Assembly: GCF_001310085.1 (NCBI RefSeq)
Contig: NZ_CP012643.1
Coordinates: 2,835,501 to 2,899,500 of the forward strand
Direction of reading: 5' to 3'
Length of the DNA: 64,000 bases
Source: Rufibacter tibetensis
Lineage (GTDB): Bacteria > Bacteroidota > Bacteroidia > Cytophagales > Hymenobacteraceae
Shown here: in pieces, positions 1-64,000 of the stretch
How positions within the stretch are numbered: position 1 is the first letter of the stretch
Layout: each line of letters opens with the position of its first letter
Position numbers and translations under genes: made by a program
The notes under the pieces: generated by a model
Database searches by the model: none
Told to the model about the DNA's origin: nothing
The model's input: only the letters and a program-made list of their open reading frames with translations

Positions 1-270
1 GTCTGGGTTATGGTTATGCTCATTGTTAGGCTGTCCGCTCACACCGGCGCCAGTATCCATGCCGCCTTGGTCATTGTTGCTGGATTTCTGGTTTCCGCTG
101 CCCTGGGTGTTAGGATTAGAGCGTGTTTCAGGGGACCCTTCGTACGGTGGGTTGTTGTTGTGGCGGTTGCTGTTGTTGAGGTTATCGTCTTGGCTGTTAA
201 CTTCCTGCCAGCTTCTGTCTTGGTCGGGTCTGTTCTGTTTTGGGCTATTTTCGCCTTTTCCTTTGGTCAT
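1..270 (-). CDS. Left-truncated N/G/Q-rich hydrophilic protein
   Basis: An open frame of 90 codons reads leftward from an ATG at 268-270 to the window edge with no stop, so the C-terminus lies outside the window. A good ribosome site (AAAGGAG on the minus strand, about 275-285) sits just upstream of the ATG, which supports the start. The protein begins MTKGKGENSPKQNRPDQD and is dominated by Asn, Gln, Gly, Ser and Asp, with Asn-Asn and Gly-Gly runs. It has no signal peptide and no hydrophobic segment, so it is probably soluble and disordered. I recognise no domain and assign no function. It is divergent from the small lipoprotein gene at 503, which has a similar Asn/Ser/Gly-rich composition. 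Small hydrophilic stress-related proteins can look like this, but that is only a guess. Confidence 0.6.
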   Translation of the reverse strand, partial: MTKGKGENSPKQNRPDQDRSWQEVNSQDDNLNNSNRHNNNPPYEGSPETRSNPNTQGSGNQKSSNNDQGGMDTGAGVSGQPNNEHNHNPD

Positions 271-451
271 GGTTCTTTCTCCTTTATTTGAGTAAAACTT
301 ATACAAATGACTGCACCGGGACTTCCCAGAGTATACCGTTGTACGATGAGACGGATGAATAAGGTTGAAAGAGCTAGCCAGAAAAGTAACGGAGCAAAGA
401 AAGGAACAGACGGGTTAACTCAAAGCCAATGAAGCGCGTACACTCCTCAGA

Positions 452-479
452 GTGGGCTGGTGGCAGTGCCTGAGCCCAC
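452..479. other. Short inverted repeat in the 271-502 intergenic region
   Basis: GTGGGCT (452-458) pairs with AGCCCAC (473-479) around a 14-base loop, 23 bases before the small lipoprotein gene. The stem is short and the following T-run is poor. It could be a leader hairpin or an operator-like site. The rest of 271-502 shows nothing definite apart from the ribosome site for the leftward gene. Confidence 0.3.
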
Positions 480-502
480 GTTTATGCTAATCTTCTGAAC
501 CA

Positions 503-835
503 ATGAAAATGAATCTAACTTCTCTTAAACGCCTTTCCTGGTCTTTGCTGCTGGGTGGGGCACTTATAAGTGGCATCACAGCCTGTAGCACCGGCACCAG
601 CGAGGGCCAGGTAAACGTGGAGGAAAGCGACTTTAAAGACAAAAGCCCCACTGAACACAACGCACAGGGGCTTTCAGATGAAACCCAGGACCCCTTGAAC
701 AACACAGGCTCTGACTCTTCAAACCAAGCCATTTATGATCGGCAGGAAAACAAGGTAAGAGAGCGTAATACCGGAACTTCTAACCAGGGATTTGGCGGGG
801 CGGCCGAAAGAAACTCTGATAAAAAGAATAACTAA
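503..835 (+). CDS. Small hypothetical lipoprotein
   Basis: Encodes 110 residues. The N-terminus has a basic start, a hydrophobic stretch and a lipobox-like SGITAC ending in Cys28, so the product is probably a lipoprotein anchored in the outer or inner membrane. The mature part is hydrophilic and low in complexity, rich in Asp, Glu, Asn, Ser and Gly, and ends in an Asn/Lys-rich tail; it is likely unstructured. No domain family is recognisable and no function is proposed. The start ATG at 503 gives the signal peptide directly. A good hairpin with a T-rich tail lies 17 bases after the stop, so the gene seems to be transcribed alone. Confidence 0.7.
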   Translation: MKMNLTSLKRLSWSLLLGGALISGITACSTGTSEGQVNVEESDFKDKSPTEHNAQGLSDETQDPLNNTGSDSSNQAIYDRQENKVRERNTGTSNQGFGGAAERNSDKKNN

Positions 836-851
836 AATCTCATATCCACAG

Positions 852-881
852 AAAAGCCTGCCCCTAATGAGGCAGGCTTTT
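852..881. terminator. Bidirectional intrinsic terminator
   Basis: AAAAGCCTGCC (852-862) pairs perfectly with GGCAGGCTTTT (871-881) around an 8-base loop, followed by a T-rich tail on the plus strand and preceded by A residues. It lies between the converging small lipoprotein gene and the second BtuG-like gene and can serve both. Confidence 0.85.
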
Positions 882-919
882 CTGTTTTCAGCCCCTTTTC
901 AGGAAAATGGTGCCAAAGC

Positions 920-1963
920 TTACCGGAACCCAAATGCCTTGGGAACTCCCTGCACCTCAAAAGAATCTACTACCGCCCCGTTGCTCCGGTACCGGATCAC
1001 CCACCCATTAGAACCGTTGGCTTGCGCACGGCCAGTGTATAATAGGCCGTCTGCCGGGTCTTGACCCAGCGCCTCAACTCTGCGGGGGATGATAGGCAGG
1101 GCAGGCAATGACAGCGCGTTGATGTCCATGGAGTACACCCCATCATGGGCAAAGAAAATTCGGTTTTTGGAGCCGCTCAAGGTGAGGCCATGCGGCTGAA
1201 GCGCGGAGTTAGAGAACTCAAACTCCCTTGGCTGGCTTCTGAGTGCCGACGGGTTGATGCGCACCAACCGGCCTTTGGTGCTACCATCGGCTTTGCCGCC
1301 ACATAAGACCCACAGAATGCCCGAGGCGTCTACCACCATGCTGTTAGGGTTGTCTCCTACGGTAAGGGTGGTGTCAATAATAAACGTGGTGGTGTTGAGC
1401 ACATTTACTTTGTCTCTACCCTCGTTGGCCACAAAGAGCCGGCTTCCCACCAGCGCCATGGCTCCGGGGTTAGGGCCAACCTTCATGTTTTTGGTGATGG
1501 CATTGGTACCCAGGTTTACTTGTACCACCCTACCAGAATCAGGAGACGTAATCCAACTGCTTATATAGGCTGTTCTGCTGGTGCCCGTTATTAATCTTCT
1601 GGGAGAAGTAATGCCTGAGATGGTTCCGGCCGAGGTAAAGGTTCGGGAGGCAAGGACCTCTATGGTGTCTTTGCTGGTAATAAGATACGTTCTCTCCAAA
1701 GCCGTTGCCATAGACACCAGGTTCCCGTCCAGGGCCCGATTGTTAGCTTTCTGAAACAAATCTGCCTCTACGTTTCCGGTAGCCCGGTCATAGTAACTCA
1801 CGCTACCGCTTGAGGTACCGGTTTCACCCATAGTGGAGATAAGAACGCCCGTCTCAAATACCGGGAGCAGTTCTTTTTCTTCCTCCTGACAAGAAGTGGC
1901 AAAAAGCAAGGCCGCACCTAAGAGACCGTGTAGCGCTTGTTTGAAAAGAGGGAAACGTTTCAT
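920..1963 (-). CDS. BtuG-like beta-propeller lipoprotein, copy 2
   Basis: Encodes 347 residues. The signal sequence ends in the lipobox FATSC (Cys25), so it is a lipoprotein, probably surface exposed. The mature part is built from YVTN/YncE-type beta-propeller repeats, seen in segments such as SRLFVANEGRDKVNVLNTTT and NPNSMVVDASGILWVLCGG, and resembles the DUF5074 group. Bacteroides BtuG, a surface lipoprotein that binds vitamin B12 with extreme affinity and caps BtuB, is a propeller of this kind. The gene is the last of three under a cobalamin riboswitch, and its C-terminal third aligns by eye with the neighbouring copy (shared WVL-GG, NGW-RY and a final F-FR). A role in B12 capture is inferred from family and context. 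Separate ligand preference of the two copies is unknown. Confidence 0.8.
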   Translation of the reverse strand: MKRFPLFKQALHGLLGAALLFATSCQEEEKELLPVFETGVLISTMGETGTSSGSVSYYDRATGNVEADLFQKANNRALDGNLVSMATALERTYLITSKDTIEVLASRTFTSAGTISGITSPRRLITGTSRTAYISSWITSPDSGRVVQVNLGTNAITKNMKVGPNPGAMALVGSRLFVANEGRDKVNVLNTTTFIIDTTLTVGDNPNSMVVDASGILWVLCGGKADGSTKGRLVRINPSALRSQPREFEFSNSALQPHGLTLSGSKNRIFFAHDGVYSMDINALSLPALPIIPRRVEALGQDPADGLLYTGRAQANGSNGWVIRYRSNGAVVDSFEVQGVPKAFGFR

Positions 1964-2040
1964 CTTGCTAAGGTAGAAAATTAGAGGAGACGGAGAACAG
2001 GTAGGAGATAAGTGCTACACAGAAGTCCATAGCTTAAAAC

Positions 2041-2078
2041 GCAGGGAAGCCAGCCCCAAATGGAACTGGCTTCTCTGC
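2041..2078 (-). terminator. Hairpin between the two BtuG-like genes
   Basis: GCAGGGAAGCCAG (2041-2053) pairs with CTGGCTTCTCTGC (2066-2078) with one mismatch. On the minus strand it is followed by GTTTTAAG. It lies between the two propeller genes, so it may terminate or attenuate transcription and lower expression of the distal copy. Confidence 0.65.
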
Positions 2079-2115
2079 GTATAAGCTTAGTTTGCCAAAA
2101 AGACCCCAGAAATGA

Positions 2116-3171
2116 CTATCTGAAAGAAAATCCGTTAGGCAAAATTCTCACTTGGAAAGAGTCAACCGGCGTGCCAGTGGTCTGGTACCGAACGGCCCAG
2201 CCATTGGATGTATAACCGCCTACTCCCAGGTACAGGAGGTTGGTTTCAGGGTCAATGCCCAAGCCATACGGACTACGGTTGATGATAGCCGTAGTAGGGA
2301 CAGTTGACGCGGAAGTTGCCATTGCATATACCTTGTTGTTATAGGAATAGTAAAGTGTGTTCTTGGCTCCGTTAATGGTCAGTTGGCCAGCACCGCTAGT
2401 ACCTACCGGGAAGTTATAGGTGGTAAGGGCATTATTATTGGCCGGATCAATCTTGATCAAAGCACCAGGAGTGCTGTAGCCTCCTCTTAACACCCAAATC
2501 TTGTTGTTAGCATCCAGAACCAGGTGCTTAGGTGCTTCGCCTACCAGAATGGTACTTTCCACCTGGTCTGTTGCAGTGTTGATCACAGAGATAGTATTGC
2601 TACCACTGTTGGCCACATACAGCTTGTTGTTGTAGATAAGCAATCCTTCTGGCAACAGGCCCACATTGATGGTTTTAGTTACTGTGTTGGTAGCAAGGTC
2701 CAGAACAGATACCCGTCCGGTACCCAGGTAGCCAGAGAAGGTGTATCCTACATACTCAGTCACGTAGGCTTTGGAAGAGTTTAAGGCAGCAATGTACCGA
2801 GGTATCTTTAAGCCATTGATTACCCCAACAGAGGCAAACGAATAAGCATCTACCACTTCAATCTTCTCGCTGGCATTTACTGCAATATAGGCTTTGTCCC
2901 CAATGAAAGTCAGAGACTGGGCTGCATCTCCCAACGGGCGGTTATTCACTTTGCTGAATAAATCTGGCGTGAGGTCTTTCGATTCAGGGGAGAGGAAGCT
3001 TACCTCAGCAGTAGGTGTTCCAAACTGCCCTTCGTTCAAAATGAACACGCCATGCTCATAGGCTCCTTTGGGTTCTGTATTGTCATCAGTAGATTCACAG
3101 GAAGAGGCAAACATAGTGCTGCTTCCTAACAAGATGTACAGGAGGTACTTTTTAAAAGAATTAGTTTTCAT
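2116..3171 (-). CDS. BtuG-like beta-propeller lipoprotein, copy 1
   Basis: Encodes 351 residues from the ATG at 3169-3171, MKTNSFKKYLLYILLG. This start places the lipobox FASSC correctly; a longer upstream reading would run into the receptor gene and spoil the signal peptide. Repeated segments such as NKLYVANSGSNTISVINTA and APKHLVLDANNKIWVLRGG mark a YVTN/DUF5074-type beta-propeller, the fold of the B12-binding surface lipoprotein BtuG of Bacteroides. It begins 32 bases after the stop of the BtuB-type receptor, consistent with an operon and with a BtuB-BtuG pedal-bin complex in the outer membrane. B12 binding is inferred from family plus riboswitch, not seen directly. Confidence 0.85.
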   Translation of the reverse strand: MKTNSFKKYLLYILLGSSTMFASSCESTDDNTEPKGAYEHGVFILNEGQFGTPTAEVSFLSPESKDLTPDLFSKVNNRPLGDAAQSLTFIGDKAYIAVNASEKIEVVDAYSFASVGVINGLKIPRYIAALNSSKAYVTEYVGYTFSGYLGTGRVSVLDLATNTVTKTINVGLLPEGLLIYNNKLYVANSGSNTISVINTATDQVESTILVGEAPKHLVLDANNKIWVLRGGYSTPGALIKIDPANNNALTTYNFPVGTSGAGQLTINGAKNTLYYSYNNKVYAMATSASTVPTTAIINRSPYGLGIDPETNLLYLGVGGYTSNGWAVRYQTTGTPVDSFQVRILPNGFSFR

Positions 3172-3203
3172 AGGTAAATAAAGGTGAATGTAAATGGAAA
3201 TAG

Positions 3204-5132
3204 TTAAGGTTGGGGCGCCCATTTGAGAGAAAGGGACAGCCTGAAGTTTCTGGGTGGCATGGCCCGGTACGCCATGGTTTGGTACACCGTATTGGTGAGG
3301 TTTTGCACCTGGGCCATAAGTTGCGTTTCAAAAGAATGCCACGTAAATGTCTTGCCCACACTGGCGTTTATCAGCGTGTAAGCCGGTAACCAATTGTTGT
3401 TGTCATTGTCTGTGAAGCGGCGGCCGGTGAACGTGGCGTCAGTGCTCAGCCACCAGTTTTTAAAGCGTGCTTCAAACCAACCAGCCACCTTGTGCTTAGG
3501 CACGTAGAACAGCTGGCGCTCTTGCAATATGGCTTGGGTGTTAGGAAGTTTCTGCTGTGAGATGGTGTACGCGTAGGCCACACCTCCAAACAAAGACCAA
3601 TTTGCATCAAAGGCAAACTGCCACCTGCTGTCGACCTCAACTCCGTGCCCGCGCACGTGCTGGAGGTTGACCGGTTCTGAGAAAGGTCCCGCCTGGGAAG
3701 GTTGCCACTGAATCCAGTCCTTCACCTGCAGTGCATACGCCGTCAGTTCTGAGGTGCCGGTTACGTTGCCGTTTTTATAGACATGTGCCAAACCACTTTC
3801 ATATCCCCAACCACTCTCGGGTTGTAACCCCGGATTACCGCCTGGCCGCCAGAAGCGGTCATTCAAAGTAGGCACCCGGTAACTGCGTGATACGTTGGCT
3901 TTGGCAGTAAACGTATTTCCGGCAAACTCTGTGATTATGTAGTTAGCTCCCAATGTTGGGGTGAGCGGCGGATTGAACCCTTGCACCCAGGCCTGGCGCA
4001 AGTTCAAGCTTATTTGTAGTTCCGGCAACGGATCATACCGTAGCCAGCTGTAGGTAGAGAAACGAGTCTCGTCTACTTTTCCGCCGTATCCGCCCACATT
4101 GGCTTTAAAGAGTTGGCCTTCTTCACCCAATTGCAAGAGCAGGTTGGGCAGTAATTGCCGCTCATGTTCTACCTGGCTTTGGTAGGTGTTGACGGTGGAA
4201 AGGGAAAGAACACCGTCGTCCCGGTAATTCAGAACGTCGTTGAAATACGCTCCCCTAACCGTGGTGCTGCCACCGGCTACCTGGCCCTGCCATTCGGCCA
4301 TGAGCCGCAGGTTTTCGTCGTTCTGCTGAGCGTGGGTGTTCGCGCTGCCCATGGAAGGCTGTATCTGCCGATGCGTCTTCACATACCAGCCCCGTACCGA
4401 AAGCCTTTGCGCCTGGCCAAGCTTATAATGCACTTCCTGAGCCAAACTGGTCTGGGAGAAAGCGGCATTCTGCTGAGTCTCCCGCGGTGCCCCAAAAGCG
4501 GCGATGTTCTCAAACTTGAAATCATTCTGGGAGGCTGAACGGGTAAAAGAGGAGGTGAGGGCGAGTCTCCCGTTGGAGAAAGTACCAGTAGCCGCTGAAC
4601 GTCTGTGCCCGAAGCTACCTATTTCCTGTTGTACCTGTATTTGTTGCTGAGGGGCAAAGGATACCGGGTTTTCCAGAAGAACAGCTCCCCCCACAGCCCC
4701 GCTGCCGTGTAAGGCACCGCTTGGTCCGTGTTGAAGGCTCACCTGAGTATTGGGTGGGGGAGGTAATAACGCAAAATCTGACATGCCCAAGGTAGGCAGG
4801 GCAATGTTGAAGCCGTTCCAGAGCACGGCCGTATGGCTGGACGAGGTTCCCCTGAAGGCCACCGTAGCTGTCATGCCATTACCATAGCTTTTGAAGTACA
4901 GCGGACTGCGCTGCTGGAGCACTTCAGAAAGCGTAATGCCGGGCTGCCGTTGCAGAAGCAGAGTATCAATCCTCTGGACCCGGGCTCCTGAGACGTAGCG
5001 GGTGTATCTTGGCGCCGAAATGGTGACAGGCGTCAGTTGCACGGTGTCCTGCACCTGGGCATAACTCACTTGCAGAGACAAAATCTCTAAGGCAACAGAA
5101 GCTAGCGCAAACAAAAAAAGACGACGTACCAT
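3204..5132 (-). CDS. btuB: BtuB-type TonB-dependent cobalamin receptor
   Basis: Encodes 642 residues from the ATG at 5130-5132; a TTG 15 bases upstream in frame would add a poor leader. A signal peptide ends near SYAQ. It is followed by a TonB-box-like segment (about residues 29-40), a plug domain (about 45-150, with GTSSSHTAVLWNGFNI and GPSGALHGSGAVGGAVLLENP) and a beta-barrel rich in aromatic and amphipathic strands to the C-terminus. The family imports ligands across the outer membrane using TonB energy; a length of 640 matches BtuB better than large SusC-type receptors. The cobalamin riboswitch just upstream and the two BtuG-like genes downstream point to vitamin B12 as ligand. No periplasmic or inner-membrane BtuFCD genes are in the window. 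Confidence 0.9.
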   Translation of the reverse strand: MVRRLFLFALASVALEILSLQVSYAQVQDTVQLTPVTISAPRYTRYVSGARVQRIDTLLLQRQPGITLSEVLQQRSPLYFKSYGNGMTATVAFRGTSSSHTAVLWNGFNIALPTLGMSDFALLPPPPNTQVSLQHGPSGALHGSGAVGGAVLLENPVSFAPQQQIQVQQEIGSFGHRRSAATGTFSNGRLALTSSFTRSASQNDFKFENIAAFGAPRETQQNAAFSQTSLAQEVHYKLGQAQRLSVRGWYVKTHRQIQPSMGSANTHAQQNDENLRLMAEWQGQVAGGSTTVRGAYFNDVLNYRDDGVLSLSTVNTYQSQVEHERQLLPNLLLQLGEEGQLFKANVGGYGGKVDETRFSTYSWLRYDPLPELQISLNLRQAWVQGFNPPLTPTLGANYIITEFAGNTFTAKANVSRSYRVPTLNDRFWRPGGNPGLQPESGWGYESGLAHVYKNGNVTGTSELTAYALQVKDWIQWQPSQAGPFSEPVNLQHVRGHGVEVDSRWQFAFDANWSLFGGVAYAYTISQQKLPNTQAILQERQLFYVPKHKVAGWFEARFKNWWLSTDATFTGRRFTDNDNNNWLPAYTLINASVGKTFTWHSFETQLMAQVQNLTNTVYQTMAYRAMPPRNFRLSLSLKWAPQP

Positions 5133-5249
5133 ATCCTCGGCGTACAAAGCAGAGGAGACTAAAAAGGAAGAAGTACACGAAAACGCCAGCCACTGAGGGC
5201 CACCATGTCCTTGCTGCTTTTTTTCCCGAAAGCCTCCAGGTGAATGTTA

Positions 5250-5432
5250 GACGTTGGCAGGTCTCCTGGCTCTCTTCATCTGCCTGGCCTTCCCATCCAG
5301 CAAAGCGGACAGTGGCGTGTGGAAGGCAGAATTTCTCTGAAGATAACAGTTGCGGGTACAGCTCAGGTATTACACCTGATTCCCTTTTAAGACATCATGG
5401 GCAGAAAACCCAGGCTGTCACCAATATCGGGG
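5250..5432 (-). promoter_or_regulatory. Cobalamin (adenosylcobalamin-type) riboswitch
   Basis: Read on the minus strand, the core motifs come in the known order. An AAAAGGGAA segment (about 5381-5391) with GGTGTAATACC is followed by CTGTACCCGCAACTGT (about 5346-5364), GCCACTGTCC (about 5307-5316), a GATGGGAAGGC segment, and finally the B12 box AGCCAGGAGACCTGCC (about 5256-5271). A TTGG near 5421-5424 can close P1 with CCAA just after the B12 box. It lies about 120 bases before the BtuB start, in the same direction, so B12 should repress the three-gene operon. I could not identify the expression platform with confidence. No clear terminator is visible between the aptamer and the ATG, which leaves translational control possible. 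Confidence 0.93.
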
Positions 5433-5915
5433 GCAAAGGTACGGGAAGTTTGAATAGCAGCCTACATCGGCCTAGAAAAATCGCAACAAACTGCTTTTAA
5501 GTTGTTTTCCTGTAAACGGCTTAGAAATAGACGAGTGTAGCATTAGTGATGGCTATCCAAACCTGGGGTAGGTTTATAAAGCAGGGTTGGAGATGACGAT
5601 TACCACTGCAACGAATCATGCGAAAATGTCCTGTAAAGCGTAACTAATTACCAGAAAAGGTATAGGTTTATGAGCTAGGTAGAGCACCCAAAAGATAGAA
5701 AAGCCTTATTTACTAATTTAACTGAGAGCCAGTGAATTAATATTTTCCTCCTCAGCATATAACGCATTTTTTAGCGTTATTTAAACCAAAGCAGGCTAAA
5801 AACAGAAAGCAGAACATACAGAAGTGGTGGCTTGACACGCAACTTATTTAGGTTGGCTGTAGTTTTTAGCACTGTATTTGCAACCAGCTTGCCTAGTTTC
5901 CACACTCCTTTTTAC
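5433..5915. other. AT-rich divergent intergenic region
   Basis: About 480 bases between the riboswitch and the DUF4919 gene. It should hold the leftward promoter of the B12 operon and the rightward promoter of the DUF4919 gene. A weak rightward candidate is TTGG (5853-5856) with TGTATTTG (5873-5880); its position implies that translation begins at 5916 and not further upstream. No gene, RNA or long repeat was recognised. Confidence 0.4.
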
Positions 5916-6575
5916 ATGAAAAGAATTTTCCTTTTAAGCACGTTATGCCTGGGTTTATTGCTCAGTTCCCAGGCACAGATGGTTTCTAAAATTGATTATA
6001 CCGCCATCAAGGCGGCGGTGACTTCTTCCAAGTCCAAGATGTATTATCCTGCATTGCTAAAGCGCTATCACGCTAATGACTCTAGACTTACCTTGGACGA
6101 GTACAAGCATCTGTACTATGGCTGGACCACGCAACCGGGCTATAACCCGTACAAACCCAACGACCAGTCTGATGCTTTAAATGAGATGCTGCTGTATGAG
6201 CGCTTCCCGGAGATTATCACCACCGGTAAGAAGCTGTTGGCCACAGACCCGTTCAACCTGGATGTGATGTACCTCATGCACATGGCTTATGGCGAGTTGA
6301 ATAAGAAGGGGGAAAGTCAGATGTGGCTCACCAAGTTTGAAGGTTTGATGGCGGCCATAAAAGCCAGCGGCAACGGCCGAAGCAAAGAAACAGCCGTAGT
6401 GCTTAACGCTCCGCGTGACGAGTATATGTTTTTGACAGTGGTAGGGCTTCGGCAGAAGGGGCGCCCGCAGTTGGTAGACAATAAGTATGATTTGGTGAAT
6501 CTGCAGACACCTAACAAATTAAACCTAACTGAACTTTACTTCAACATCCAGAAAGCGGTAGAGAAGAAACGGTAA
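5916..6575 (+). CDS. DUF4919 family secreted protein
   Basis: Encodes 219 residues from ATG 5916 (MKRIFLLSTLCLGLLLSSQAQ), a clean signal peptide cleaved after the AQ. An in-frame start at 5832 would bury this signal behind 28 extra residues and is unlikely. The mature region has the pattern YYPALLKRYHANDSRLTLDE followed by HLYYG, which I associate with the Bacteroidota family DUF4919. The fold is probably mainly helical and TPR-like, with repeated short helices between residues 80 and 140. It is expected to be periplasmic or secreted. No function is known for the family. It stands alone between an AT-rich upstream region and a strong terminator. Confidence 0.75.
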   Translation: MKRIFLLSTLCLGLLLSSQAQMVSKIDYTAIKAAVTSSKSKMYYPALLKRYHANDSRLTLDEYKHLYYGWTTQPGYNPYKPNDQSDALNEMLLYERFPEIITTGKKLLATDPFNLDVMYLMHMAYGELNKKGESQMWLTKFEGLMAAIKASGNGRSKETAVVLNAPRDEYMFLTVVGLRQKGRPQLVDNKYDLVNLQTPNKLNLTELYFNIQKAVEKKR

Positions 6576-6603
6576 GTCCGATCATCTAAAATAAATCAAT
6601 GGG

Positions 6604-6641
6604 AAGGGTAGCCAGGAGGAATTAATCCCTTGGCTACCCTT
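6604..6641 (+). terminator. Intrinsic terminator after the DUF4919 gene
   Basis: AAGGGTAGCCA (6604-6614) pairs perfectly with TGGCTACCCTT (6631-6641), followed by TTTCTTTTT. Confidence 0.88.
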
Positions 6642-6685
6642 TTTCTTTTTGCTTTCTTGGCTGCCCTTCAAACTATACAGACTTT

Positions 6686-7135
6686 ATGAAAAATATACTT
6701 CCCGTGGTTCTGCTTCTCTCTGTGCTTTTCGCCTCTTGCCAGGCAAACGGAGATAAGCCGACAGATGGGGCTTCGGCTAAGAAAGAAATTGACGTTGTGT
6801 TGTGTGAGTTTTCATCCACAGATTCTGCCACGGCTATGTCCAGGCTACAAGGCAAATGGGAATTGCGTGGCATCAAAACCAACTACATGGGCGCTCAGGA
6901 AGACGAATTTCTGACAGGAGATAAAATCGGCGAAGCCAAATCCCTTACCTTCTTTGAAAACGGCGAGTATGAAGAGCACGTGAATGGCAGGCTACAGGGT
7001 GAAAGGCAATCTTTCAAAATTGTAGGGCAAAGCCTGCCTCCGGTAGGTTATCAGTTCTGGTTCTGCGACGAGAATACCTTGGTCATTAACAACGTCATCG
7101 CCGATGGTGCCACCGAGGTTTTCATTCGTCAATAA
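6686..7135 (+). CDS. Lipocalin-like small lipoprotein
   Basis: Encodes 149 residues. The signal sequence ends in the lipobox LFASC (Cys19). After a short linker comes LQGKWELRGIKTNYMG (about residues 54-69), the typical opening strand of Bacteroidota lipocalin-like domains, followed by alternating strands with FFENGEYEEHVNGR and FKIVG. The size fits a single small beta-barrel. Such proteins are anchored to a membrane and may bind small hydrophobic ligands, but no ligand can be deduced here. It lies 11 bases before the DNA glycosylase gene in the same direction, so the two may share a transcript although no functional link is evident. Confidence 0.65.
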   Translation: MKNILPVVLLLSVLFASCQANGDKPTDGASAKKEIDVVLCEFSSTDSATAMSRLQGKWELRGIKTNYMGAQEDEFLTGDKIGEAKSLTFFENGEYEEHVNGRLQGERQSFKIVGQSLPPVGYQFWFCDENTLVINNVIADGATEVFIRQ

Positions 7136-7146
7136 TCCCTGCGGCT

Positions 7147-7773
7147 ATGTCCCTTCAGCAGAAACTTACCCAAGATTTCTTTACTCGTCCAGACTCAGTT
7201 ACCATTGCCCGTGACTTGATTGGAAAACACTTCTTTTCCAGCTTTGACGGGGTGCTCACCGGGGGTATGATAGTAGAGACCGAGGCGTACTCAGGTCTTA
7301 ACGATGCTGCCTGCCATGCGCACCTTGGGCGGCGCACCAAACGCACCCAGGTCATGTATGAACAGGGGGGCATTGCCTATGTGTACCTCATCTACGGCAT
7401 TCACGCTTTGTTCAACATTGTGACCAATGCAGAAGGCATTGCCGATGCCGTGCTCATTAGGGCCATTGAGCCGACAGAAGGGATTGAGGAAATGCAGCTC
7501 CGCCGGGGATTGACCAAAGTAGAGCCGCGCCTTACTGCTGGTCCTGGGCTGGTTACTCAAGCCCTGGGTATTTCCACCCAACACAACGGCACAGACGTCA
7601 ACGGAAATGAGATTTGGTTTGAAGACCGAGGCGTGCTCGTTCCCGAGGCCCAAATTGTGGCAGGCCCCAGAGTTGGGGTTGCTTATGCCGGGGCAGATGC
7701 CCTGTTGCCGTGGCGGTTCTCTCTGAAAGGCAGCCGTTGGGTGAGTAAAGCCAATCCAAAGTATACGCTATAA
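7147..7773 (+). CDS. mpg: DNA-3-methyladenine glycosylase (AAG/MPG family)
   Basis: Encodes 208 residues, normal for the bacterial AAG/MPG family. This monofunctional base-excision enzyme cuts the N-glycosidic bond of alkylated purines such as 3-methyladenine and hypoxanthine. The catalytic segment VETEAY is at residues 43-48, with the general-base glutamate in the second E position. The DNA-intercalating and hydrophobic core motif YVYLIYGIH follows, and RRTKRTQVMY lies between them. The gene starts 11 bases after the lipocalin-like gene and ends one base before the convergent methyltransferase gene, with no room for a terminator between them. Family assignment is secure. Confidence 0.93.
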   Translation: MSLQQKLTQDFFTRPDSVTIARDLIGKHFFSSFDGVLTGGMIVETEAYSGLNDAACHAHLGRRTKRTQVMYEQGGIAYVYLIYGIHALFNIVTNAEGIADAVLIRAIEPTEGIEEMQLRRGLTKVEPRLTAGPGLVTQALGISTQHNGTDVNGNEIWFEDRGVLVPEAQIVAGPRVGVAYAGADALLPWRFSLKGSRWVSKANPKYTL

Positions 7774-7774
7774 T

Positions 7775-8965
7775 CTAGCTGATAACTTTCTTGCAGAGGA
7801 GCAAAATAGGTTTGTTATGCAGGTCTGTGGTGGCAAATAAGTAGTCTTCTCCGCCTTCCTTCAGTTTTATCTTTTCCCGTAACTGCGCCACCGTAAGCGG
7901 ATAATTTCGGACGGTAATGTTGGCCTTCTTTTGGGGTAAGAGTTGTTGAAGCTCTTTTACGTTGGCCTTCGGGTTACTCGTAATTACAAAAATACGGCCC
8001 GGAAACGCCTCCACTAATTCACTGGAAGTATAGAGATGGCTGTTGCGGTTTAATTTGTGTACCCTGTACCGTTCAGATAGCCATTTGTAGGCGCCTGCTT
8101 TCAGTAAGGCCGTGTTGGGTTCATACAAATACCGTTGTGGCTCAGAGAAAGTGACCTGCGCATTCTCCTCTTCCTCCTTGGTGAAAGTAAGAGGCTCTTC
8201 CTCCTTTTCAGGTCTTAAATGGACGGCGGTTATCTGGGGAGCACCAACAGCATCGGGTTTAAGTAAGTATAGCACCTCTTTGCACTCGTTTTGAACAGCA
8301 ATCACCCACACCTGCGCTACATGATTCAACTTCTGAAGCGCTAGATCAATGTCCAGCATGGGGGCAGTCTTCAACAGAACAGCCTTACTTTTCTGAAAAA
8401 GCAACGGAAGCAGGCCTATTACATCAGGCTCGCAGTCCTGCAGTAAGTGCACTCGTTCCTGGCTTTGTCCGCGCCGGGCCGGGTCCAAGAAAAGCACATC
8501 TACGGGGTGTTCTAGTGAACGCAGGAACGTCTCTGCCTCTGTAGCCTCTACGGTAATGTTTTTGACTTCTAGCTGGGTGAAGTTGAATGCGACAATTCTG
8601 GCTAGTTCTTCCTGTTGCTCTACATACGTTACGTGCCTGAAATGCCGGGCAAAGTGGTAGGCATCTACCCCAAAGCCACCGGTTAAATCAACCAATGTTT
8701 CCCCGGAAACCAATCCTGCTTTATAGGCTGCAGTCAATTGAGAAGAACTCTGCTCTACTGAGAGGTTGGCGGGGAAAAGCAAATCCAGGTTAGATGCCCA
8801 GGAAGGAATCTTGCTTTTAGCCTTTTGCCTAGCCCTGATTTGTTGCGCTAACTTAGGCACATCTAACTGAGGCCACTTCTTAGCTTGTAAGACTAAGTGC
8901 GCGGGATCAGCGGTAAGGTTTTCTTCCAGAAAAGTACGTTCAGCAGGGGAGAGCGGGAGAGGCAT
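7775..8965 (-). CDS. THUMP-like domain SAM-dependent methyltransferase
   Basis: Encodes 396 residues. The central class I methyltransferase fold shows motif I LVDLTGGFGVDAYHF (about 91-105), the acidic post-I loop (YVEQQEE) and DPARR at about 161-165 in the motif IV position. An N-terminal helical region (1-85) and a C-terminal segment from about 300 match the Bacteroidota proteins annotated with a THUMP-like C-terminal domain, exemplified by Porphyromonas PG_1098. Such proteins are thought to methylate RNA, but the exact substrate is not established and I do not propose one. It is convergent with the DNA glycosylase gene and monocistronic in appearance. Confidence 0.8.
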   Translation of the reverse strand: MPLPLSPAERTFLEENLTADPAHLVLQAKKWPQLDVPKLAQQIRARQKAKSKIPSWASNLDLLFPANLSVEQSSSQLTAAYKAGLVSGETLVDLTGGFGVDAYHFARHFRHVTYVEQQEELARIVAFNFTQLEVKNITVEATEAETFLRSLEHPVDVLFLDPARRGQSQERVHLLQDCEPDVIGLLPLLFQKSKAVLLKTAPMLDIDLALQKLNHVAQVWVIAVQNECKEVLYLLKPDAVGAPQITAVHLRPEKEEEPLTFTKEEEENAQVTFSEPQRYLYEPNTALLKAGAYKWLSERYRVHKLNRNSHLYTSSELVEAFPGRIFVITSNPKANVKELQQLLPQKKANITVRNYPLTVAQLREKIKLKEGGEDYLFATTDLHNKPILLLCKKVIS

Positions 8966-9057
8966 GCAGAAATGTTATAGGTGATGGTAGCAGTAGATAA
9001 CCCTGTTTTACGCCTGTTTTACAGAAATGGGTCACAAGATGCTTACACCCTATTTAG

Positions 9058-9088
9058 TTGAGGATGGTAAACTTATTGACTACCTTTG
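9058..9088 (+). promoter_or_regulatory. Bacteroidota-type promoter for ahcY
   Basis: TTG (9058-9060) and TACCTTTG (9081-9088), separated by 20 bases, match the consensus TTG-N19/20-TAnnTTTG. The predicted transcript starts about 20 bases before the ahcY ATG, which leaves no room for an SAH riboswitch. Confidence 0.75.
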
Positions 9089-9115
9089 TGGTTCTTCTGT
9101 AAAAATTGAACTACA

Positions 9116-10423
9116 ATGGTAGAAACGTATCTGAAGTACAAAGTAAAAGATATTTCCCTGGCTGAGTGGGGAAGAAAAGAAATTAAACTGGCTGAAGCTG
9201 AAATGCCAGGTTTGATGGCTATCCGTGAGGAGTACGGCGCAAGCCAGCCTTTGGCGGGTGCGCGTATCGCGGGTTGCTTGCACATGACTATCCAGACAGC
9301 GGTGTTGATTGAGACATTGACTGCGTTGGGGGCTGAGGTAACCTGGTCTTCTTGTAACATCTTCTCAACTCAGGATCACGCTGCTGCTGCTATTGCTGCT
9401 GCTGGTATTCCGGTTTATGCCTGGAAAGGTATGAACGCCGAGGAGTTTGACTGGTGCATTGAGCAGACGCTTTTCTTTGGAGAAGACCGTAAGCCATTGA
9501 ACATGATTCTGGATGATGGTGGTGACCTGACCAACATGGTGTTTGACAAATACCCAGAGTTGGCTGCCGGCATCAAAGGGTTGTCTGAAGAGACTACCAC
9601 TGGTGTTCACCGTCTGTATGAGCGTATGAAAAACGGCACTTTGTTGATGCCGGCTATCAACGTGAACGACTCTGTGACCAAATCAAAATTTGATAACAAG
9701 TACGGCTGTAAAGAATCATTGGTAGACTCCATCAGAAGAGCTACTGACGTGATGATGGCTGGTAAAGTAGCCGTGGTAGCTGGTTACGGTGACGTAGGAA
9801 AAGGTTCTGCCGCTTCATTGCGTGGTGCCGGTGCCCGTGTAATCGTGACTGAGATTGACCCTATCTGTGCTTTGCAGGCTGCTATGGACGGTTATGCCGT
9901 GAAGAGAATGGAGAATGCCATTCCTGAGGCTGACATTGTAGTAACCGCTACTGGTAACTTCAACATCATCCGTTCTGAGCACTTCTTGGCCATGAAAGAC
10001 AAAGCTATTGTTTGTAACATTGGTCACTTTGACAATGAGATTGACATGGCATGGTTGAACGAGAACTACGGTCACACCAAAGACACTGTAAAACCACAGG
10101 TGGACCTTTACACCTTGGAAGGCAAAGACATTATCGTCTTAGCAGAAGGTCGTTTGGTGAACTTAGGTTGCGCCACTGGTCACCCTTCTTTTGTAATGTC
10201 TAACTCTTTCTCTAACCAGACATTGGCCCAGATTGAACTGTGGACCAACGCTGAGGCGTATGAGAATAAAGTTTACACCTTGCCTAAGCACCTGGATGAG
10301 AAAGTAGCTCGTCTGCACTTGGCTAAGATTGGCGTAGAACTGGAAGAACTTTCTCCTGAGCAAGCCGCTTACATTGGTGTGGAAGTAGAAGGACCATTCA
10401 AACCAGAGTACTACCGTTACTAA
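9116..10423 (+). CDS. ahcY: Adenosylhomocysteinase
   Basis: Encodes 435 residues, the usual length of the bacterial enzyme. It hydrolyses S-adenosylhomocysteine to adenosine and homocysteine in the cytoplasm, removing the inhibitory product of methylation reactions. Substrate-site segments are present ([12 protein letters not shown] near 81-92, SEETTTG at 157-163, [12 protein letters not shown] at 183-194). So are the NAD-binding loop GYGDVGKG (223-230), the [11 protein letters not shown] segment and the C-terminal FKPEYYRY tail that closes the partner's cofactor site. It has its own consensus promoter and terminator and stands alone. Codon use is strongly biased toward a highly expressed set. 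Confidence 0.98.
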
Positions 10424-10463
10424 GCTTTTCTGTTTCTGGAATCTTTTCTAGAAAACAACATAT

Positions 10464-10497
10464 AAACGCCCTGCTTCTGTACAGAAGCAGGGCGTTT
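10464..10497. terminator. Bidirectional terminator between ahcY and the glycosyltransferase gene
   Basis: AAACGCCCTGCTTCTGT (10464-10480) is followed at once by its perfect reverse complement (10481-10497), with T-rich flanks on both strands. It serves two converging genes. Confidence 0.92.
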
Positions 10498-10518
10498 TGC
10501 TTTAGGCGAAAGAGATGT

Positions 10519-12054
10519 TTAGTCATTCAGGTATTTACTGATGCCGTTCTCGCACCACCTGGCTTTCTCTTCAATAGCGTCTGCCAGGATCCGGTCGTTT
10601 TCTGCTAAGGAGGTGCGCGCATTTTCAGGGTGGTACAGATGATAGCCTACGCCGCCAAACGGCAAATTGCGTCGCTCTACGCCAGCGTTCAGCATTCTTA
10701 TGGCAAACTCACTGTCTTCGCGGCCCCAGCCTTGTATGTTCTCGTTGAAGCCGTTAATGCGCAATACATCCGCACGCCAGAAAGCCATGTTGCAGCCTCT
10801 TATGGCTTTGATATCAGGTCGTTTCTTTGATCCCAGTTTTGCCAGGAAATCTGAGGAAACGGCATTGAAGCGGTTGATGATGCCGAAAGTAAAAGGCGTA
10901 ATGTGCCACTTCTTGGTTCGCAGAATTTCCTCTGTAAGTTTTGGTTGCAGCAACACCCGCTTGCCTTGGATGAAGGTGTTTGCCTTGGCTATACGTTTGT
11001 GGCTTTTCACATAATCAGGGTGCAGTACCATGTCACCATCAATGGAAAGGAGGTATTCTCCGGTGGCCATAGCCATGGCTTTGTTCCGGATAGCCGCTAG
11101 CCTGAACCCGGTGTCTTCGTGCCAGCAGTGGTGAAGTGGCACGGGAAAGTTTTGCTGAAAACGCTCAATGACCGCTTTGGTGTCAGAGCGGGAACCGTCA
11201 TCGGCTATAATCACCTCATCAGGCAGTTCATGCTGCAACGCCACACTCTTCAGTACGACTTCCAGTGCTTCTGGCCAATTATAGGTAGAGATGATGAGGC
11301 TGGTAGTCATGGAGCGGTTGGCCTCATGCAGCTTCATATACTTGTAAAAGGCCCCATTGGCATTGCAGGCCGAGATAAGAAATCCCTCAAAACCATATAA
11401 AAAGCCACGCTTCAGGAAATAATTGCGCTTAAACGTCCAGACAGCTTTGTAAGTAGCTTTGAAGGCAGAAGACGTCTTTTTGAACCGGTTCTCCTGCGCG
11501 AACAGCGTGGTATATTGGTTCAGCTTCTGGAGCAGTTCTGTAGCGTTCCTGAAGGAATAATGGTTCAGGATGCCGGGTAACGTTTCCACGGTTATTTCCT
11601 GAGTCATAAGGCCTTCATGGACCTCGCGGTTGGTAAACTGAGTAGCGCGGCGGTTAAAAAGCCGTAGTACGTAATCGTTTTCCCAACCACATGCGTTTAT
11701 TAAACGTTTTCCATAAAAATTGTGGCGCAGGAACCGGTAGGCTTTCGCGCTTTCTAAAGGGTGCGAGAGAATGGACAGGGCCAGTTCTGGGGTCAAGACC
11801 TCATCGCTGTCAATGGAAAGCACCCAATCATGCGAGGCGTAAGATGCTGCCAGGTTCTTGAGCGGACCAAACCCAATGAACGGTGAATGAAACACCTTTA
11901 CGTTCGGGAATTGGTTTGCAACAGCCACGGTAGCATCAGTGGAGCCATTGTCCAGTAGAATGACCTCCGGGAATTGGGCCAAAGCCCTAAGGCATTGAGG
12001 TAGCAGTTCCTGACTGTTTTTAGCGAGTATGGTGACAGAAATAGGTTGTGGCAT
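10519..12054 (-). CDS. Fused double glycosyltransferase family 2 protein
   Basis: Encodes 511 residues from ATG 12052-12054 (MPQPISVTILAKN); a longer reading to 12135 adds an unlikely leader. There are two GT-A domains. Residues 1-245 resemble WaaE/KdtX-type lipopolysaccharide core glycosyltransferases: ILLDNGSTD at 33-40, the metal-binding IDSDEVL at 81-87, and ENDYVLRLFNR. Residues 249-511 begin with their own methionine (MTTSLIISTYNW) and carry ADDGSRSD, IDGDMVL at 338-344 and GWGREDSEF at 442-450, the latter typical of a GT2 enzyme with a C-terminal galactosyltransferase-like subdomain. No membrane helices are seen, so it is probably a cytosolic or peripheral enzyme of cell-surface sugar assembly. 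Sugar specificity cannot be read from sequence. Confidence 0.88.
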   Translation of the reverse strand: MPQPISVTILAKNSQELLPQCLRALAQFPEVILLDNGSTDATVAVANQFPNVKVFHSPFIGFGPLKNLAASYASHDWVLSIDSDEVLTPELALSILSHPLESAKAYRFLRHNFYGKRLINACGWENDYVLRLFNRRATQFTNREVHEGLMTQEITVETLPGILNHYSFRNATELLQKLNQYTTLFAQENRFKKTSSAFKATYKAVWTFKRNYFLKRGFLYGFEGFLISACNANGAFYKYMKLHEANRSMTTSLIISTYNWPEALEVVLKSVALQHELPDEVIIADDGSRSDTKAVIERFQQNFPVPLHHCWHEDTGFRLAAIRNKAMAMATGEYLLSIDGDMVLHPDYVKSHKRIAKANTFIQGKRVLLQPKLTEEILRTKKWHITPFTFGIINRFNAVSSDFLAKLGSKKRPDIKAIRGCNMAFWRADVLRINGFNENIQGWGREDSEFAIRMLNAGVERRNLPFGGVGYHLYHPENARTSLAENDRILADAIEEKARWCENGISKYLND

Positions 12055-12166
12055 GCAACGCAGAAACAATAATAAGAGGGAGTTAAATTCCTTGAAATGA
12101 AGGTTTGGGCCGAGGAATGTAAACATCTGCCCCAATATTCGTATGTACCTATGTATATTTAATTTC

Positions 12167-12174
12167 TATATTTG
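12167..12174 (+). promoter_or_regulatory. Minus-7 box upstream of the sigma factor gene
   Basis: TATATTTG fits the TAnnTTTG box; no convincing TTG element was found at the usual distance. If used, transcription would begin after an upstream in-frame ATG at 12172, favouring the internal ATG at 12223. Confidence 0.45.
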
Positions 12175-12222
12175 CGTATAGGTATTTTTATCCCCAAGTG
12201 TAAAAGTACAAAATCAAGACCA

Positions 12223-12819
12223 ATGAGCGAACAGAGAGCGAATTCAATGACTAAAGAGGAGAAAGACGCCCGGTTTGAGGCGGAGTTGATGCCGGTTATT
12301 TCGCCTCTCTACAACTTCGCGTATCGTCTAACCCTGGACGAAGACGATGCTAATGACCTGGTTCAGGAGACTTACCTTAAGGCGTACCGCTTCTTCGATT
12401 ATTTTGAACCCGGAACTAATGCAAAAGCGTGGCTGTTCCGCATCCTGAAGAACTCGTTCATTAACGACTTCCGGAAGAAGAGTAAGCAGCCCGCTAAAGT
12501 AGATTACTCTGAGGTGGAAGGCTACTACAATTCTGAGGATGTAGACGCGGAGGGTGACAGTTCTGGAGGTACTACTGACCTGCGCATGGAAAGTGTGCAG
12601 GACCTGATTGGAGACGAAGTGGCAGGTGCCCTGAACTCCTTACCAGTAGACTTCCGGACCGTGATCATCCTGTGTGACTTGGAAGGGTTCACGTATGAGG
12701 AAATGGCCAAAATTCTGGACATCCCCATAGGAACTGTACGGAGCCGCCTTCACCGGGCACGGCACTTCTTAAAAGAGAAGTTAGAGAAATACGCAAAGTC
12801 AATGGGTTACAATGGATAA
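12223..12819 (+). CDS. ECF-type RNA polymerase sigma factor
   Basis: Encodes 198 residues from ATG 12223 (MSEQRANSMTKEEKDARF). Region 2 shows DANDLVQETYLKAYRFFDYF and KAWLFRILKNSFINDFRKK; region 4 shows LPVDFRTVIILCDLEG followed by FTYEEMAKILDIPIGTVRSR, a helix-turn-helix. Between them is an acidic, Gly/Ser-rich linker of about 45 residues (near 95-135). It directs core RNA polymerase to alternative promoters, often in envelope or oxidative stress. A candidate minus-7 box lies before the start, and a small putative anti-sigma gene follows 11 bases downstream. The target regulon is unknown. Conserved proximity to gmk and nadD suggests a stable chromosomal housekeeping ECF factor and not a SusC/D-linked one. 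Confidence 0.92.
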   Translation: MSEQRANSMTKEEKDARFEAELMPVISPLYNFAYRLTLDEDDANDLVQETYLKAYRFFDYFEPGTNAKAWLFRILKNSFINDFRKKSKQPAKVDYSEVEGYYNSEDVDAEGDSSGGTTDLRMESVQDLIGDEVAGALNSLPVDFRTVIILCDLEGFTYEEMAKILDIPIGTVRSRLHRARHFLKEKLEKYAKSMGYNG

Positions 12820-12830
12820 TAGAAATTAAA

Positions 12831-13124
12831 ATGATGGGGACTACTACAATGACTGATGAATTGATGGGCGCAAACGCCTCAGATGAGAGCCATGAATCTG
12901 ACTGTGAAAAGGTTCAGGGCGTTTTTGAGAAGTGGCTGGAAGGTTTAGCCACTAAAGAAGATGAAGCTTTTTTAGAGGAACGGGCAGATGAGTGCTCCCC
13001 TTGCTTTGAAAGCGTTGACAAACAACGTTTATTTGTGAAGTTCCTGAATGCGTCTCTGCGGAGACCGGGTACTCCAGCTTCATTAGCAGATACCATCAAA
13101 TCAAGAATCCACCAAACGGCTTAG
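12831..13124 (+). CDS. Small putative anti-sigma factor
   Basis: Encodes 97 residues, acidic and without membrane segment. The region FEKWLEGLATKEDEAFLEER followed by ADECSPCF looks like the zinc anti-sigma (ZAS) domain, whose motif is H-x3-C-x2-C. Here the two cysteines are present but the His position holds Arg, so zinc binding may be altered or lost. A C-terminal helix (LADTIKSRIHQ) could contact the sigma factor. Its place 11 bases after the ECF sigma gene is the main support for the role. Start at 12831 chosen as the first ATG after the sigma stop; ATGs at 12834 and 12849 are also possible. Confidence 0.7.
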   Translation: MMGTTTMTDELMGANASDESHESDCEKVQGVFEKWLEGLATKEDEAFLEERADECSPCFESVDKQRLFVKFLNASLRRPGTPASLADTIKSRIHQTA

Positions 13125-13144
13125 TTTAAGCTTTCCTACCCTGG

Positions 13145-13729
13145 ATGCAAGGTAAAATCATTATTTTTTCGGCCCCGTCCGGAGCCGGTAAAACCACAAT
13201 TGTCCGTCATTTAGTAAACGTTCTTCCAGAACTAAGTTTCTCTATCTCTGCTTGTACCCGCGACCGCCGGGGCCGCTCAGAAGTCAACGGAAAAGATTAT
13301 TATTTCATTACCCCAGAAGAGTTCCGTGAGAAAGTAGGAAACGATGAGTTTGTGGAGTGGGAAGAAGTATATGAGGGAGCCTTTTACGGAACCCTTAAAT
13401 CTGAAATAGAACGCATCTGGTCTGAAGGTAAACACGCCATTCTGGACGTGGACGTGAAGGGAGGGTTAAGCGTAAAGCATTTCTACAAAGACCGTGCGTT
13501 GGCCGTTTTTGTAAAACCACCTTCCATTGAAGAACTTTCTAAACGCTTAGTAGCCCGTAACACAGATTCTGCCTCCAGCATTTCCAGTCGCGTTTTCAAA
13601 GCCAAGTTTGAATTGAGTTTTGAAGACCAGTTTGATGAGGTGATTGTAAACGAAAATCTGGAAGAAGCATTCGCCAAAGCTGAAAAATTGGTGCGAAACT
13701 TCATCAACCCAGAAGAGCCTATCGTGTAG
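13145..13729 (+). CDS. gmk: Guanylate kinase
   Basis: Encodes 194 residues. It phosphorylates GMP or dGMP with ATP to the diphosphate in nucleotide synthesis. The P-loop [10 protein letters not shown] is at 9-18, the GMP-binding region [18 protein letters not shown] at about 37-54, and the lid and Walker B-like LDVDVKGG near 100. Length and domain order are normal. It follows the putative anti-sigma gene by 20 bases and precedes nadD by 2 bases, so sigma factor, anti-sigma, gmk and nadD could form one transcript. Confidence 0.97.
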
Positions 13730-13731
13730 CC

Positions 13732-14310
13732 ATGCGGGTAGGATTGTTGTTTGGATCCTTCAACCCCATCCACATAGGGCACCTGATCCTGGCCAATTAC
13801 ATGGCCACTAACACCACCTTAGATACAGTGTGGCTTGTAGTAAGCCCGCAGAATCCGTTTAAACCCAGCAACAGCCTGTTGCATGAGTTTGACCGTCTGC
13901 ACATGGTGCGGTTAGCCATCGCAGATAATGCGGATCTTGGCGTGACGGATATTGAATTCCGGATGCCTAAGCCTAGCTACACCATTGATACGCTCACCTA
14001 CCTGCAGGAAAAATATCTTAAGTATCAGTTTTCGCTCATCATGGGAGAAGATAACCTGGCTACTTTTCATAAATGGAAAAACTACGAGCAGATTCTAGAT
14101 CATTATGAGATCCTGGTCTATCCAAGGTCGGGCAGTGGGAAAATTACGGAGTCATTAAAAGAACATCCTAAGGTTACTGTAGTACCAGCTCCCTTGTTGG
14201 ATATCTCAGCCACCTTTATCCGGAAGTGCCTTAAGGAAGGAAAATCTACCCGGTATCTGCTTACTGAACCAGTGGCAGAGTATGTCCATGCCAAGAAGCT
14301 ATATCAATAA
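13732..14310 (+). CDS. nadD: Nicotinate-nucleotide adenylyltransferase
   Basis: Encodes 192 residues. It transfers AMP from ATP to nicotinate mononucleotide, the penultimate step of NAD synthesis. The nucleotidyltransferase motif GSFNPIHIGH is at 8-17. The second motif appears near the C-terminus as ISATFIRKCLKEGKSTRYLL, corresponding to the family's SST-x-IR region, with ISAT in place of SST. The ATG is two bases after the gmk stop, so translation is probably coupled. A long hairpin follows about 70 bases downstream. Confidence 0.96.
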   Translation: MRVGLLFGSFNPIHIGHLILANYMATNTTLDTVWLVVSPQNPFKPSNSLLHEFDRLHMVRLAIADNADLGVTDIEFRMPKPSYTIDTLTYLQEKYLKYQFSLIMGEDNLATFHKWKNYEQILDHYEILVYPRSGSGKITESLKEHPKVTVVPAPLLDISATFIRKCLKEGKSTRYLLTEPVAEYVHAKKLYQ

Positions 14311-14381
14311 GAAAAAGCCAATTACTTCAGAGTAGATCAGATTGCGTCCTAAAAAGTAAATTATAACAGCAGTTAGTAAAG

Positions 14382-14444
14382 AAAACAAAGCCGGCGTTTA
14401 GGTTCTCTTTTCAGAAAAGAGGGCCTAAATGCCGGCTTTGTTTT
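14382..14444 (+). terminator. Long hairpin terminator after nadD (palindrome family member)
   Basis: An almost perfect inverted repeat with outer arms AAAACAAAGCCGGCGTTTAGG (14382-14402) and CCTAAATGCCGGCTTTGTTTT (14424-14444). The inner part, TTCTCTTTTC then AGAAAAGAGGG, also pairs. The core TTTAGG...CCTAAA matches the palindromes found after several other genes in this window. Confidence 0.8.
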
Positions 14445-14755
14445 ACCATAGGGGTGAATTGCTTATAGCTGATATGCCTCTCAAATAAAGACCCTGCCCC
14501 TTATCTTTAAGTAAAACCATTTTTTAACTTCATGGAAAAGGTGGTTCCGTGTGCCAATTGTACAGGTTGTAAATCTTAATTGTTTAGCTAGAAAATAATA
14601 TAAAACCTTTTTAGGTTACTTCCGTATTCAAGAAGTTTGTCTACATGCTGTGTTTAAATTATTCTGTTTTTCGCAATATAAATGCTTGATGGCTTCAGAA
14701 ATGTGATGTAATTTGCTATTCCTTCACAGAGACAATAGAAGGAGTTGTTTAGACA
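14445..14755. promoter_or_regulatory. AT-rich region with consensus promoter at 14686-14716
   Basis: About 310 bases without a gene. Near its end TTG (14686-14688) and TAATTTG (14709-14715) are 20 bases apart, a near-perfect Bacteroidota promoter. A strong Shine-Dalgarno AGAAGGAG (14737-14744) lies 11 bases before the next ATG. Nothing else was recognised in 14445-14680. Confidence 0.65.
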
Positions 14756-15154
14756 ATGAGTGACCAATTAATATTTCAAGACACATATATCTCCATTGCC
14801 TATCATGCAGAAGAGCAGTATGTTCTAGCTGATTGGATTGGGTTTCAGACAAAGCAATCTGTTTTGGATGGGTGTGAGCGTATCATGGAGACAATGCAGC
14901 ATTTTGAGTGCTCTAAAGTTCTCAATGATAACACCAATGTAGAAGGAATATGGTCCAGCGCCGCAGAGTGGGTAGGATCTGAGTGGTTCCCTAGAATGCG
15001 CTTAGCCGGTATGAAGAAGTTTGCGTGGGTGTATTCACCCAGCATGTTCAGCCGCCTGTCAACAGACAAATCTTTGCGCTTCACATATGATACTACTGGT
15101 ATTGAGGTGTTTGAAAGCATGAATGAAGCAAAAGAGTGGTTAATTTCTGTTTAA
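14756..15154 (+). CDS. Hypothetical STAS/SpoIIAA-like protein
   Basis: Encodes 132 residues with no signal or membrane segment. The pattern of strands and helices (YISIAYHAEEQYVLADWIG, then a helix with ILDGCERIMETM-like spacing, then CSKVLNDNTNVEG) and the length are like the small Bacteroidota proteins with a STAS/SEC14 or SpoIIAA-like fold. It is Trp-rich (WIGF, IWSS, EWVG, EWFP, AWVY). Own promoter, good ribosome site and a very strong terminator mark it as an independent gene. No partner is adjacent and no function is proposed; the fold assignment is tentative. Confidence 0.6.
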   Translation: MSDQLIFQDTYISIAYHAEEQYVLADWIGFQTKQSVLDGCERIMETMQHFECSKVLNDNTNVEGIWSSAAEWVGSEWFPRMRLAGMKKFAWVYSPSMFSRLSTDKSLRFTYDTTGIEVFESMNEAKEWLISV

Positions 15155-15172
15155 GCATAAGCTGTTTTTTCT

Positions 15173-15234
15173 AATAGCTATAAAAGAGAAGTCCCCGCAC
15201 TAACCAGTGCGGGGACTTCTCTTTTATAGCTATT
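15173..15234. terminator. Bidirectional terminator with perfect 29-bp stem
   Basis: The 29 bases at 15173-15201 are the exact reverse complement of 15206-15234, with loop AACC. Stem sequence runs from AATAGCTATAAAAGAGAAG into a GC-rich GTCCCCGCACT top. It separates the converging STAS-like gene and frr. Confidence 0.93.
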
Positions 15235-15263
15235 TTCTGAAATAAGGCTGAAAAGTACTGACC

Positions 15264-15827
15264 TTAGATGGTCATGATTTCGGCTTCCTTCTTTGACAAA
15301 AGCTCATCTAGTTTTACAATGTAAGAATCAGTCAGCTTCTGCACTTTGCCTTCAGCGTCTTTTACGGCATCTTCAGACGTGCCTTCTTTCTGTAGCTTGC
15401 GCAAAGACTCATTTACGTCTTTCCGGATATTGCGCACTCTGATCTTGCCGCTTTCCGTTTCGTTTTTGGCTTGTTTTACCAAATCCCGACGACGCTCTTC
15501 CGTTAATGCCGGAATGTTCAAACGGATACCGTCTGCCTCTGTCATTGGGTTCAAACCAAGATCACTGTTTTTGATGGCCTTGCCAATCTCTGCCACCATG
15601 CCTTTTTCCCACGGCTTAATCATAAGCGTGCGGGCGTCTGGAGTCATGATATTGGCTACCTGAGAAATAGGGGTAGGAGTGCCGTAGTAATCTACGCGCA
15701 GATCTTCTACCATGGCTGGAGAGGCTTTGCCAGCTCTGATTTTAGTTAATTCTACACTTGTGTGCTGCACCGATTTCTGCATGGATTCCTCGGCTTCGCT
15801 CAAATAAAAATTAATTTCTTCGGTCAT
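15264..15827 (-). CDS. frr: Ribosome recycling factor
   Basis: Encodes 187 residues from ATG 15825-15827 (MTEEINFYLSEAEESMQKSV). A longer frame to 15893 adds a non-homologous leader. With EF-G it splits the post-termination ribosome into subunits. Conserved blocks include TKIRAGKASPAMVEDLRVDYYGT, which carries the PSLLD/RTGRA-like region of the family, and the C-terminal helices with IRVRNIRKDVNESLRKLQK. It follows pyrH by 119 bases in the same direction, the usual pyrH-frr pair. Confidence 0.97.
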   Translation of the reverse strand: MTEEINFYLSEAEESMQKSVQHTSVELTKIRAGKASPAMVEDLRVDYYGTPTPISQVANIMTPDARTLMIKPWEKGMVAEIGKAIKNSDLGLNPMTEADGIRLNIPALTEERRRDLVKQAKNETESGKIRVRNIRKDVNESLRKLQKEGTSEDAVKDAEGKVQKLTDSYIVKLDELLSKKEAEIMTI

Positions 15828-15946
15828 TGGGATTTCTGATTTAGAAAGATGACTAAATGGCACCGCTATAGCAAACGCCAGAGAGCGGCACAAATTTCTG
15901 ATTTTATTTTGTAAAATCCATTGCTCAGGGCAATAGACAGTTTTGA

Positions 15947-16654
15947 TTACATTGAAACTAAGGTTCCTACTCTCTCGCCTTGGATCAATCTGGCTAAATT
16001 GCCTTTTTTGTTGATGTCAAACACCACAATAGGCAGATTGTTTTCCTTGCAAAGGGTAAACGCAGTCATGTCCATTACGTTCAGACCTTTTTCAAAAACC
16101 TCTTCAAAGGTGATATCTTCATACCGAACGGCAGAGGCATCTTTCTCCGGATCAGCGGTGTAGATTCCGTCTACGCGGGTACCTTTCAAAACTACATCGG
16201 CTTCAATCTCAATGGCACGTAGGCTGGCTGCTGAATCTGTCGTAAAGTAAGGGTTGCCAGTACCTGCCCCGAAGATGACCACACGGCCTTTCTCCAGGTG
16301 ACGCATGGCTCTACGGCGGATGTACGGCTCGCACACCTGCTGGATGTTAATTCCTGATAGTAAACGGGTGAAGATGCCCACCTTCTCCAAGGCACTTTGC
16401 AGCGCCATGCTGTTGATTACTGTGGCCAACATGCCCATGTAATCGCCCTGCACGCGGTCCAATCCTACAGCCTCGGCCTGCACACCCCTGAAAATGTTAC
16501 CTCCGCCAATTACTACGGCCACCTCAGCGCCAAGGTCAACGGCAGATTTAATTTCTTCGGCGTACTGCACCAGCATGTTGGTATCAATCCCATACTGCTG
16601 TTCGCCCATCAAGGACTCTCCGCTGAGTTTCAATAGAATTCTTTTGAATCGCAT
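15947..16654 (-). CDS. pyrH: Uridylate kinase (UMP kinase)
   Basis: Encodes 235 residues. It phosphorylates UMP to UDP, a step of pyrimidine nucleotide synthesis; the bacterial enzyme is a hexamer of the amino-acid kinase fold. Motifs seen: [11 protein letters not shown] at 7-17, [10 protein letters not shown] near 48-57, [15 protein letters not shown] near 71-85, [16 protein letters not shown] near 127-142. Length is normal. Transcribed leftward with frr. A hairpin of the TTTAGG family lies upstream, ending the preceding biotin carrier gene. Confidence 0.97.
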
Positions 16655-16698
16655 GCTTATTAAATAGTAATAGTTAGTGACACTGGTCTATATACATA

Positions 16699-16736
16699 CG
16701 TTTAGGGCCTACTTTCTAGAAAGCAGGCCCTAAACG
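16699..16736 (-). terminator. Terminator between biotin carrier gene and pyrH (palindrome family member)
   Basis: CGTTTAGGGCCT (16699-16710) pairs with AGGCCCTAAACG (16725-16736) with an inner TTTCTAGAAA. On the minus strand it ends the biotin carrier transcript. Confidence 0.75.
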
Positions 16737-16744
16737 GAATTAAC

Positions 16745-17239
16745 TTAAAACACGATCAATACTTGGTTCTTTTCAACGTTCTGCCTTACGTTGACTTTTA
16801 CGGCAGAAACAACGCCATCGCCGGGAGATTTGATGATGTTCTCCATTTTCATGGCTTCCAAAATAAGGATAGGGTCGCCTTTCTTTACTTCTTGGCCCGG
16901 TTCCACTTTTATATCCAGGATAAGGCCGGGCATGGGAGCTTTGATGTCGTTTATCTTTTGAGCCAGCGCCTGGCCCATGCCTAAACTCTCCAGAAGAAGA
17001 TCCATCCGGTCCTGCACCTGCAACGTATGCACATTGCCATTGATCTTGATTCTGAATGCTTTTGTCTCAGGATCAGCTTCTAACACCTCTGCAGTGTAGG
17101 AACGGCCGTCTTTCAGAATGTGGAAGGAAGTGGGAGTAAGGGGGAGCAAATCCCAGGTAAAAGGAGCGCCGTTGAGAAGGATTTGGTTTTTCTCTAAGAC
17201 TACTTGCCACGTGTTGGTGGCCGATTTTACCTGTAGCAT
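16745..17239 (-). CDS. Biotin/lipoyl-binding carrier protein (acyl-CoA carboxylase type)
   Basis: Encodes 164 residues. The C-terminal 70 form a biotinyl domain with APMPGLILDI and the biotinylation motif LEAMKMEN, whose target is Lys131. The N-terminal part is a beta-rich region like that of carrier subunits of propionyl-CoA, methylcrotonyl-CoA or oxaloacetate-type carboxylases in Bacteroidota, and lacks the Pro/Ala linker of classical AccB. It carries carboxybiotin between the biotin carboxylase and the carboxyltransferase. Neither partner is in the window, so the exact acyl-CoA substrate is open. It is divergent from the aminopeptidase gene. Confidence 0.85.
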   Translation of the reverse strand: MLQVKSATNTWQVVLEKNQILLNGAPFTWDLLPLTPTSFHILKDGRSYTAEVLEADPETKAFRIKINGNVHTLQVQDRMDLLLESLGMGQALAQKINDIKAPMPGLILDIKVEPGQEVKKGDPILILEAMKMENIIKSPGDGVVSAVKVNVRQNVEKNQVLIVF

Positions 17240-17320
17240 GTTGGCAGTGTTATGGACAGTAAGTACCGTATGTGTGAAATAAATTCACAACTTGAGTCCC
17301 CAAAGTTAATAAATCATTAC

Positions 17321-19852
17321 ATGAATCATATCGTTTCCCGCGGCTTCTTGTTCTTTCTGTTGTGCAGTGCTCCTCTGGGGTGCGCGGTAAAGCAACAGAC
17401 GGCTTCATCTGTGGCCTCAGAAGAAGTGGTCTCTGCCCCTGATTCCGCAATTACGGAGGTAAAACCTGTGACAAGCCAAGGGCCATACCAGCCCGCTGCA
17501 GAGCGCCTGGTAGATTTGCTGCATACCAAACTGAACGTAAAGTTTGATTGGGCGAAACAGCATCTGCTAGGCGAGGCTATCCTTACCTTGAAGCCTTACT
17601 TCTATCCTCAGAGCCAGGTAGTGTTAGATGCAAAAGGGTTTAATGTGCATAAGATAGCGCTGCTTAAGGGAAAGCAGGAAGTACCAATCACCTATGAGTA
17701 CGATCAGCAGCATCTCACCCTAAAACTGGATAAGTCTTATACCCGGAGAGACACGTTGCAGGTGTTTATCTCCTATACCGCCAAACCAAACGAACTCACC
17801 GTGAAAGGGAGTGAAGCTATCCAGGCGGACAAAGGCTTGTACTTTATCAATCCGTTAGGCACAGAGGAAGGAGTGCCTCAGCAGATATGGACCCAAGGCG
17901 AGACAGAAGCGAACTCAGCCTGGTTCCCTACCATTGACAAGCCTAATGAACGTATGACGCAGGAAATCTACATTACCGTAGAAGACCGCTTCAAAACCCT
18001 TTCCAACGGCACGCTGGTTTCGTCTAAAAAATCAGAAAACGGCCTTAGAACAGATTATTGGCGCATGACCAAACCGCATGCCCCTTATCTTGTTATGATG
18101 ACCGTTGGGCAATTTGCGATAGTAAAAGATAAATGGCGAAACAAAGAGGTCAGCTATTGGGTGGAACCGGAGTATGCCGCTACGGCTAAGGCCACCTTCG
18201 GGAGGACGCCAGCCATGTTAGAGTTCTTCTCGCAGAAATTAGGTGTCGCTTTCCCTTGGGATAAATATGCGCAAGTAGTGGTGAGAGACTTTGTTTCGGG
18301 GGCTATGGAGAACACCACCGCCTCTACCTTTATGGAGGCTGTGCAGCAGGACCGCCGCGAGTTGCTGGACAAGAACTGGGACCACATCATCGCCCATGAG
18401 CTCTTTCACCAATGGTTTGGAGATTTAGTGACAACGGAGTCTTGGGCAAACCTACCCCTAAATGAATCCTTTGCAGATTATTCTGAATACCTGTGGGCAG
18501 AACACAGATATGGGCCAGATGAAGCTGCTTTAACCCACCAAACAGCCTTATTGGAATACCTTGGGGAAGCTAGAACGAAACAAGAGCCGCTCATCAGGTA
18601 CCATTACCTTGACAAGGAAGACATGTTTGACAGTCATTCCTACGCCAAAGGTGGGCGGGTGCTGCACATGCTTAGAGGTGAGGTTGGAGACGAGGCTTTC
18701 TTTGCCTCTTTGAACCTGTACTTGTCCCAGAACAAATACACGGCTGTAGAAATTGACAAGTTGCGGTTAGCCTTTGAAGAGATTACCGGAAAAGATTTGA
18801 AGCCGTTTTTCCAACAGTGGTTCTTAACTCCCGGGCACCCCGAACTTAAGGTGAACCACGCCTTCCAGAATGGTACCCTTTCTGTGCAGGTAACCCAGAC
18901 ACAGGATACCCTTAGAACTACAGTCTACGATTTTCCCCTAACCATCGCTATACTACAGGGAGATAAATGGCAGGAAGAGAAGGTAGAAGTAACTAAAGCA
19001 AACCAGACGTTCTATTTTCCGATGTCAATAGCTCCACAAACAGTAGTGATAGATCCGCAGCAGAGGCTGTTGGCAAATATCACTCATGACAAACCCGTTA
19101 CTGAATGGACAGCTCAGTTCCTGCAAGGCACAAGTTATGCCATGAAGTCTACTGCGCTGGAGCAGTTAAGGGATACAACGCATACAGGTATTGACCAGGT
19201 GATCCAGAAAGCCATGCAGGACCCGTTCTGGAAAATAAGATCAACGGCTTTAGAAATGCTGGTGTCTACTCCCGCCATCCAAAAACCAGAAGTGCAAGCA
19301 CAGATTCAGCAGATCGCACAAACAGATAAAAGCAGCGCGGTAAGAGCCATTGCTACGTATGCTCTTAGTACCCTAAGCGGCTTGCCACAGGATATAGTAG
19401 AAAGGGGACTTCAGGATAGTTCTTACCAAGTGGTAAGCGCAGCTATTTTCGCCTGGACAAGAGGAGGCCATGACCTGAACCGGTTAAAACCATTTTTAGC
19501 TTATAAGAACCCAGATGTAGTGAATGCCTTGGCTGCCGCCTTCACCGCCAGTGAAGAGGAAGAGCTTTACGGTTGGTATTTGAAAAATGCTCAAAGAATG
19601 AGGGGAGGAGAGCTGTTTTACTTCCTTCAGAGCTTCGGCGCCTACCTTTTGAAAAAAAATATTGATGGGCAGGAGAGGGGGTGGCAGGCCTTGGTAAGTA
19701 TAGTGGAACGCGAGACCATGGACATAGCTAAACAAACAGCCTTTCAAATGCTTACGTTAATGGCGGAGACGGAAGAACGGAGGGAAACCTTGCAGAAATT
19801 AGCCGAAAAAGACCCAAAATTGGGACAGTTGTTAGGCCTACAGCAGAACTAA
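17321..19852 (+). CDS. M1 family metallo-aminopeptidase, exported
   Basis: Encodes 843 residues from ATG 17321 (MNHIVSRGFLFFLLCSAPLGC); the signal peptide with a Cys at 21 suggests a lipoprotein, although the lipobox is imperfect, and earlier in-frame starts would displace it. M1 peptidases remove N-terminal amino acids from peptides. The substrate motif GAMEN is at 327-331, the zinc site HELFH at 359-363 with the third ligand Glu382 (NESFADY), and a downstream Tyr-containing segment DSHSYAKGG. After about residue 590 the sequence becomes helical with HEAT-like repeats. Likely periplasmic or surface peptide digestion. Neighbours give no further hint. Confidence 0.93.
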   Translation: MNHIVSRGFLFFLLCSAPLGCAVKQQTASSVASEEVVSAPDSAITEVKPVTSQGPYQPAAERLVDLLHTKLNVKFDWAKQHLLGEAILTLKPYFYPQSQVVLDAKGFNVHKIALLKGKQEVPITYEYDQQHLTLKLDKSYTRRDTLQVFISYTAKPNELTVKGSEAIQADKGLYFINPLGTEEGVPQQIWTQGETEANSAWFPTIDKPNERMTQEIYITVEDRFKTLSNGTLVSSKKSENGLRTDYWRMTKPHAPYLVMMTVGQFAIVKDKWRNKEVSYWVEPEYAATAKATFGRTPAMLEFFSQKLGVAFPWDKYAQVVVRDFVSGAMENTTASTFMEAVQQDRRELLDKNWDHIIAHELFHQWFGDLVTTESWANLPLNESFADYSEYLWAEHRYGPDEAALTHQTALLEYLGEARTKQEPLIRYHYLDKEDMFDSHSYAKGGRVLHMLRGEVGDEAFFASLNLYLSQNKYTAVEIDKLRLAFEEITGKDLKPFFQQWFLTPGHPELKVNHAFQNGTLSVQVTQTQDTLRTTVYDFPLTIAILQGDKWQEEKVEVTKANQTFYFPMSIAPQTVVIDPQQRLLANITHDKPVTEWTAQFLQGTSYAMKSTALEQLRDTTHTGIDQVIQKAMQDPFWKIRSTALEMLVSTPAIQKPEVQAQIQQIAQTDKSSAVRAIATYALSTLSGLPQDIVERGLQDSSYQVVSAAIFAWTRGGHDLNRLKPFLAYKNPDVVNALAAAFTASEEEELYGWYLKNAQRMRGGELFYFLQSFGAYLLKKNIDGQERGWQALVSIVERETMDIAKQTAFQMLTLMAETEERRETLQKLAEKDPKLGQLLGLQQN

Positions 19853-19875
19853 TCTGAAAAATATTTGCAGAAATA

Positions 19876-19906
19876 TTTGACACGGAACAAAAAGCCACTA
19901 ATTTTG
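19876..19906 (+). promoter_or_regulatory. Promoter for the tRNA-tuf transcription unit
   Basis: TTTG (19876-19879) and TAATTTTG (19899-19906), 19 bases apart, match the Bacteroidota consensus exactly. Just downstream CCTAAGAAC (19912-19920) and GTTCTTAGG (19941-19949) form a perfect 9-bp inverted repeat in the leader before tRNA-Tyr. Confidence 0.85.
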
Positions 19907-19967
19907 CAGCTCCTAAGAACGAAACGCAGAAACGAAAATAGTTCTTAGGGTTCTTTGAAAAAGTATT

Positions 19968-20050
19968 GGGGAGATTCCAGAGTGGCCAAATGGGACGGAC
20001 TGTAACTCCGTTAGCGTAAGCTTTCGAAGGTTCGAATCCTTCTCTCCCCA
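19968..20050 (+). tRNA. tRNA-Tyr (GTA)
   Basis: The 83-base cloverleaf has acceptor GGGGAGA/TCTCCCC and anticodon loop CTGTAAC with anticodon GTA. A long variable arm typical of bacterial tRNA-Tyr is present, as is a GGTTCGAATCC T-arm. CCA is not encoded. Confidence 0.96.
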
Positions 20051-20124
20051 CACTTAAAATGGTCAGAAATTGAGACAAGGTTACAGGTTGTTTCGTGAAG
20101 ATTTCTGATGTTACCAGTAAACAA

Positions 20125-20197
20125 GCGGGAGTAGCTCAGCTGGTAGAGCGACAGCCTTCCAAGCTGTAGGTCGCGGGTTCGAACCTCGTCTCCCGCT
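20125..20197 (+). tRNA. tRNA-Gly (TCC)
   Basis: 73 bases with acceptor GCGGGAG/CTCCCGC, D-arm GCTCAGCTGGTAGAGC, anticodon loop CTTCCAA (TCC) and T-arm GCGGGTTCGAACCTCGT. CCA is not encoded. Confidence 0.96.
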
Positions 20198-20206
20198 CTT
20201 TGATTG

Positions 20207-20234
20207 AAACAATGCAGCGCGAGCTGCATTGTTT
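20207..20234 (+). other. Hairpin between tRNA-Gly and tRNA-Thr
   Basis: AAACAATGCAGC (20207-20218) pairs with GCTGCATTGTTT (20223-20234) followed by TATTTT. It looks like a terminator but sits six bases before tRNA-Thr, so it may instead be a processing signal or partial attenuator. Confidence 0.6.
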
Positions 20235-20240
20235 TATTTT

Positions 20241-20312
20241 GCCGACGTAGCTCAGGGGTAGAGTACTTCCTTGGTAAGGAAGGGGTCGTGGGTTCAATTC
20301 CCATCGTTGGCT
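20241..20312 (+). tRNA. tRNA-Thr (GGT)
   Basis: 72 bases with acceptor GCCGACG/CGTTGGC (one G-T pair), anticodon loop TTGGTAA with anticodon GGT and T-arm GTGGGTTCAATTCCCAT. It ends 78 bases before tuf and is probably cotranscribed with it. Confidence 0.96.
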
Positions 20313-20390
20313 CAAGCGGTTTTATTATTGGGAATTTTCAGTTAAAACAAACAATACACCGTTTCACCTAAGAACTAAATACTTTCTAAA

Positions 20391-21578
<1,188 letters not shown>

Positions 21579-21592
21579 TTACTGAAAAACAT

Positions 21593-21625
21593 AAGTCCGC
21601 CTTGCTGAAAATGTAGGGCGGACTT
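21593..21625 (+). terminator. Terminator after tuf
   Basis: AAGTCCGCC (21593-21601) pairs with GGCGGACTT (21617-21625), followed by GTTTTTTT. Confidence 0.9.
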
Positions 21626-21654
21626 GTTTTTTTAAGAAAAGAATAATACATTTG
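21624..21654 (+). promoter_or_regulatory. Promoter for tRNA-Trp-secE-nusG unit
   Basis: TTG (21624-21626) overlaps the end of the tuf terminator, and TACATTTG (21647-21654) follows after 20 bases. Confidence 0.75.
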
Positions 21655-21687
21655 CACTCCATTTAAACGAATGGCGTGCATTTTTTT

Positions 21688-21760
21688 ACGGGAGTAGCTC
21701 AATTGGTAGAGTAGTGGTCTCCAAAACCATTGGTTGTAGGTTCGAGTCCTACCTCCCGTG
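21688..21760 (+). tRNA. tRNA-Trp (CCA)
   Basis: 73 bases with acceptor ACGGGAG/CTCCCGT, anticodon loop CTCCAAA (CCA) and T-arm GTAGGTTCGAGTCCTAC. Discriminator base G and no encoded CCA end. Located 23 bases before secE. Confidence 0.96.
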
Positions 21761-21783
21761 CAAATAGAGTTAATAGCATCAGA

Positions 21784-21975
21784 ATGGGAAAGCTGACAAA
21801 ATTTTTCAACGACGCTGTAGAAGAGATGCAGCACAAGGTTACCTGGCCAACCTACTCAGAGCTTCAGAAAAGTTCTATCTTAGTATTGGTAGGATCTGTT
21901 GTTTTTGCAGTCATTGTAGGTGCTATGGATTTTGTTTACGACTCCACCCTGGAATGGTTTTACAACCAATTCTAA
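21784..21975 (+). CDS. secE: Preprotein translocase subunit SecE
   Basis: Encodes 63 residues from ATG 21784 (MGKLTKFFNDAVEEM); a longer frame would run back into tRNA-Trp. One transmembrane helix (about 28-48, SILVLVGSVVFAVIVGAMDF) follows an amphipathic helix with KVTWPTYSEL, the family signature. It clamps SecY in the inner-membrane translocon. Its length is that of the short one-helix SecE. It is followed by nusG after 15 bases. Confidence 0.96.
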   Translation: MGKLTKFFNDAVEEMQHKVTWPTYSELQKSSILVLVGSVVFAVIVGAMDFVYDSTLEWFYNQF

Positions 21976-21990
21976 TTTAAGCTGGAGCAA

Positions 21991-22548
21991 ATGGCAGATT
22001 TAAAATGGTATGTAGTACGGGCTGTTTCAGGCCAGGAGAAGAAAGCAAAGTCTTATCTTGAGAATGAGGTAGCGCGTCATAACTTAACGGAGATGGTGCC
22101 TCAGGTGCTAATTCCGTCAGAGAAAGTATATGAAATGCGGAACGGGAAAAAACGCGTAAGAGAGCGCAGCTTTTTTCCCGGTTATGTATTAGTCTTCGCA
22201 GATATCTCTAATGGTGAGGTGGAGCACTTAATTACCAGCACGCCAGGAGTCATTGGCTTCCTTGGTTCTGGTAATGGAAGAACAGATGAGAAGCCTGTTC
22301 CCTTGCGCATGGCAGAAGTGAACCGAATCCTAGGAAAGGTTGATGAAACAGACGAGCAAGTGGAAACTTTAGAGACTCCTTTTATTGTTGGCGAAACTGT
22401 GAAAGTAATGGACGGTCCATTCAACGGTTTCTCTGGTACAGTAGAGGAGGTGTTTGAAGAGCGCCGCAAGTTGAACGTGATGGTAAAGATCTTTGGGCGG
22501 AACACGCCAGTAGAACTTAACTACATGCAGGTAGAAAAAGAACAGTAG
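21991..22548 (+). CDS. nusG: Transcription termination/antitermination factor NusG
   Basis: Encodes 185 residues. The NGN domain starts WYVVRAVSGQEKKAKSYLE and includes RERSFFPGYVLV. The C-terminal KOW domain contains VMDGPFNGFSGTVEEVF. It binds RNA polymerase beta-prime and couples transcription to translation or Rho. It lies in the standard secE-nusG-rplK order with a 12-base gap to rplK. Confidence 0.97.
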   Translation: MADLKWYVVRAVSGQEKKAKSYLENEVARHNLTEMVPQVLIPSEKVYEMRNGKKRVRERSFFPGYVLVFADISNGEVEHLITSTPGVIGFLGSGNGRTDEKPVPLRMAEVNRILGKVDETDEQVETLETPFIVGETVKVMDGPFNGFSGTVEEVFEERRKLNVMVKIFGRNTPVELNYMQVEKEQ

Positions 22549-22560
22549 TAATAAATAATA

Positions 22561-23004
22561 ATGGCAAAAGAAATAAAAGGTTATCTGAAACTTCAGGTAA
22601 AGGGAGGCGCCGCGAATCCAGCACCGCCGATTGGACCTGCACTTGGATCTAAAGGTCTTAACATCATGGAGTTCTGCAAGCAGTTCAACGCTAGAACCCA
22701 GGATAAGGCCGGCCAAGTATGCCCAGTTTTGATTACAATGTACACAGACAAGTCGTTTGACTTCGTAATTAAGACTCCTCCCGCTCCAGTATTGTTGATG
22801 GACGCTGCGAAAATCAAATCCGGATCTAAAGAGCCTAACCGTAACAAAGTAGGTTCTGTGACTTGGGATCAGATTCGCGAAATCGCTGAAATCAAAATGC
22901 CTGACCTGAATGCATTTAAAGTTGAGGCGGCAATGAAATTGGTAGCTGGTACCGCGCGTAGCATGGGTATCACAGTTAAAGGAACTGCTCCTTGGAGTGA
23001 GTAA
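22561..23004 (+). CDS. rplK: 50S ribosomal protein L11
   Basis: Encodes 147 residues. The N-terminal domain contains [20 protein letters not shown], the Pro-rich hinge region involved in factor and thiopeptide binding. The C-terminal domain that binds 23S rRNA ends [10 protein letters not shown]. Length is a few residues above the E. coli protein. The gap to rplA is 11 bases. Confidence 0.98.
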
Positions 23005-23015
23005 TTAAAAAGCAA

Positions 23016-23705
23016 ATGGCTAGAATTTCTAAAAACAGAAAAGCAGTCTTAGCGAAGTACGACCCTAAAAAAGAGTACTCTTTGTTAGATGCAGCAGGCG
23101 TGGTGAAAGAAATCACTTTCACTAAGTTTGATGCCTCAGTTGACATTGATGTTCGTTTAGGTGTTGACCCGCGTAAGGCTGATCAAATGGTAAGAGGGGT
23201 AGTGACCCTTCCCCATGGAACAGGTAAAGATGTACGAGTATTAGTGCTGTGTACCCCTGACAAAGAGGATGAGGCGAAAGCTGCTGGTGCTGACTACGTA
23301 GGTCTTGACGAGTACATCCAGAAGATTGAAAAAGGTTGGACTGATATTGATGTGATCATCACTATGCCAGCTGTAATGGCAAAAGTAGGTAGACTAGGAC
23401 GTATCTTAGGACCTCGTAACTTAATGCCAAACCCTAAGGCTGGTACTGTTACCACAGACGTAGCCAAAGCGGTGAAAGAAGTGAAAGCAGGTAAAATCGA
23501 CTTCAAAGTTGACAAAACCGGTATCATTCACACCAGCATTGGTAAAGTTTCTTTCGGTCCAGATCAGATTGCGGCAAACGCAAATGAGGTGATTGCAACT
23601 CTTAACCGTTTGAAGCCTTCTTCCGCAAAAGGAACTTATATTAAGAGCATCACATTGTCAAGCACAATGAGTCCTGGTGTAGTAGTTGACAAAACCTCCA
23701 TTTAA
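23016..23705 (+). CDS. rplA: 50S ribosomal protein L1
   Basis: Encodes 229 residues, the usual size. It forms the mobile L1 stalk that helps release deacylated tRNA. The signature [19 protein letters not shown] is present near residues 128-146. In many bacteria L1 represses its own rplK-rplA mRNA; no target structure was examined here. Confidence 0.98.
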
Positions 23706-23714
23706 CGAGAAGAG

Positions 23715-24242
23715 ATGACACGGGAAGAGAAAGAAATCATTGTACGCGACCTGAGCGAGAAGTTTGCTCAAAACTCCTTCGTCTACATTACTGATGCTTC
23801 TGATTTAACAGTAGCAACTATCAATAAATTTAGAAGATTGTGCTTTGACAGAGGCATTGAGTACAAAGTTTACAAAAATACTCTGATTCGTAAAGCCTTG
23901 GATACTTTGGGAGGTGATACATCTGCATTAGATGTAGCTTTAAAAGGATCTTCAGGACTTATGTTTGAGCCAACGACAGGTAACGCACCTGCTAGATTGT
24001 TGCTTGATTTCCGCAAAACGGGTGCTAAAAAACCAGTTCTGAAAGGCGCTTACATAGATGCTAGCATCTACCTAGGCGATGAGCAACTGGATACCTTGAG
24101 CAAACTCAAGTCAAAAGAAGAACTTGTTGGTGAAATCATCGGCTTACTTCAATCTCCAGCTAAAAACGTTATTTCTGCCCTTCAGAGCGGTGGCAATATC
24201 CTTGCTGGATTGGTTAAAACATTATCAGAGAGAGAACAATAA
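23715..24242 (+). CDS. rplJ: 50S ribosomal protein L10
   Basis: Encodes 175 residues. It anchors L7/L12 dimers at the base of the stalk through its C-terminal helix (about 150-175). N-terminal TREEKEIIVRDLSEKF and the internal YKVYKNTLIRKAL fit the family. Only 9 bases separate it from rplA, so there is no long L10-leader regulatory RNA here. Confidence 0.97.
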   Translation: MTREEKEIIVRDLSEKFAQNSFVYITDASDLTVATINKFRRLCFDRGIEYKVYKNTLIRKALDTLGGDTSALDVALKGSSGLMFEPTTGNAPARLLLDFRKTGAKKPVLKGAYIDASIYLGDEQLDTLSKLKSKEELVGEIIGLLQSPAKNVISALQSGGNILAGLVKTLSEREQ

Positions 24243-24280
24243 CATTTCAATTTTAAAACAACTTTTAATTACTAATAAAA

Positions 24281-24661
24281 ATGGCAGATTTGAAAGCATT
24301 CGCTGAGCAGTTGGTTAACTTAACTGTAAAAGAGGTTAATGAACTTGCTACGATTCTTAAGGATGAGTATGGTATTGAGCCAGCAGCTGCTGCTCCTGTA
24401 ATGGTAGCTGGTGGTGGTGGTGGTGACGCTGCAGCCGCTGTAGAAGAAAAAACATCTTTTGATGTAATCCTTAAGGCTGCAGGTGCCTCTAAGCTAGCAG
24501 TTGTGAAGCTAGTGAAAGAATTGACTGGTCTTGGCCTGAAAGAAGCTAAAGAATTGGTTGACGGCGCTCCAAAACCATTGAAAGAAGGTGTTGCTAAAGA
24601 TGAAGCAGATTCATTGAAAAAGCAATTGGAAGAAGCTGGTGCTGAAGTGGAGGTTAAGTAA
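24281..24661 (+). CDS. rplL: 50S ribosomal protein L7/L12
   Basis: Encodes 126 residues. N-terminal dimerisation helices, a flexible Ala/Gly hinge (about 35-52, with a run of five Gly) and the C-terminal factor-binding domain ([20 protein letters not shown]) are complete. The long Gly run in the hinge is slightly unusual. A hairpin follows before rpoB. Confidence 0.98.
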
Positions 24662-24694
24662 TCCACACACTACCTTCCATTACCACAAAGGGTT

Positions 24695-24718
24695 AGACCT
24701 GGCATTTTCGTCAGGTCT
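24695..24718 (+). terminator. Attenuator-like hairpin between rplL and rpoB
   Basis: AGACCTG (24695-24701) pairs with CAGGTCT (24712-24718) before TTTTCCTGTTTG. A second perfect stem, CTAGAAA (24733-24739) with TTTCTAG (24743-24749), follows. Together they probably reduce readthrough from ribosomal protein genes into rpoBC. Confidence 0.65.
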
Positions 24719-24815
24719 TTTCCTGTTTGTACCTAGAAAAGATTTCTAGAAATTTCTGCTCCTGAGAGAACTAAACAGGGGCACGACAAAGTTTAAACGT
24801 AAAATCCTGACAACT

Positions 24816-27800
24816 TTGGCTACAAATAAAAAGACAGAGCGGATCAATTTTGCGTCCATTAAGTCGGTCATTGACTACCCAGACTTCCTGGACGTTCAGC
24901 TACAATCTTTTCAAGACTTTTTCCAGTTGGAAACCGCTGCCGAGAACCGCACGGAAGAAGGTCTTTTCAAGGTATTTGCTGAAAATTTTCCGATCTCTGA
25001 TTCAAGAGAGAATTTCGTTCTGGAATTCGTAGACTACCACGTAGACCCACCAAAATACTCAGTAGATGAGTGTATTGACCGTGGGTTGACATATTCAGTA
25101 CCCTTAAAAGCAAAGCTTCGTTTGATCTGTAATGATACAGACAACGAGGATTTCGAAACAATTGAGCAGGAAGTTTTCTTAGGAAACATTCCTTATATGA
25201 CTGAGAAGGGTTCATTTGTGATCAATGGCGCTGAACGCGTGATTGTATCACAGTTGCACCGTTCACCAGGAGTGTTCTTTGCCCAAAGCAAGCACACAAA
25301 TGGTACAAAATTATATTCTGCCAGAATTATCCCATTCAAAGGGTCTTGGATTGAATTCGCGACCGACGTGAACAACGTGATGTACGCGTACATTGATCGT
25401 AAGAAGAAATTCCCGGTAACAACCCTGTTGCGTGCAATTGGTTACGGAACGGACAAAGACATCCTGGACCTGTTCGGTTTGTCTGAGGAAGTGAAGGCCG
25501 ACAAGAAGACGTTGAAAGGTGTAGTGGGCAGAAAGCTTGCTGCAAGGGTTCTACGCACCTGGACAGAAGACTTCGTGGATGAGGATACCGGTGAAGTGGT
25601 ATCTATTGACCGTAACGAAGTTCTGTTAGAGCGTGACTCTGAGGTATCAGAAAACGATTTGGACATTATCATTGATTCAGGAGTGAAATCCATCATCCTG
25701 CATCGTGAGAATGTAAATATCGCTGACTATAACATTATCTACAACACCCTGCAGAAAGATAACTCTAACTCTGAGCAGGAAGCTGTTGAGCAAATTTACC
25801 GTCAGCTTCGGAACACCGAAGCACCAGACGTGGAGACTGCCCGTGACATTATCCAGAAGTTGTTCTTCAGCGATAAGCGTTACGACTTAGGTGATGTAGG
25901 ACGTTACAGAATCAACAAGAAACTGGGTCTTGACAAAAACTGGGATGCCAAAGTATTGACCAATGAGGACATCGTTCTTATTGTGAAGTACCTGATTGGT
26001 CTCATCAACTCAAGAGCTGTTGTTGATGATATTGACCACTTGAGCAACCGTCGTGTAAGAACGGTAGGTGAGCAATTATATGCACAGTTTGGGGTAGGTC
26101 TTGCCCGTATGGCCAGAACCATCAAAGAGCGGATGAACGTGCGTGATAATGAGGAATTTAAACCAGTTGACCTGATCAACGCGCGTACGCTTTCTTCTGT
26201 AATCAACTCGTTCTTCGGAACAAACCAACTGTCTCAGTTCATGGACCAGACCAACCCTCTGGCAGAAATCACGCACAAACGTCGTGTGTCTGCATTAGGG
26301 CCAGGAGGTCTTTCCCGTGAACGTGCTGGTTTTGAGGTTCGTGACGTTCACTATACCCACTATGGCCGTCTTTGTACCATTGAAACGCCAGAGGGACCAA
26401 ACATCGGTCTGATCTCTTCACTTTGCGTGCACGCTCGCGTGAACAGCATGGGCTTCATTGAAACTCCTTACCGCAATGTAGTGGAAGGAAAAGTAGATGT
26501 AACCCACCAAGTGAAGTACCTGACTGCAGAAGAAGAAGATACTCACCACATAGCACAGGCAAACGCAATCATTGATGATAACGGTAACTTCATCAACGAT
26601 AAAGTGAAAGGCCGTTTTGAGGGTGACTTCCCGGTAGTAGAGCCAGAGCGCTATACCTACATGGACGTTGCCCCTAACCAGATCGTGTCGGTAGCAGCTT
26701 CGTTGATTCCGTTCCTGGAGCATGATGATGCGAACCGTGCCTTGATGGGATCTAACATGCAGCGCCAGGCGGTACCATTAGTGAAGCCACAAGCTCCTAT
26801 TGTTGGTACAGGTCTGGAGTTAAGAGCTGCTCTTGATTCAAGAGCCTTAGTACGCGCAGAAGGCGAAGGTTACGTTCACTTTGTGGATGCAGACAAAATC
26901 ATCATCCGTTATGACCTCTCTGAAGAAGAGAAGTTAGTAAGTTTTGATGCCGAGTTTGTGACCTATGATTTAATCAAATTCCGCCGCACAAACCAGGATA
27001 CCTGTATCAACCTGACTCCATTGGTAAAGAAGAACGAGCGGGTAACCAAAGGACAAGCGCTTTGCGAAGGGTATGCTACCAACCAGGGAGAATTAGCCTT
27101 AGGAAGAAACCTACAGGTAGCATTCATGCCTTGGCAAGGTTACAACTTTGAGGATGCGATTGTAATCTCTGAGCGTGTAGTAAGAGATGATGTGTTCACC
27201 TCTATTCACATTGAAGAGTTTGAATTGGAAGTTCGCGAAACGAAGCGTGGTGAAGAGGAATTAACCTCTGAGATCCCGAACGTGAGCGAAGAAGCCGTTC
27301 GTAACCTAGATGAGAACGGTATCATCAGAATTGGTGCTGAAGTACGCGAAGGGGATATCCTGATTGGTAAAATCACTCCTAAAGGAGAGACGGACCCAAC
27401 TCCGGAAGAAAAACTTCTTCGTGCCATCTTCGGGGACAAAGCTGGTGATGTGAAGGATGCTTCCTTGAAAGCGCCGCCATCATTAAATGGGGTGGTGATT
27501 GAGACGAAGTTATTCTCTCGTCCTAAGAAAGATAAAAACCTCCGCGCGAAAGCGAAGAAAGAGGTGGAAGAGCTGAAGGCAAGATACAACAGCGAACTCA
27601 AAGCCGTGAAGAACGTGATGATTGAGAAGCTGGTTACCTTGCTGGAAGGCAAAACAAGCCAGGGAGTTCGTCACCGTTTTGGAGATGAGATCCTGACCAA
27701 AGGAGCAAAATTCGGTAAGAAGAATATCTCTGAGGCACTTTTCCCTGACAAGAACCCTTACAAGGATGAAAGCAACTACGCTGTTCCGGAAGAGGTGAAC

Positions 27801-28688
27801 ATGTTCAAGGATTTAATCCTGGAAGGATGGACCGCTGACGAGCAGACAAACAAGATGTTGTTGGAACTGGTGAAAAACTACACCAAGCGCCGCAACATGA
27901 TTTCTGCCCGTTTCAAACGTGACCGCTTCACTTTAGAGGTAGGAGATGAATTACCAGCCGGTATCGTGCAGTTGGCCAAAGTATACATCGCTAAGAAGCG
28001 TAAGCTGAAAGTGGGTGATAAGATGGCGGGTCGTCACGGTAACAAGGGGGTAGTAGCGCGTATCGTTCGTGAGGAAGATATGCCATTCCTGGAAGACGGA
28101 ACACCAATGGACATCGTGTTGAACCCACTTGGGGTACCATCCAGGATGAACATCGGTCAGATCTACGAGACAGTACTTGGATGGGCTGGTTTGAAGTTAG
28201 GACGTACCTATGCGACGCCAATCTTTGACGGTGCTACTGAAGAGCAAGTTTCTGCTGAGTTGACCGAGGCTGGCTTGCCACGCTTTGGACGTTCTTATCT
28301 GTATGATGGTTTGAGTGGAGATCGTTTTGACCAACCAGTAACCGTAGGTGTGATTTACATGCTGAAACTGGGTCACTTGGTTGACGATAAGATGCACGCT
28401 CGTTCTATCGGACCATACTCGCTTATCACGCAGCAGCCATTGGGTGGTAAAGCCCAGTTTGGTGGTCAGCGTTTCGGTGAGATGGAGGTGTGGGCGTTGG
28501 AGGCCTTCGGTGCCGCTAACGTTCTGCAGGAAATCCTGACTGTGAAGTCTGACGACGTGATCGGCCGTGCGAAAGCATACGAAGCCATCGTGAAAGGTGA
28601 CGTGTTGCCGAAGCCAAATATCCCTGAGTCGTTCAACGTGTTAATTCACGAGCTCAGAGGCTTGGCCTTGGAGATTACGCTAGACTAA
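24816..28688 (+). CDS. rpoB: RNA polymerase beta subunit
   Basis: Encodes 1290 residues. The start is TTG at 24816-24818, reading [16 protein letters not shown]; no in-frame ATG lies nearby upstream, and homologues begin with this sequence. The beta subunit forms the catalytic pincer. The rifampicin region [20 protein letters not shown] then VSALGPGG has the wild-type Asp, His and Ser at the main resistance positions, predicting sensitivity. The C-terminal [20 protein letters not shown] block is complete. Bacteroidota beta is a little shorter than the E. coli protein (1342). It is followed by a hairpin and rpoC after 123 bases. Confidence 0.98.
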
Positions 28689-28702
28689 TAAGCTGTTTTA
28701 GT

Positions 28703-28749
28703 GGAGGTTTCAGGAAAAGAGGCTCAAAAGGCTCTATACTGAAATCTCC
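28703..28749 (+). other. Hairpin in the rpoB-rpoC intergenic region
   Basis: GGAGGTTTCAG (28703-28713) pairs with CTGAAATCTCC (28739-28749) with one G-T pair. Inside it GAGGCT and GGCTC-like segments can pair too. It lacks a long T-run (CTTTTAC follows), so it may be an RNA processing or stability site. Confidence 0.55.
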
Positions 28750-28811
28750 CTTTTACGCGTTAGTTAAGCCATTTAGTAAAAAGGAAATTTACATATCTAG
28801 CAACACATAAC

Positions 28812-31800
28812 ATGGCGTTAGCAAGAAATAAAAAATTAATCCAAGACTTCTCTAAAGTGACCATCTCTTTGGCTTCTCCAGAATCCATTCTGGAAAGATC
28901 AAACGGGGAGGTAACGAAACCTGAAACTATCAACTACAGAACTTACAAACCAGAGATGGGCGGTTTGTTCTGCGAGCGGATTTTCGGGCCAGTGAAGGAT
29001 TGGGAGTGCCACTGCGGTAAATACAAGAGAATCCGTTACAAAGGGATTATTTGTGACCGTTGCGGGGTTGAAGTAACTGAGAAAAAAGTGCGTCGCGAGC
29101 GCATGGGCCATATTGAACTAGTTGTACCAGTAGCACACATCTGGTATTTCAAGTCATTGCCAAACAAAATTGGTTATCTGTTAGGCTTACCAACCAAGAA
29201 GCTTGACCAGATCATCTATTATGAACGGTACGTAGTAATCCAGCCAGGTATCTTGGGTGAAGACGGCGTGAACATGCTGGACTTCTTAACCGAAGATGAG
29301 TACCTGGACATGATTGACAAGCTGCCACGTGAGAACCAAATGTTGGACAACCATGATCCAAACAAGTTCATCGCGAAGATGGGAGCTGAAGCTCTTCAGA
29401 TGTTATTGGAGCGCATTAACCTAGATGACCTTTCTTATGATCTGCGTTATTCAGCTGCCCATGAGACTTCTCAGCAGCGGAAAGCAGAAGCGTTGAAGCG
29501 TCTACGTGTAGTAGAGGCTTTCCGTGATGCCGCAACTCGTATTGAGAACAAGCCTGAGTGGATGGTAATCCGCATGGTGCCTGTAATTCCACCAGAATTG
29601 CGTCCGTTGGTTCCGTTGGATGGTGGTCGTTTCGCTACGTCTGACTTGAACGACTTATATCGTCGCGTTATCATCCGTAACAACCGTCTGAAGCGTCTGA
29701 TCGAGATCAAAGCACCAGAGGTAATCCTTCGTAACGAGAAGCGTATGCTTCAAGAGGCGGTTGACTCCCTGTTCGACAACTCACGTAAAGTGAACGCTGT
29801 TCGTGCAGAAGGTAACCGTGCCCTGAAATCACTTTCTGACATGCTGAAAGGTAAGCAAGGACGTTTCCGTCAGAACTTGCTTGGTAAGCGTGTGGATTAT
29901 TCAGGTCGTTCCGTAATTGTGGTAGGTCCAGAACTGAAACTGCACGAGTGCGGTCTGCCTAAGAACATGGCAGCTGAGCTTTTCAAACCATTCATCATCC
30001 GTAAGCTTATTGAGCGCGGGATCGTGAAGACGGTAAAGTCTGCGAAGAAAATCGTAGACAGAAAAGACCCGGTTGTATGGGATATTTTGGAAAACGTGCT
30101 GAAAGGACACCCAGTACTATTGAACCGTGCTCCTACGCTCCACAGATTAGGTATTCAGGCCTTCCAGCCGAAACTGATTGAAGGAAAAGCGATTCAGCTG
30201 CACCCATTAGTAACCACAGCATTCAACGCCGACTTTGACGGTGACCAGATGGCGGTACACGTTCCACTAGGACCGGCAGCTATCCTGGAAGCCTCTATGT
30301 TGATGTTGGCTTCGCATAACATCCTGAACCCTGCCAATGGTGCTCCAATTGCAGTACCTTCTCAGGACATGGTGTTGGGCTTATACTACGTAACCAAAGG
30401 CAAGCGCTCTACTGAGAATGAAAAAATTCAAGGGGAAGGCATGTCTTTCTACTCAGCCGAAGAAGTTATCATCGCCATCAATGAAGGCCAGCTTTCTAAG
30501 CATGCTTACATCAAGGTGCGGGTAAAAATACTGGATGAGAACAACCAATTAGTAACGAAGCTTATTGAGACCGTTGCTGGTAGAGTATTGTTCAACCAGT
30601 TCGTGCCAGAGGAAGTAGGGTATGTAGACGAACTTCTGTCTAAAAAGAAATTGCAGCAGATTATCTCCCGCGTGTTCAAAGTAACCGGTATGGCGAGAAC
30701 TGCTCAGTTCCTGGATGATATAAAAACTCTTGGGTTCCAGTCTGCCTACAAAGGCGGTCTATCCATGGGCTTGGGTGACATCGTGATCCCGAAAGAGAAA
30801 GACATCCTGGTAGGCCAAGCCAAAAAAGATGTAGATGCTGTTTGGGCTAACTACTCTATGGGTCTTATCACAGATAACGAGCGTTACAACCAAGTAATTG
30901 ATATCTGGACCCGTATCAACAATCAGATTACTGAGACGTTGATGTCCCGTCTGGAGAAAGACGACCAAGGCTTCAACTCCATCTTCATGATGATGCACTC
31001 AGGCGCTCGTGGTTCCAGAGAGCAGATCCGTCAGTTGGGTGGTATGCGGGGTCTGATGGCAAAACCGCAGAAGTCTTTACAAGGCTCAGTAGGGGAGATC
31101 ATTGAAAACCCAATTCTTTCCAACTTCAAAGAAGGTCTGGATGTAATTGAGTACTTCATCTCTACCCACGGTGCTCGTAAAGGTCTTGCGGATACAGCCT
31201 TGAAAACGGCGGATGCGGGTTACCTAACCCGTCGTTTAGTGGACGTTTCCCAAGATGTGATTGTAAACGAGTCTGACTGCGGTACTTTACGTGGACTTGA
31301 GGTAAGTGCTCTGAAAGACAACGAGGATATCGTGGAGTCTCTGTCTGAGCGTATCCTGGGTCGTGTAAACGTGCATGACATCATTGATCCGATTACCGGC
31401 GAATTGATCCATGAGTCAGGACGCGAAATCACCGAAGAAGTAGCCCGTTTCATTGAGAACACGGCTATTGAAAGCGTAGAGATTCGTTCTGTATTGACAT
31501 GTGAGACCAAGCGTGGTATTTGTGCGAAATGCTACGGCCGTAACCTTTCTACTGGCCGCATGGTGCAGAAAGGTGAGGCAGTTGGCGTAATCGCAGCACA
31601 ATCTATTGGTGAGCCAGGTACACAGTTGACACTTCGTACCTTCCACGTGGGTGGTACAGCGTCTAACATTGCCGTTGATGCCGCTATCCGTGCTAAGTTT
31701 GCCGGAGTGGTGGAGTTTGAAGATGTGAGAACAATTGAAACAGCCAATGCTGAAGGCGAACCTGTGAAAGTAGTAATGGGTCGTTCAGGTGAGGTGAAAA

Positions 31801-33128
31801 TTGTTGATCCAACTACAGGCAAGCTGTTAATCAGCAACCACGTTCCTTACGGTTCATTCCTGATTGTAGATGAAGGACAGACTGTAGCCAAAGGAGACGA
31901 GTTGTGTAACTGGGATCCCTATAATGCGGTTATCCTTTCTGAGTTTGACGGTACCATTGCTTACGAATCTATTGTGGAAGGTATCACCTTCCGTGAGGAG
32001 TCAGATGAGCAGACTGGTCATCGTGAGAAAGTGATCATCGAGACAAAAGATAAAACCAAGAACCCTGCCATTGTCATTAACCCCGTAAATGGTGAGCCTA
32101 AAACTTACAACATTCCAGTAGGTGCTCACTTAACTGTAGAAGATGGACAAAAAATCAAAGCAGGTCAGATCATCTCTAAGATCCCACGTGCTATTGGTAA
32201 GACCCGAGATATCACGGGTGGTCTGCCACGTGTTACGGAGCTGTTTGAGGCACGTAACCCGTCTAACCCAGCAGTAGTGAGTGAGATTGACGGTGTGGTT
32301 ACTTATGGTGGCGTGAAACGCGGAAACCGTGAGATCTACATTGAGTCTAAGGACGGTGTGAAGAAGAAGTACATGGTACCTCTTTCCAAGCACATCCTGG
32401 TTCAGGACAATGACTTTGTACGTGCCGGTGTTCCGTTGTCAGATGGTGCTATCACGCCAAACGATATCCTGAACATACAAGGGCCTGGTGCTGTGCAGGA
32501 ATACTTAGTGAACGAGATTCAGGAGGTATACCGCTTGCAGGGTGTGAAGATCAATGACAAGCACATTGAAGTAGTGGTTCGTCAGATGATGCAGAAAGTG
32601 AACGTGATCGATCCAGGTGATACCAGCTTCCTGGAGAACCAAACAGTTGATAAAGTAACGTTCATGGAAGAAAACGACATGATCATTGACATGAAAGTAG
32701 TGGAAGATGCAGGTGACTCAACTGCCATGAAACCAGGAATGATTGTGACGGCGCGTCGTCTACGTGATGAAAACTCAAGCTTGAAACGTCGTGATTTACG
32801 CATTGTAACGGTTCGTGATGCTCAACCAGCAGTGTCAAGACCAACCTTGCAAGGGATCACACAAGCTTCTTTGGGCACGCAAAGCTTTATCTCGGCAGCT
32901 TCCTTCCAGGAAACTACCAAAGTATTGAGCGAAGCAGCAATCAAAGGAAAGGCAGACGAATTACTGGGCTTGAAAGAGAACGTAATCGTGGGTCACTTAA
33001 TCCCGGCAGGTACCGGCTTACGCGAGTACTCAAAGATAATTGTTGGCTCAAAAGAGGAGTACGAATCTCTTACTGCGAGCAGACAGTCAGGCGTGAGAAC
33101 AAAACAAGGCGAACTGCAAGAGAAATAA
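28812..33128 (+). CDS. rpoC: RNA polymerase beta-prime subunit
   Basis: Encodes 1438 residues. The first zinc ribbon [13 protein letters not shown] then IICDRCG lies near 70-90. The catalytic magnesium loop NADFDGDQM is near 470-480, the second zinc site includes [11 protein letters not shown], and the trigger-loop region precedes it. It is complete to the C-terminus. It binds DNA and catalyses NMP addition with beta. The stop is one base from the next gene, so the DUF3467 gene is translated from the same mRNA. Confidence 0.99.
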
Positions 33129-33129
33129 G

Positions 33130-33444
33130 ATGGCTTCTGCTGAACAACAAGGACAAATCAACATTGAGTTGACAGAGGAAATAGCCGAGGGCGAGTACGC
33201 AAACCTTGCCATGATCGCACATTCCCACAGTGAATTCGTGATTGATTTTATCCGCCTGATGCCAGGTATTCCAAAGGCAAAAGTAAAGTCAAGAGTGGTG
33301 ATTACTCCAGAGCATGCCAAACGTTTCTTGGCTGCTTTGGAGGAAAACATCCTAAAGTATGAGCAAAGTTTTGGGGCCATAAAGCAGACGCCGGAGGCCC
33401 CAAGCTTTCCGCTCAATTTTGGGGGAACAATTGGCGAAGCATAA
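33130..33444 (+). CDS. DUF3467 family protein
   Basis: Encodes 104 residues, no signal or membrane segment. The motif EGEYANLAMIAHSHSEFVID followed by FIRLMPG and KAKVKSRVVITPEHAKRF is the core of DUF3467. The family's biochemical role is not known. The ATG begins one base after the rpoC stop, which implies translational coupling to RNA polymerase synthesis. In Bacteroidota this place after rpoC appears conserved, suggesting a link with transcription, but that is inference. A new promoter follows before rpsL. Confidence 0.88.
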   Translation: MASAEQQGQINIELTEEIAEGEYANLAMIAHSHSEFVIDFIRLMPGIPKAKVKSRVVITPEHAKRFLAALEENILKYEQSFGAIKQTPEAPSFPLNFGGTIGEA

Positions 33445-33470
33445 GCCATTAATAATTAATGAATTAAAAC

Positions 33471-33502
33471 TTTGAATTTGCAAAGGAGATTTTATACCTT
33501 TG
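33471..33502 (+). promoter_or_regulatory. Promoter for the str operon
   Basis: TTTG (33471-33474) and TACCTTTG (33495-33502), 20 bases apart, precede rpsL and match the consensus. Confidence 0.8.
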
Positions 33503-33546
33503 CAAACCATTTTTTGAAGAGAGAAATCAGTTTAAAAAGTTAGTAA

Positions 33547-33963
33547 ATGCCTACTATACAACAATTAGTAAGAAAGGGAAGAGAAGCGCTAACATCAAAG
33601 TCTAAGTCTCCAGCTCTTGACTCATGCCCGCAAAGACGTGGCGTGTGCACACGCGTTTACACAACCACACCTAAAAAGCCAAACTCAGCAATGAGAAAAG
33701 TGGCTCGTGTGCGTTTGACAAACGGCAAAGAAGTCAATGCCTATATCCCGGGTGAAGGTCACAACCTGCAAGAGCACTCTATTGTGCTAATCAGAGGTGG
33801 TCGTGTGAAAGACTTACCAGGTGTAAGATATCACATTATCCGTGGTGCGTTAGACACTGCCGGTGTAAATGGTCGTCTACAGTCCCGTTCTAAATACGGA
33901 GCAAAACGTCCTAAGCCAGGTCAACCAGCAGCAGCTGCAGGTAAAGGCGGTAAGAAAAAATAA
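33547..33963 (+). CDS. rpsL: 30S ribosomal protein S12
   Basis: Encodes 138 residues, with a basic Ala/Gly/Lys tail beyond the E. coli length of 124. It lies at the decoding centre. Both lysines whose change gives streptomycin resistance are present, in TPKKPNSA and GRVKDLPGV, so the protein is of the sensitive type. First gene of the str operon, following a consensus promoter. Confidence 0.98.
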
Positions 33964-33976
33964 TTGAGTTAAGACA

Positions 33977-34444
33977 ATGAGAAAAGCGAAACCAAAGAAG
34001 AGAATTCTTCTTCCTGATCCAAAATACAAAGAAACTCTGGTTACCCGTTTTGTTAACTACCTGATGGTAGACGGTAAAAAGAGTGTGGCATACAAGATTT
34101 TCTACGATGCTTGCGATTTAGTTGAAAGAAGAACTAAAGAAAACGGGTTAGATACCTGGAAAAAAGCATTGAACAACATTATGCCAGGTGTAGAGGTGAA
34201 AAGCCGCCGTGTAGGTGGTGCTACTTTCCAGGTACCAACTGAGGTGCGCCCGGATAGAAAGATTTCTCTTGGTATCAAATGGATGATTTCTTACGCTCGC
34301 AAGAGAGGTGAGAAAACAATGATGGATAAATTGGCTGGTGAAATTATCGCCGCCGCCAAAGGAGAAGGTGCTGCTGTGAAGAAGAAAGATGATACTCACA
34401 GAATGGCAGAAGCCAACAAGGCATTCTCACATTTCAGATTCTAA
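33977..34444 (+). CDS. rpsG: 30S ribosomal protein S7
   Basis: Encodes 155 residues. It nucleates assembly of the 30S head and contacts E-site t[22 protein letters not shown] at the start and the [17 protein letters not shown] block are family-typical. It ends two bases before fusA, so EF-G synthesis is probably coupled. Confidence 0.98.
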
Positions 34445-34446
34445 GA

Positions 34447-36546
34447 ATGGCTAGGGATTTAAAATTCACAAGAAACATAGGTATTGCCGCGCACATTGAT
34501 GCCGGTAAAACTACAACCACAGAGCGTATTCTTTACTATGCTGGTGTAAGCCACAAAATAGGAGAGGTACACGATGGGGCTGCCACCATGGACTGGATGG
34601 AGCAGGAGCAGGAAAGAGGTATTACCATTACTTCTGCTGCAACCACTGTAGGCTGGGAATACAGAGGTGATAAATACCACATCAACATTATTGATACACC
34701 AGGTCACGTTGACTTTACCGTTGAGGTAAACCGTTCCTTACGTGTATTAGATGGTTTAGTATTCTTGTTTAGCGCAGTTGATGGTGTTGAGCCACAGTCT
34801 GAGACTAACTGGAGGCTTGCTGATAACTACAAAGTAGCACGTATCGGTTTCGTTAACAAAATGGACCGTTCTGGCGCTGACTTCCTTGCTGTTTGTAAGC
34901 AAGTGAAAGAAATGCTGGGCAGCAACGCTGTTGCGCTTCAGTTACCAATTGGTGCTGAAGATGACTTCAAAGGAGTTGTTGACTTAGTAAACTTCAGAGG
35001 TATTGAATGGAATGAGCACGATAAAGGGATGACCTTTAGAGAAGTTCCAATTCCTGACGATATGTTGGAAGAGGCAACTGAATATCGCGAGAAGTTATTG
35101 GAAGCAGTAGCTGATTATGATGAGTCTTTGATGGAAAAATACTTCGATGATCCTGAAACGATCACTGAAGATGAAATCATGAACGCTCTTCGTAAAGCAA
35201 CTATTGACATGGCTATTGTGCCAATGCTTTGCGGTTCTTCTTTCAAAAATAAAGGTGTACAAACAATGCTTGACTATGTGATGGCATTGATTCCTTCACC
35301 TCTAGATAAGGATCACATTGTTGGTACTAACCCTGATACAGGCGAAGAGGTGACACGTAAGCCTAGCGAAAGCGAGCCATTTGCAGGCCTTGCTTTTAAA
35401 ATTGCTACTGACCCTTATGTAGGCCGTCTTTGCTTTGTGCGCGCCTATTCAGGAGTACTGGAGTCTGGTTCGTACGTGTACAATACTCGTTCAAACAACA
35501 AAGAGCGTATCTCCCGTATTTTCCAGATGCACGCTAACAAGCAGAACCAAATAGAGAGATTGGCAGCTGGTGACATTGGAGCGGTAGTAGGCTTTAAAGA
35601 CATCAAAACTGGTGATACCCTTTGCGACCAGAACGCTAAAATTGTACTGGAATCAATGGACTTCCCAGAGCCGGTAATTGGATACGCTATTGAGCCTAAA
35701 ACTCAGGCTGACTCTGATAAAATGGGTATGGCAATTGCCAAACTTATTGAAGAAGATCCAACCTTGCAGGTGAATACAGATGAAGAGACAGGCCAAACCA
35801 TCTTAAGAGGTATGGGCGAGCTTCACCTGGAAATCATCATCGACCGGATGAAGCGTGAGTTCAAGGTAGAATTGAACCAAGGTGCGCCTCAGGTTGCTTA
35901 CAAAGAAACTATCACGAAGCAAATTGAGCATCGTGAGGTTTACAAGAAGCAGTCAGGTGGTCGTGGTAAGTTCGCGGATATTGTATTCACGATGGGCCCG
36001 CGTGAAGATGGAAAAACTGGTCTCGAGTTTGAGAACGCCATTGTTGGTGGTGTGATCCCAAGAGAATTCATCCCTCCAGTTCAAAAAGGATTTGAAGAAG
36101 CAATGAAAAATGGTATTCTTGCTGGTTTCCCAGTAGATTCCATGAAAGTACGCTTATTCCACGGTTCTTTCCACGATGTTGACTCTGATGCATTATCATT
36201 TGAATTAGCGGCTCGTGCAGGTTTCAAAGAAGCAGGTAAGCAGTGTGCTCCTAAACTTCTTGAGCCAATCATGGCAGTAGACGTGGTAACTCCAGATGAG
36301 TACACAGGTCCGGTTACTGGTGACTTGAACAGAAGAAGAGGTATCATGAAAGGTATGGATACCAAAGGTACTTCTACTGTGGTAAAAGCTGATGTTCCAT
36401 TATCTGAGCTATTTGGTTACGTGACAGACTTACGTACCATTACTTCAGGAAGAGCAACTGCTTCTCTTACTTTCTCTCACTACGAGCAAGTACCGCAGAA
36501 CTTGGCAGATGGGATCATCGCAAAAATTAAAGGGACTTCGAAATAG
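34447..36546 (+). CDS. fusA: Translation elongation factor G
   Basis: Encodes 699 residues. The GTPase drives translocation and, with ribosome recycling factor, subunit splitting. G1 [10 protein letters not shown] is at 15-24, followed by the DTPGHVDF and NKMDR motifs; domains II to V follow with GRGKFADI and [12 protein letters not shown]-like segments (here [12 protein letters not shown]). Length is normal. It is followed by rpsJ after 10 bases. Confidence 0.99.
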
Positions 36547-36556
36547 TTGAAATAGA

Positions 36557-36862
36557 ATGAATCAAAAGATCAGAATCAAACTGAAATCTTACGATCACAA
36601 TCTGGTTGATAAATCATCAGAGAAAATCGTGAAAGCGGTAAAAGCAACTGGTGCGATCGTGAGTGGTCCCATTCCTTTGCCTACTGAAAAAGATATCTTC
36701 ACTGTTTTGCGTTCACCACACGTGAACAAAAAAGCAAGAGAGCAATTCCAACTTTGTACTTACAAAAGACTAGTAGATATCTACTCTACTTCTTCTAAAA
36801 CAGTAGATGCGTTGATGAAGCTTGAACTACCAAGCGGCGTTGATGTAGAAATCAAAGTTTGA
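36557..36862 (+). CDS. rpsJ: 30S ribosomal protein S10
   Basis: Encodes 101 residues, including the [15 protein letters not shown] motif. S10 is part of the 30S head and also the NusE transcription factor. Here it closes the str operon: a strong terminator follows 9 bases after the stop, instead of the usual direct passage into rplC. Confidence 0.98.
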
Positions 36863-36871
36863 TAAACTATT

Positions 36872-36919
36872 TATGCATAAAAAAAGGGAGAGGGGAACCT
36901 CTCCCTTTTTTTATGCATA
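36872..36919 (+). terminator. Perfect 22-bp terminator after rpsJ
   Basis: Bases 36872-36893 are the exact reverse complement of 36898-36919, with loop GGAA. The stem has A7/T7 tracts and a GGGAGAGG top. It separates rpsJ from rplC. Confidence 0.93.
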
Positions 36920-37240
36920 TAGGGGAAATTGAAAATCTCAGAATTTGAAATCATCTAATTAATTAAAAAGCCAAATCTGTGCTTGGGGAGAAAAGGTGAT
37001 TCAAACCAATTTTAGAAAAAGAGGCTTGAAACAGAAATAAGCAAACAATAATAAAGAATTAGAAGTCAAGTAGAAGGAGATAAGGAGTGGAACAGGTTCT
37101 ATTAAAAAAATACATTAGTATCTGAAAACAAATAATTTAGGATAGCTTGTAAAATAAAAATTAAATATAGAACTTTGCACTCCCGAAAAATGGACCCATT
37201 TAACGGAGAAATAAATTCATTGTTTAAATAAAAAAGTAGA
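36920..37240 (+). promoter_or_regulatory. AT-rich leader of the S10 operon with promoter at 37147-37177
   Basis: About 320 bases without a gene. TTG (37147-37149) and GAACTTTG (37170-37177), 20 bases apart, form a near-consensus promoter about 65 bases before rplC. The same TTTGCACTCC string follows the box before tRNA-Trp. Nothing else is recognised in 36920-37140. Confidence 0.65.
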
Positions 37241-37861
37241 ATGCCTGGAATTATCGGTAAGAAAATCGGAATGACAAGCCTCTTCACTCCTGAAGGGAAG
37301 AGCGTGGCCTGTACTTTGATTCAAGCAGGACCATGCGTAGTAACTCAGGTTAAAACGCAGGAAACAGACGGCTATACAGCTGTTCAGCTTGGGTACGGAG
37401 AGAAGAAAGTGAAAAGAGTAAGCAAGGCGCTTGCCGGACACTTTGCAAAAGCCAATACCACTGCTAAGAAGAAATTAGTAGAGTTCAGATTGGATGATGT
37501 AGCTTCTTTCTCACTGGGAGACGAAGTAAATGTAAACTCATTTGCAGAAGGTGAGTTCGTTGATGTTGTAGGTACCTCAAAAGGTAAAGGTTTCCAAGGG
37601 GTTGTGAAACGTTACAACTTTGCTGGTGTGGGCGGTCAGACGCACGGTCAGCATAACAGAGCAAGACACCCTGGTTCAATTGGAGCCTGCTCATGGCCAT
37701 CCAGAGTATTCAAAGGAATGCGTATGGCTGGAAGAATGGGTGGAGACCGTGTAAAGGTTCAGAACTTACGCGTATTACGCATTTTGCCAGAGCAAAATTT
37801 ACTAGTAGTTAGCGGTTCTATCCCAGGTGCTAAAAATTCATTTATTGTAGTTGAGAAATAA
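37241..37861 (+). CDS. rplC: 50S ribosomal protein L3
   Basis: Encodes 206 residues. [15 protein letters not shown] at the start and [20 protein letters not shown] then RHPGSIG near 115-145 are L3 signatures. It binds near the peptidyl transferase centre and starts 50S assembly. It is first of the S10 operon here, after its own promoter. Confidence 0.98.
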
Positions 37862-37862
37862 G

Positions 37863-38495
37863 ATGGAGCTATCAGTATTAAATAGTAAAGGGGAAGATAC
37901 TGGAAGAAAAGTAACTCTTCCAGAGTCTGTATTTGGCGTAGAGCCAAATGAGCATGCCATGTACCTGGATGTTAAACAGTATTTAGCGAACCAGCGTCAA
38001 GGAACCCACAAATCAAAAGAACGTGCTGAGGTTGCTGGTTCAACCAAAAAGATCAAGCGTCAAAAAGGAACTGGTGGAGCAAGAGCTGGTTCTATGAAAT
38101 CACCAGTATTTAAAGGTGGTGGACGTGTTTTTGGGCCAAGACCAAGAAACTATAGCTTCAAATTGAATAAAAAATTGAAGTCTTTAGCAAGACTTTCAGC
38201 TCTTTCTCAATTGGCAAAAGATGAGCGTCTGGTGTTAGTAGATAACATCACCATTGATACTCCAAAAACAAAGAGCTTTGCTGCAATTTTGCAGAGCCTT
38301 AAAGTAGGAGAAAGAAAAACGTTGATCGTTACCAAAGAAGCTAATGCTAACGTGGTTCTGTCAAGCAGAAACCTGGCTAACGTAAAAGTTTCTACTCCTG
38401 GTGCTCTTACTACTTATGATTTGTTGAACGCCAACAAGGTAGTTTGTTTAGAGGAATCTCTTTCTGTTTTTGAGGAAATTTACACATCGAAATAA
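37863..38495 (+). CDS. rplD: 50S ribosomal protein L4
   Basis: Encodes 210 residues from ATG 37863 ([17 protein letters not shown]), one base after the rplC stop; a TTG 12 bases earlier is less likely. The extended loop reaching the exit tunnel is seen as [19 protein letters not shown]. In enterobacteria L4 controls the S10 operon, but no L4 leader is recognisable here. Its stop overlaps the rplW start by one base. Confidence 0.97.
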
Positions 38496-38782
38496 TGAGT
38501 ATCTTAAAAAGACCATTATTGACTGAGAAGCTGACTGCCATGAATGAGGCAGGCAAATATGCTTTTGAGGTTGATAGAAAAGCCAATAAGATTGAGATCA
38601 AGAAAGCGATCCAGTCACGTTACGGTGTAACGGTAGAGAAAATCTCTACCATGAGAACCCAAGGAAAATTGAAGTCTCGTAACACTAAATCAGGTGTTGT
38701 AACCGGGCGTACAGTATCCTCTAAGAAGGCGATTGTTACTTTGAAAGCAGGGGAAGTAATCGATTTCTATAGCGGAATATAA
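38495..38782 (+). CDS. rplW: 50S ribosomal protein L23
   Basis: Encodes 95 residues; ATG overlaps the rplD stop (TAATG). It lies at the exit-tunnel rim where trigger factor and SRP dock. RPLLTEKLTAMNE and FEVDRKANKIEIKKAI are typical. Confidence 0.97.
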   Translation: MSILKRPLLTEKLTAMNEAGKYAFEVDRKANKIEIKKAIQSRYGVTVEKISTMRTQGKLKSRNTKSGVVTGRTVSSKKAIVTLKAGEVIDFYSGI

Positions 38783-38794
38783 GCAATTAAGAGA

Positions 38795-39619
38795 ATGGCA
38801 TTAAAAAAACTAAGACCGACAACACCAGGTCAAAGATTTAGAATTGCGCCTGCCTTCACTGAAATCACGAAGAGCGAGCCTGAGAAATCTTTGTTGGCAT
38901 CCATAAAAAAATCTGGTGGACGTAACAATTCAGGAAGAATGACCATGCGCTATACAGGCGGTGGTCACAAGAAAAGATTCCGTATAATCGATTTCAAAAG
39001 AACGAAATACGGAGTGCCTGCAACTGTAAAAGCGATTGAGTACGATCCGAACAGAACAGCGCGTATCGCCCTGTTGTACTACGCGGATGGTGAGAAAGCT
39101 TATATCATTGCTCCAGCTGGTTTGGCAGTGGATGCAACCGTAGTATCTGGCCCAGGAGTAGCTCCAGAAGTAGGTAACGCGTTACCACTTTCTGATATTC
39201 CACTGGGTACTATTGTACACAACATCGAATTAGCTCCTGGTCAAGGTGCTGTACTGGCAAGAAGCGCAGGTTCTTATGCGCAGCTGGTAGCCCGTGAAGG
39301 CCGTTACGCAACTTTGAAATTACCTTCTGGTGAGATGAGAATGGTTCTGGTAAACTGTATGGCTACCGTAGGAACTGTTTCTAACGCAGACCATATGAAC
39401 GTGAAGCTTGGTAAAGCTGGACGTAGCAGATGGATGGGTATCAGACCAAGAGTAAGAGGTGTTGCCATGAACCCTGTAGATCACCCAATGGGCGGTGGTG
39501 AAGGTAAGTCATCTGGAGGTCACCCAAGATCACGTAATGGTCTTTACGCGAAAGGTCAGAAGACTAGAAACAAAAATAAATTCTCTGAGAACCTGATTGT
39601 TAATAGAAGGAAAAAATAA
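38795..39619 (+). CDS. rplB: 50S ribosomal protein L2
   Basis: Encodes 274 residues. It joins the subunits and supports the peptidyl transferase centre. The conserved segment [19 protein letters not shown] carries the essential histidine near residue 230. Length is normal. rpsS follows after 3 bases. Confidence 0.99.
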
Positions 39620-39622
39620 GTA

Positions 39623-39901
39623 ATGGCAAGATCATTAAAAAAAGGGCCTTATATTGACTACAGGCTCGATAGAAAAGTGCAGACAATGGATGAGTCTGGT
39701 AAGAAAGCGGTGATCAAGACTTGGTCACGCCGTTCTATGATCTCTCCAGATTTTGTAGGTCATACGTTTGCAGTACACAACGGAAATAAATTCATTCCTG
39801 TGTATGTAACAGAAAACATGGTAGGTCACAAATTAGGCGAATTCGCTCCTACCCGAAACTTTAGAGGCCATATTGCTAAGAAAGATAAAGGTAAAAGATA
39901 A
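39623..39901 (+). CDS. rpsS: 30S ribosomal protein S19
   Basis: Encodes 92 residues, starting [19 protein letters not shown] and ending with [15 protein letters not shown]. It contacts the A-site finger in the 30S head. The stop overlaps rplV by one base. Confidence 0.98.
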
Positions 39902-40287
39902 TGGAAGCGGTTGCTAAATTAAACAATGTGCCTAGCTCACCTCGGAAGATGAGACTGGTAGCGAACTTAATCCGTGGGAAAAGAGTTACCCAAGCCTTAG
40001 GTTTATTAAAATTTACACCAAATGCCGGCGCTCCTAAATTGGAGAAACTTCTTTTATCTGCTTTATCTAACTGGCAAGCAGCTAATGAAGATGCCCGCAT
40101 TGAGGATGCTAATCTGTATATTAAAGAGATTAGAGTAGATGAAGGAAAGATGCTGAAGCGCTTGCGTCCTGCTCCGCAGGGTCGTGGCCACAGAATCAGA
40201 AAAAGATCTAACCACGTGACACTTGTGATTGATTCTAAAGTGGAAGTGGAGACAGTTGAAACATCTACCTCTAACGAAGCCAAATAG
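39901..40287 (+). CDS. rplV: 50S ribosomal protein L22
   Basis: Encodes 128 residues. The long hairpin that lines the exit tunnel is in the region [21 protein letters not shown] short Glu/Thr/Ser tail extends beyond the E. coli protein (110). Confidence 0.97.
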
Positions 40288-40292
40288 TTATA

Positions 40293-41096
40293 ATGGGACA
40301 AAAAGTTAATCCAGTAGGCCTAAGACTAGGTATTGTTAAAGGCTGGGACTCTAATTGGTTCGGAGGAAAGGATTTCGCTGATAAACTGATTGAAGACGAA
40401 AAAATCCGCAAATATATCCTGGCCCGTATTCCGAAAGGAGGTATCTCGAAAATCATCATCGAGAGAACTCTTAAAAGAATCACCATCACCATCAACACTG
40501 CCCGCCCGGGAGTGGTAATTGGAAAAGGTGGCCAAGAGGTAGATAAGATCAAAGAAGAGCTTAAAAAAATCACCAGCAAAGATGTTCAAATCAACATCTT
40601 TGAAATCAAACGTCCAGAATTGGATGCAAAATTAGTAGGTGAGTCAGTAGCCCAACAGTTGCAAGCTCGTATCTCTTTCAGAAGAGCTATGAAACAAGCA
40701 ATTGCCTCTGCGATCAGAGTAGGTGCTGAAGGTATCAAGATTCAAGTATCTGGCCGCTTAGGTGGTGCTGAAATGGCTCGTACTGAGCATTACAAAGAAG
40801 GACGTACTCCTTTGCATACTTTGAGAGCTGATATTGACTATGCTCTGTCAGAAGCTCAGACCGTTTATGGTAAACTGGGTATCAAAGTGTGGATCTTCAA
40901 GGGAGAAGTATTCGGTAAGCGTGACTTATCTCCTAATGCTGGTCAACAAAGTGGTGGTCAATCTGCAGGTCCTCGCAACGAAAGAGGCGAGAGAGGTGGA
41001 AACGATCGCGGCGACCGTAGAGACAACAACCGCAACAAGCGCCCAGGTGATGGAAACCAGAAGCGTAGCGGTGGTGGACCTAACAAGCGCAAGTAG
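40293..41096 (+). CDS. rpsC: 30S ribosomal protein S3 with RGG/Asn-rich tail
   Basis: Encodes 267 residues, against about 233 in E. coli. The KH domain ([19 protein letters not shown], about 69-87) and the C-terminal S3 domain ([17 protein letters not shown]) are complete. The extra tail from about residue 213 is disordered and basic, with Gln-Gly-Gly, Arg-Gly-Glu-Arg-Gly-Gly, Asp-Arg-Arg-Asp-Asn-Asn and Pro-Asn-Lys-Arg-Lys. S3 lies at the mRNA entry channel, so the tail could contact mRNA; that is an inference. Confidence 0.97.
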
Positions 41097-41122
41097 TTGT
41101 TCAATTTTTAGGAATTTAAGAA

Positions 41123-41545
41123 ATGTTACAGCCGAAAAGAACTAAATATAGAAAGATGCAAAAGGGCCGGGTAACCGGTCTTGCGCACAGAGGAAGCACA
41201 ATCTCCTTTGGATCTTTCGCCATCAAATCATTAGAAGCCTCTTGGATCACTGCCCGCCAGATTGAAGCAGCTCGTATCGCGATGACTCGTGCCATGAAAC
41301 GGGAAGGCCAAGTTTGGATTCGTATTTTCCCTGACAAGCCTATCACCAAAAAACCTGCAGAGGTACGGATGGGTAAGGGTAAAGGATCTCCAGAATACTG
41401 GGTAGCTGTTGTGAAACCAGGTACCATCATGTTTGAATCTGATGGAGTGTCGCTAGAAGTAGCTCAAGAGTCTTTACGACTGGCTGCTCAAAAGCTACCA
41501 GTGAGAACTAAATTTGTAGTACGTAGAGATTACGTTGAGAAATAG
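41123..41545 (+). CDS. rplP: 50S ribosomal protein L16
   Basis: Encodes 140 residues. It helps position A-site t[19 protein letters not shown] at the start and the [19 protein letters not shown] block are family signatures. rpmC follows after 2 bases. Confidence 0.98.
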
Positions 41546-41547
41546 TC

Positions 41548-41742
41548 ATGAAGCAATCTGAAATCAAAGCTCTTTCACTAAATGAAGTGAAAGAGCAACT
41601 TACCACAGAGAGAAACAACTTAGTGAACTTGCAGTTTGCTCATGCTATCTCTCCCCTTGAGAATCCATCAAGAATTAAGCTTACAAGAAAAACCATCGCC
41701 AGACTAGAAACGCAATTGCGCTCTCTAGAGCTCAATGGCTAA
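41548..41742 (+). CDS. rpmC: 50S ribosomal protein L29
   Basis: Encodes 64 residues forming a helical hairpin, MKQSEIKALSLNEVKEQL to ETQLRSLELNG. It sits near the exit tunnel next to L23. Confidence 0.96.
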   Translation: MKQSEIKALSLNEVKEQLTTERNNLVNLQFAHAISPLENPSRIKLTRKTIARLETQLRSLELNG

Positions 41743-41753
41743 AATAGAAAACC

Positions 41754-42011
41754 ATGGAGACGAGAAATCTAAGAAAAGAAAAAACTGGACGCGTGGTAAG
41801 TAACAAGATGGACAAATCCATCACTGTTATTGTTGAAAGCAAAGTGAAACACCCAATTTATGGGAAATTTGTTTCTAAGTCCAAAAAGTTCATGGCTCAT
41901 GATGAGAACAATGAGTGCGGTATCGGAGATACTGTACGCATCATGGAGACAAGACCGTTGAGCAAGAATAAATGCTGGCGCTTAATTGAAATCGTAGAAA
42001 GAGCTAAATAA
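41754..42011 (+). CDS. rpsQ: 30S ribosomal protein S17
   Basis: Encodes 85 residues with OB-fold blocks [17 protein letters not shown] and [20 protein letters not shown], the latter being the S17 signature. It binds the 5' domain of 16S rRNA early in assembly. Confidence 0.97.
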
Positions 42012-42012
42012 A

Positions 42013-42381
42013 ATGATACAACAAGAATCAAGACTTACTGTTGCTGATAACAGCGGAGCAAAAGAGGTTCTGGTCATCCGAGTTTTGGGTGGAACAGGAA
42101 AAAAATACGCCTCTGTTGGTGATAAAATTGTTGTTACCGTAAAATCTGCTCTTTCCTCAGGAAACGTAAAAAAGGGAACTGTTCACAAAGCTGTGATTGT
42201 TCGCACCAAAAAGGAAGTTCGTCGTAAAGACGGTTCTTATATTCGTTTTGATGATAACGCAGCCGTGTTATTGAACAACAACGATGAGCCACGTGGTACA
42301 CGTATTTTTGGGCCAGTTGCCCGTGAGTTACGTGAAAGACAGTTTATGAAAATTGTTTCTTTGGCTCCTGAAGTAATTTAA
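42013..42381 (+). CDS. rplN: 50S ribosomal protein L14
   Basis: Encodes 122 residues, starting [19 protein letters not shown] and containing [20 protein letters not shown]. It lies at the subunit interface and binds RsfS. The gap to rpsQ is one base. Confidence 0.98.
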
Positions 42382-42401
42382 ACACGAGAAGAGAAAACAA
42401 G

Positions 42402-42725
42402 ATGTCAAAGCATAAACTTCATGTGAAGAAAGGCGACACTGTAAAAGTGATCGCTGGTGATGATAAAGGCAAAACCGGAACTGTAACCTCTGTGCTTACT
42501 GATAAGCAAAAGGTAGTGGTAGAAGGTTTGAACCTGATTTCTAAGCACCAAAAGCCAAGCGCTAAAAACCCTAACGGCGGTATCGTAAAATTAGAGGCTC
42601 CAATTCATGCTAGCAATGTGATGCTAGTTGAGCCTGCTACAAATGCTGCCACTAGAACAGGTAAGAAGCTGAACGATGATGGAAAGCTTCAACGTTATTC
42701 CAAAAAAACTGGAAACTTAATCTAA
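42402..42725 (+). CDS. rplX: 50S ribosomal protein L24
   Basis: Encodes 107 residues. The N-terminal KOW motif [19 protein letters not shown] (about 10-28) starts 50S assembly by binding the 5' end of 23S rRNA. It is followed by rplE with one base between. Confidence 0.97.
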
Positions 42726-42726
42726 C

Positions 42727-43278
42727 ATGGCAGCTAGACTAAAAGATAAATATTCAAAAGAAATTGTGCCTGCATTGAAAGAAAAATTTCAATACAAGAG
42801 CATAATGCAAGTACCTAAGATTACCAAGATCAGCATCAACAGAGGTATTGGTAATGCTGTGGCAGATAAAAAATTAGTTGATATTGGAGTTGACGAGCTT
42901 ACCATCATTGCAGGTCAGAAAGCGGTTCAAACCAAAGCTAAAAACTCTATCTCTAACTTTAAGTTGAGAGAAGGTATGCCAATTGGTGCTCGTGTGACAT
43001 TGCGTGGCGAAAGAATGTACGAGTTCCTTGACCGCTTGGTAACCATCGCTCTTCCACGGGTACGTGACTTCAAAGGCATCAGCGACAAAGGATTTGACGG
43101 ACGTGGTAACTATACCTTAGGGGTAAAAGAACAAATCATTTTCCCTGAAATTAGTATTGACAAAATCAAGTCAATTGCTGGTATGGATATCACCTTTGTA
43201 ACTACGGCTTCTACTGATGAAGAAAGCTTAGAGTTATTGAAAGGCTTTGGGTTACCATTCGCAAATTTAAAGAAATAA
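42727..43278 (+). CDS. rplE: 50S ribosomal protein L5
   Basis: Encodes 183 residues. It binds 5S rRNA and forms bridge B1b. The block [20 protein letters not shown] and [17 protein letters not shown] are typical. Confidence 0.98.
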
Positions 43279-43282
43279 GAAA

Positions 43283-43552
43283 ATGGCTAAAGAATCAGCA
43301 AAAGCAAGAGAGCTTAAGAGACAGAAAATGGTAGCTAAGTATGCTGCCAAAAGAGCTCAGTTAAAAGCTGCTGGCGATTACGAAGCTCTAGATAAATTGC
43401 CAAAAGATGCTTCTCCAGTACGGTTGCACAACAGATGCAAATTGACCGGAAGACCAAGAGGCTATATGAGGAAGTTCGGTATCTCTCGCGTTACATTCAG
43501 AGAGATGGCTTCTGCAGGCAAGATTCCTGGAGTAACGAAGGCTAGTTGGTAA
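43283..43552 (+). CDS. rpsN: 30S ribosomal protein S14, zinc-independent form
   Basis: Encodes 89 residues, the long form that lacks the CxxC...CxxC zinc site. The core [20 protein letters not shown] is conserved. An 86-base gap with a promoter-like box follows before rpsH. Confidence 0.97.
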
Positions 43553-43591
43553 TTATTACTCCTATCATTAACATAGTTAGGAAAATAGTAG

Positions 43592-43599
43592 TATCTTTG
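43592..43599 (+). promoter_or_regulatory. Possible internal promoter before rpsH
   Basis: TATCTTTG matches the TAnnTTTG box in the only sizeable gap of the spc gene set. A good TTG element at the proper distance was not found, so it is tentative. Confidence 0.45.
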
Positions 43600-43638
43600 C
43601 GGCTCCTTAAAAAGAGCGGAATCTAAAAATATAGTCTA

Positions 43639-44037
43639 ATGCATTCAGATCCGATAGCAGATTATTTAACTAGACTACGGAATGCCATCAAGGCAAATCA
43701 CCGTGTAGTTGAAATTCCGGCTAGCAATATAAAAAAGGAATTAACCAAAGTTCTCTACGAGAAAGGTTATATCCAGAGTTACAAGTTCGATGATAGCTCA
43801 GTTCAAGGTTCAATTAAAATTGCCTTGAAGTATGATCCAGCTACAAAGCAATCTGCTATCGTGAAACTTGAGAGAGTCAGTAAGCCGGGGCTCCGTAAGT
43901 ATGTGCATCTTGATGAGATGCCACGTGTGTTGAATGGATATGGCGTAGCCATCCTTTCAACATCCAAAGGTGTAATCACTGACAAAGAGGCCAAAGGCCT
44001 TAATGTAGGTGGTGAAGTATTGTGTTACGTGTATTAA
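43639..44037 (+). CDS. rpsH: 30S ribosomal protein S8
   Basis: Encodes 132 residues, starting MHSDPIADYLTRLRNAIKA and ending with the signature STSKGVITDKEAKGLNVGGE. It binds helix 21 of 16S rRNA. In enterobacteria S8 represses the spc operon. Confidence 0.98.
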   Translation: MHSDPIADYLTRLRNAIKANHRVVEIPASNIKKELTKVLYEKGYIQSYKFDDSSVQGSIKIALKYDPATKQSAIVKLERVSKPGLRKYVHLDEMPRVLNGYGVAILSTSKGVITDKEAKGLNVGGEVLCYVY

Positions 44038-44047
44038 TTAAGAAGAA

Positions 44048-44602
44048 ATGTCGCGGATAGGAAAACTGCCAATCACGCTCCCACAAGGTGTTGAGGTGTT
44101 GGTTAACCAGGATAACCTGGTTACAGTGAAAGGGCCTAAAGGAACTCTTTCTTCACAAGTTGATACGGACATTACTGTTGCTATTGAGGATGGTGTACTT
44201 ACAGTAAGTCGTCCAACAGAGCAAAAGAGACACAAAGCACTACACGGTCTATACCGTTCTATCATCAACAACATGGTTGTTGGGGTTAGCACTGGGTATA
44301 AATTATCTTTGGAATTGGTAGGGGTTGGTTTTAAAGCCACTACTGTAGGCCAGAATTTAGAGCTTGCGTTAGGTTATTCACATAACATTTACGTGGGTTT
44401 ACCTCCAGAGATTTCTGCAGTAGCAGTAACCGAAAAAGGTAAAGCTCCGGTAATTACCTTAGAAGGTATTGATAAGCAGTTGATTGGTCAGGTAGCTGCC
44501 AAAATCCGTTCGTTACGTAAAGTTGAGCCTTACAAAGGCAAAGGTATTCGTTTCGTTGGTGAGGTTGTTAGAAGAAAAGCTGGTAAAACTGCTTCTAAAT
44601 AA
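44048..44602 (+). CDS. rplF: 50S ribosomal protein L6
   Basis: Encodes 184 residues, a duplicated two-domain fold. [17 protein letters not shown] at the start and [20 protein letters not shown] at the end are family signatures. It lies near the sarcin-ricin loop. Confidence 0.98.
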
Positions 44603-44610
44603 GAAATAAA

Positions 44611-44964
44611 ATGGCATTCGATAAAGCAAAAAGAAGACTGAGAATTCGTCGCAGCATCCGTAACAAGGTGTCTGGTACAGCTCAGCGTCCACGTCTGTCG
44701 GTATTCAGAAGCAATAAATCTATTTATGCTCAACTGATTGATGATGTGAATGGTGTTACATTAGCAAGTTCTTCATCTTCTACTATTGAAGGAGAAGCCA
44801 CTTCAACAAAGAGTGCTGCTTCAACCTCAGTAGGTCGTGATATAGCAGCTAAAGCTTTGGCAAAAGGTATCACTGAAGTTGTTTTCGACAGAGGTGGTTA
44901 TCTGTACCATGGTCGTGTTAAATCATTAGCAGAAGGGGCTCGTGAAGCGGGTCTAAAATTCTAA
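44611..44964 (+). CDS. rplR: 50S ribosomal protein L18
   Basis: Encodes 117 residues. The Arg/Lys-rich N-terminus binds 5S r[23 protein letters not shown] and [20 protein letters not shown] are typical. Confidence 0.97.
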
Positions 44965-44968
44965 GAAC

Positions 44969-45487
44969 ATGTCTAAATTAAATATCAGAAGCATCAAAGC
45001 AAGCGAGATCGAGCTTAAAGAGCGCGTAGTTGCTATCAATCGTGTTGCTAAAGTGGTAAAAGGTGGTAGAAGATTTAGTTTTTCTGCCATCGTAGTAGTA
45101 GGCGACGGTAATGGTGTTGTAGGATACGGATTAGGTAAAGCAAACGAGGTGACTGATGCTATTGCAAAAGGAATCGATGATGCTAAGAAAAACCTGGTAC
45201 GTGTACCTTTGTTCGGCCATACTGTACCTCACTCAATGGAAGGTAAATTTTCTGGTGGATTTGTATTGATCAAGCCTGCAGCTGCCGGTACTGGTGTTAT
45301 TGCTGGTGGTGCGATGCGTGCTGTGTTTGATAGTGCTGGTATCAGAGATGTACTAGCTAAATCAAAAGGTTCTTCTAACCCGCACAACGTGGTTAAAGCG
45401 ACTTTTGATGCTCTGTCTAAAATGCGCGATCCATTGGTAGTTGCTCAGCAACGTGGAATCAGTTTACAACGTGTATTCAACGGGTAA
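44969..45487 (+). CDS. rpsE: 30S ribosomal protein S5
   Basis: Encodes 172 residues. It helps decoding accuracy and mRNA unwinding. The double-stranded RNA-binding domain shows [20 protein letters not shown] (about 33-52). rpmD starts 2 bases after the stop. Confidence 0.98.
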
Positions 45488-45489
45488 TT

Positions 45490-45669
45490 ATGGCAAGTGT
45501 AGAAATCACCCAGATTAAAAGTATTATTGATCGTCCAGAAAGACAAAAGCAGACCATGAAGGCGCTAGGTCTTGGCAAGATCAATAGAACTGTAACCAAA
45601 GAGTTGACCCCTCAAATTGCAGGTATGGTTAACCGTGTGCAACATTTAGTATCTATAAAAGAGGTCTAA
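45490..45669 (+). CDS. rpmD: 50S ribosomal protein L30
   Basis: A short gene of 59 residues between rpsE and rplO. It translates to MASVEITQIKSIIDRPERQK followed by QTMKALGLGKINRT, the bacterial L30 pattern. The gaps are 2 bases on the left and 1 base on the right. Confidence 0.96.
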   Translation: MASVEITQIKSIIDRPERQKQTMKALGLGKINRTVTKELTPQIAGMVNRVQHLVSIKEV

Positions 45670-45670
45670 A

Positions 45671-46117
45671 ATGAATTTAAGTAATTTAAAGCCTGCTGAA
45701 GGTTCTGTTAAGAACCGGAAGAGAATTGGTCGTGGTACCGGTTCTGGTAGAGGTGGCACCTCCACCCGTGGACATAAGGGAGCTAAATCTCGCTCAGGTT
45801 ATTCATCCAAAGCTGGTTTCGAAGGTGGTCAGATGCCTTTGGTACGTCGTGTTCCTAAATTCGGTTTTAAAAACATCAACCGCGTTGAGTTCACTGCTGT
45901 TAACCTTGATGTTCTTCAGAATTTAGTTTCTAAATCTGGTTCTACTGTTGTTGATTTTGCCACGCTTCGTGCAAACGGTTTAGCGTCTAAGAACGATAAC
46001 ATCAAAGTTCTGGGTAGAGGCGAATTAACTACTGCTATTGAAGTTCACGCGCATGCGTTCTCTCAAACAGCAATAGAAGCTATTGAAAAAGCAGGCGGCA
46101 AGGTTGTGACTCTGTAA
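45671..46117 (+). CDS. rplO: 50S ribosomal protein L15
   Basis: Encodes 148 residues. The Gly/Arg-rich N-terminus (KRIGRGTGSGRGGTSTRGHK) threads into the 50S core; the globular C-terminus follows. secY begins 3 bases later, as usual for the spc operon. Confidence 0.98.
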   Translation: MNLSNLKPAEGSVKNRKRIGRGTGSGRGGTSTRGHKGAKSRSGYSSKAGFEGGQMPLVRRVPKFGFKNINRVEFTAVNLDVLQNLVSKSGSTVVDFATLRANGLASKNDNIKVLGRGELTTAIEVHAHAFSQTAIEAIEKAGGKVVTL

Positions 46118-46120
46118 GAG

Positions 46121-47446
46121 ATGAAGAAGCTGATTTCTACGATTAAGAATATCTTTGCGATTGAAGATTTGCGAGTTAGAATCCTAAACACTTTAGGATT
46201 CATCGCAATTTTCAGATTAGGTTCCTATGTGGTTCTACCTGGTATTGATCCTAATCAACTAGGCGGTAATTCACAAGGAATCTTAGGCTTATTAGATGCC
46301 TTTTTAGGTGGAGCATTTAGCAATGCTTCCATTTTTGCATTGGGTATCATGCCTTATATTTCTGCTTCCATCGTTTTACAGCTTCTAACCATTGCGGTTC
46401 CTTATTTTCAGAAATTGCAGAAAGAGGGTGAGTCTGGACGAAAGAAAATCAATCAGTATACAAGGGTTCTAACAATTGTTATTACGCTTGCTCAATCTGT
46501 TGGTTTCTTAGCTACCATCAACGCTGAAGCTATAGATCCTTCTGTAGCCGGACCTCTTTTTACTATTTCCTCTATGATTATTCTCACTGCCGGTACCATG
46601 TTTTGTATGTGGCTTGGTGAGAAAATTACTGACAAAGGTATTGGAAACGGGATTTCTATGTTGATTATGATTGGCATTGTTTCTCGTCTACCAGGTGCTT
46701 TAGTAGGTGAGGCTTTAGCTTTAGGTTTAGGTCGTGCCCTAATCTTCATTGTTGAGCTAATTGTTTTATTCTTTGTAGTGATGAGCGTAGTAATGCTTAC
46801 TCAAGCTATCAGAAGAATACCTGTACAATATGCAAAACAAGTAGGTGGTAGTGCTTCTTTACAAGCTGGACAAAGACAGTTCATTCCTTTAAAAGTGAAT
46901 GCTGCTGGTGTTATGCCAATCATCTTTGCTCAATCTTTAATGTTCCTTCCAGGTATGATTGCTTCTTTCTGGAGAAATGAGAGTGATATGGCCAATGAAA
47001 TTGGCAATGTTTTCTCTGATTATACTTCTTGGCAATACAACCTCTCCTTTGCAGTTCTGATTATCATCTTCACCTTCTTCTATACTGCCATCAGTGTGAA
47101 TCCTAATCAGATTTCTGATGATTTAAAAAGAAGTGGTGGTTTTGTTCCTGGGGTAAAACCAGGTTTAGCTACTTCTGAATTCATTGATGAAGTTCTTACC
47201 AGAATTACTTTGCCAGGAGCTATTTTCTTAGCTATTATTGCTATCCTTCCTTCCATTGCAATGCTGTTTGGAATCACGAGAGAGTTTGCTGCTTTCTTTG
47301 GTGGTACTTCGCTTATCATTTTAGTAGGGGTAGTTTTAGATACATTGAACCAAATAGAAAGTTATTTGTTAATGCGTCATTATGATGGCATGATGAAATC
47401 TGGTAAACTCAGAGGTCGATCAAAAAATATAGCGGTTGCTTCCTAA
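46121..47446 (+). CDS. secY: Protein translocase channel subunit SecY
   Basis: Encodes 441 residues with ten predicted membrane helices. With SecE it forms the inner-membrane channel for exported and membrane proteins. Signatures: GIMPYISASIVLQLLTIAVP near 80-100 and QAIRRIPVQYAKQ in the cytosolic loop that meets SecA and the ribosome. Confidence 0.98.
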   Translation: MKKLISTIKNIFAIEDLRVRILNTLGFIAIFRLGSYVVLPGIDPNQLGGNSQGILGLLDAFLGGAFSNASIFALGIMPYISASIVLQLLTIAVPYFQKLQKEGESGRKKINQYTRVLTIVITLAQSVGFLATINAEAIDPSVAGPLFTISSMIILTAGTMFCMWLGEKITDKGIGNGISMLIMIGIVSRLPGALVGEALALGLGRALIFIVELIVLFFVVMSVVMLTQAIRRIPVQYAKQVGGSASLQAGQRQFIPLKVNAAGVMPIIFAQSLMFLPGMIASFWRNESDMANEIGNVFSDYTSWQYNLSFAVLIIIFTFFYTAISVNPNQISDDLKRSGGFVPGVKPGLATSEFIDEVLTRITLPGAIFLAIIAILPSIAMLFGITREFAAFFGGTSLIILVGVVLDTLNQIESYLLMRHYDGMMKSGKLRGRSKNIAVAS

Positions 47447-47449
47447 GGA

Positions 47450-48220
47450 ATGATTATATATAAGACCGAAGAAGAAATCGAGCTTATTAAACAAAGTGCT
47501 AACATCCTCAGTCAAGTGCATGGTGAAATAGCCAAGCACGTTTCTGAGGGTGTTACTACCTTAAAATTAGATTCCATCGCTGAAGAATTTATTAGCGATC
47601 ATGGTGGTTCACCTTCTTTTAAGGGTTATAATGGATTTAAGCACAGTTTATGTATCAGCTTAAATTCTGCAGTGGTACATGGTATACCTAGCAAGTATGC
47701 TCTACAATCTGGAGATGTTGTATCTATAGATTGTGGAGTTTTTTTTAAGGGTTTCCATAGTGATAGTGCCTATACTCACCCAGTGGGAGATGTTCCTCAA
47801 GAGGTGACTGATTTACTTACCCGTACAAAGGAGTCTTTATACAAAGGGATTGAATGGGCAGTAGCTGGAGCTAGAATCGGAGATGTTGGACATTCTATTC
47901 AGACCCACGTTGAACAATATGGATATGGTGTAGTTCGGGAACTGGTTGGACATGGGTTAGGTAGGAGTTTACATGAAAGTCCTGAAGTTCCTAATTATGG
48001 GAAAAGAGGACAAGGCTTAAAACTTCAGGATGGCTTAGTCTTAGCTATTGAGCCCATGGTTAATTTGGGTACTAGGCATGTTGTACAGGAAAACGATGGT
48101 TGGACCATCCGGACCAGAGACAAAAAGCCTTCTGCTCATTTTGAACACACCGTTGTGGTGAGAAAAGGCAAAGCAGAGATTTTAACTACTTTTGATTACA
48201 TAGATAAAGCACTAAACTAA
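47450..48220 (+). CDS. map: Methionine aminopeptidase, type I
   Basis: Encodes 256 residues. It removes the initiator Met from nascent proteins. The metal ligands of the pita-bread fold are visible: the two Asp in SIDCGVFFKGFHSDSAYT, His in GHGLGRSLHE, Glu in LAIEPM and Glu in AHFEHTVVV. The gap to secY is 3 bases and infA follows after 3. Confidence 0.98.
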   Translation: MIIYKTEEEIELIKQSANILSQVHGEIAKHVSEGVTTLKLDSIAEEFISDHGGSPSFKGYNGFKHSLCISLNSAVVHGIPSKYALQSGDVVSIDCGVFFKGFHSDSAYTHPVGDVPQEVTDLLTRTKESLYKGIEWAVAGARIGDVGHSIQTHVEQYGYGVVRELVGHGLGRSLHESPEVPNYGKRGQGLKLQDGLVLAIEPMVNLGTRHVVQENDGWTIRTRDKKPSAHFEHTVVVRKGKAEILTTFDYIDKALN

Positions 48221-48223
48221 TAC

Positions 48224-48442
48224 ATGGCTAAACAGTCTTCCATCGAACAAGACGGTACCATCATTGAGGCACTATCCAATGCAATGTTTCGGGTAGAATT
48301 AGAAAATGGCCATCAAGTTATTGCTCACATCTCCGGTAAGATGCGGATGCACTACATCAAAATTCTTCCTGGGGACAGAGTAAAATTGGAAATGTCTCCT
48401 TACGACCTTAGTAAAGGCAGAATAGTTTACAGATACAAATAA
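48224..48442 (+). CDS. infA: Translation initiation factor IF-1
   Basis: Encodes 72 residues with an S1/OB fold; [20 protein letters not shown] and [16 protein letters not shown] are conserved. It occupies the ribosomal A site during initiation. Confidence 0.98.
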
Positions 48443-48446
48443 ACAG

Positions 48447-48563
48447 ATGAAAGTAAAAGCGTCAGTTAAGAAGCGCAGTGAAGACTGCAAGGTGATCAGA
48501 CGTAAAGGCAAGCTTTACGTGATCAACAAAAAGAATCCACGTTATAAACAAAGACAAGGTTAA
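48447..48563 (+). CDS. rpmJ: 50S ribosomal protein L36, zinc-ligand-poor form
   Basis: A short gene of 38 residues, [20 protein letters not shown] to NPRYKQRQG. The zinc form has C-x2-C, C and H ligands; only one Cys remains here, so zinc is probably not bound. It lies between infA and rpsM as expected. Confidence 0.95.
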
Positions 48564-48573
48564 TTTTTAAAAC

Positions 48574-48951
48574 ATGGCTAGAATAGCAGGAGTTGATATT
48601 CCAGATAACAAAAGAGGCGAGATTGCTTTGACGTATATTTACGGTATTGGCCGTAAAGCGTCGCAGTCTATTTTGGTGAAAGCTGGGGTGGATCTTGACA
48701 AAAAAGTGAAGGATTGGACAGAGGAAGAAGCGGGAGAAATCCGTAACGTAATTTCTACTGAGCACAAAGTTGAAGGTGTTCTTCGTTCAGAGGTTCAATT
48801 GCACATCAAACGTTTGATGGACATTGGTTCCTATCGCGGTTTACGTCACAGAAAAGGTCTTCCAGTAAGAGGTCAGAGAACTAAAAACAACTCTAGAACT
48901 CGTAAGGGCAAGCGTAAAACTGTTGCAAACAAGAAGAAGGCATCTAAATAA
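48574..48951 (+). CDS. rpsM: 30S ribosomal protein S13
   Basis: Encodes 125 residues. [20 protein letters not shown] at the start and [20 protein letters not shown] near the end are signatures. It forms bridges to the 50S and contacts P-site tRNA. Confidence 0.98.
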
Positions 48952-48961
48952 TTAAACGACA

Positions 48962-49354
48962 ATGGCTCAGAAAAGAAAAGATAAAGCCAAGAAGCGCGTG
49001 GTTGTTGTGGAGCCTGTTGGTCAGGTTCACATCAAAGCTTCTTTCAACAATATAATCATCTCAGTTACCAACATCAATGGCCAGGTTATTTCTTGGGCTT
49101 CTGCTGGTAAAATGGGATTCAAAGGGTCTAAGAAAAATACTCCTTACGCTGCCCAAATGGCTGCCGCTGATTGCGGTAAAGTAGCCTATGAAGCTGGATT
49201 GAGAAAGGCTGAAGTGTTTGTAAAAGGCCCAGGTGCTGGACGTGAGTCAGCTATCCGGACTATGCAAAACGTTGGTATTGAAGTTACCTCTATCAAAGAT
49301 GTGACTCCTCTTCCACACAACGGATGTCGTCCTCCAAAGCGCAGAAGAGTTTAA
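48962..49354 (+). CDS. rpsK: 30S ribosomal protein S11
   Basis: Encodes 130 residues, ending with the signature [17 protein letters not shown]. It forms part of the 30S platform near the Shine-Dalgarno cleft. Bacteroidota 30S subunits tend to sequester the anti-SD in this area, which fits the loose ribosome sites seen in the window. Confidence 0.98.
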
Positions 49355-49375
49355 GGAAATTATTTAGTATTAGAA

Positions 49376-49981
49376 ATGGCAAGATACACAGGCCCTAAGA
49401 GTAAAATCTCTAGAAGATATAACGAACCTATTTTTGGACCCAGTAAAGCTTTAGCTAAAAAAGCCTATGGTCCAGGTATGCATGGTCGTGGTCGGAGAAA
49501 GAAGCAATCTGAATATGCTATCCAGTTAATGGAGAAGCAAAAAGCTAAATACATCTATGGTGTTTTAGAAAAGCAGTTTGCTAATTTATTTGACAAAGCA
49601 GCCCGTAAAACAGGTATTACTGGTGAGAACTTACTTGCTTTACTTGAGGCAAGATTAGACAACACTGTTTACCGTTTAGGCATTGCTCCTACAAGACGTG
49701 GTGCAAGACAATTAGTAAACCACAACCACATCCAGGTAAATGGTCATGTGGTAAACATCGCTTCTTACACCCTGCGTCCCGGTGACGTTGTTAGTGTTCG
49801 CGAAAAATCAAAATCATTAGAAGCCATTACTACCAGCCTGGCTGGCCGTAACGCTCGTGCATTCACTTGGTTGGAGTGGGATGGTAGCCAGTTAGCTGGT
49901 AAGTTCATCTCTAATCCACAGCGTGATCAGATCCCTGAGAAAATTCAGGAGCAGCTGATTGTCGAGCTTTACTCTAAGTAA
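49376..49981 (+). CDS. rpsD: 30S ribosomal protein S4
   Basis: Encodes 201 residues. [20 protein letters not shown] at the start and the S4 RNA-binding domain [20 protein letters not shown] are present; the N-terminal zinc cysteines are absent. It nucleates 30S assembly. Confidence 0.98.
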
Positions 49982-50018
49982 TACCTTCTAATTTAGTGTC
50001 AACCTTAAACCAGCAATC

Positions 50019-51008
50019 ATGTCAATATTAGCCTTTCAAATGCCAGAGAAAGTCGTGATGGAGAAATCCGATGACTTTAATGGGCAATTTGAATTTAAGC
50101 CGCTAGAAAAGGGCTATGGTGTTACCATTGGGAATGCGCTGAGAAGAATTCTTCTCTCCTCACTGGAGGGATATGCCATCTCTAGCATCCGTGTTCCTAG
50201 TGTGCTCCATGAGTTCTCTACCATTGAAGGTGTGGTTGAAGATGTCTCTGAAATTATCCTGAACCTGAAAATGGTTCGGTTCAAGAAAATTGGTGACTTG
50301 GTTGATGATAAAATCACCGTTAGCATCAGCAAGCAAGATACCTTTACAGCCGGTGACATCAACAAGTTCTCTGGTTCTTTTCAGGTGTTAAACCCTGATC
50401 TGGTAATTTGCCACCTTGATCCTGAATCTTCTTTTGAAATAGAATTAACTATTCAAAAGGGTAGAGGATACGTTCCTGCTGAGGAAAACAGACCGGCAGA
50501 TCAGGTTTTCGGTCAAATCGCAATTGATGCTATCTTCACTCCTGTAAAGAATGTGAAATATAGCGTTGAAAACACGCGGGTTGAACAGAAGACTGACTAT
50601 GAGCGTCTTTTGCTTGAAATTACTACTGATGGATCTATCCACCCAGAAGATGCCTTAAAAGGTGCTGCCAATATTTTGATTCAGCACTTCATGCTATTCT
50701 CTGACAACACCATGACTTTTGAGACAGTGAAGCCTGAAGAGGAAGAAGCTGTTGATGAAGAAATGCTGCACATGAGAAAAGTTCTTAAGACTCCTCTGCA
50801 CGATATGGATTTATCTGTACGCGCTTACAACTGCTTGAAAGCAGCTGATATCAGAACCTTGGGTGATCTGGTGCAACTTGATCTTTCTGATATGATGAAA
50901 TTCCGTAACTTTGGAAAGAAATCATTGACAGAGTTAGAGAACTTGGTGCAAGAGAAAGGTCTTACCTTTGGCATGGATATCGCCAAATACAAATTAGAAG
51001 AAGATTAG
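50019..51008 (+). CDS. rpoA: RNA polymerase alpha subunit
   Basis: Encodes 329 residues. The N-terminal assembly domain includes [20 protein letters not shown]. The C-terminal domain, with the DNA- and activator-binding [20 protein letters not shown] and [12 protein letters not shown], is intact after an acidic linker. It follows rpsD and precedes rplQ, the usual alpha operon end. Confidence 0.99.
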
Positions 51009-51076
51009 TAATCCTACGGCATAATTCCCGATCCCGTAAAGGTTGATCGACGGTATGCACGTGCACAATCAAAATA

Positions 51077-51610
51077 ATGAGACACGGTAAAAAAATAAAT
51101 CACTTAGGTAGGACTGCTGCCCATCGTGCCGCTATGCTTTCTAACATGGCTGCCTCCCTTATTCTTCACAAGCGCTTAGTTACTACTGTTGCGAAAGCGA
51201 AAGCTCTTCGTAAATATGCTGAGCCTTTGTTGACTAAAGGTAAAAACGATACAACACACTCTCGTCGTACAGTTTTTGCTTACTTGCAAAGCAAAGAGGC
51301 GGTAAAAGAGTTGTTTGACGGCGTTGCTTCTAAAATTGCTAATCGTCCGGGTGGTTACACTCGTATTCTTAAAACAGGAACTCGTTTAGGTGACAACGCA
51401 GAGATGTGTATCATTGAACTTGTTGACTACAATGAGGATATGCTGACCACAACTGGAACTGCTACTGCTGGTAAAGCTAAAACCAGACGTCGTTCTTCAG
51501 GTAAGAAAAAAGATGATGCACAGACTACTACTGATGCTTCAACTTCTACTTCTGAAGGTACTGCAGCTACTGCAGCTACTGATTCAGCTGAAACTCCAAC
51601 TGCTGAATAA
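51077..51610 (+). CDS. rplQ: 50S ribosomal protein L17 with low-complexity tail
   Basis: Encodes 177 residues, against 127 in E. coli. The core ([20 protein letters not shown]) is normal to about residue 120. The remaining 55 residues are first basic ([13 protein letters not shown]), then Thr/Ala/Ser/Glu-rich, and probably disordered on the ribosome surface. A terminator follows directly, closing the ribosomal block. Confidence 0.97.
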
Positions 51611-51630
51611 TAAGAATGTAATAATTAATG

Positions 51631-51662
51631 AAAAGGGATACGAGATTACTCGTATCCCTTTT
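51631..51662 (+). terminator. Terminator after rplQ
   Basis: AAAAGGGATACGAG (51631-51644) pairs perfectly with CTCGTATCCCTTTT (51649-51662), followed by TTTTATTTTT. A TATTTTTG box for carA (51664-51671) overlaps the T-tail. Confidence 0.92.
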
Positions 51663-51688
51663 TTATTTTTGCCACATATCTAATTCAA

Positions 51689-52801
51689 ATGAAGCTTCAC
51701 ACAACAACTGATGCAGTATTGGTGCTGGAAGACGGCACTGTATTCCGGGGGAAAAGTCTCGGTAGAATAGGAACCACCGGCGGAGAGGTCTGCTTTAACA
51801 CGGGTATGACCGGGTATCAGGAGATTTTCACTGATCCTTCCTATTATGGTCAGATTGTAATTACTACTGTTTCACACGTGGGTAATTATGGTGTGCAGCC
51901 GGAGGAAGTTGAATCTGGGAATATCCAGATCAAAGGGTTGGTGTGTAAAGAGTTTTCGCATCATTTTTCCAGAAAGACTGCTGAAGGGTCTTTACAGGAG
52001 TACTTCGAGAAAGCAGGCATTGTAGGTATCTGTGAAATTGATACCCGTGAACTGGTTAGATATGTTAGAGACAAAGGAGTTATGAATGCTATCATTTCTT
52101 CTGATTCAACTGACATAGATGACTTGAAGGAGAAACTCAAGGAGGTTCCTTCTATGGCTGGTTTAGAGCTTTCTTCTAAAGTGACTACCCTTGAGCAGTA
52201 TGACCTTCCTGTTACTGAAACTAGATTCAAAGTAGCGGTTCTTGACCTTGGGGTGAAGCGCAATATTTTGAATAACCTTACCAGCAGAGGATGCGAGTGC
52301 CGGGTATTCCCTTATGGTACTACCTTTGAGGAAATGGAAGAATGGGGTCCAGATGGGTACTTTATCTCTAACGGCCCTGGTGATCCTGCTGTAACGTTTG
52401 AGGCGGTAAAGAGCGTAGAGCAAATTCTGGCTATAGAGAAACCTATGTTTGGTATTTGTATGGGACACCAGATTTTAGCGCAGGCAAATGGCATCCCTAC
52501 CTACAAAATGCACAACGGCCACCGTGGTCTTAACCATCCGGTGAAGAACCTGATCACAGGTAAAAGCGAAATCACTTCGCAGAATCATGGTTTTGCAGTT
52601 GATGCTGATGCGGTGAGAAATAACCCTAATGTAGAGATTACGCACATTAACCTGAATGATAATACCGTAGAAGGTATTAGAATTAAAAACAAACCAGCCT
52701 TCTCTGTGCAGTACCACCCTGAGTCTTCCCCGGGACCTCATGATTCTGAGTACCTGTTTGACCTCTTTGTGGAAATGCTGGAGAAAGAAAAGAATTCCTA
52801 A
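51689..52801 (+). CDS. carA: Carbamoyl-phosphate synthase small (glutaminase) subunit
   Basis: Encodes 370 residues. It hydrolyses glutamine and passes ammonia to CarB for arginine and pyrimidine synthesis. The N-terminal domain (GEVCFNTGMTGYQEIFTDPS) and the class I glutaminase domain are complete, with nucleophile Cys in FGICMGHQ and the His/Glu pair in QYHPESSPGP. carB is not adjacent; enolase follows 15 bases later, so carA and eno may be cotranscribed. Confidence 0.98.
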   Translation: MKLHTTTDAVLVLEDGTVFRGKSLGRIGTTGGEVCFNTGMTGYQEIFTDPSYYGQIVITTVSHVGNYGVQPEEVESGNIQIKGLVCKEFSHHFSRKTAEGSLQEYFEKAGIVGICEIDTRELVRYVRDKGVMNAIISSDSTDIDDLKEKLKEVPSMAGLELSSKVTTLEQYDLPVTETRFKVAVLDLGVKRNILNNLTSRGCECRVFPYGTTFEEMEEWGPDGYFISNGPGDPAVTFEAVKSVEQILAIEKPMFGICMGHQILAQANGIPTYKMHNGHRGLNHPVKNLITGKSEITSQNHGFAVDADAVRNNPNVEITHINLNDNTVEGIRIKNKPAFSVQYHPESSPGPHDSEYLFDLFVEMLEKEKNS

Positions 52802-52810
52802 TCAAAATAG

Positions 52811-54094
<1,284 letters not shown>

Positions 54095-54121
54095 TTTGTC
54101 CAAGAACCTTCAAAGCATGAG

Positions 54122-54164
54122 TTCATTTTAGGTTTGTTTTATACAAAACAGGACTAAAAATGAA
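54122..54164 (+). terminator. Terminator after eno (palindrome family member)
   Basis: TTCATTTTAG-GTTTGTTTT (54122-54140) pairs with AAAACAGGACTAAAAATGAA (54145-54164) with a one-base bulge and a G-T pair. Its core TTTAG...CCTGTTTT/AAAACAGG...CTAAA matches other palindromes in the window. Confidence 0.7.
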
Positions 54165-54185
54165 TTTGAAGATTTGATTAGCTTC

Positions 54186-54212
54186 TTGTGCAGATACCTT
54201 CTGGAAACTTTG
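54186..54212 (+). promoter_or_regulatory. Candidate promoter for divIC
   Basis: TTG (54186-54188) and AACTTTG (54206-54212) form a near-consensus pair, although the spacing (17) is short. The transcript would begin close to the hairpin described next. Confidence 0.5.
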
Positions 54213-54219
54213 TACATTC

Positions 54220-54247
54220 ATGGCGGCAAGACAGCACTTGCCGCCAT
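54220..54247 (+). promoter_or_regulatory. Leader hairpin just upstream of divIC
   Basis: ATGGCGGCAAG (54220-54230) pairs perfectly with CTTGCCGCCAT (54237-54247) around ACAGCA, followed by TTTTATTTT and, 12 bases later, the ATG. It looks like an intrinsic terminator but lies at the very front of the gene, so it may be an attenuator or a 5' stabilising hairpin. Confidence 0.7.
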
Positions 54248-54259
54248 TTTTATTTTACC

Positions 54260-54565
54260 ATGTTAGCACGCGTACCTAAATTCTTCCGGAACTTCTATTT
54301 CATGACTGGGCTAGCCTTTATGGCCTGGATGTTCTTCTTTGACTCTAATGACTTCATCACCCAATTCCAGACCAGCCGCAAACTGACCATTTTGGAAGAG
54401 GAGCGTGATTATTACTTGGAGAAGATTGCCGAAGTACAGAAAGACCGTAAGGAACTGATGAGTAACCCAGAACTTTTGGAGAAGTTTGCCCGTGAGAAAT
54501 ACCTTATGAAGAAACCTACCGAAGAGCTTTACCTTATTGTAGTGAAGGACGAAGAAGAGAAATAA
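54260..54565 (+). CDS. DivIC/FtsB-like septum formation protein
   Basis: Encodes 101 residues from ATG 54260 (MLARVPKFFRNFYFMTGLAF). A longer frame would include the leader hairpin in the coding region. A single membrane helix (about 12-28) is followed by a coiled coil (about 38-70) and the short FAREKYLMKKPTEELYLIV segment typical of the DivIC/FtsB family. It acts in the divisome with FtsL/FtsQ-type partners. Location after enolase is common for this family in many bacteria. Confidence 0.88.
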   Translation: MLARVPKFFRNFYFMTGLAFMAWMFFFDSNDFITQFQTSRKLTILEEERDYYLEKIAEVQKDRKELMSNPELLEKFAREKYLMKKPTEELYLIVVKDEEEK

Positions 54566-54577
54566 ACTTCTATCCTT

Positions 54578-54634
54578 CCCATAAAAGCAGAACGCGCAGC
54601 CCTTTCAAGGAGCTGCGCGTTCTGCTTTTATGGG
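54578..54634. terminator. Bidirectional terminator with perfect 23-bp stem
   Basis: Bases 54578-54600 are the exact reverse complement of 54612-54634, with an 11-base loop. Outer part CCCATAAAAGCAG, inner part GC-rich. It separates the converging divIC-like and hscA-like genes. Confidence 0.93.
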
Positions 54635-54679
54635 ATATCTGTTTTAGAACTGTTTTATCTGAACAGCCCTAAAATGAAT

Positions 54680-56539
54680 CTATTCAATTTTTTTACCTGT
54701 CATTGCTTTTTTGATGGAAATCTGCATCACGCGCTCTGCAAAGGGACTGGTCTGCTCTTCCAGCACATCTACAGCTTTCAGGATAGTGTCTTTGTCTCCG
54801 GAAGGCAGTACATCTTTTAAATGCTGCACATTCTGACGGGTAAGGTCAATCTCTTCCTGTGTTAAATGCTCGCCATTCTTCTCCAGGAAACGCTCTACCT
54901 GGTAAATCATCTGCTCAGCGGTGGTACGGGCCTCAATGACCATGCGGGTAGAAACATCTTCGCGGGCGTGAGTGATGGAGTCCATCAGCATTTGCTCCAC
55001 CTGCTCATCGGTAAGGCCGTACTGTGGCTTCACTTCCACTTCCTGCCGCACGCCAGACCGCAGTTCAATGGCCTCTACTTTCAAGATACCATCGGCGTTC
55101 AGGATGAAGTTCACGTCGACCTTCGGGAAACCGGCAGGCATAGCTGGAATTCCTTTCAGGTCGAACTCTGCCAGTTTACGGTTTTCTTTCACCACATCGC
55201 GCTCGCCCTGGTACACTGAGATTTTCATGTTTACTTGGCCGTCCACCGAAGTGGTGTACTGCCTACCTGCTTTGGTAGGTATTTTGGAGTTACGCGGAAT
55301 GATGGAATCCATTAAGCCGCCCATGGTTTCAATGCCTAAGGTAAGCGGAGTCACATCTAGCAACAGGATGTCTTTGCGATTGCCGGCCAGCACATCGGCT
55401 TGGATGGCGGCACCAAGGGCCACTACTTCATCAGGATTCAGCGAGTTGTTGGCAGGCTTCCCGAAGAAATCAGACACGGTCTGGTACACCAAAGGTACGC
55501 GGGTTGAACCACCTACCATGATTACCGTGTCAATCTGCTCGGGCTGCATGCCGGCGTCTTTCAGCGCCATCTGGCAGGACGCCATGGTACGGTCTACAAT
55601 AGGCGTGATCAGGGTCTCAAAAGTGTGGCGGTCCAGTTTCAGCTCAATGCCGTTCAGGTCAGATTTGAATTTGTCCTGGCTACTTAGCATCTTCTTTGCC
55701 TCCTCGGCTTTCAGGCGAAGGGCTTGGGCGGCGTTTGCATCTTGAGTAGCCAGATCAGCAAGTAAACGATTTTGCAGGCTCCAGTAAGTAATGATTTCGC
55801 GGTCCAGGTCATCACCACCCAAATATGTGTCCCCATTGGTGGATAAAACCTCAAAGATGCCTTGGTGGATGCGCAGAATGGAAATATCAAAGGTTCCGCC
55901 CCCTAAGTCATACACAGCAATGGTGCGCTCCTCAGTTTGGTCCAACCCAATGCCATATGCCAGAGAAGCCGCTGTGGGCTCGTTCACAATGCGCAATACT
56001 TCCAAACCAGCCAGTTTACCGGCATCACGGGTAGCTTGGCGCTGAGAGTCGTTAAAGTAGGCAGGAACGGTAATCACGGCGCGGTTCACCGGTGTTTTCA
56101 GGGCATGCTCGGCGCGGGCGCGAAGTTCCTTCAGAATCTCAGCCGATAACTCAATAGGAGAGTAGAACTTATCCTGCACCCTGATCTTCACCAACCCTTC
56201 TGAGTTATCATCTATGATCTTATACCCGTAGGCTTCTTTGTGTTCGCCCAAATCCTGGTAAGACTTGCCCAGTAACCGCTTCACGGAGTAGATGGTGTTG
56301 GCGGGATCTGTGATTAAGTGCTCCTTGGCGGCATCGCCCACCAAAACCTCTCCGTTTTGGGAGAAGTGTATCACTGATGGGACAATGGTTCCAAATCCTT
56401 GGTCATTGATGGCAATGGGAACATGGTCCTCAGGGTGCATGTACGCTACCAGACTATTGGTGGTGCCCAGGTCAATACCCACAATCACCTCTTCCTTTTG
56501 GATAGAAGCTGTGGTAAGATTTATCGCTATTTTAGCCAT
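54680..56539 (-). CDS. hscA: Hsp70-family chaperone, HscA-like
   Basis: Encodes 619 residues from ATG 56537-56539 (MAKIAINLTTASIQKEE). The ATPase domain has GIDLGTTNSLVAYM, NEPTAASLAYG and YDLGGGTFDISIL. The substrate-binding domain starts DVTPLTLGIETMGG, and the helical lid ends without the long disordered EEVD-like tail of DnaK. Length and tail are as in HscA, which with HscB helps transfer Fe-S clusters from IscU. No isc gene is adjacent, so the HscA reading rests on sequence character, and a second DnaK-like chaperone is an alternative. Confidence 0.85.
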   Translation of the reverse strand: MAKIAINLTTASIQKEEVIVGIDLGTTNSLVAYMHPEDHVPIAINDQGFGTIVPSVIHFSQNGEVLVGDAAKEHLITDPANTIYSVKRLLGKSYQDLGEHKEAYGYKIIDDNSEGLVKIRVQDKFYSPIELSAEILKELRARAEHALKTPVNRAVITVPAYFNDSQRQATRDAGKLAGLEVLRIVNEPTAASLAYGIGLDQTEERTIAVYDLGGGTFDISILRIHQGIFEVLSTNGDTYLGGDDLDREIITYWSLQNRLLADLATQDANAAQALRLKAEEAKKMLSSQDKFKSDLNGIELKLDRHTFETLITPIVDRTMASCQMALKDAGMQPEQIDTVIMVGGSTRVPLVYQTVSDFFGKPANNSLNPDEVVALGAAIQADVLAGNRKDILLLDVTPLTLGIETMGGLMDSIIPRNSKIPTKAGRQYTTSVDGQVNMKISVYQGERDVVKENRKLAEFDLKGIPAMPAGFPKVDVNFILNADGILKVEAIELRSGVRQEVEVKPQYGLTDEQVEQMLMDSITHAREDVSTRMVIEARTTAEQMIYQVERFLEKNGEHLTQEEIDLTRQNVQHLKDVLPSGDKDTILKAVDVLEEQTSPFAERVMQISIKKAMTGKKIE

Positions 56540-56671
56540 GCTGTCAGGTTTAGTGCCGCGCGTCGCCGCGCTCTTCCGCAAAAGTACGAAGAAATAGGCT
56601 GTTTAGGGTTTACGGTTTCCTGCGGGATAGGTAGAGAAAGATTGAAGCCATTTCTGGAGTTCAGGTAATGC

Positions 56672-56707
56672 GTTTTTAGGCTGATTTTTAGAAAGTGAGC
56701 CTAAAAC
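56672..56707. repeat. Palindrome of the TTTAGGCT family
   Basis: TTTTTAGGCT and AGCCTAAAA arms around TTTTTAGAAAG, in the gene-free stretch 56540-56979 upstream of hscA. It is not immediately behind a gene end in either direction, so a simple terminator role is less clear. Confidence 0.6.
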
Positions 56708-56794
56708 TGAATAAAGGGGAGTAATAATACTGAGATTGGTCTCAGAATTATTCCGCTGAAGGTAATCATCGCTTTGATAAAGTATTCTTCGCTG

Positions 56795-56906
56795 GCGCGA
56801 GCCTCCGGCTCGTGTCCGCACGTATTCCTGATTCCATTTTAACAGATTGCTTCATCCAGCTATCAATTTTTAGTTATGCGTTTGGACACGAGTCGGAGGC
56901 TCGCGC
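56795..56906. repeat. REPIN-like inverted repeat pair
   Basis: The 23 bases at 56795-56817 (GCGCGAGCCTCCGGCTCGTG onward) and at 56884-56906 are reverse complements with one mismatch. Each arm is itself a small palindrome (GAGCCTCCGGCTC; GAGTCGGAGGCTC). The 66-base middle is AT-rich. The structure resembles REP doublets (REPINs) mobilised by RAYT transposases, or a very small MITE. No transposase is in the window. Confidence 0.7.
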
Positions 56907-56910
56907 AAAT

Positions 56911-56950
56911 CCGTTTAGAGCCTGTTCTTCTGAAAGCAGGCTCTTAACGG
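56911..56950 (-). repeat. Palindrome of the TTTAGAGCCTG family, terminator position
   Basis: CCGTTTAGAGCCTG (56911-56924) pairs with CAGGCTCTTAACGG (56937-56950) with one mismatch around TTCTTCTGAAAG. It lies 30 bases downstream of the truncated tldE on the minus strand and 4 bases from the REPIN-like element. Confidence 0.75.
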
Positions 56951-56979
56951 ATGTAAAAGGGAGATGCTGTAGAAGTTAC

Positions 56980-57870
56980 TTACACAGCGTCAGACAAACT
57001 ACTGAAGGTGAAGTCACGAATTTTGAGGGGAGGCAGCAGGTAGTTGTTGTTGGACTCTCCGCTGACGGTTCGCTCGCTTTTTCCCATGGCTTCCAGATTG
57101 TTCAGCATGATAATAGGGCTTTCATTGAAGCGGAAATTCTTGACAGTATGCTTGATTCTGCCGTTCTCAATGTAGAAGGTTCCGTCCCAGGTGAGGCCGG
57201 TGAGCAGGAGCGTTTGCGGGTCTACGGACCTGATGTACCATAGGCGCGTCACCAGAATACCTTTCTGCGTGCCTTTGATGAGGTCATCTAAGCTTTGGGT
57301 ACCGCCCTGCATGATAGCCGAGTTAGGGAAAGGCAGCGGGTTGGTTTTCTTCTGCTGTGCCCAATACCTGGACGTAGGTATCTGCTTCACCACGCCTTTG
57401 TCAATCCATGTCACTTTGTTCAGGGCCTGGCCGTCGCCCGCCCAGGGAGAAGTGGGCAGTTCCGGATGGGTAGGGTCTGAGTAGATGGTCACCCGCTCAT
57501 CAACCAATTTCTGACCTACCTTGTTTCCGCCGCCGGGTTTGCTCAGGAAGCTTCGGCCCTCATCTGCGGAGCGGGCATCCATCCCGAAGAACAGGTTCTC
57601 CAGCATCACGGCTACCGCAGCAGGTTCCAGAATCACGGTGTACTTGCCAGGCTCCAAAGCTTTGGCGTTCATAGACCCAGTGGCTTTATTTACCGCAATA
57701 TTGGAGACGGTGGCAGTATCTAGTTTAGAAACATCATTGAAGTCTCTTGACAAGTAGCCAGAGCCGGTGCCGACAGGTGTGCGCACGGTGAGCAAAAAAT
57801 CTCTTTGAGCAAGGAACCTGGGGTTATGTTCAAGCTGGAACAGGAGGTTGTTTTTCGACATAGGGGACAC
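56980..57870 (-). pseudogene. N-terminally truncated TldD/PmbA (TldE-type) protein
   Basis: An intact frame of 296 residues that covers only the C-terminal part of a family normally about 430-450 residues long. Recognisable blocks are LTVRTPVGTGSGYLSRDFND, LEPGKYTVILEPAAVAVML, MDARSADEGRSFLSKPGGG, KGILVTRLWYIRSVDPQTLL and FRFNESPIIMLNN. The first 25 residues do not look like the family. About 150-200 N-terminal residues are missing, and 57871-58068 shows no remnant of them. TldE-type proteins lack the metal site and work with TldD as a heterodimeric protease. The fragment is probably non-functional, though an expressed shortened form cannot be excluded. Repeats flank it. Confidence 0.7.
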
Positions 57871-57896
57871 CTATCGTAGAGCTGTCCTCTATGGGA

Positions 57897-57934
57897 GCTT
57901 TAGGCCTTGTTTCACCAAATCAGCCTTAAAAACA
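57897..57934. repeat. Degenerate palindrome of the TTTAGGCC family
   Basis: TTTAGGCCTTGTTTC and AATCAGCCTTAAA arms pair imperfectly. It lies just upstream of the truncated tldE frame, in the 198-base gap before the helical-repeat gene. Confidence 0.45.
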
Positions 57935-58068
57935 CCTTGCAGCTAAAAGAAATTACTGTAGAAGGCAACCCATCAAGTAGCTACTGCATCTTGAAGATAA
58001 ATACCTCCTCCAACCAATTTTCTGGAATGGATTTTGCCTTTAGCTGAATATCAGGAAATTCTAATATT

Positions 58069-60426
58069 ATGAAAGCACACCTACTTTCGCTTCTGTTGGT
58101 TTCGCTGCTCTTGTTGTGTGGAAAGGCCAGCGCCCAGTCCAAGGTTTTGTATGACCAAAGCAGGCTGGAAACTATTGCCATCTCCAGTTTTACTAACCCA
58201 GAGCTTAGCAGACTGGTGCAGGAGTTAGGGCGGGACAACCACCATAGATCTGGAAAACTGGTGTTACCGGTGCAGTTTGAGTTGCAGGAAAAAATAACCC
58301 GTGACGGAGATCAATTACTGCTGGCCGCCTCCATCAAGAACGTGCAGGTGCGGGAGCAGGTGTTCTTCCAGGACTTTGACGTAGCCGATGCCTTGACGCC
58401 TTCTGTGGTACATGCCAAAGTAGAGTTGCTGGGGAAAGAGGACAAAGTGTTGCAGGTTTTTGATGTGTCAGGCAAAGCCATCAAATATGACGTGGCTACT
58501 TTTCTGGTACAGACCTCGGTGAAAGATACGTCAGCCTTCACCGGCTTTAAACTACGGGTGGTGGAGAGAAAGCTCGGTTTCTCAGGCGAAAACCAAACTG
58601 CTTTGCAGACCCGCCTTTCCCTGATCAACCGCTATTATGCCGCCGATGCCCGGTTGGCGCAACTGACGCGTGAGCTGCAAACCATCAACCCGAATGACCT
58701 TGACCGCCTGGAGCTACAGATGACCCGCCTGACAGACCTGGAACGGGAATTGGACCACTTGTACGACAACCGATTGGACCGGGAATTGGAGCTGAACCGA
58801 CGTGACCCGGTGCAACTGCGCCGCCGGGTGAAAGACCTGAACTATGCTTTCAAGGAGCGCCGTGTGGCCTTAGACCAGATGTGGGCGCGCTTGCCTGAGA
58901 TTTATTACAACCGGGGATTGGAGCTGGCCATGAACGGAAATGCCGGGGGTGGCCGCGAATTTTTTGAACGCTCCCTGAAGGCCAACCCGGCCTTCGCGCC
59001 CGCGCATTTACAAATAGCTCGGCTTGATTTTAAGGCCGGTTTTCTGAAAGAAGCCGGGCAACGCACCCGTGATCTGCTGAACCGTATGCAGGTAGACCCA
59101 GAGACTTACCGGTTTGGGCAGGAGCTGGCGCTGGATATCCAGAACGAGTACGTGCACAACGGCGAGAGCTTCAACAACCAGGGTAAATACAGCCAGGCCC
59201 TGCAGCAGTTTGAAGAAGCCCGCGATTTCTGCCGGGGCATCTCCAGCCTAAAATGCCGGCCTGATTTGTGGGAGGAAGGAATCGCCTTCGCCAAAAACGG
59301 TATCTACGACAACCTCCTACAAGATGGCAAGCAAGCCCTACACCAAAAGAACCTAGCTCAGGCCGAAAAGCTTGCCAAAGAAGCCCAGAAGTACGCTCGC
59401 AACAACAAAACTGCCATTGACTCAGACGCCGCCGCCACTTCTCTGCTGCGCGATGTGCAGCAGCAAGTCTACCAAGGCCTAATGGCCGACGGACGCAAAG
59501 CCCTGCAGCAAAAGCAGTACAATGCCGCCTTGCAGGCGTTTGATAAAGGGAAAAACCTGGCCAGTGACTTCGGCTTGGCTCCTCAGTCCGATGCCGATCA
59601 ACTACTCCGCCAGGCAGCCCGGCCCGTCATCATGGAGAAGATTGCCGAAGGTCAGTTGCAAGCCAACGCAAATAAACTGCCTCAAGCCCGGTCTTCGGCG
59701 GCAGAAGTAACCAACCTGCAAATCCGGTACGGCCTGGTGAACGATAAAGAATTAGATGGAAAGTTCAGAACTTTGAGCCAAGGCATTTTCTCCCAGGAGT
59801 GCGCCAACGCCCAGGCAGAGTATGACCAGCACTACCAGCAAGCCCTGCAGCTCAGCAGTGAGCGCAAATTTGCCCAAGCCGCGGCTGAGTTAGACAAAGC
59901 GCTGGCCTCCTCGAAAGGCAACGGCGGTTGCGCTATCTCCTCGGCTACCGCCGAGGTAGAATTGACCCGTATTGATGCTCCCGCCCATTACCAAGAGTTG
60001 CTGCAGAAAACCAATGCCTTCATAAGCCAGAACAACATGGGCAGCGCCGTAAAGGTGTACGTAGAAGCAGTCCAGCACTTTGAAGCCGCTGAGGTAGGAC
60101 GTTTCGGTTTAGGCCACGAGTCTTTGCTTGCTTTTGCGCTGGACCATGAGAACAAAGCCTTTATCGCTGAAGTAGCCAAATATGCCGCCACGACCGGAGA
60201 TGCCACCGGAGCAATAGATTTAGTAAAACGGCTGGTTTTCAAAAACTACACCAAATACAATCTGAACCAACTGCAGGAACAGATTGGTGAGCAACTAGCC
60301 ACCGTAGATGCTCAAGCTAATCCTAAAGCAGACTACAAGCAACTGGCCAACATGTACACCGGTGGTTCTAAAGATTTGAAAAAGCTGAATAAGGCATATC
60401 AGAAACAATTCAAGAAACTGACCTAA
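58069..60426 (+). CDS. Large secreted helical-repeat (TPR-like) protein
   Basis: Encodes 785 residues. A clear signal peptide ends KASAQ (about residue 23). Residues 40-180 form a beta-rich domain. Residues 190-290 are charged and coiled-coil-like (LDRLELQMTRLTDLERELD). From about 280 to the end there are repeated helical pairs with TPR character, e.g. YYNRGLELAMNGNAGGGREF, QGKYSQALQQFEEARDFCRG, QKQYNAALQAFDKGKNLA and ERKFAQAAAELDKAL. It is probably periplasmic or surface-attached and acts as a protein-binding scaffold. No catalytic motif is seen and no specific function is proposed. GC is higher than in the ribosomal block. The gene stands alone. Confidence 0.8.
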   Translation: MKAHLLSLLLVSLLLLCGKASAQSKVLYDQSRLETIAISSFTNPELSRLVQELGRDNHHRSGKLVLPVQFELQEKITRDGDQLLLAASIKNVQVREQVFFQDFDVADALTPSVVHAKVELLGKEDKVLQVFDVSGKAIKYDVATFLVQTSVKDTSAFTGFKLRVVERKLGFSGENQTALQTRLSLINRYYAADARLAQLTRELQTINPNDLDRLELQMTRLTDLERELDHLYDNRLDRELELNRRDPVQLRRRVKDLNYAFKERRVALDQMWARLPEIYYNRGLELAMNGNAGGGREFFERSLKANPAFAPAHLQIARLDFKAGFLKEAGQRTRDLLNRMQVDPETYRFGQELALDIQNEYVHNGESFNNQGKYSQALQQFEEARDFCRGISSLKCRPDLWEEGIAFAKNGIYDNLLQDGKQALHQKNLAQAEKLAKEAQKYARNNKTAIDSDAAATSLLRDVQQQVYQGLMADGRKALQQKQYNAALQAFDKGKNLASDFGLAPQSDADQLLRQAARPVIMEKIAEGQLQANANKLPQARSSAAEVTNLQIRYGLVNDKELDGKFRTLSQGIFSQECANAQAEYDQHYQQALQLSSERKFAQAAAELDKALASSKGNGGCAISSATAEVELTRIDAPAHYQELLQKTNAFISQNNMGSAVKVYVEAVQHFEAAEVGRFGLGHESLLAFALDHENKAFIAEVAKYAATTGDATGAIDLVKRLVFKNYTKYNLNQLQEQIGEQLATVDAQANPKADYKQLANMYTGGSKDLKKLNKAYQKQFKKLT

Positions 60427-60444
60427 TCTGGTGGTGCCTCTTAT

Positions 60445-60484
60445 AGCAAAGCCCCTCTCCTGCACTAGGGGAGGGATTTCGCTT
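60445..60484 (+). terminator. Imperfect hairpin after the helical-repeat gene
   Basis: AGCAAAGCCCCTCTCC and GGGGAGGGATTTCGCT pair with small bulges; no strong T-run follows. Weak terminator candidate. Confidence 0.45.
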
Positions 60485-60594
60485 TAAGAGGGTGTAAGAA
60501 TCTTATTCAATGAAGTATGCAGGTGTGAATTTCCCTTCGTCTTAGAAAGTTATTTGCTTAGGCTGATTTAAATGCTTCACTCATTGTCATGTTT

Positions 60595-60660
60595 GGAGCT
60601 GTCGCTCCACTGAAGTTGCAAACTTCAGATCATAGTAGGTCCAAGTCACAGACTTGAACC
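60595..60660. repeat. Three-hairpin element
   Basis: Three stems follow each other: GGAGC/GCTCC (60595-60608), CTGAAGTT/AACTTCAG (60610-60628), GGTCCAAGTC/GACTTGAACC (60638-60660, one mismatch). All have 3-4 base loops. It lies in the 518-base gene-free stretch 60427-60944 and resembles a dispersed REP-like element. Confidence 0.6.
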
Positions 60661-60793
60661 ATGCAGAGAGAAGTGAGAAGATTAAGTAAAAAAGGTTTTT
60701 GCTACTTTCCCCTATTCCAGTCTTTCCATCGAGCGCCTCGCTTTTGGCCCTAGAAAAGCAGAAGCTAAAAGAGACAAGCATCTCAGGCCGAAA

Positions 60794-60888
60794 GGGCAGT
60801 GCGAGAGGGGAAGACGGGGCCTCGCGGCCGTGAGCGCTTTTCGCCTAAGATGAAACAGTTCAGCATAAGGGCCTCGCATTAACTGCCC
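60794..60888. repeat. GC-rich inverted-repeat block
   Basis: GGGCAGTGCGAG (60794-60805) is inverted at 60873-60888 as CTCGCATTAACTGCCC, with a 4-base insert. The inside holds GGGGCCTCGCGGCC. The higher GC than the flanks and the paired ends suggest a small repeated element or structured RNA. No gene is supported in 60427-60944. Confidence 0.45.
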
Positions 60889-60944
60889 GTTACGCCAACA
60901 ACAGCAAACTGCATTCCCAAAAAAAACAACTTACCAAGCAAAAG

Positions 60945-61883
60945 CTATTCCTGCAACAACTCCGCTAACATCCCCTCCTTCAACGCATACGCCGACACCC
61001 GTATCTTCTCCAGATTAAACTTCTCCAACGTCCAGGCAATAGCGACACACGCAACTACAATCATATCTACCCGCATCTCTAACATGCCAGGAATAGCCAA
61101 GCGTTTGGTGCGGTTCTTTTGCAGAAGCTCTTTGTATTGCTTTTGGAAAGTAGTCAGTTCCAAACTCATGTCGGGGGAGCCATTAGGATCACGAGTGATG
61201 TTTCGGGCAGCCAAGTCCATGTCAACGAGGGTGTCAAAGGTGCCGGAGGAGCCAACCAGCACCTCGGGTTGGTGCTGTAGCACCGCTGCCGTAAGTTTCT
61301 GGAGATGGTCTTGCAGGTAATGGCGTAAGGCTTTTACCTGCTCAGGTGAAATAGCCTGTTCCTGATCCTGGTAGAATTTATCCAGCAGACGTTGTGCCCC
61401 AATCTCAAAGCTCTTTTTCCAAAGAACCCCTTTTTCGGTGCCAATGATGAACTCCACACTGCCTCCGCCAATGTCCATGACCAGCACAGGTTTCGGTCCG
61501 ATTTCCATGGCGAGTTGCACACCTTTGAAAATCAGTTCAGCCTCCCGGGCACCCGAGATGACTTCCACGTCAATACCGGTTTGCTCTTTAATGGCTTGAA
61601 TTACCTCAAGGCCGTTGCTGGCGTTGCGGAGGGCGCTGGTAGCGGTGGCTTTTACCACCTCTACCTGGTGCTGGTTCATGATTTCCCTAAACTCCGTGAG
61701 CGTGTTCAACCCACGTTCACGGGCCTCTGGGGTGATTTCTCCTTTGTTGATGCCACCTTGCCCAAGCTTTACCGGCACTTTGGTTTTATACAGTGTCTGC
61801 TGCACGCCACCGGCGTCTAGTTCAACAATAAGTAAGTGGAAGGTGTTGGTTCCAAGATCTATGAGGGCGTATCTGCTAGGCAT
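60945..61883 (-). CDS. Ppx/GppA family phosphatase
   Basis: Encodes 312 residues, the single-domain short form. The ASKHA-fold motifs are IDLGTNTFHLLIVELD at 8-23 and VMDIGGGSVEFIIG near 138-151. The conserved Glu region ATSALRNASNG lies near 79-89, and the GSSGTFDTL block is also present. Enzymes of this family hydrolyse inorganic polyphosphate or pppGpp; the short form without the C-terminal HD domain is common in Bacteroidota, and the preferred substrate cannot be told from sequence. It runs leftward and is separated from the methyltransferase gene by a hairpin. Confidence 0.93.
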   Translation of the reverse strand: MPSRYALIDLGTNTFHLLIVELDAGGVQQTLYKTKVPVKLGQGGINKGEITPEARERGLNTLTEFREIMNQHQVEVVKATATSALRNASNGLEVIQAIKEQTGIDVEVISGAREAELIFKGVQLAMEIGPKPVLVMDIGGGSVEFIIGTEKGVLWKKSFEIGAQRLLDKFYQDQEQAISPEQVKALRHYLQDHLQKLTAAVLQHQPEVLVGSSGTFDTLVDMDLAARNITRDPNGSPDMSLELTTFQKQYKELLQKNRTKRLAIPGMLEMRVDMIVVACVAIAWTLEKFNLEKIRVSAYALKEGMLAELLQE

Positions 61884-62008
61884 AAGTACAAATTAAAAGT
61901 AAAGAATACGGAGAGCTCTGTTCTAAGTAAGGTCGATGTTCTTTCTGGTGCACAAAAGAAATACGACTAAATAGAAAGTTCTGGCGTGAATCTCTCTAAG
62001 AACAAAGA

Positions 62009-62054
62009 AAGTCCTTTTTAGCCTGTTTTCTGAAAAGGAGGCTAAAAAGGACTT
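62009..62054 (-). terminator. Terminator after the methyltransferase gene (palindrome family member)
   Basis: AAGTCCTTTTTAGCC (62009-62023) pairs perfectly with GGCTAAAAAGGACTT (62040-62054), with inner CTGTTTTCTGAAAAGGA. On the minus strand it lies 23 bases past the stop of the RlmI-like gene. Confidence 0.85.
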
Positions 62055-62077
62055 CAAGGGGAAACGGAGTTGTTGAA

Positions 62078-62974
62078 TTACTTCACAGAACTAAACCGGA
62101 AGAAGGTGCCCAGCGGGAGTTTCCGTTTGGCCTGGTCTTGTAGGTACAGTTCGCCCAGTTCTTCATTCTGCACGGTTTTACCAAAAGAGGCTTTAATCAG
62201 GTTGTCCAGGATGAGGGCAGAGAAACCAAGCGAATAGAGATTGATCACAAAGAAGTTGTTCTCGGGATCCAGCATCTGGGAGCAGAGCTTGATGAGTTCA
62301 TTGATCTGTTCCTCCAGTTGCCATTTCTCTCCATCGGGTCCGCGTCCGTAAGCGGGCGGATCCAGGATGATGCCTTGGTACTTGTTTCCGCGTTTTACCT
62401 CACGACGGGCATACTTCATGGCGTCTTCCACCAGCCAGCGGATGTTGTCCAGGTTACTGGCTTCCATGTTCTGTCTGGCCCAGAAATTGACTTGCTTCAC
62501 AGAGTCAAGGTGGGTGACATCGGCACCGGCGGCGTTGGCGGCTAAAGAGGCCCCACCCGTATAAGCGAACATGTTCAAAACCTTCGGCTTGCCGGGCAAA
62601 GCACAGGTACGATCATAGATGAACTGCCAGTTAGGGTCTTGCTCAGGGAACAAGCCAACGTGTTTAAAAGAAGACAAACCCAACCTAAAACGCAGCTTCA
62701 GGTCATTGTACCGGTAGTTGATGAACCATTGTTCGGCCATGCCTTTTTTCAGTTGCCACTGGCCTTTCTCCTGATTTCCTTTTTCCCGCTTGAAGGTCGC
62801 CTGCGCCAGCCTTTCCCACTCGCCCTCAGACAAGTGTTTGTCCCAGGCAGCCTGGGGCTCCGGGCGGGCCAGCACGTAGTCTCCAAAGCGCTCCAGCTTC
62901 TCAAAGTTGCCGCAATCTATCAGTTCATAATCGGTCCAGGCGCTGGTGGTCAGGAAAGAGTACATAGGTTTCAA
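62078..62974 (-). CDS. Class I SAM-dependent rRNA methyltransferase, RlmI-like
   Basis: Encodes 298 residues (an ATG 9 bases downstream is an alternative start). The SAM-binding motif VLNMFAYTGGASLAANAAGA lies near 136-155, then the acidic THLDSVKQV and, in the motif IV position, ILDPPAYGRGPDGEKW near 207-222. The N-terminal region is a short beta domain. It resembles the family that includes RlmI, which makes 5-methylcytosine in 23S rRNA, but lacks the PUA domain. The target RNA position is unknown. It is divergent from dapF. Confidence 0.85.
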   Translation of the reverse strand: MKPMYSFLTTSAWTDYELIDCGNFEKLERFGDYVLARPEPQAAWDKHLSEGEWERLAQATFKREKGNQEKGQWQLKKGMAEQWFINYRYNDLKLRFRLGLSSFKHVGLFPEQDPNWQFIYDRTCALPGKPKVLNMFAYTGGASLAANAAGADVTHLDSVKQVNFWARQNMEASNLDNIRWLVEDAMKYARREVKRGNKYQGIILDPPAYGRGPDGEKWQLEEQINELIKLCSQMLDPENNFFVINLYSLGFSALILDNLIKASFGKTVQNEELGELYLQDQAKRKLPLGTFFRFSSVK

Positions 62975-63230
62975 AAGTGGTGAAGGTGCAAAGGTACGGT
63001 TTTTGGCGTGCAGTGCTGTTCTTCTTAACAGGCCCTACATAAGCCTCCGTTGAAAGACATTTTGAGCCTGTTTTGAAGAAATACCCCGTAAACCGATTTA
63101 TGTACCAGCCCTTTAGAAAACGGAAATCAGTGTAAGTCTTTAGCATGGCGTCGGTTTTTTCATTACTTTTCAAGGTTTTTACAAAATGAATAAGGTCCGC
63201 TCTGGCGGAAAACAGTCGTATATATTCAGG

Positions 63231-64000
63231 ATGAATCTAACTTTCTATAAATACCAGGGCACCGGCAATGACTTTGTGGTGCTGGACAACCGAAATGAGT
63301 CCATAGCGCTTACCCAGGAGCAAGTGGCCTTTTTATGTGACCGCCGCAAAGGCATAGGAGCAGACGGGCTTATGTTGTTGCAGAACAAAGAAGGCTATGA
63401 CTTTGAGATGGTTTACTACAATGCAGACGGCCGGCCCAGTTCTATGTGCGGCAACGGAGGCCGGTGTTTAGTGGCTTTTGCTCAGTTTCTGGAGGTAGTA
63501 GAGAATCAGGCGTATTTCATTGCCGCCGACGGTCCTCACCAGGCGTTCCTGAAAGATGGATTGGTGCACCTGCAAATGAAGGATGTGGACACTCTGGAAG
63601 CTTTAGAGGGAGCCACTTTCCTGGATACGGGCTCGCCACATTACGTGAAGCAGGTGGAGGCGCTGCAGGAGATGAACGTGTTTGCCGAAGGCCGTGCCAT
63701 CCGCTACTCAGATCGTTTCAAGGCCGAAGGAACCAACGTGAACTTTGTGGAGCATCTGCCAGAAAACAGACTCTCTGTGCGCACCTATGAACGCGGCGTG
63801 GAAGATGAGACGTTCTCCTGCGGAACGGGAGTAACTGCCTGTGCTTTGGCCGCCAGCCAGGCCGGCTACGAAAGCCCCATTCATATACAGGTACTGGGAG
63901 GCGAACTGCAGGTAAGCTTCGAAAAAGAAGGAACCGGCTTTAAAAACGTATACCTGATTGGACCAGCGGTGCAGGTGTTCAAAGGAGAGATTACCCTTTA
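63231..64000 (+). CDS. dapF: Diaminopimelate epimerase, cut at the last stop base
   Basis: Starts at ATG 63231 and runs 256 codons to the window end, where only TA of the stop codon is visible; the protein is therefore essentially complete. It converts LL- to meso-diaminopimelate for lysine and peptidoglycan synthesis. MNLTFYKYQGTGNDFVVLDN opens the N-terminal half. The two catalytic cysteines are in SSMCGNGGRC (near 72-81) and FSCGTGVTACA (near 198-208). GIGADGLMLL and EGTNVNFVE are conserved. Upstream, 62975-63230 shows a small TCCGC/GCGGA hairpin (63193-63210 area) but no clear promoter. Confidence 0.96.
   Translation, partial: MNLTFYKYQGTGNDFVVLDNRNESIALTQEQVAFLCDRRKGIGADGLMLLQNKEGYDFEMVYYNADGRPSSMCGNGGRCLVAFAQFLEVVENQAYFIAADGPHQAFLKDGLVHLQMKDVDTLEALEGATFLDTGSPHYVKQVEALQEMNVFAEGRAIRYSDRFKAEGTNVNFVEHLPENRLSVRTYERGVEDETFSCGTGVTACALAASQAGYESPIHIQVLGGELQVSFEKEGTGFKNVYLIGPAVQVFKGEITL

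Follow-up and report, generated by a model that had tools for sequence, protein, structure and literature searches.

The locus of Rufibacter tibetensis described here, which lies on the minus strand of a 64,000-nucleotide stretch of DNA (the window), is an ordinary riboswitch-BtuB-BtuG operon accompanied by a genus-restricted, separately placed BtuG paralogue. In the account that we consider the probable one, if by no means a secure one, the riboswitch operon would comprise BtuB and BtuG-A and end at the hairpin behind BtuG-A, while BtuG-B, flanked by that hairpin and by a convergent gene, would be transcribed from its own promoter and form a surface lipoprotein that retained the BtuG shell but no longer binds corrin in the BtuG manner. 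BtuG-A would serve BtuB as a lid that captures B12, a role established for the BtuG proteins of gut Bacteroides. In transcript order, the system consists of a box, the riboswitch, BtuB, BtuG-A, a hairpin, a second box, BtuG-B and a second hairpin, and the feature coordinates given in the preliminary description were correct:

5434..5441, minus strand: probable -7 element in the promoter of the riboswitch operon, TACCTTTG (octamer recurrence and -7 consensus)
5254..5424, minus strand: cobalamin riboswitch aptamer (RF00174, 92.3 bits)
3204..5132, minus strand: BtuB-type TonB-dependent receptor, 642 aa from the ATG (PF07715 and PF00593; 8p97_A)
2116..3171, minus strand: BtuG-A, BtuG of the surface-lipoprotein type, 351 aa, Cys25 (DUF5074, 8p97_B)
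2039..2080, minus strand: terminator-like hairpin between BtuG-A and BtuG-B (folding, recurrence in relatives)
1968..1975, minus strand: probable -7 element of BtuG-B's own promoter, TACCTTAG, 4 nt before the ATG (conservation)
920..1963, minus strand: BtuG-B, lipoprotein of BtuG fold, 347 aa, Cys25, in which most conserved polar positions are missing (DUF5074, 8p97_B)
848..885, minus strand: hairpin after BtuG-B, common to the convergent gene (also behind BtuG-B in the other seven genomes that carry it)
503..835, plus strand: convergent small lipoprotein-like gene, the boundary of the locus and outside the system (no match in the Pfam search)

Frames resembling the convergent gene are located directly downstream of BtuG-A in genomes lacking BtuG-B. 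In the Rfam search, the hairpin behind BtuG-B (847-933) additionally matched Thr_leader below threshold on either strand (31.8 and 36.6 bits, gathering score 55), probably only because the stem-loop is strong.

As had been proposed, a cobalamin riboswitch heads the operon, its match to RF00174 far exceeding the gathering score (92.3 bits against 31.5; E 1.3e-21). Within the genus group, defined as 16 Rufibacter genomes including Sabulibacter ruber, a cobalamin riboswitch above the cut-off resides upstream of BtuB in all 16 genomes, and in all of them the octamer TACCTTTG is found just before or at the 5' end of the aptamer. A second riboswitch serving BtuG-B was ruled out, as the RF00174 match is the only one and the remaining Rfam matches stay below their gathering scores. 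One genome without BtuG-B (G011) carries an extra, sub-threshold cobalamin riboswitch match (G011:C29:2626-2740, 25.3 bits). The identification of the following gene as a BtuB-type receptor was likewise borne out: its plug and barrel are of the TonB-dependent type and come closest to those of BtuB receptors, the best solved relative being 8p97_A (E 4.8e-64), which is the receptor in the BtuB3G3 entry of B. theta. The best NCBIfam model, TIGR01779 TonB-B12, yielded 75.9 bits, far under its cut-off of 599.7; the receptor remains below the NCBIfam BtuB/TonB-B12 cut-offs (599.7 and 836 bits) because these models are equivalogs. BtuB occupies a single place in each of the 16 genomes. All 16 also encode proteins with a B12-binding domain above the cut-off, which, judged by their lengths, may be methionine synthase and methylmalonyl-CoA mutase, and in none of the 16 did a search for CobQ reach the cut-off, so that no correlation with BtuG-B was seen. 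B12 proteins without CobQ are consistent with a dependence on uptake, whether BtuG-B is present or absent.

Both lipoproteins are BtuG-like propellers, as the preliminary description had claimed. BtuG-A matches DUF5074 (E 5.3e-25) and the BtuG chain 8p97_B (E 1.7e-35), BtuG-B matches the same two (E 1.2e-10 and 2.5e-21), and the predicted structures of both display the BtuG fold. At 34% identity (E 3e-66) the two are paralogues, which rules out a chance resemblance. BtuG-A has DUF5074, the BtuG fold and a lipobox with acidic residues, all beside btuB, and BtuG-B shares the first two of these features. Assignment of BtuG-B as a BtuK was rejected, since it is not closer to BtuK1 than to BtuG. 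One BtuG per BtuB, taken earlier as the described arrangement, holds for gut strains, for which the eLife 2018 study gives 106 btuG homologues in 106 of 109 btuB operons. Similar to B. theta BtuB2G2 and BtuB3G3, the Rufibacter locus combines a riboswitch, a TonB-dependent receptor and an adjoining seven-bladed propeller lipoprotein, and BtuG-A agrees with them completely in both fold and polar positions; unlike in these systems, the gene order is BtuB followed by BtuG, no other uptake gene lies between riboswitch and hairpin, and a second BtuG-fold gene is present behind the hairpin. B12 loci with more than a single propeller lipoprotein have a precedent in B. theta operon 1, which, by the published account, encodes BtuK1, BtuK2 and BtuGH, and BtuK1 has a propeller fold. 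In the same account BtuK1 binds and BtuK2 does not, a parallel for BtuG-A and BtuG-B.

BtuG-A is present in all 16 genomes of the genus group (60-81% identity to that of R. tibetensis), while BtuG-B occurs in eight of them, always directly behind BtuG-A. The Pfam model alone missed BtuG-B in a search of its own genome, and the counts were therefore made with protein and profile queries. With BtuG-B as the query, at least 185 of 200 family genomes (16 of them the genus group) gave a match, and among the matches listed only the eight BtuG-B-bearing genomes had two places; a common tandem feature of the family was thereby ruled out, again among the matches listed. Profiles revealed a second, weak and partial place on a different contig in one Hymenobacter genome (G055). 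Across 390 genomes of the order, BtuG-B orthologues scored 590-635 bits with the BtuG-B profile (589-635 over all profile scores) and others among the matches listed at most 282. A second BtuG-like frame was found nearby in at least six of 80 named loci, some of which are short contigs where a second copy may be cut off, and all six fall among the ten Rufibacter/Sabulibacter loci. Elsewhere in the order, among the matches listed for 56 multi-match genomes, adjacent DUF5074 pairs occur in G226 and G216 and neighbouring DUF5074 genes in G380 and G324; thus, tandem pairs arise independently but rarely. In a tree of 63 rows, BtuG-B forms a single clade (support 100, stem 1.17), as does BtuG-A (support 91), and a single origin of BtuG-B is likely. 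Without the long tandem rows, BtuG-A and BtuG-B group with a support of 52.6, and together with the other Hymenobacteraceae with 91.5, and a tree placing BtuG-B outside BtuG-A and the Hymenobacteraceae was not rejected (p-AU 0.469). These trees tie BtuG-B weakly to the BtuG-A of Rufibacter, and it might have arisen from one duplication, either within the Rufibacter line or in its close ancestry.

BtuG-B differs from BtuG-A in its conserved polar positions. In a first alignment of 16 BtuG-A, eight BtuG-B and 17 other sequences, 78 columns were at least 85% conserved outside BtuG-B, 46 of which BtuG-B retained (in at least six of eight) and 23 of which it lost (at most two of eight); against a broader reference of 41 sequences, 31 of 54 such columns were kept and 18 lost. 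The lost positions include, in BtuG-A numbering, E47, G48, G81, D82, Q85, N99, S101, R125, Y126, K134, Y136, T138, E175, N267, Y302 and G303. As read from DSSP, the lost positions are mostly located at or beside strand ends in the BtuG-A model, several of them opening the first strand of a blade; this placement, together with the conservation, suggests that the conserved polar positions line the corrin pocket. Among the columns at least 90% conserved in the 41-sequence reference (16 polar and 23 other), the eight BtuG-B proteins retain 3-8 polar and 17-19 other columns, and those kept in at least four of the eight amount to 4/16 polar as against 18/23 other columns (Fisher p 0.0025). R. tibetensis BtuG-A has 16/16 of the polar positions and BtuG-B 6/16, the latter lacking most of the set conserved in the family.

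Controls of similar identity to the reference set (B. finegoldii BtuG2-type 0.30 and Persicobacter 0.32, compared to 0.30-0.34 for BtuG-B) keep the polar columns, 15 polar and 20 other in the former and 15 and 18 in the latter, and the loss in BtuG-B is therefore selective and not a matter of overall divergence. Two distant BtuGs (L099 and L134) keep 15 polar columns each and 19 or 21 others, and the lowest polar count within the reference is 14/16. These four controls belong to the reference themselves, and in a repeated, leave-one-out comparison BtuG-B kept 54-65% of the conserved columns, B. finegoldii 74%, Persicobacter 82%, the second copy of G226 63% and that of G216 50%. The G226 and G216 pairs resemble that of Rufibacter in having two DUF5074-type genes side by side and differ in belonging to different families; the first copy of G226 keeps 15 polar and 17 other columns and its second copy 12/16 polar and 15 other, and the G216 paralogue, with 7/16, is the sole similar case of polar loss. 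Residues of BtuG2 named in the text of the 2023 BtuG2 paper are W194, Y239, W272, Y316 and Y335. The position of Y316 holds a tyrosine in 16/16 BtuG-A and 0/8 BtuG-B, and position 335 an aromatic residue in the same proportions; W194, Y239 and W272 are conserved neither in BtuG-A nor in most other BtuGs, so that this part of the published pocket list fails to separate the two.

Different corrinoid preferences of the two copies had been suggested earlier, and BtuG-B might accordingly be a second, retuned binder with its pocket remodelled for other corrinoids. It shares fold and neighbourhood with BtuG-A, some invariant residues are specific to BtuG-B, and the examples of BtuJ and BtuK1 demonstrate that proteins with different residues can bind B12: BtuJ1 and BtuJ2 do so at 23% identity with partly different residues, and a changed pocket can therefore still bind. 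However, within BtuG-B the lost columns have an entropy of 1.20, above the average of 0.96 for all ungapped columns and far from the 0.23 of kept columns, which indicates that these positions are free, unlike a new conserved site. There would also be little need for a second specificity, since the 2023 paper states that BtuG2 makes no contact with the lower ligand and for this reason already accepts many, if not all, corrinoids. Polar positions that are mostly gone and unconstrained argue for loss rather than retuning, and we regard a retuned binder as unlikely.

Relaxed positions might also be expected of a decaying, functionless duplicate, as might a patchy presence, which requires at least four gains or losses on the BtuB plus BtuG-A tree (57 of 500 shuffles were equally low), and a dN about 1.5 to 2 times that of BtuG-A. 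Against decay, the frame is intact in 8/8 genomes, the lipobox cysteine and acidic tail are retained in all eight, the structural columns are kept, the promoter-like box described below is conserved, and dN/dS is 0.13-0.30 (BtuG-A, 0.06-0.24; 28 pairs in either case, nearly all of them saturated for dS). Decay thus appears very improbable, and BtuG-B would rather be kept by selection in some species while being absent in others.

The hairpin between the two copies, noted before, was confirmed: the region 2030-2085 folds with -33.6 kcal/mol (z -7.75), and 0 of 200 shuffles were as stable. In all eight BtuG-B-bearing genomes a hairpin of -24.8 to -41.2 kcal/mol begins 28 to 39 nt past the BtuG-A stop codon. 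In seven of the eight genomes without BtuG-B, a hairpin begins 23-36 nt past this stop within the 90 nt searched; G011, the exception, has a strong hairpin at +132, and in some of these genomes the hairpin and that shared with the convergent gene may be identical. A terminator scan was overall at chance (7 matches versus 6.1), with the hairpin between the copies as its strongest match (12 pairs). This hairpin looks like the end of the riboswitch operon. Four nucleotides before the ATG of BtuG-B resides a box, TACCTTAG in seven genomes and TACCTTCG in one, at identical spacing in all eight. Upstream of BtuG-B, identity averages 78% from -22 to -1 and 27% from -80 to -23 (at most 37% in 2000 shuffles). 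PMC6847099 describes the F. johnsoniae -7 element as TAHHTTTG, positioned 4-5 nt from the start site, and accordingly a BtuG-B transcript would start at or beside its AUG; leaderless genes are a minority in that species by the same source. The box has A or C at the seventh base, where the F. johnsoniae consensus has a nearly invariant T. Genome-wide, the box occurred 1-10 nt before any ATG 79 times, no excess over the reversed control (72), and a sigma-70 promoter scan gave 4 sites compared to 4.6 in shuffles, as expected for Bacteroidota. From its conservation, the box is probably BtuG-B's own promoter.

Hairpin and box together speak, at the level of sequence, against the earlier claim that both copies, and hence BtuG-B along with btuB, are under the riboswitch, and they agree with the different expression levels also suggested. 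It might be argued that BtuG-B belongs to the riboswitch operon as its distal gene and that read-through past a leaky hairpin provides a lower level of expression; BtuG-B lies on the same strand at 152-176 nt from BtuG-A in eight genomes (BtuB and BtuG-A are separated by 21-38 nt in 16), and the U-tracts behind the hairpins are short (3-7 T per 12 positions). In contrast, the conserved box is fixed 4 nt before BtuG-B and none was seen before BtuG-A in the genomes compared, and a hairpin of the same kind closes the operon in genomes lacking BtuG-B. Read-through is thus a rather improbable explanation, and separate transcription of BtuG-B is preferred.

Having lost most conserved residues of the presumed binding site and probably being under its own switch, BtuG-B is unlikely to act just as a second catcher of B12, and we infer that it probably does not bind B12. 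As to its role, our best guess is a non-capturing cell-surface partner, of BtuB or of another ligand. Highly speculatively, it might be a B12-blind dummy lid, independent of the riboswitch, that caps BtuB instead of BtuG-A and closes or gates the receptor; if true, it could guard against phages or bacteriocins or act when B12 is plentiful, and as a pseudo-binding-protein that regulates a TonB-dependent transporter it would represent a novel type of component. In the literature searched, we came across neither a tandem BtuG pair from other than gut strains nor a BtuG with a lost site. BtuG-B beside a normal BtuG and a single BtuB offers a ready comparison for telling corrin-holding from BtuB-holding residues, and a DUF5074 protein encoded beside btuB should not be annotated as B12-binding before its conserved polar positions have been checked.

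Further loci were observed along the way. The independent tandem DUF5074 pair of G226 (L146, G226:C32:24000-38000, at 5401-7583) lies near a BtuB-like gene; in the 14 kb read around that of G216 (L147, G216:C9:292000-306000, at 5803-8052), no frame resembling BtuB turned up. A 73 kb Bacteroides finegoldii record labelled as a plasmid (L054, NZ_OY725920.1, 18982-31935) carries a complete locus for B12 uptake, with genes for DUF4465 and PKD-type proteins, a BtuG, a TonB receptor and an ABC transporter.
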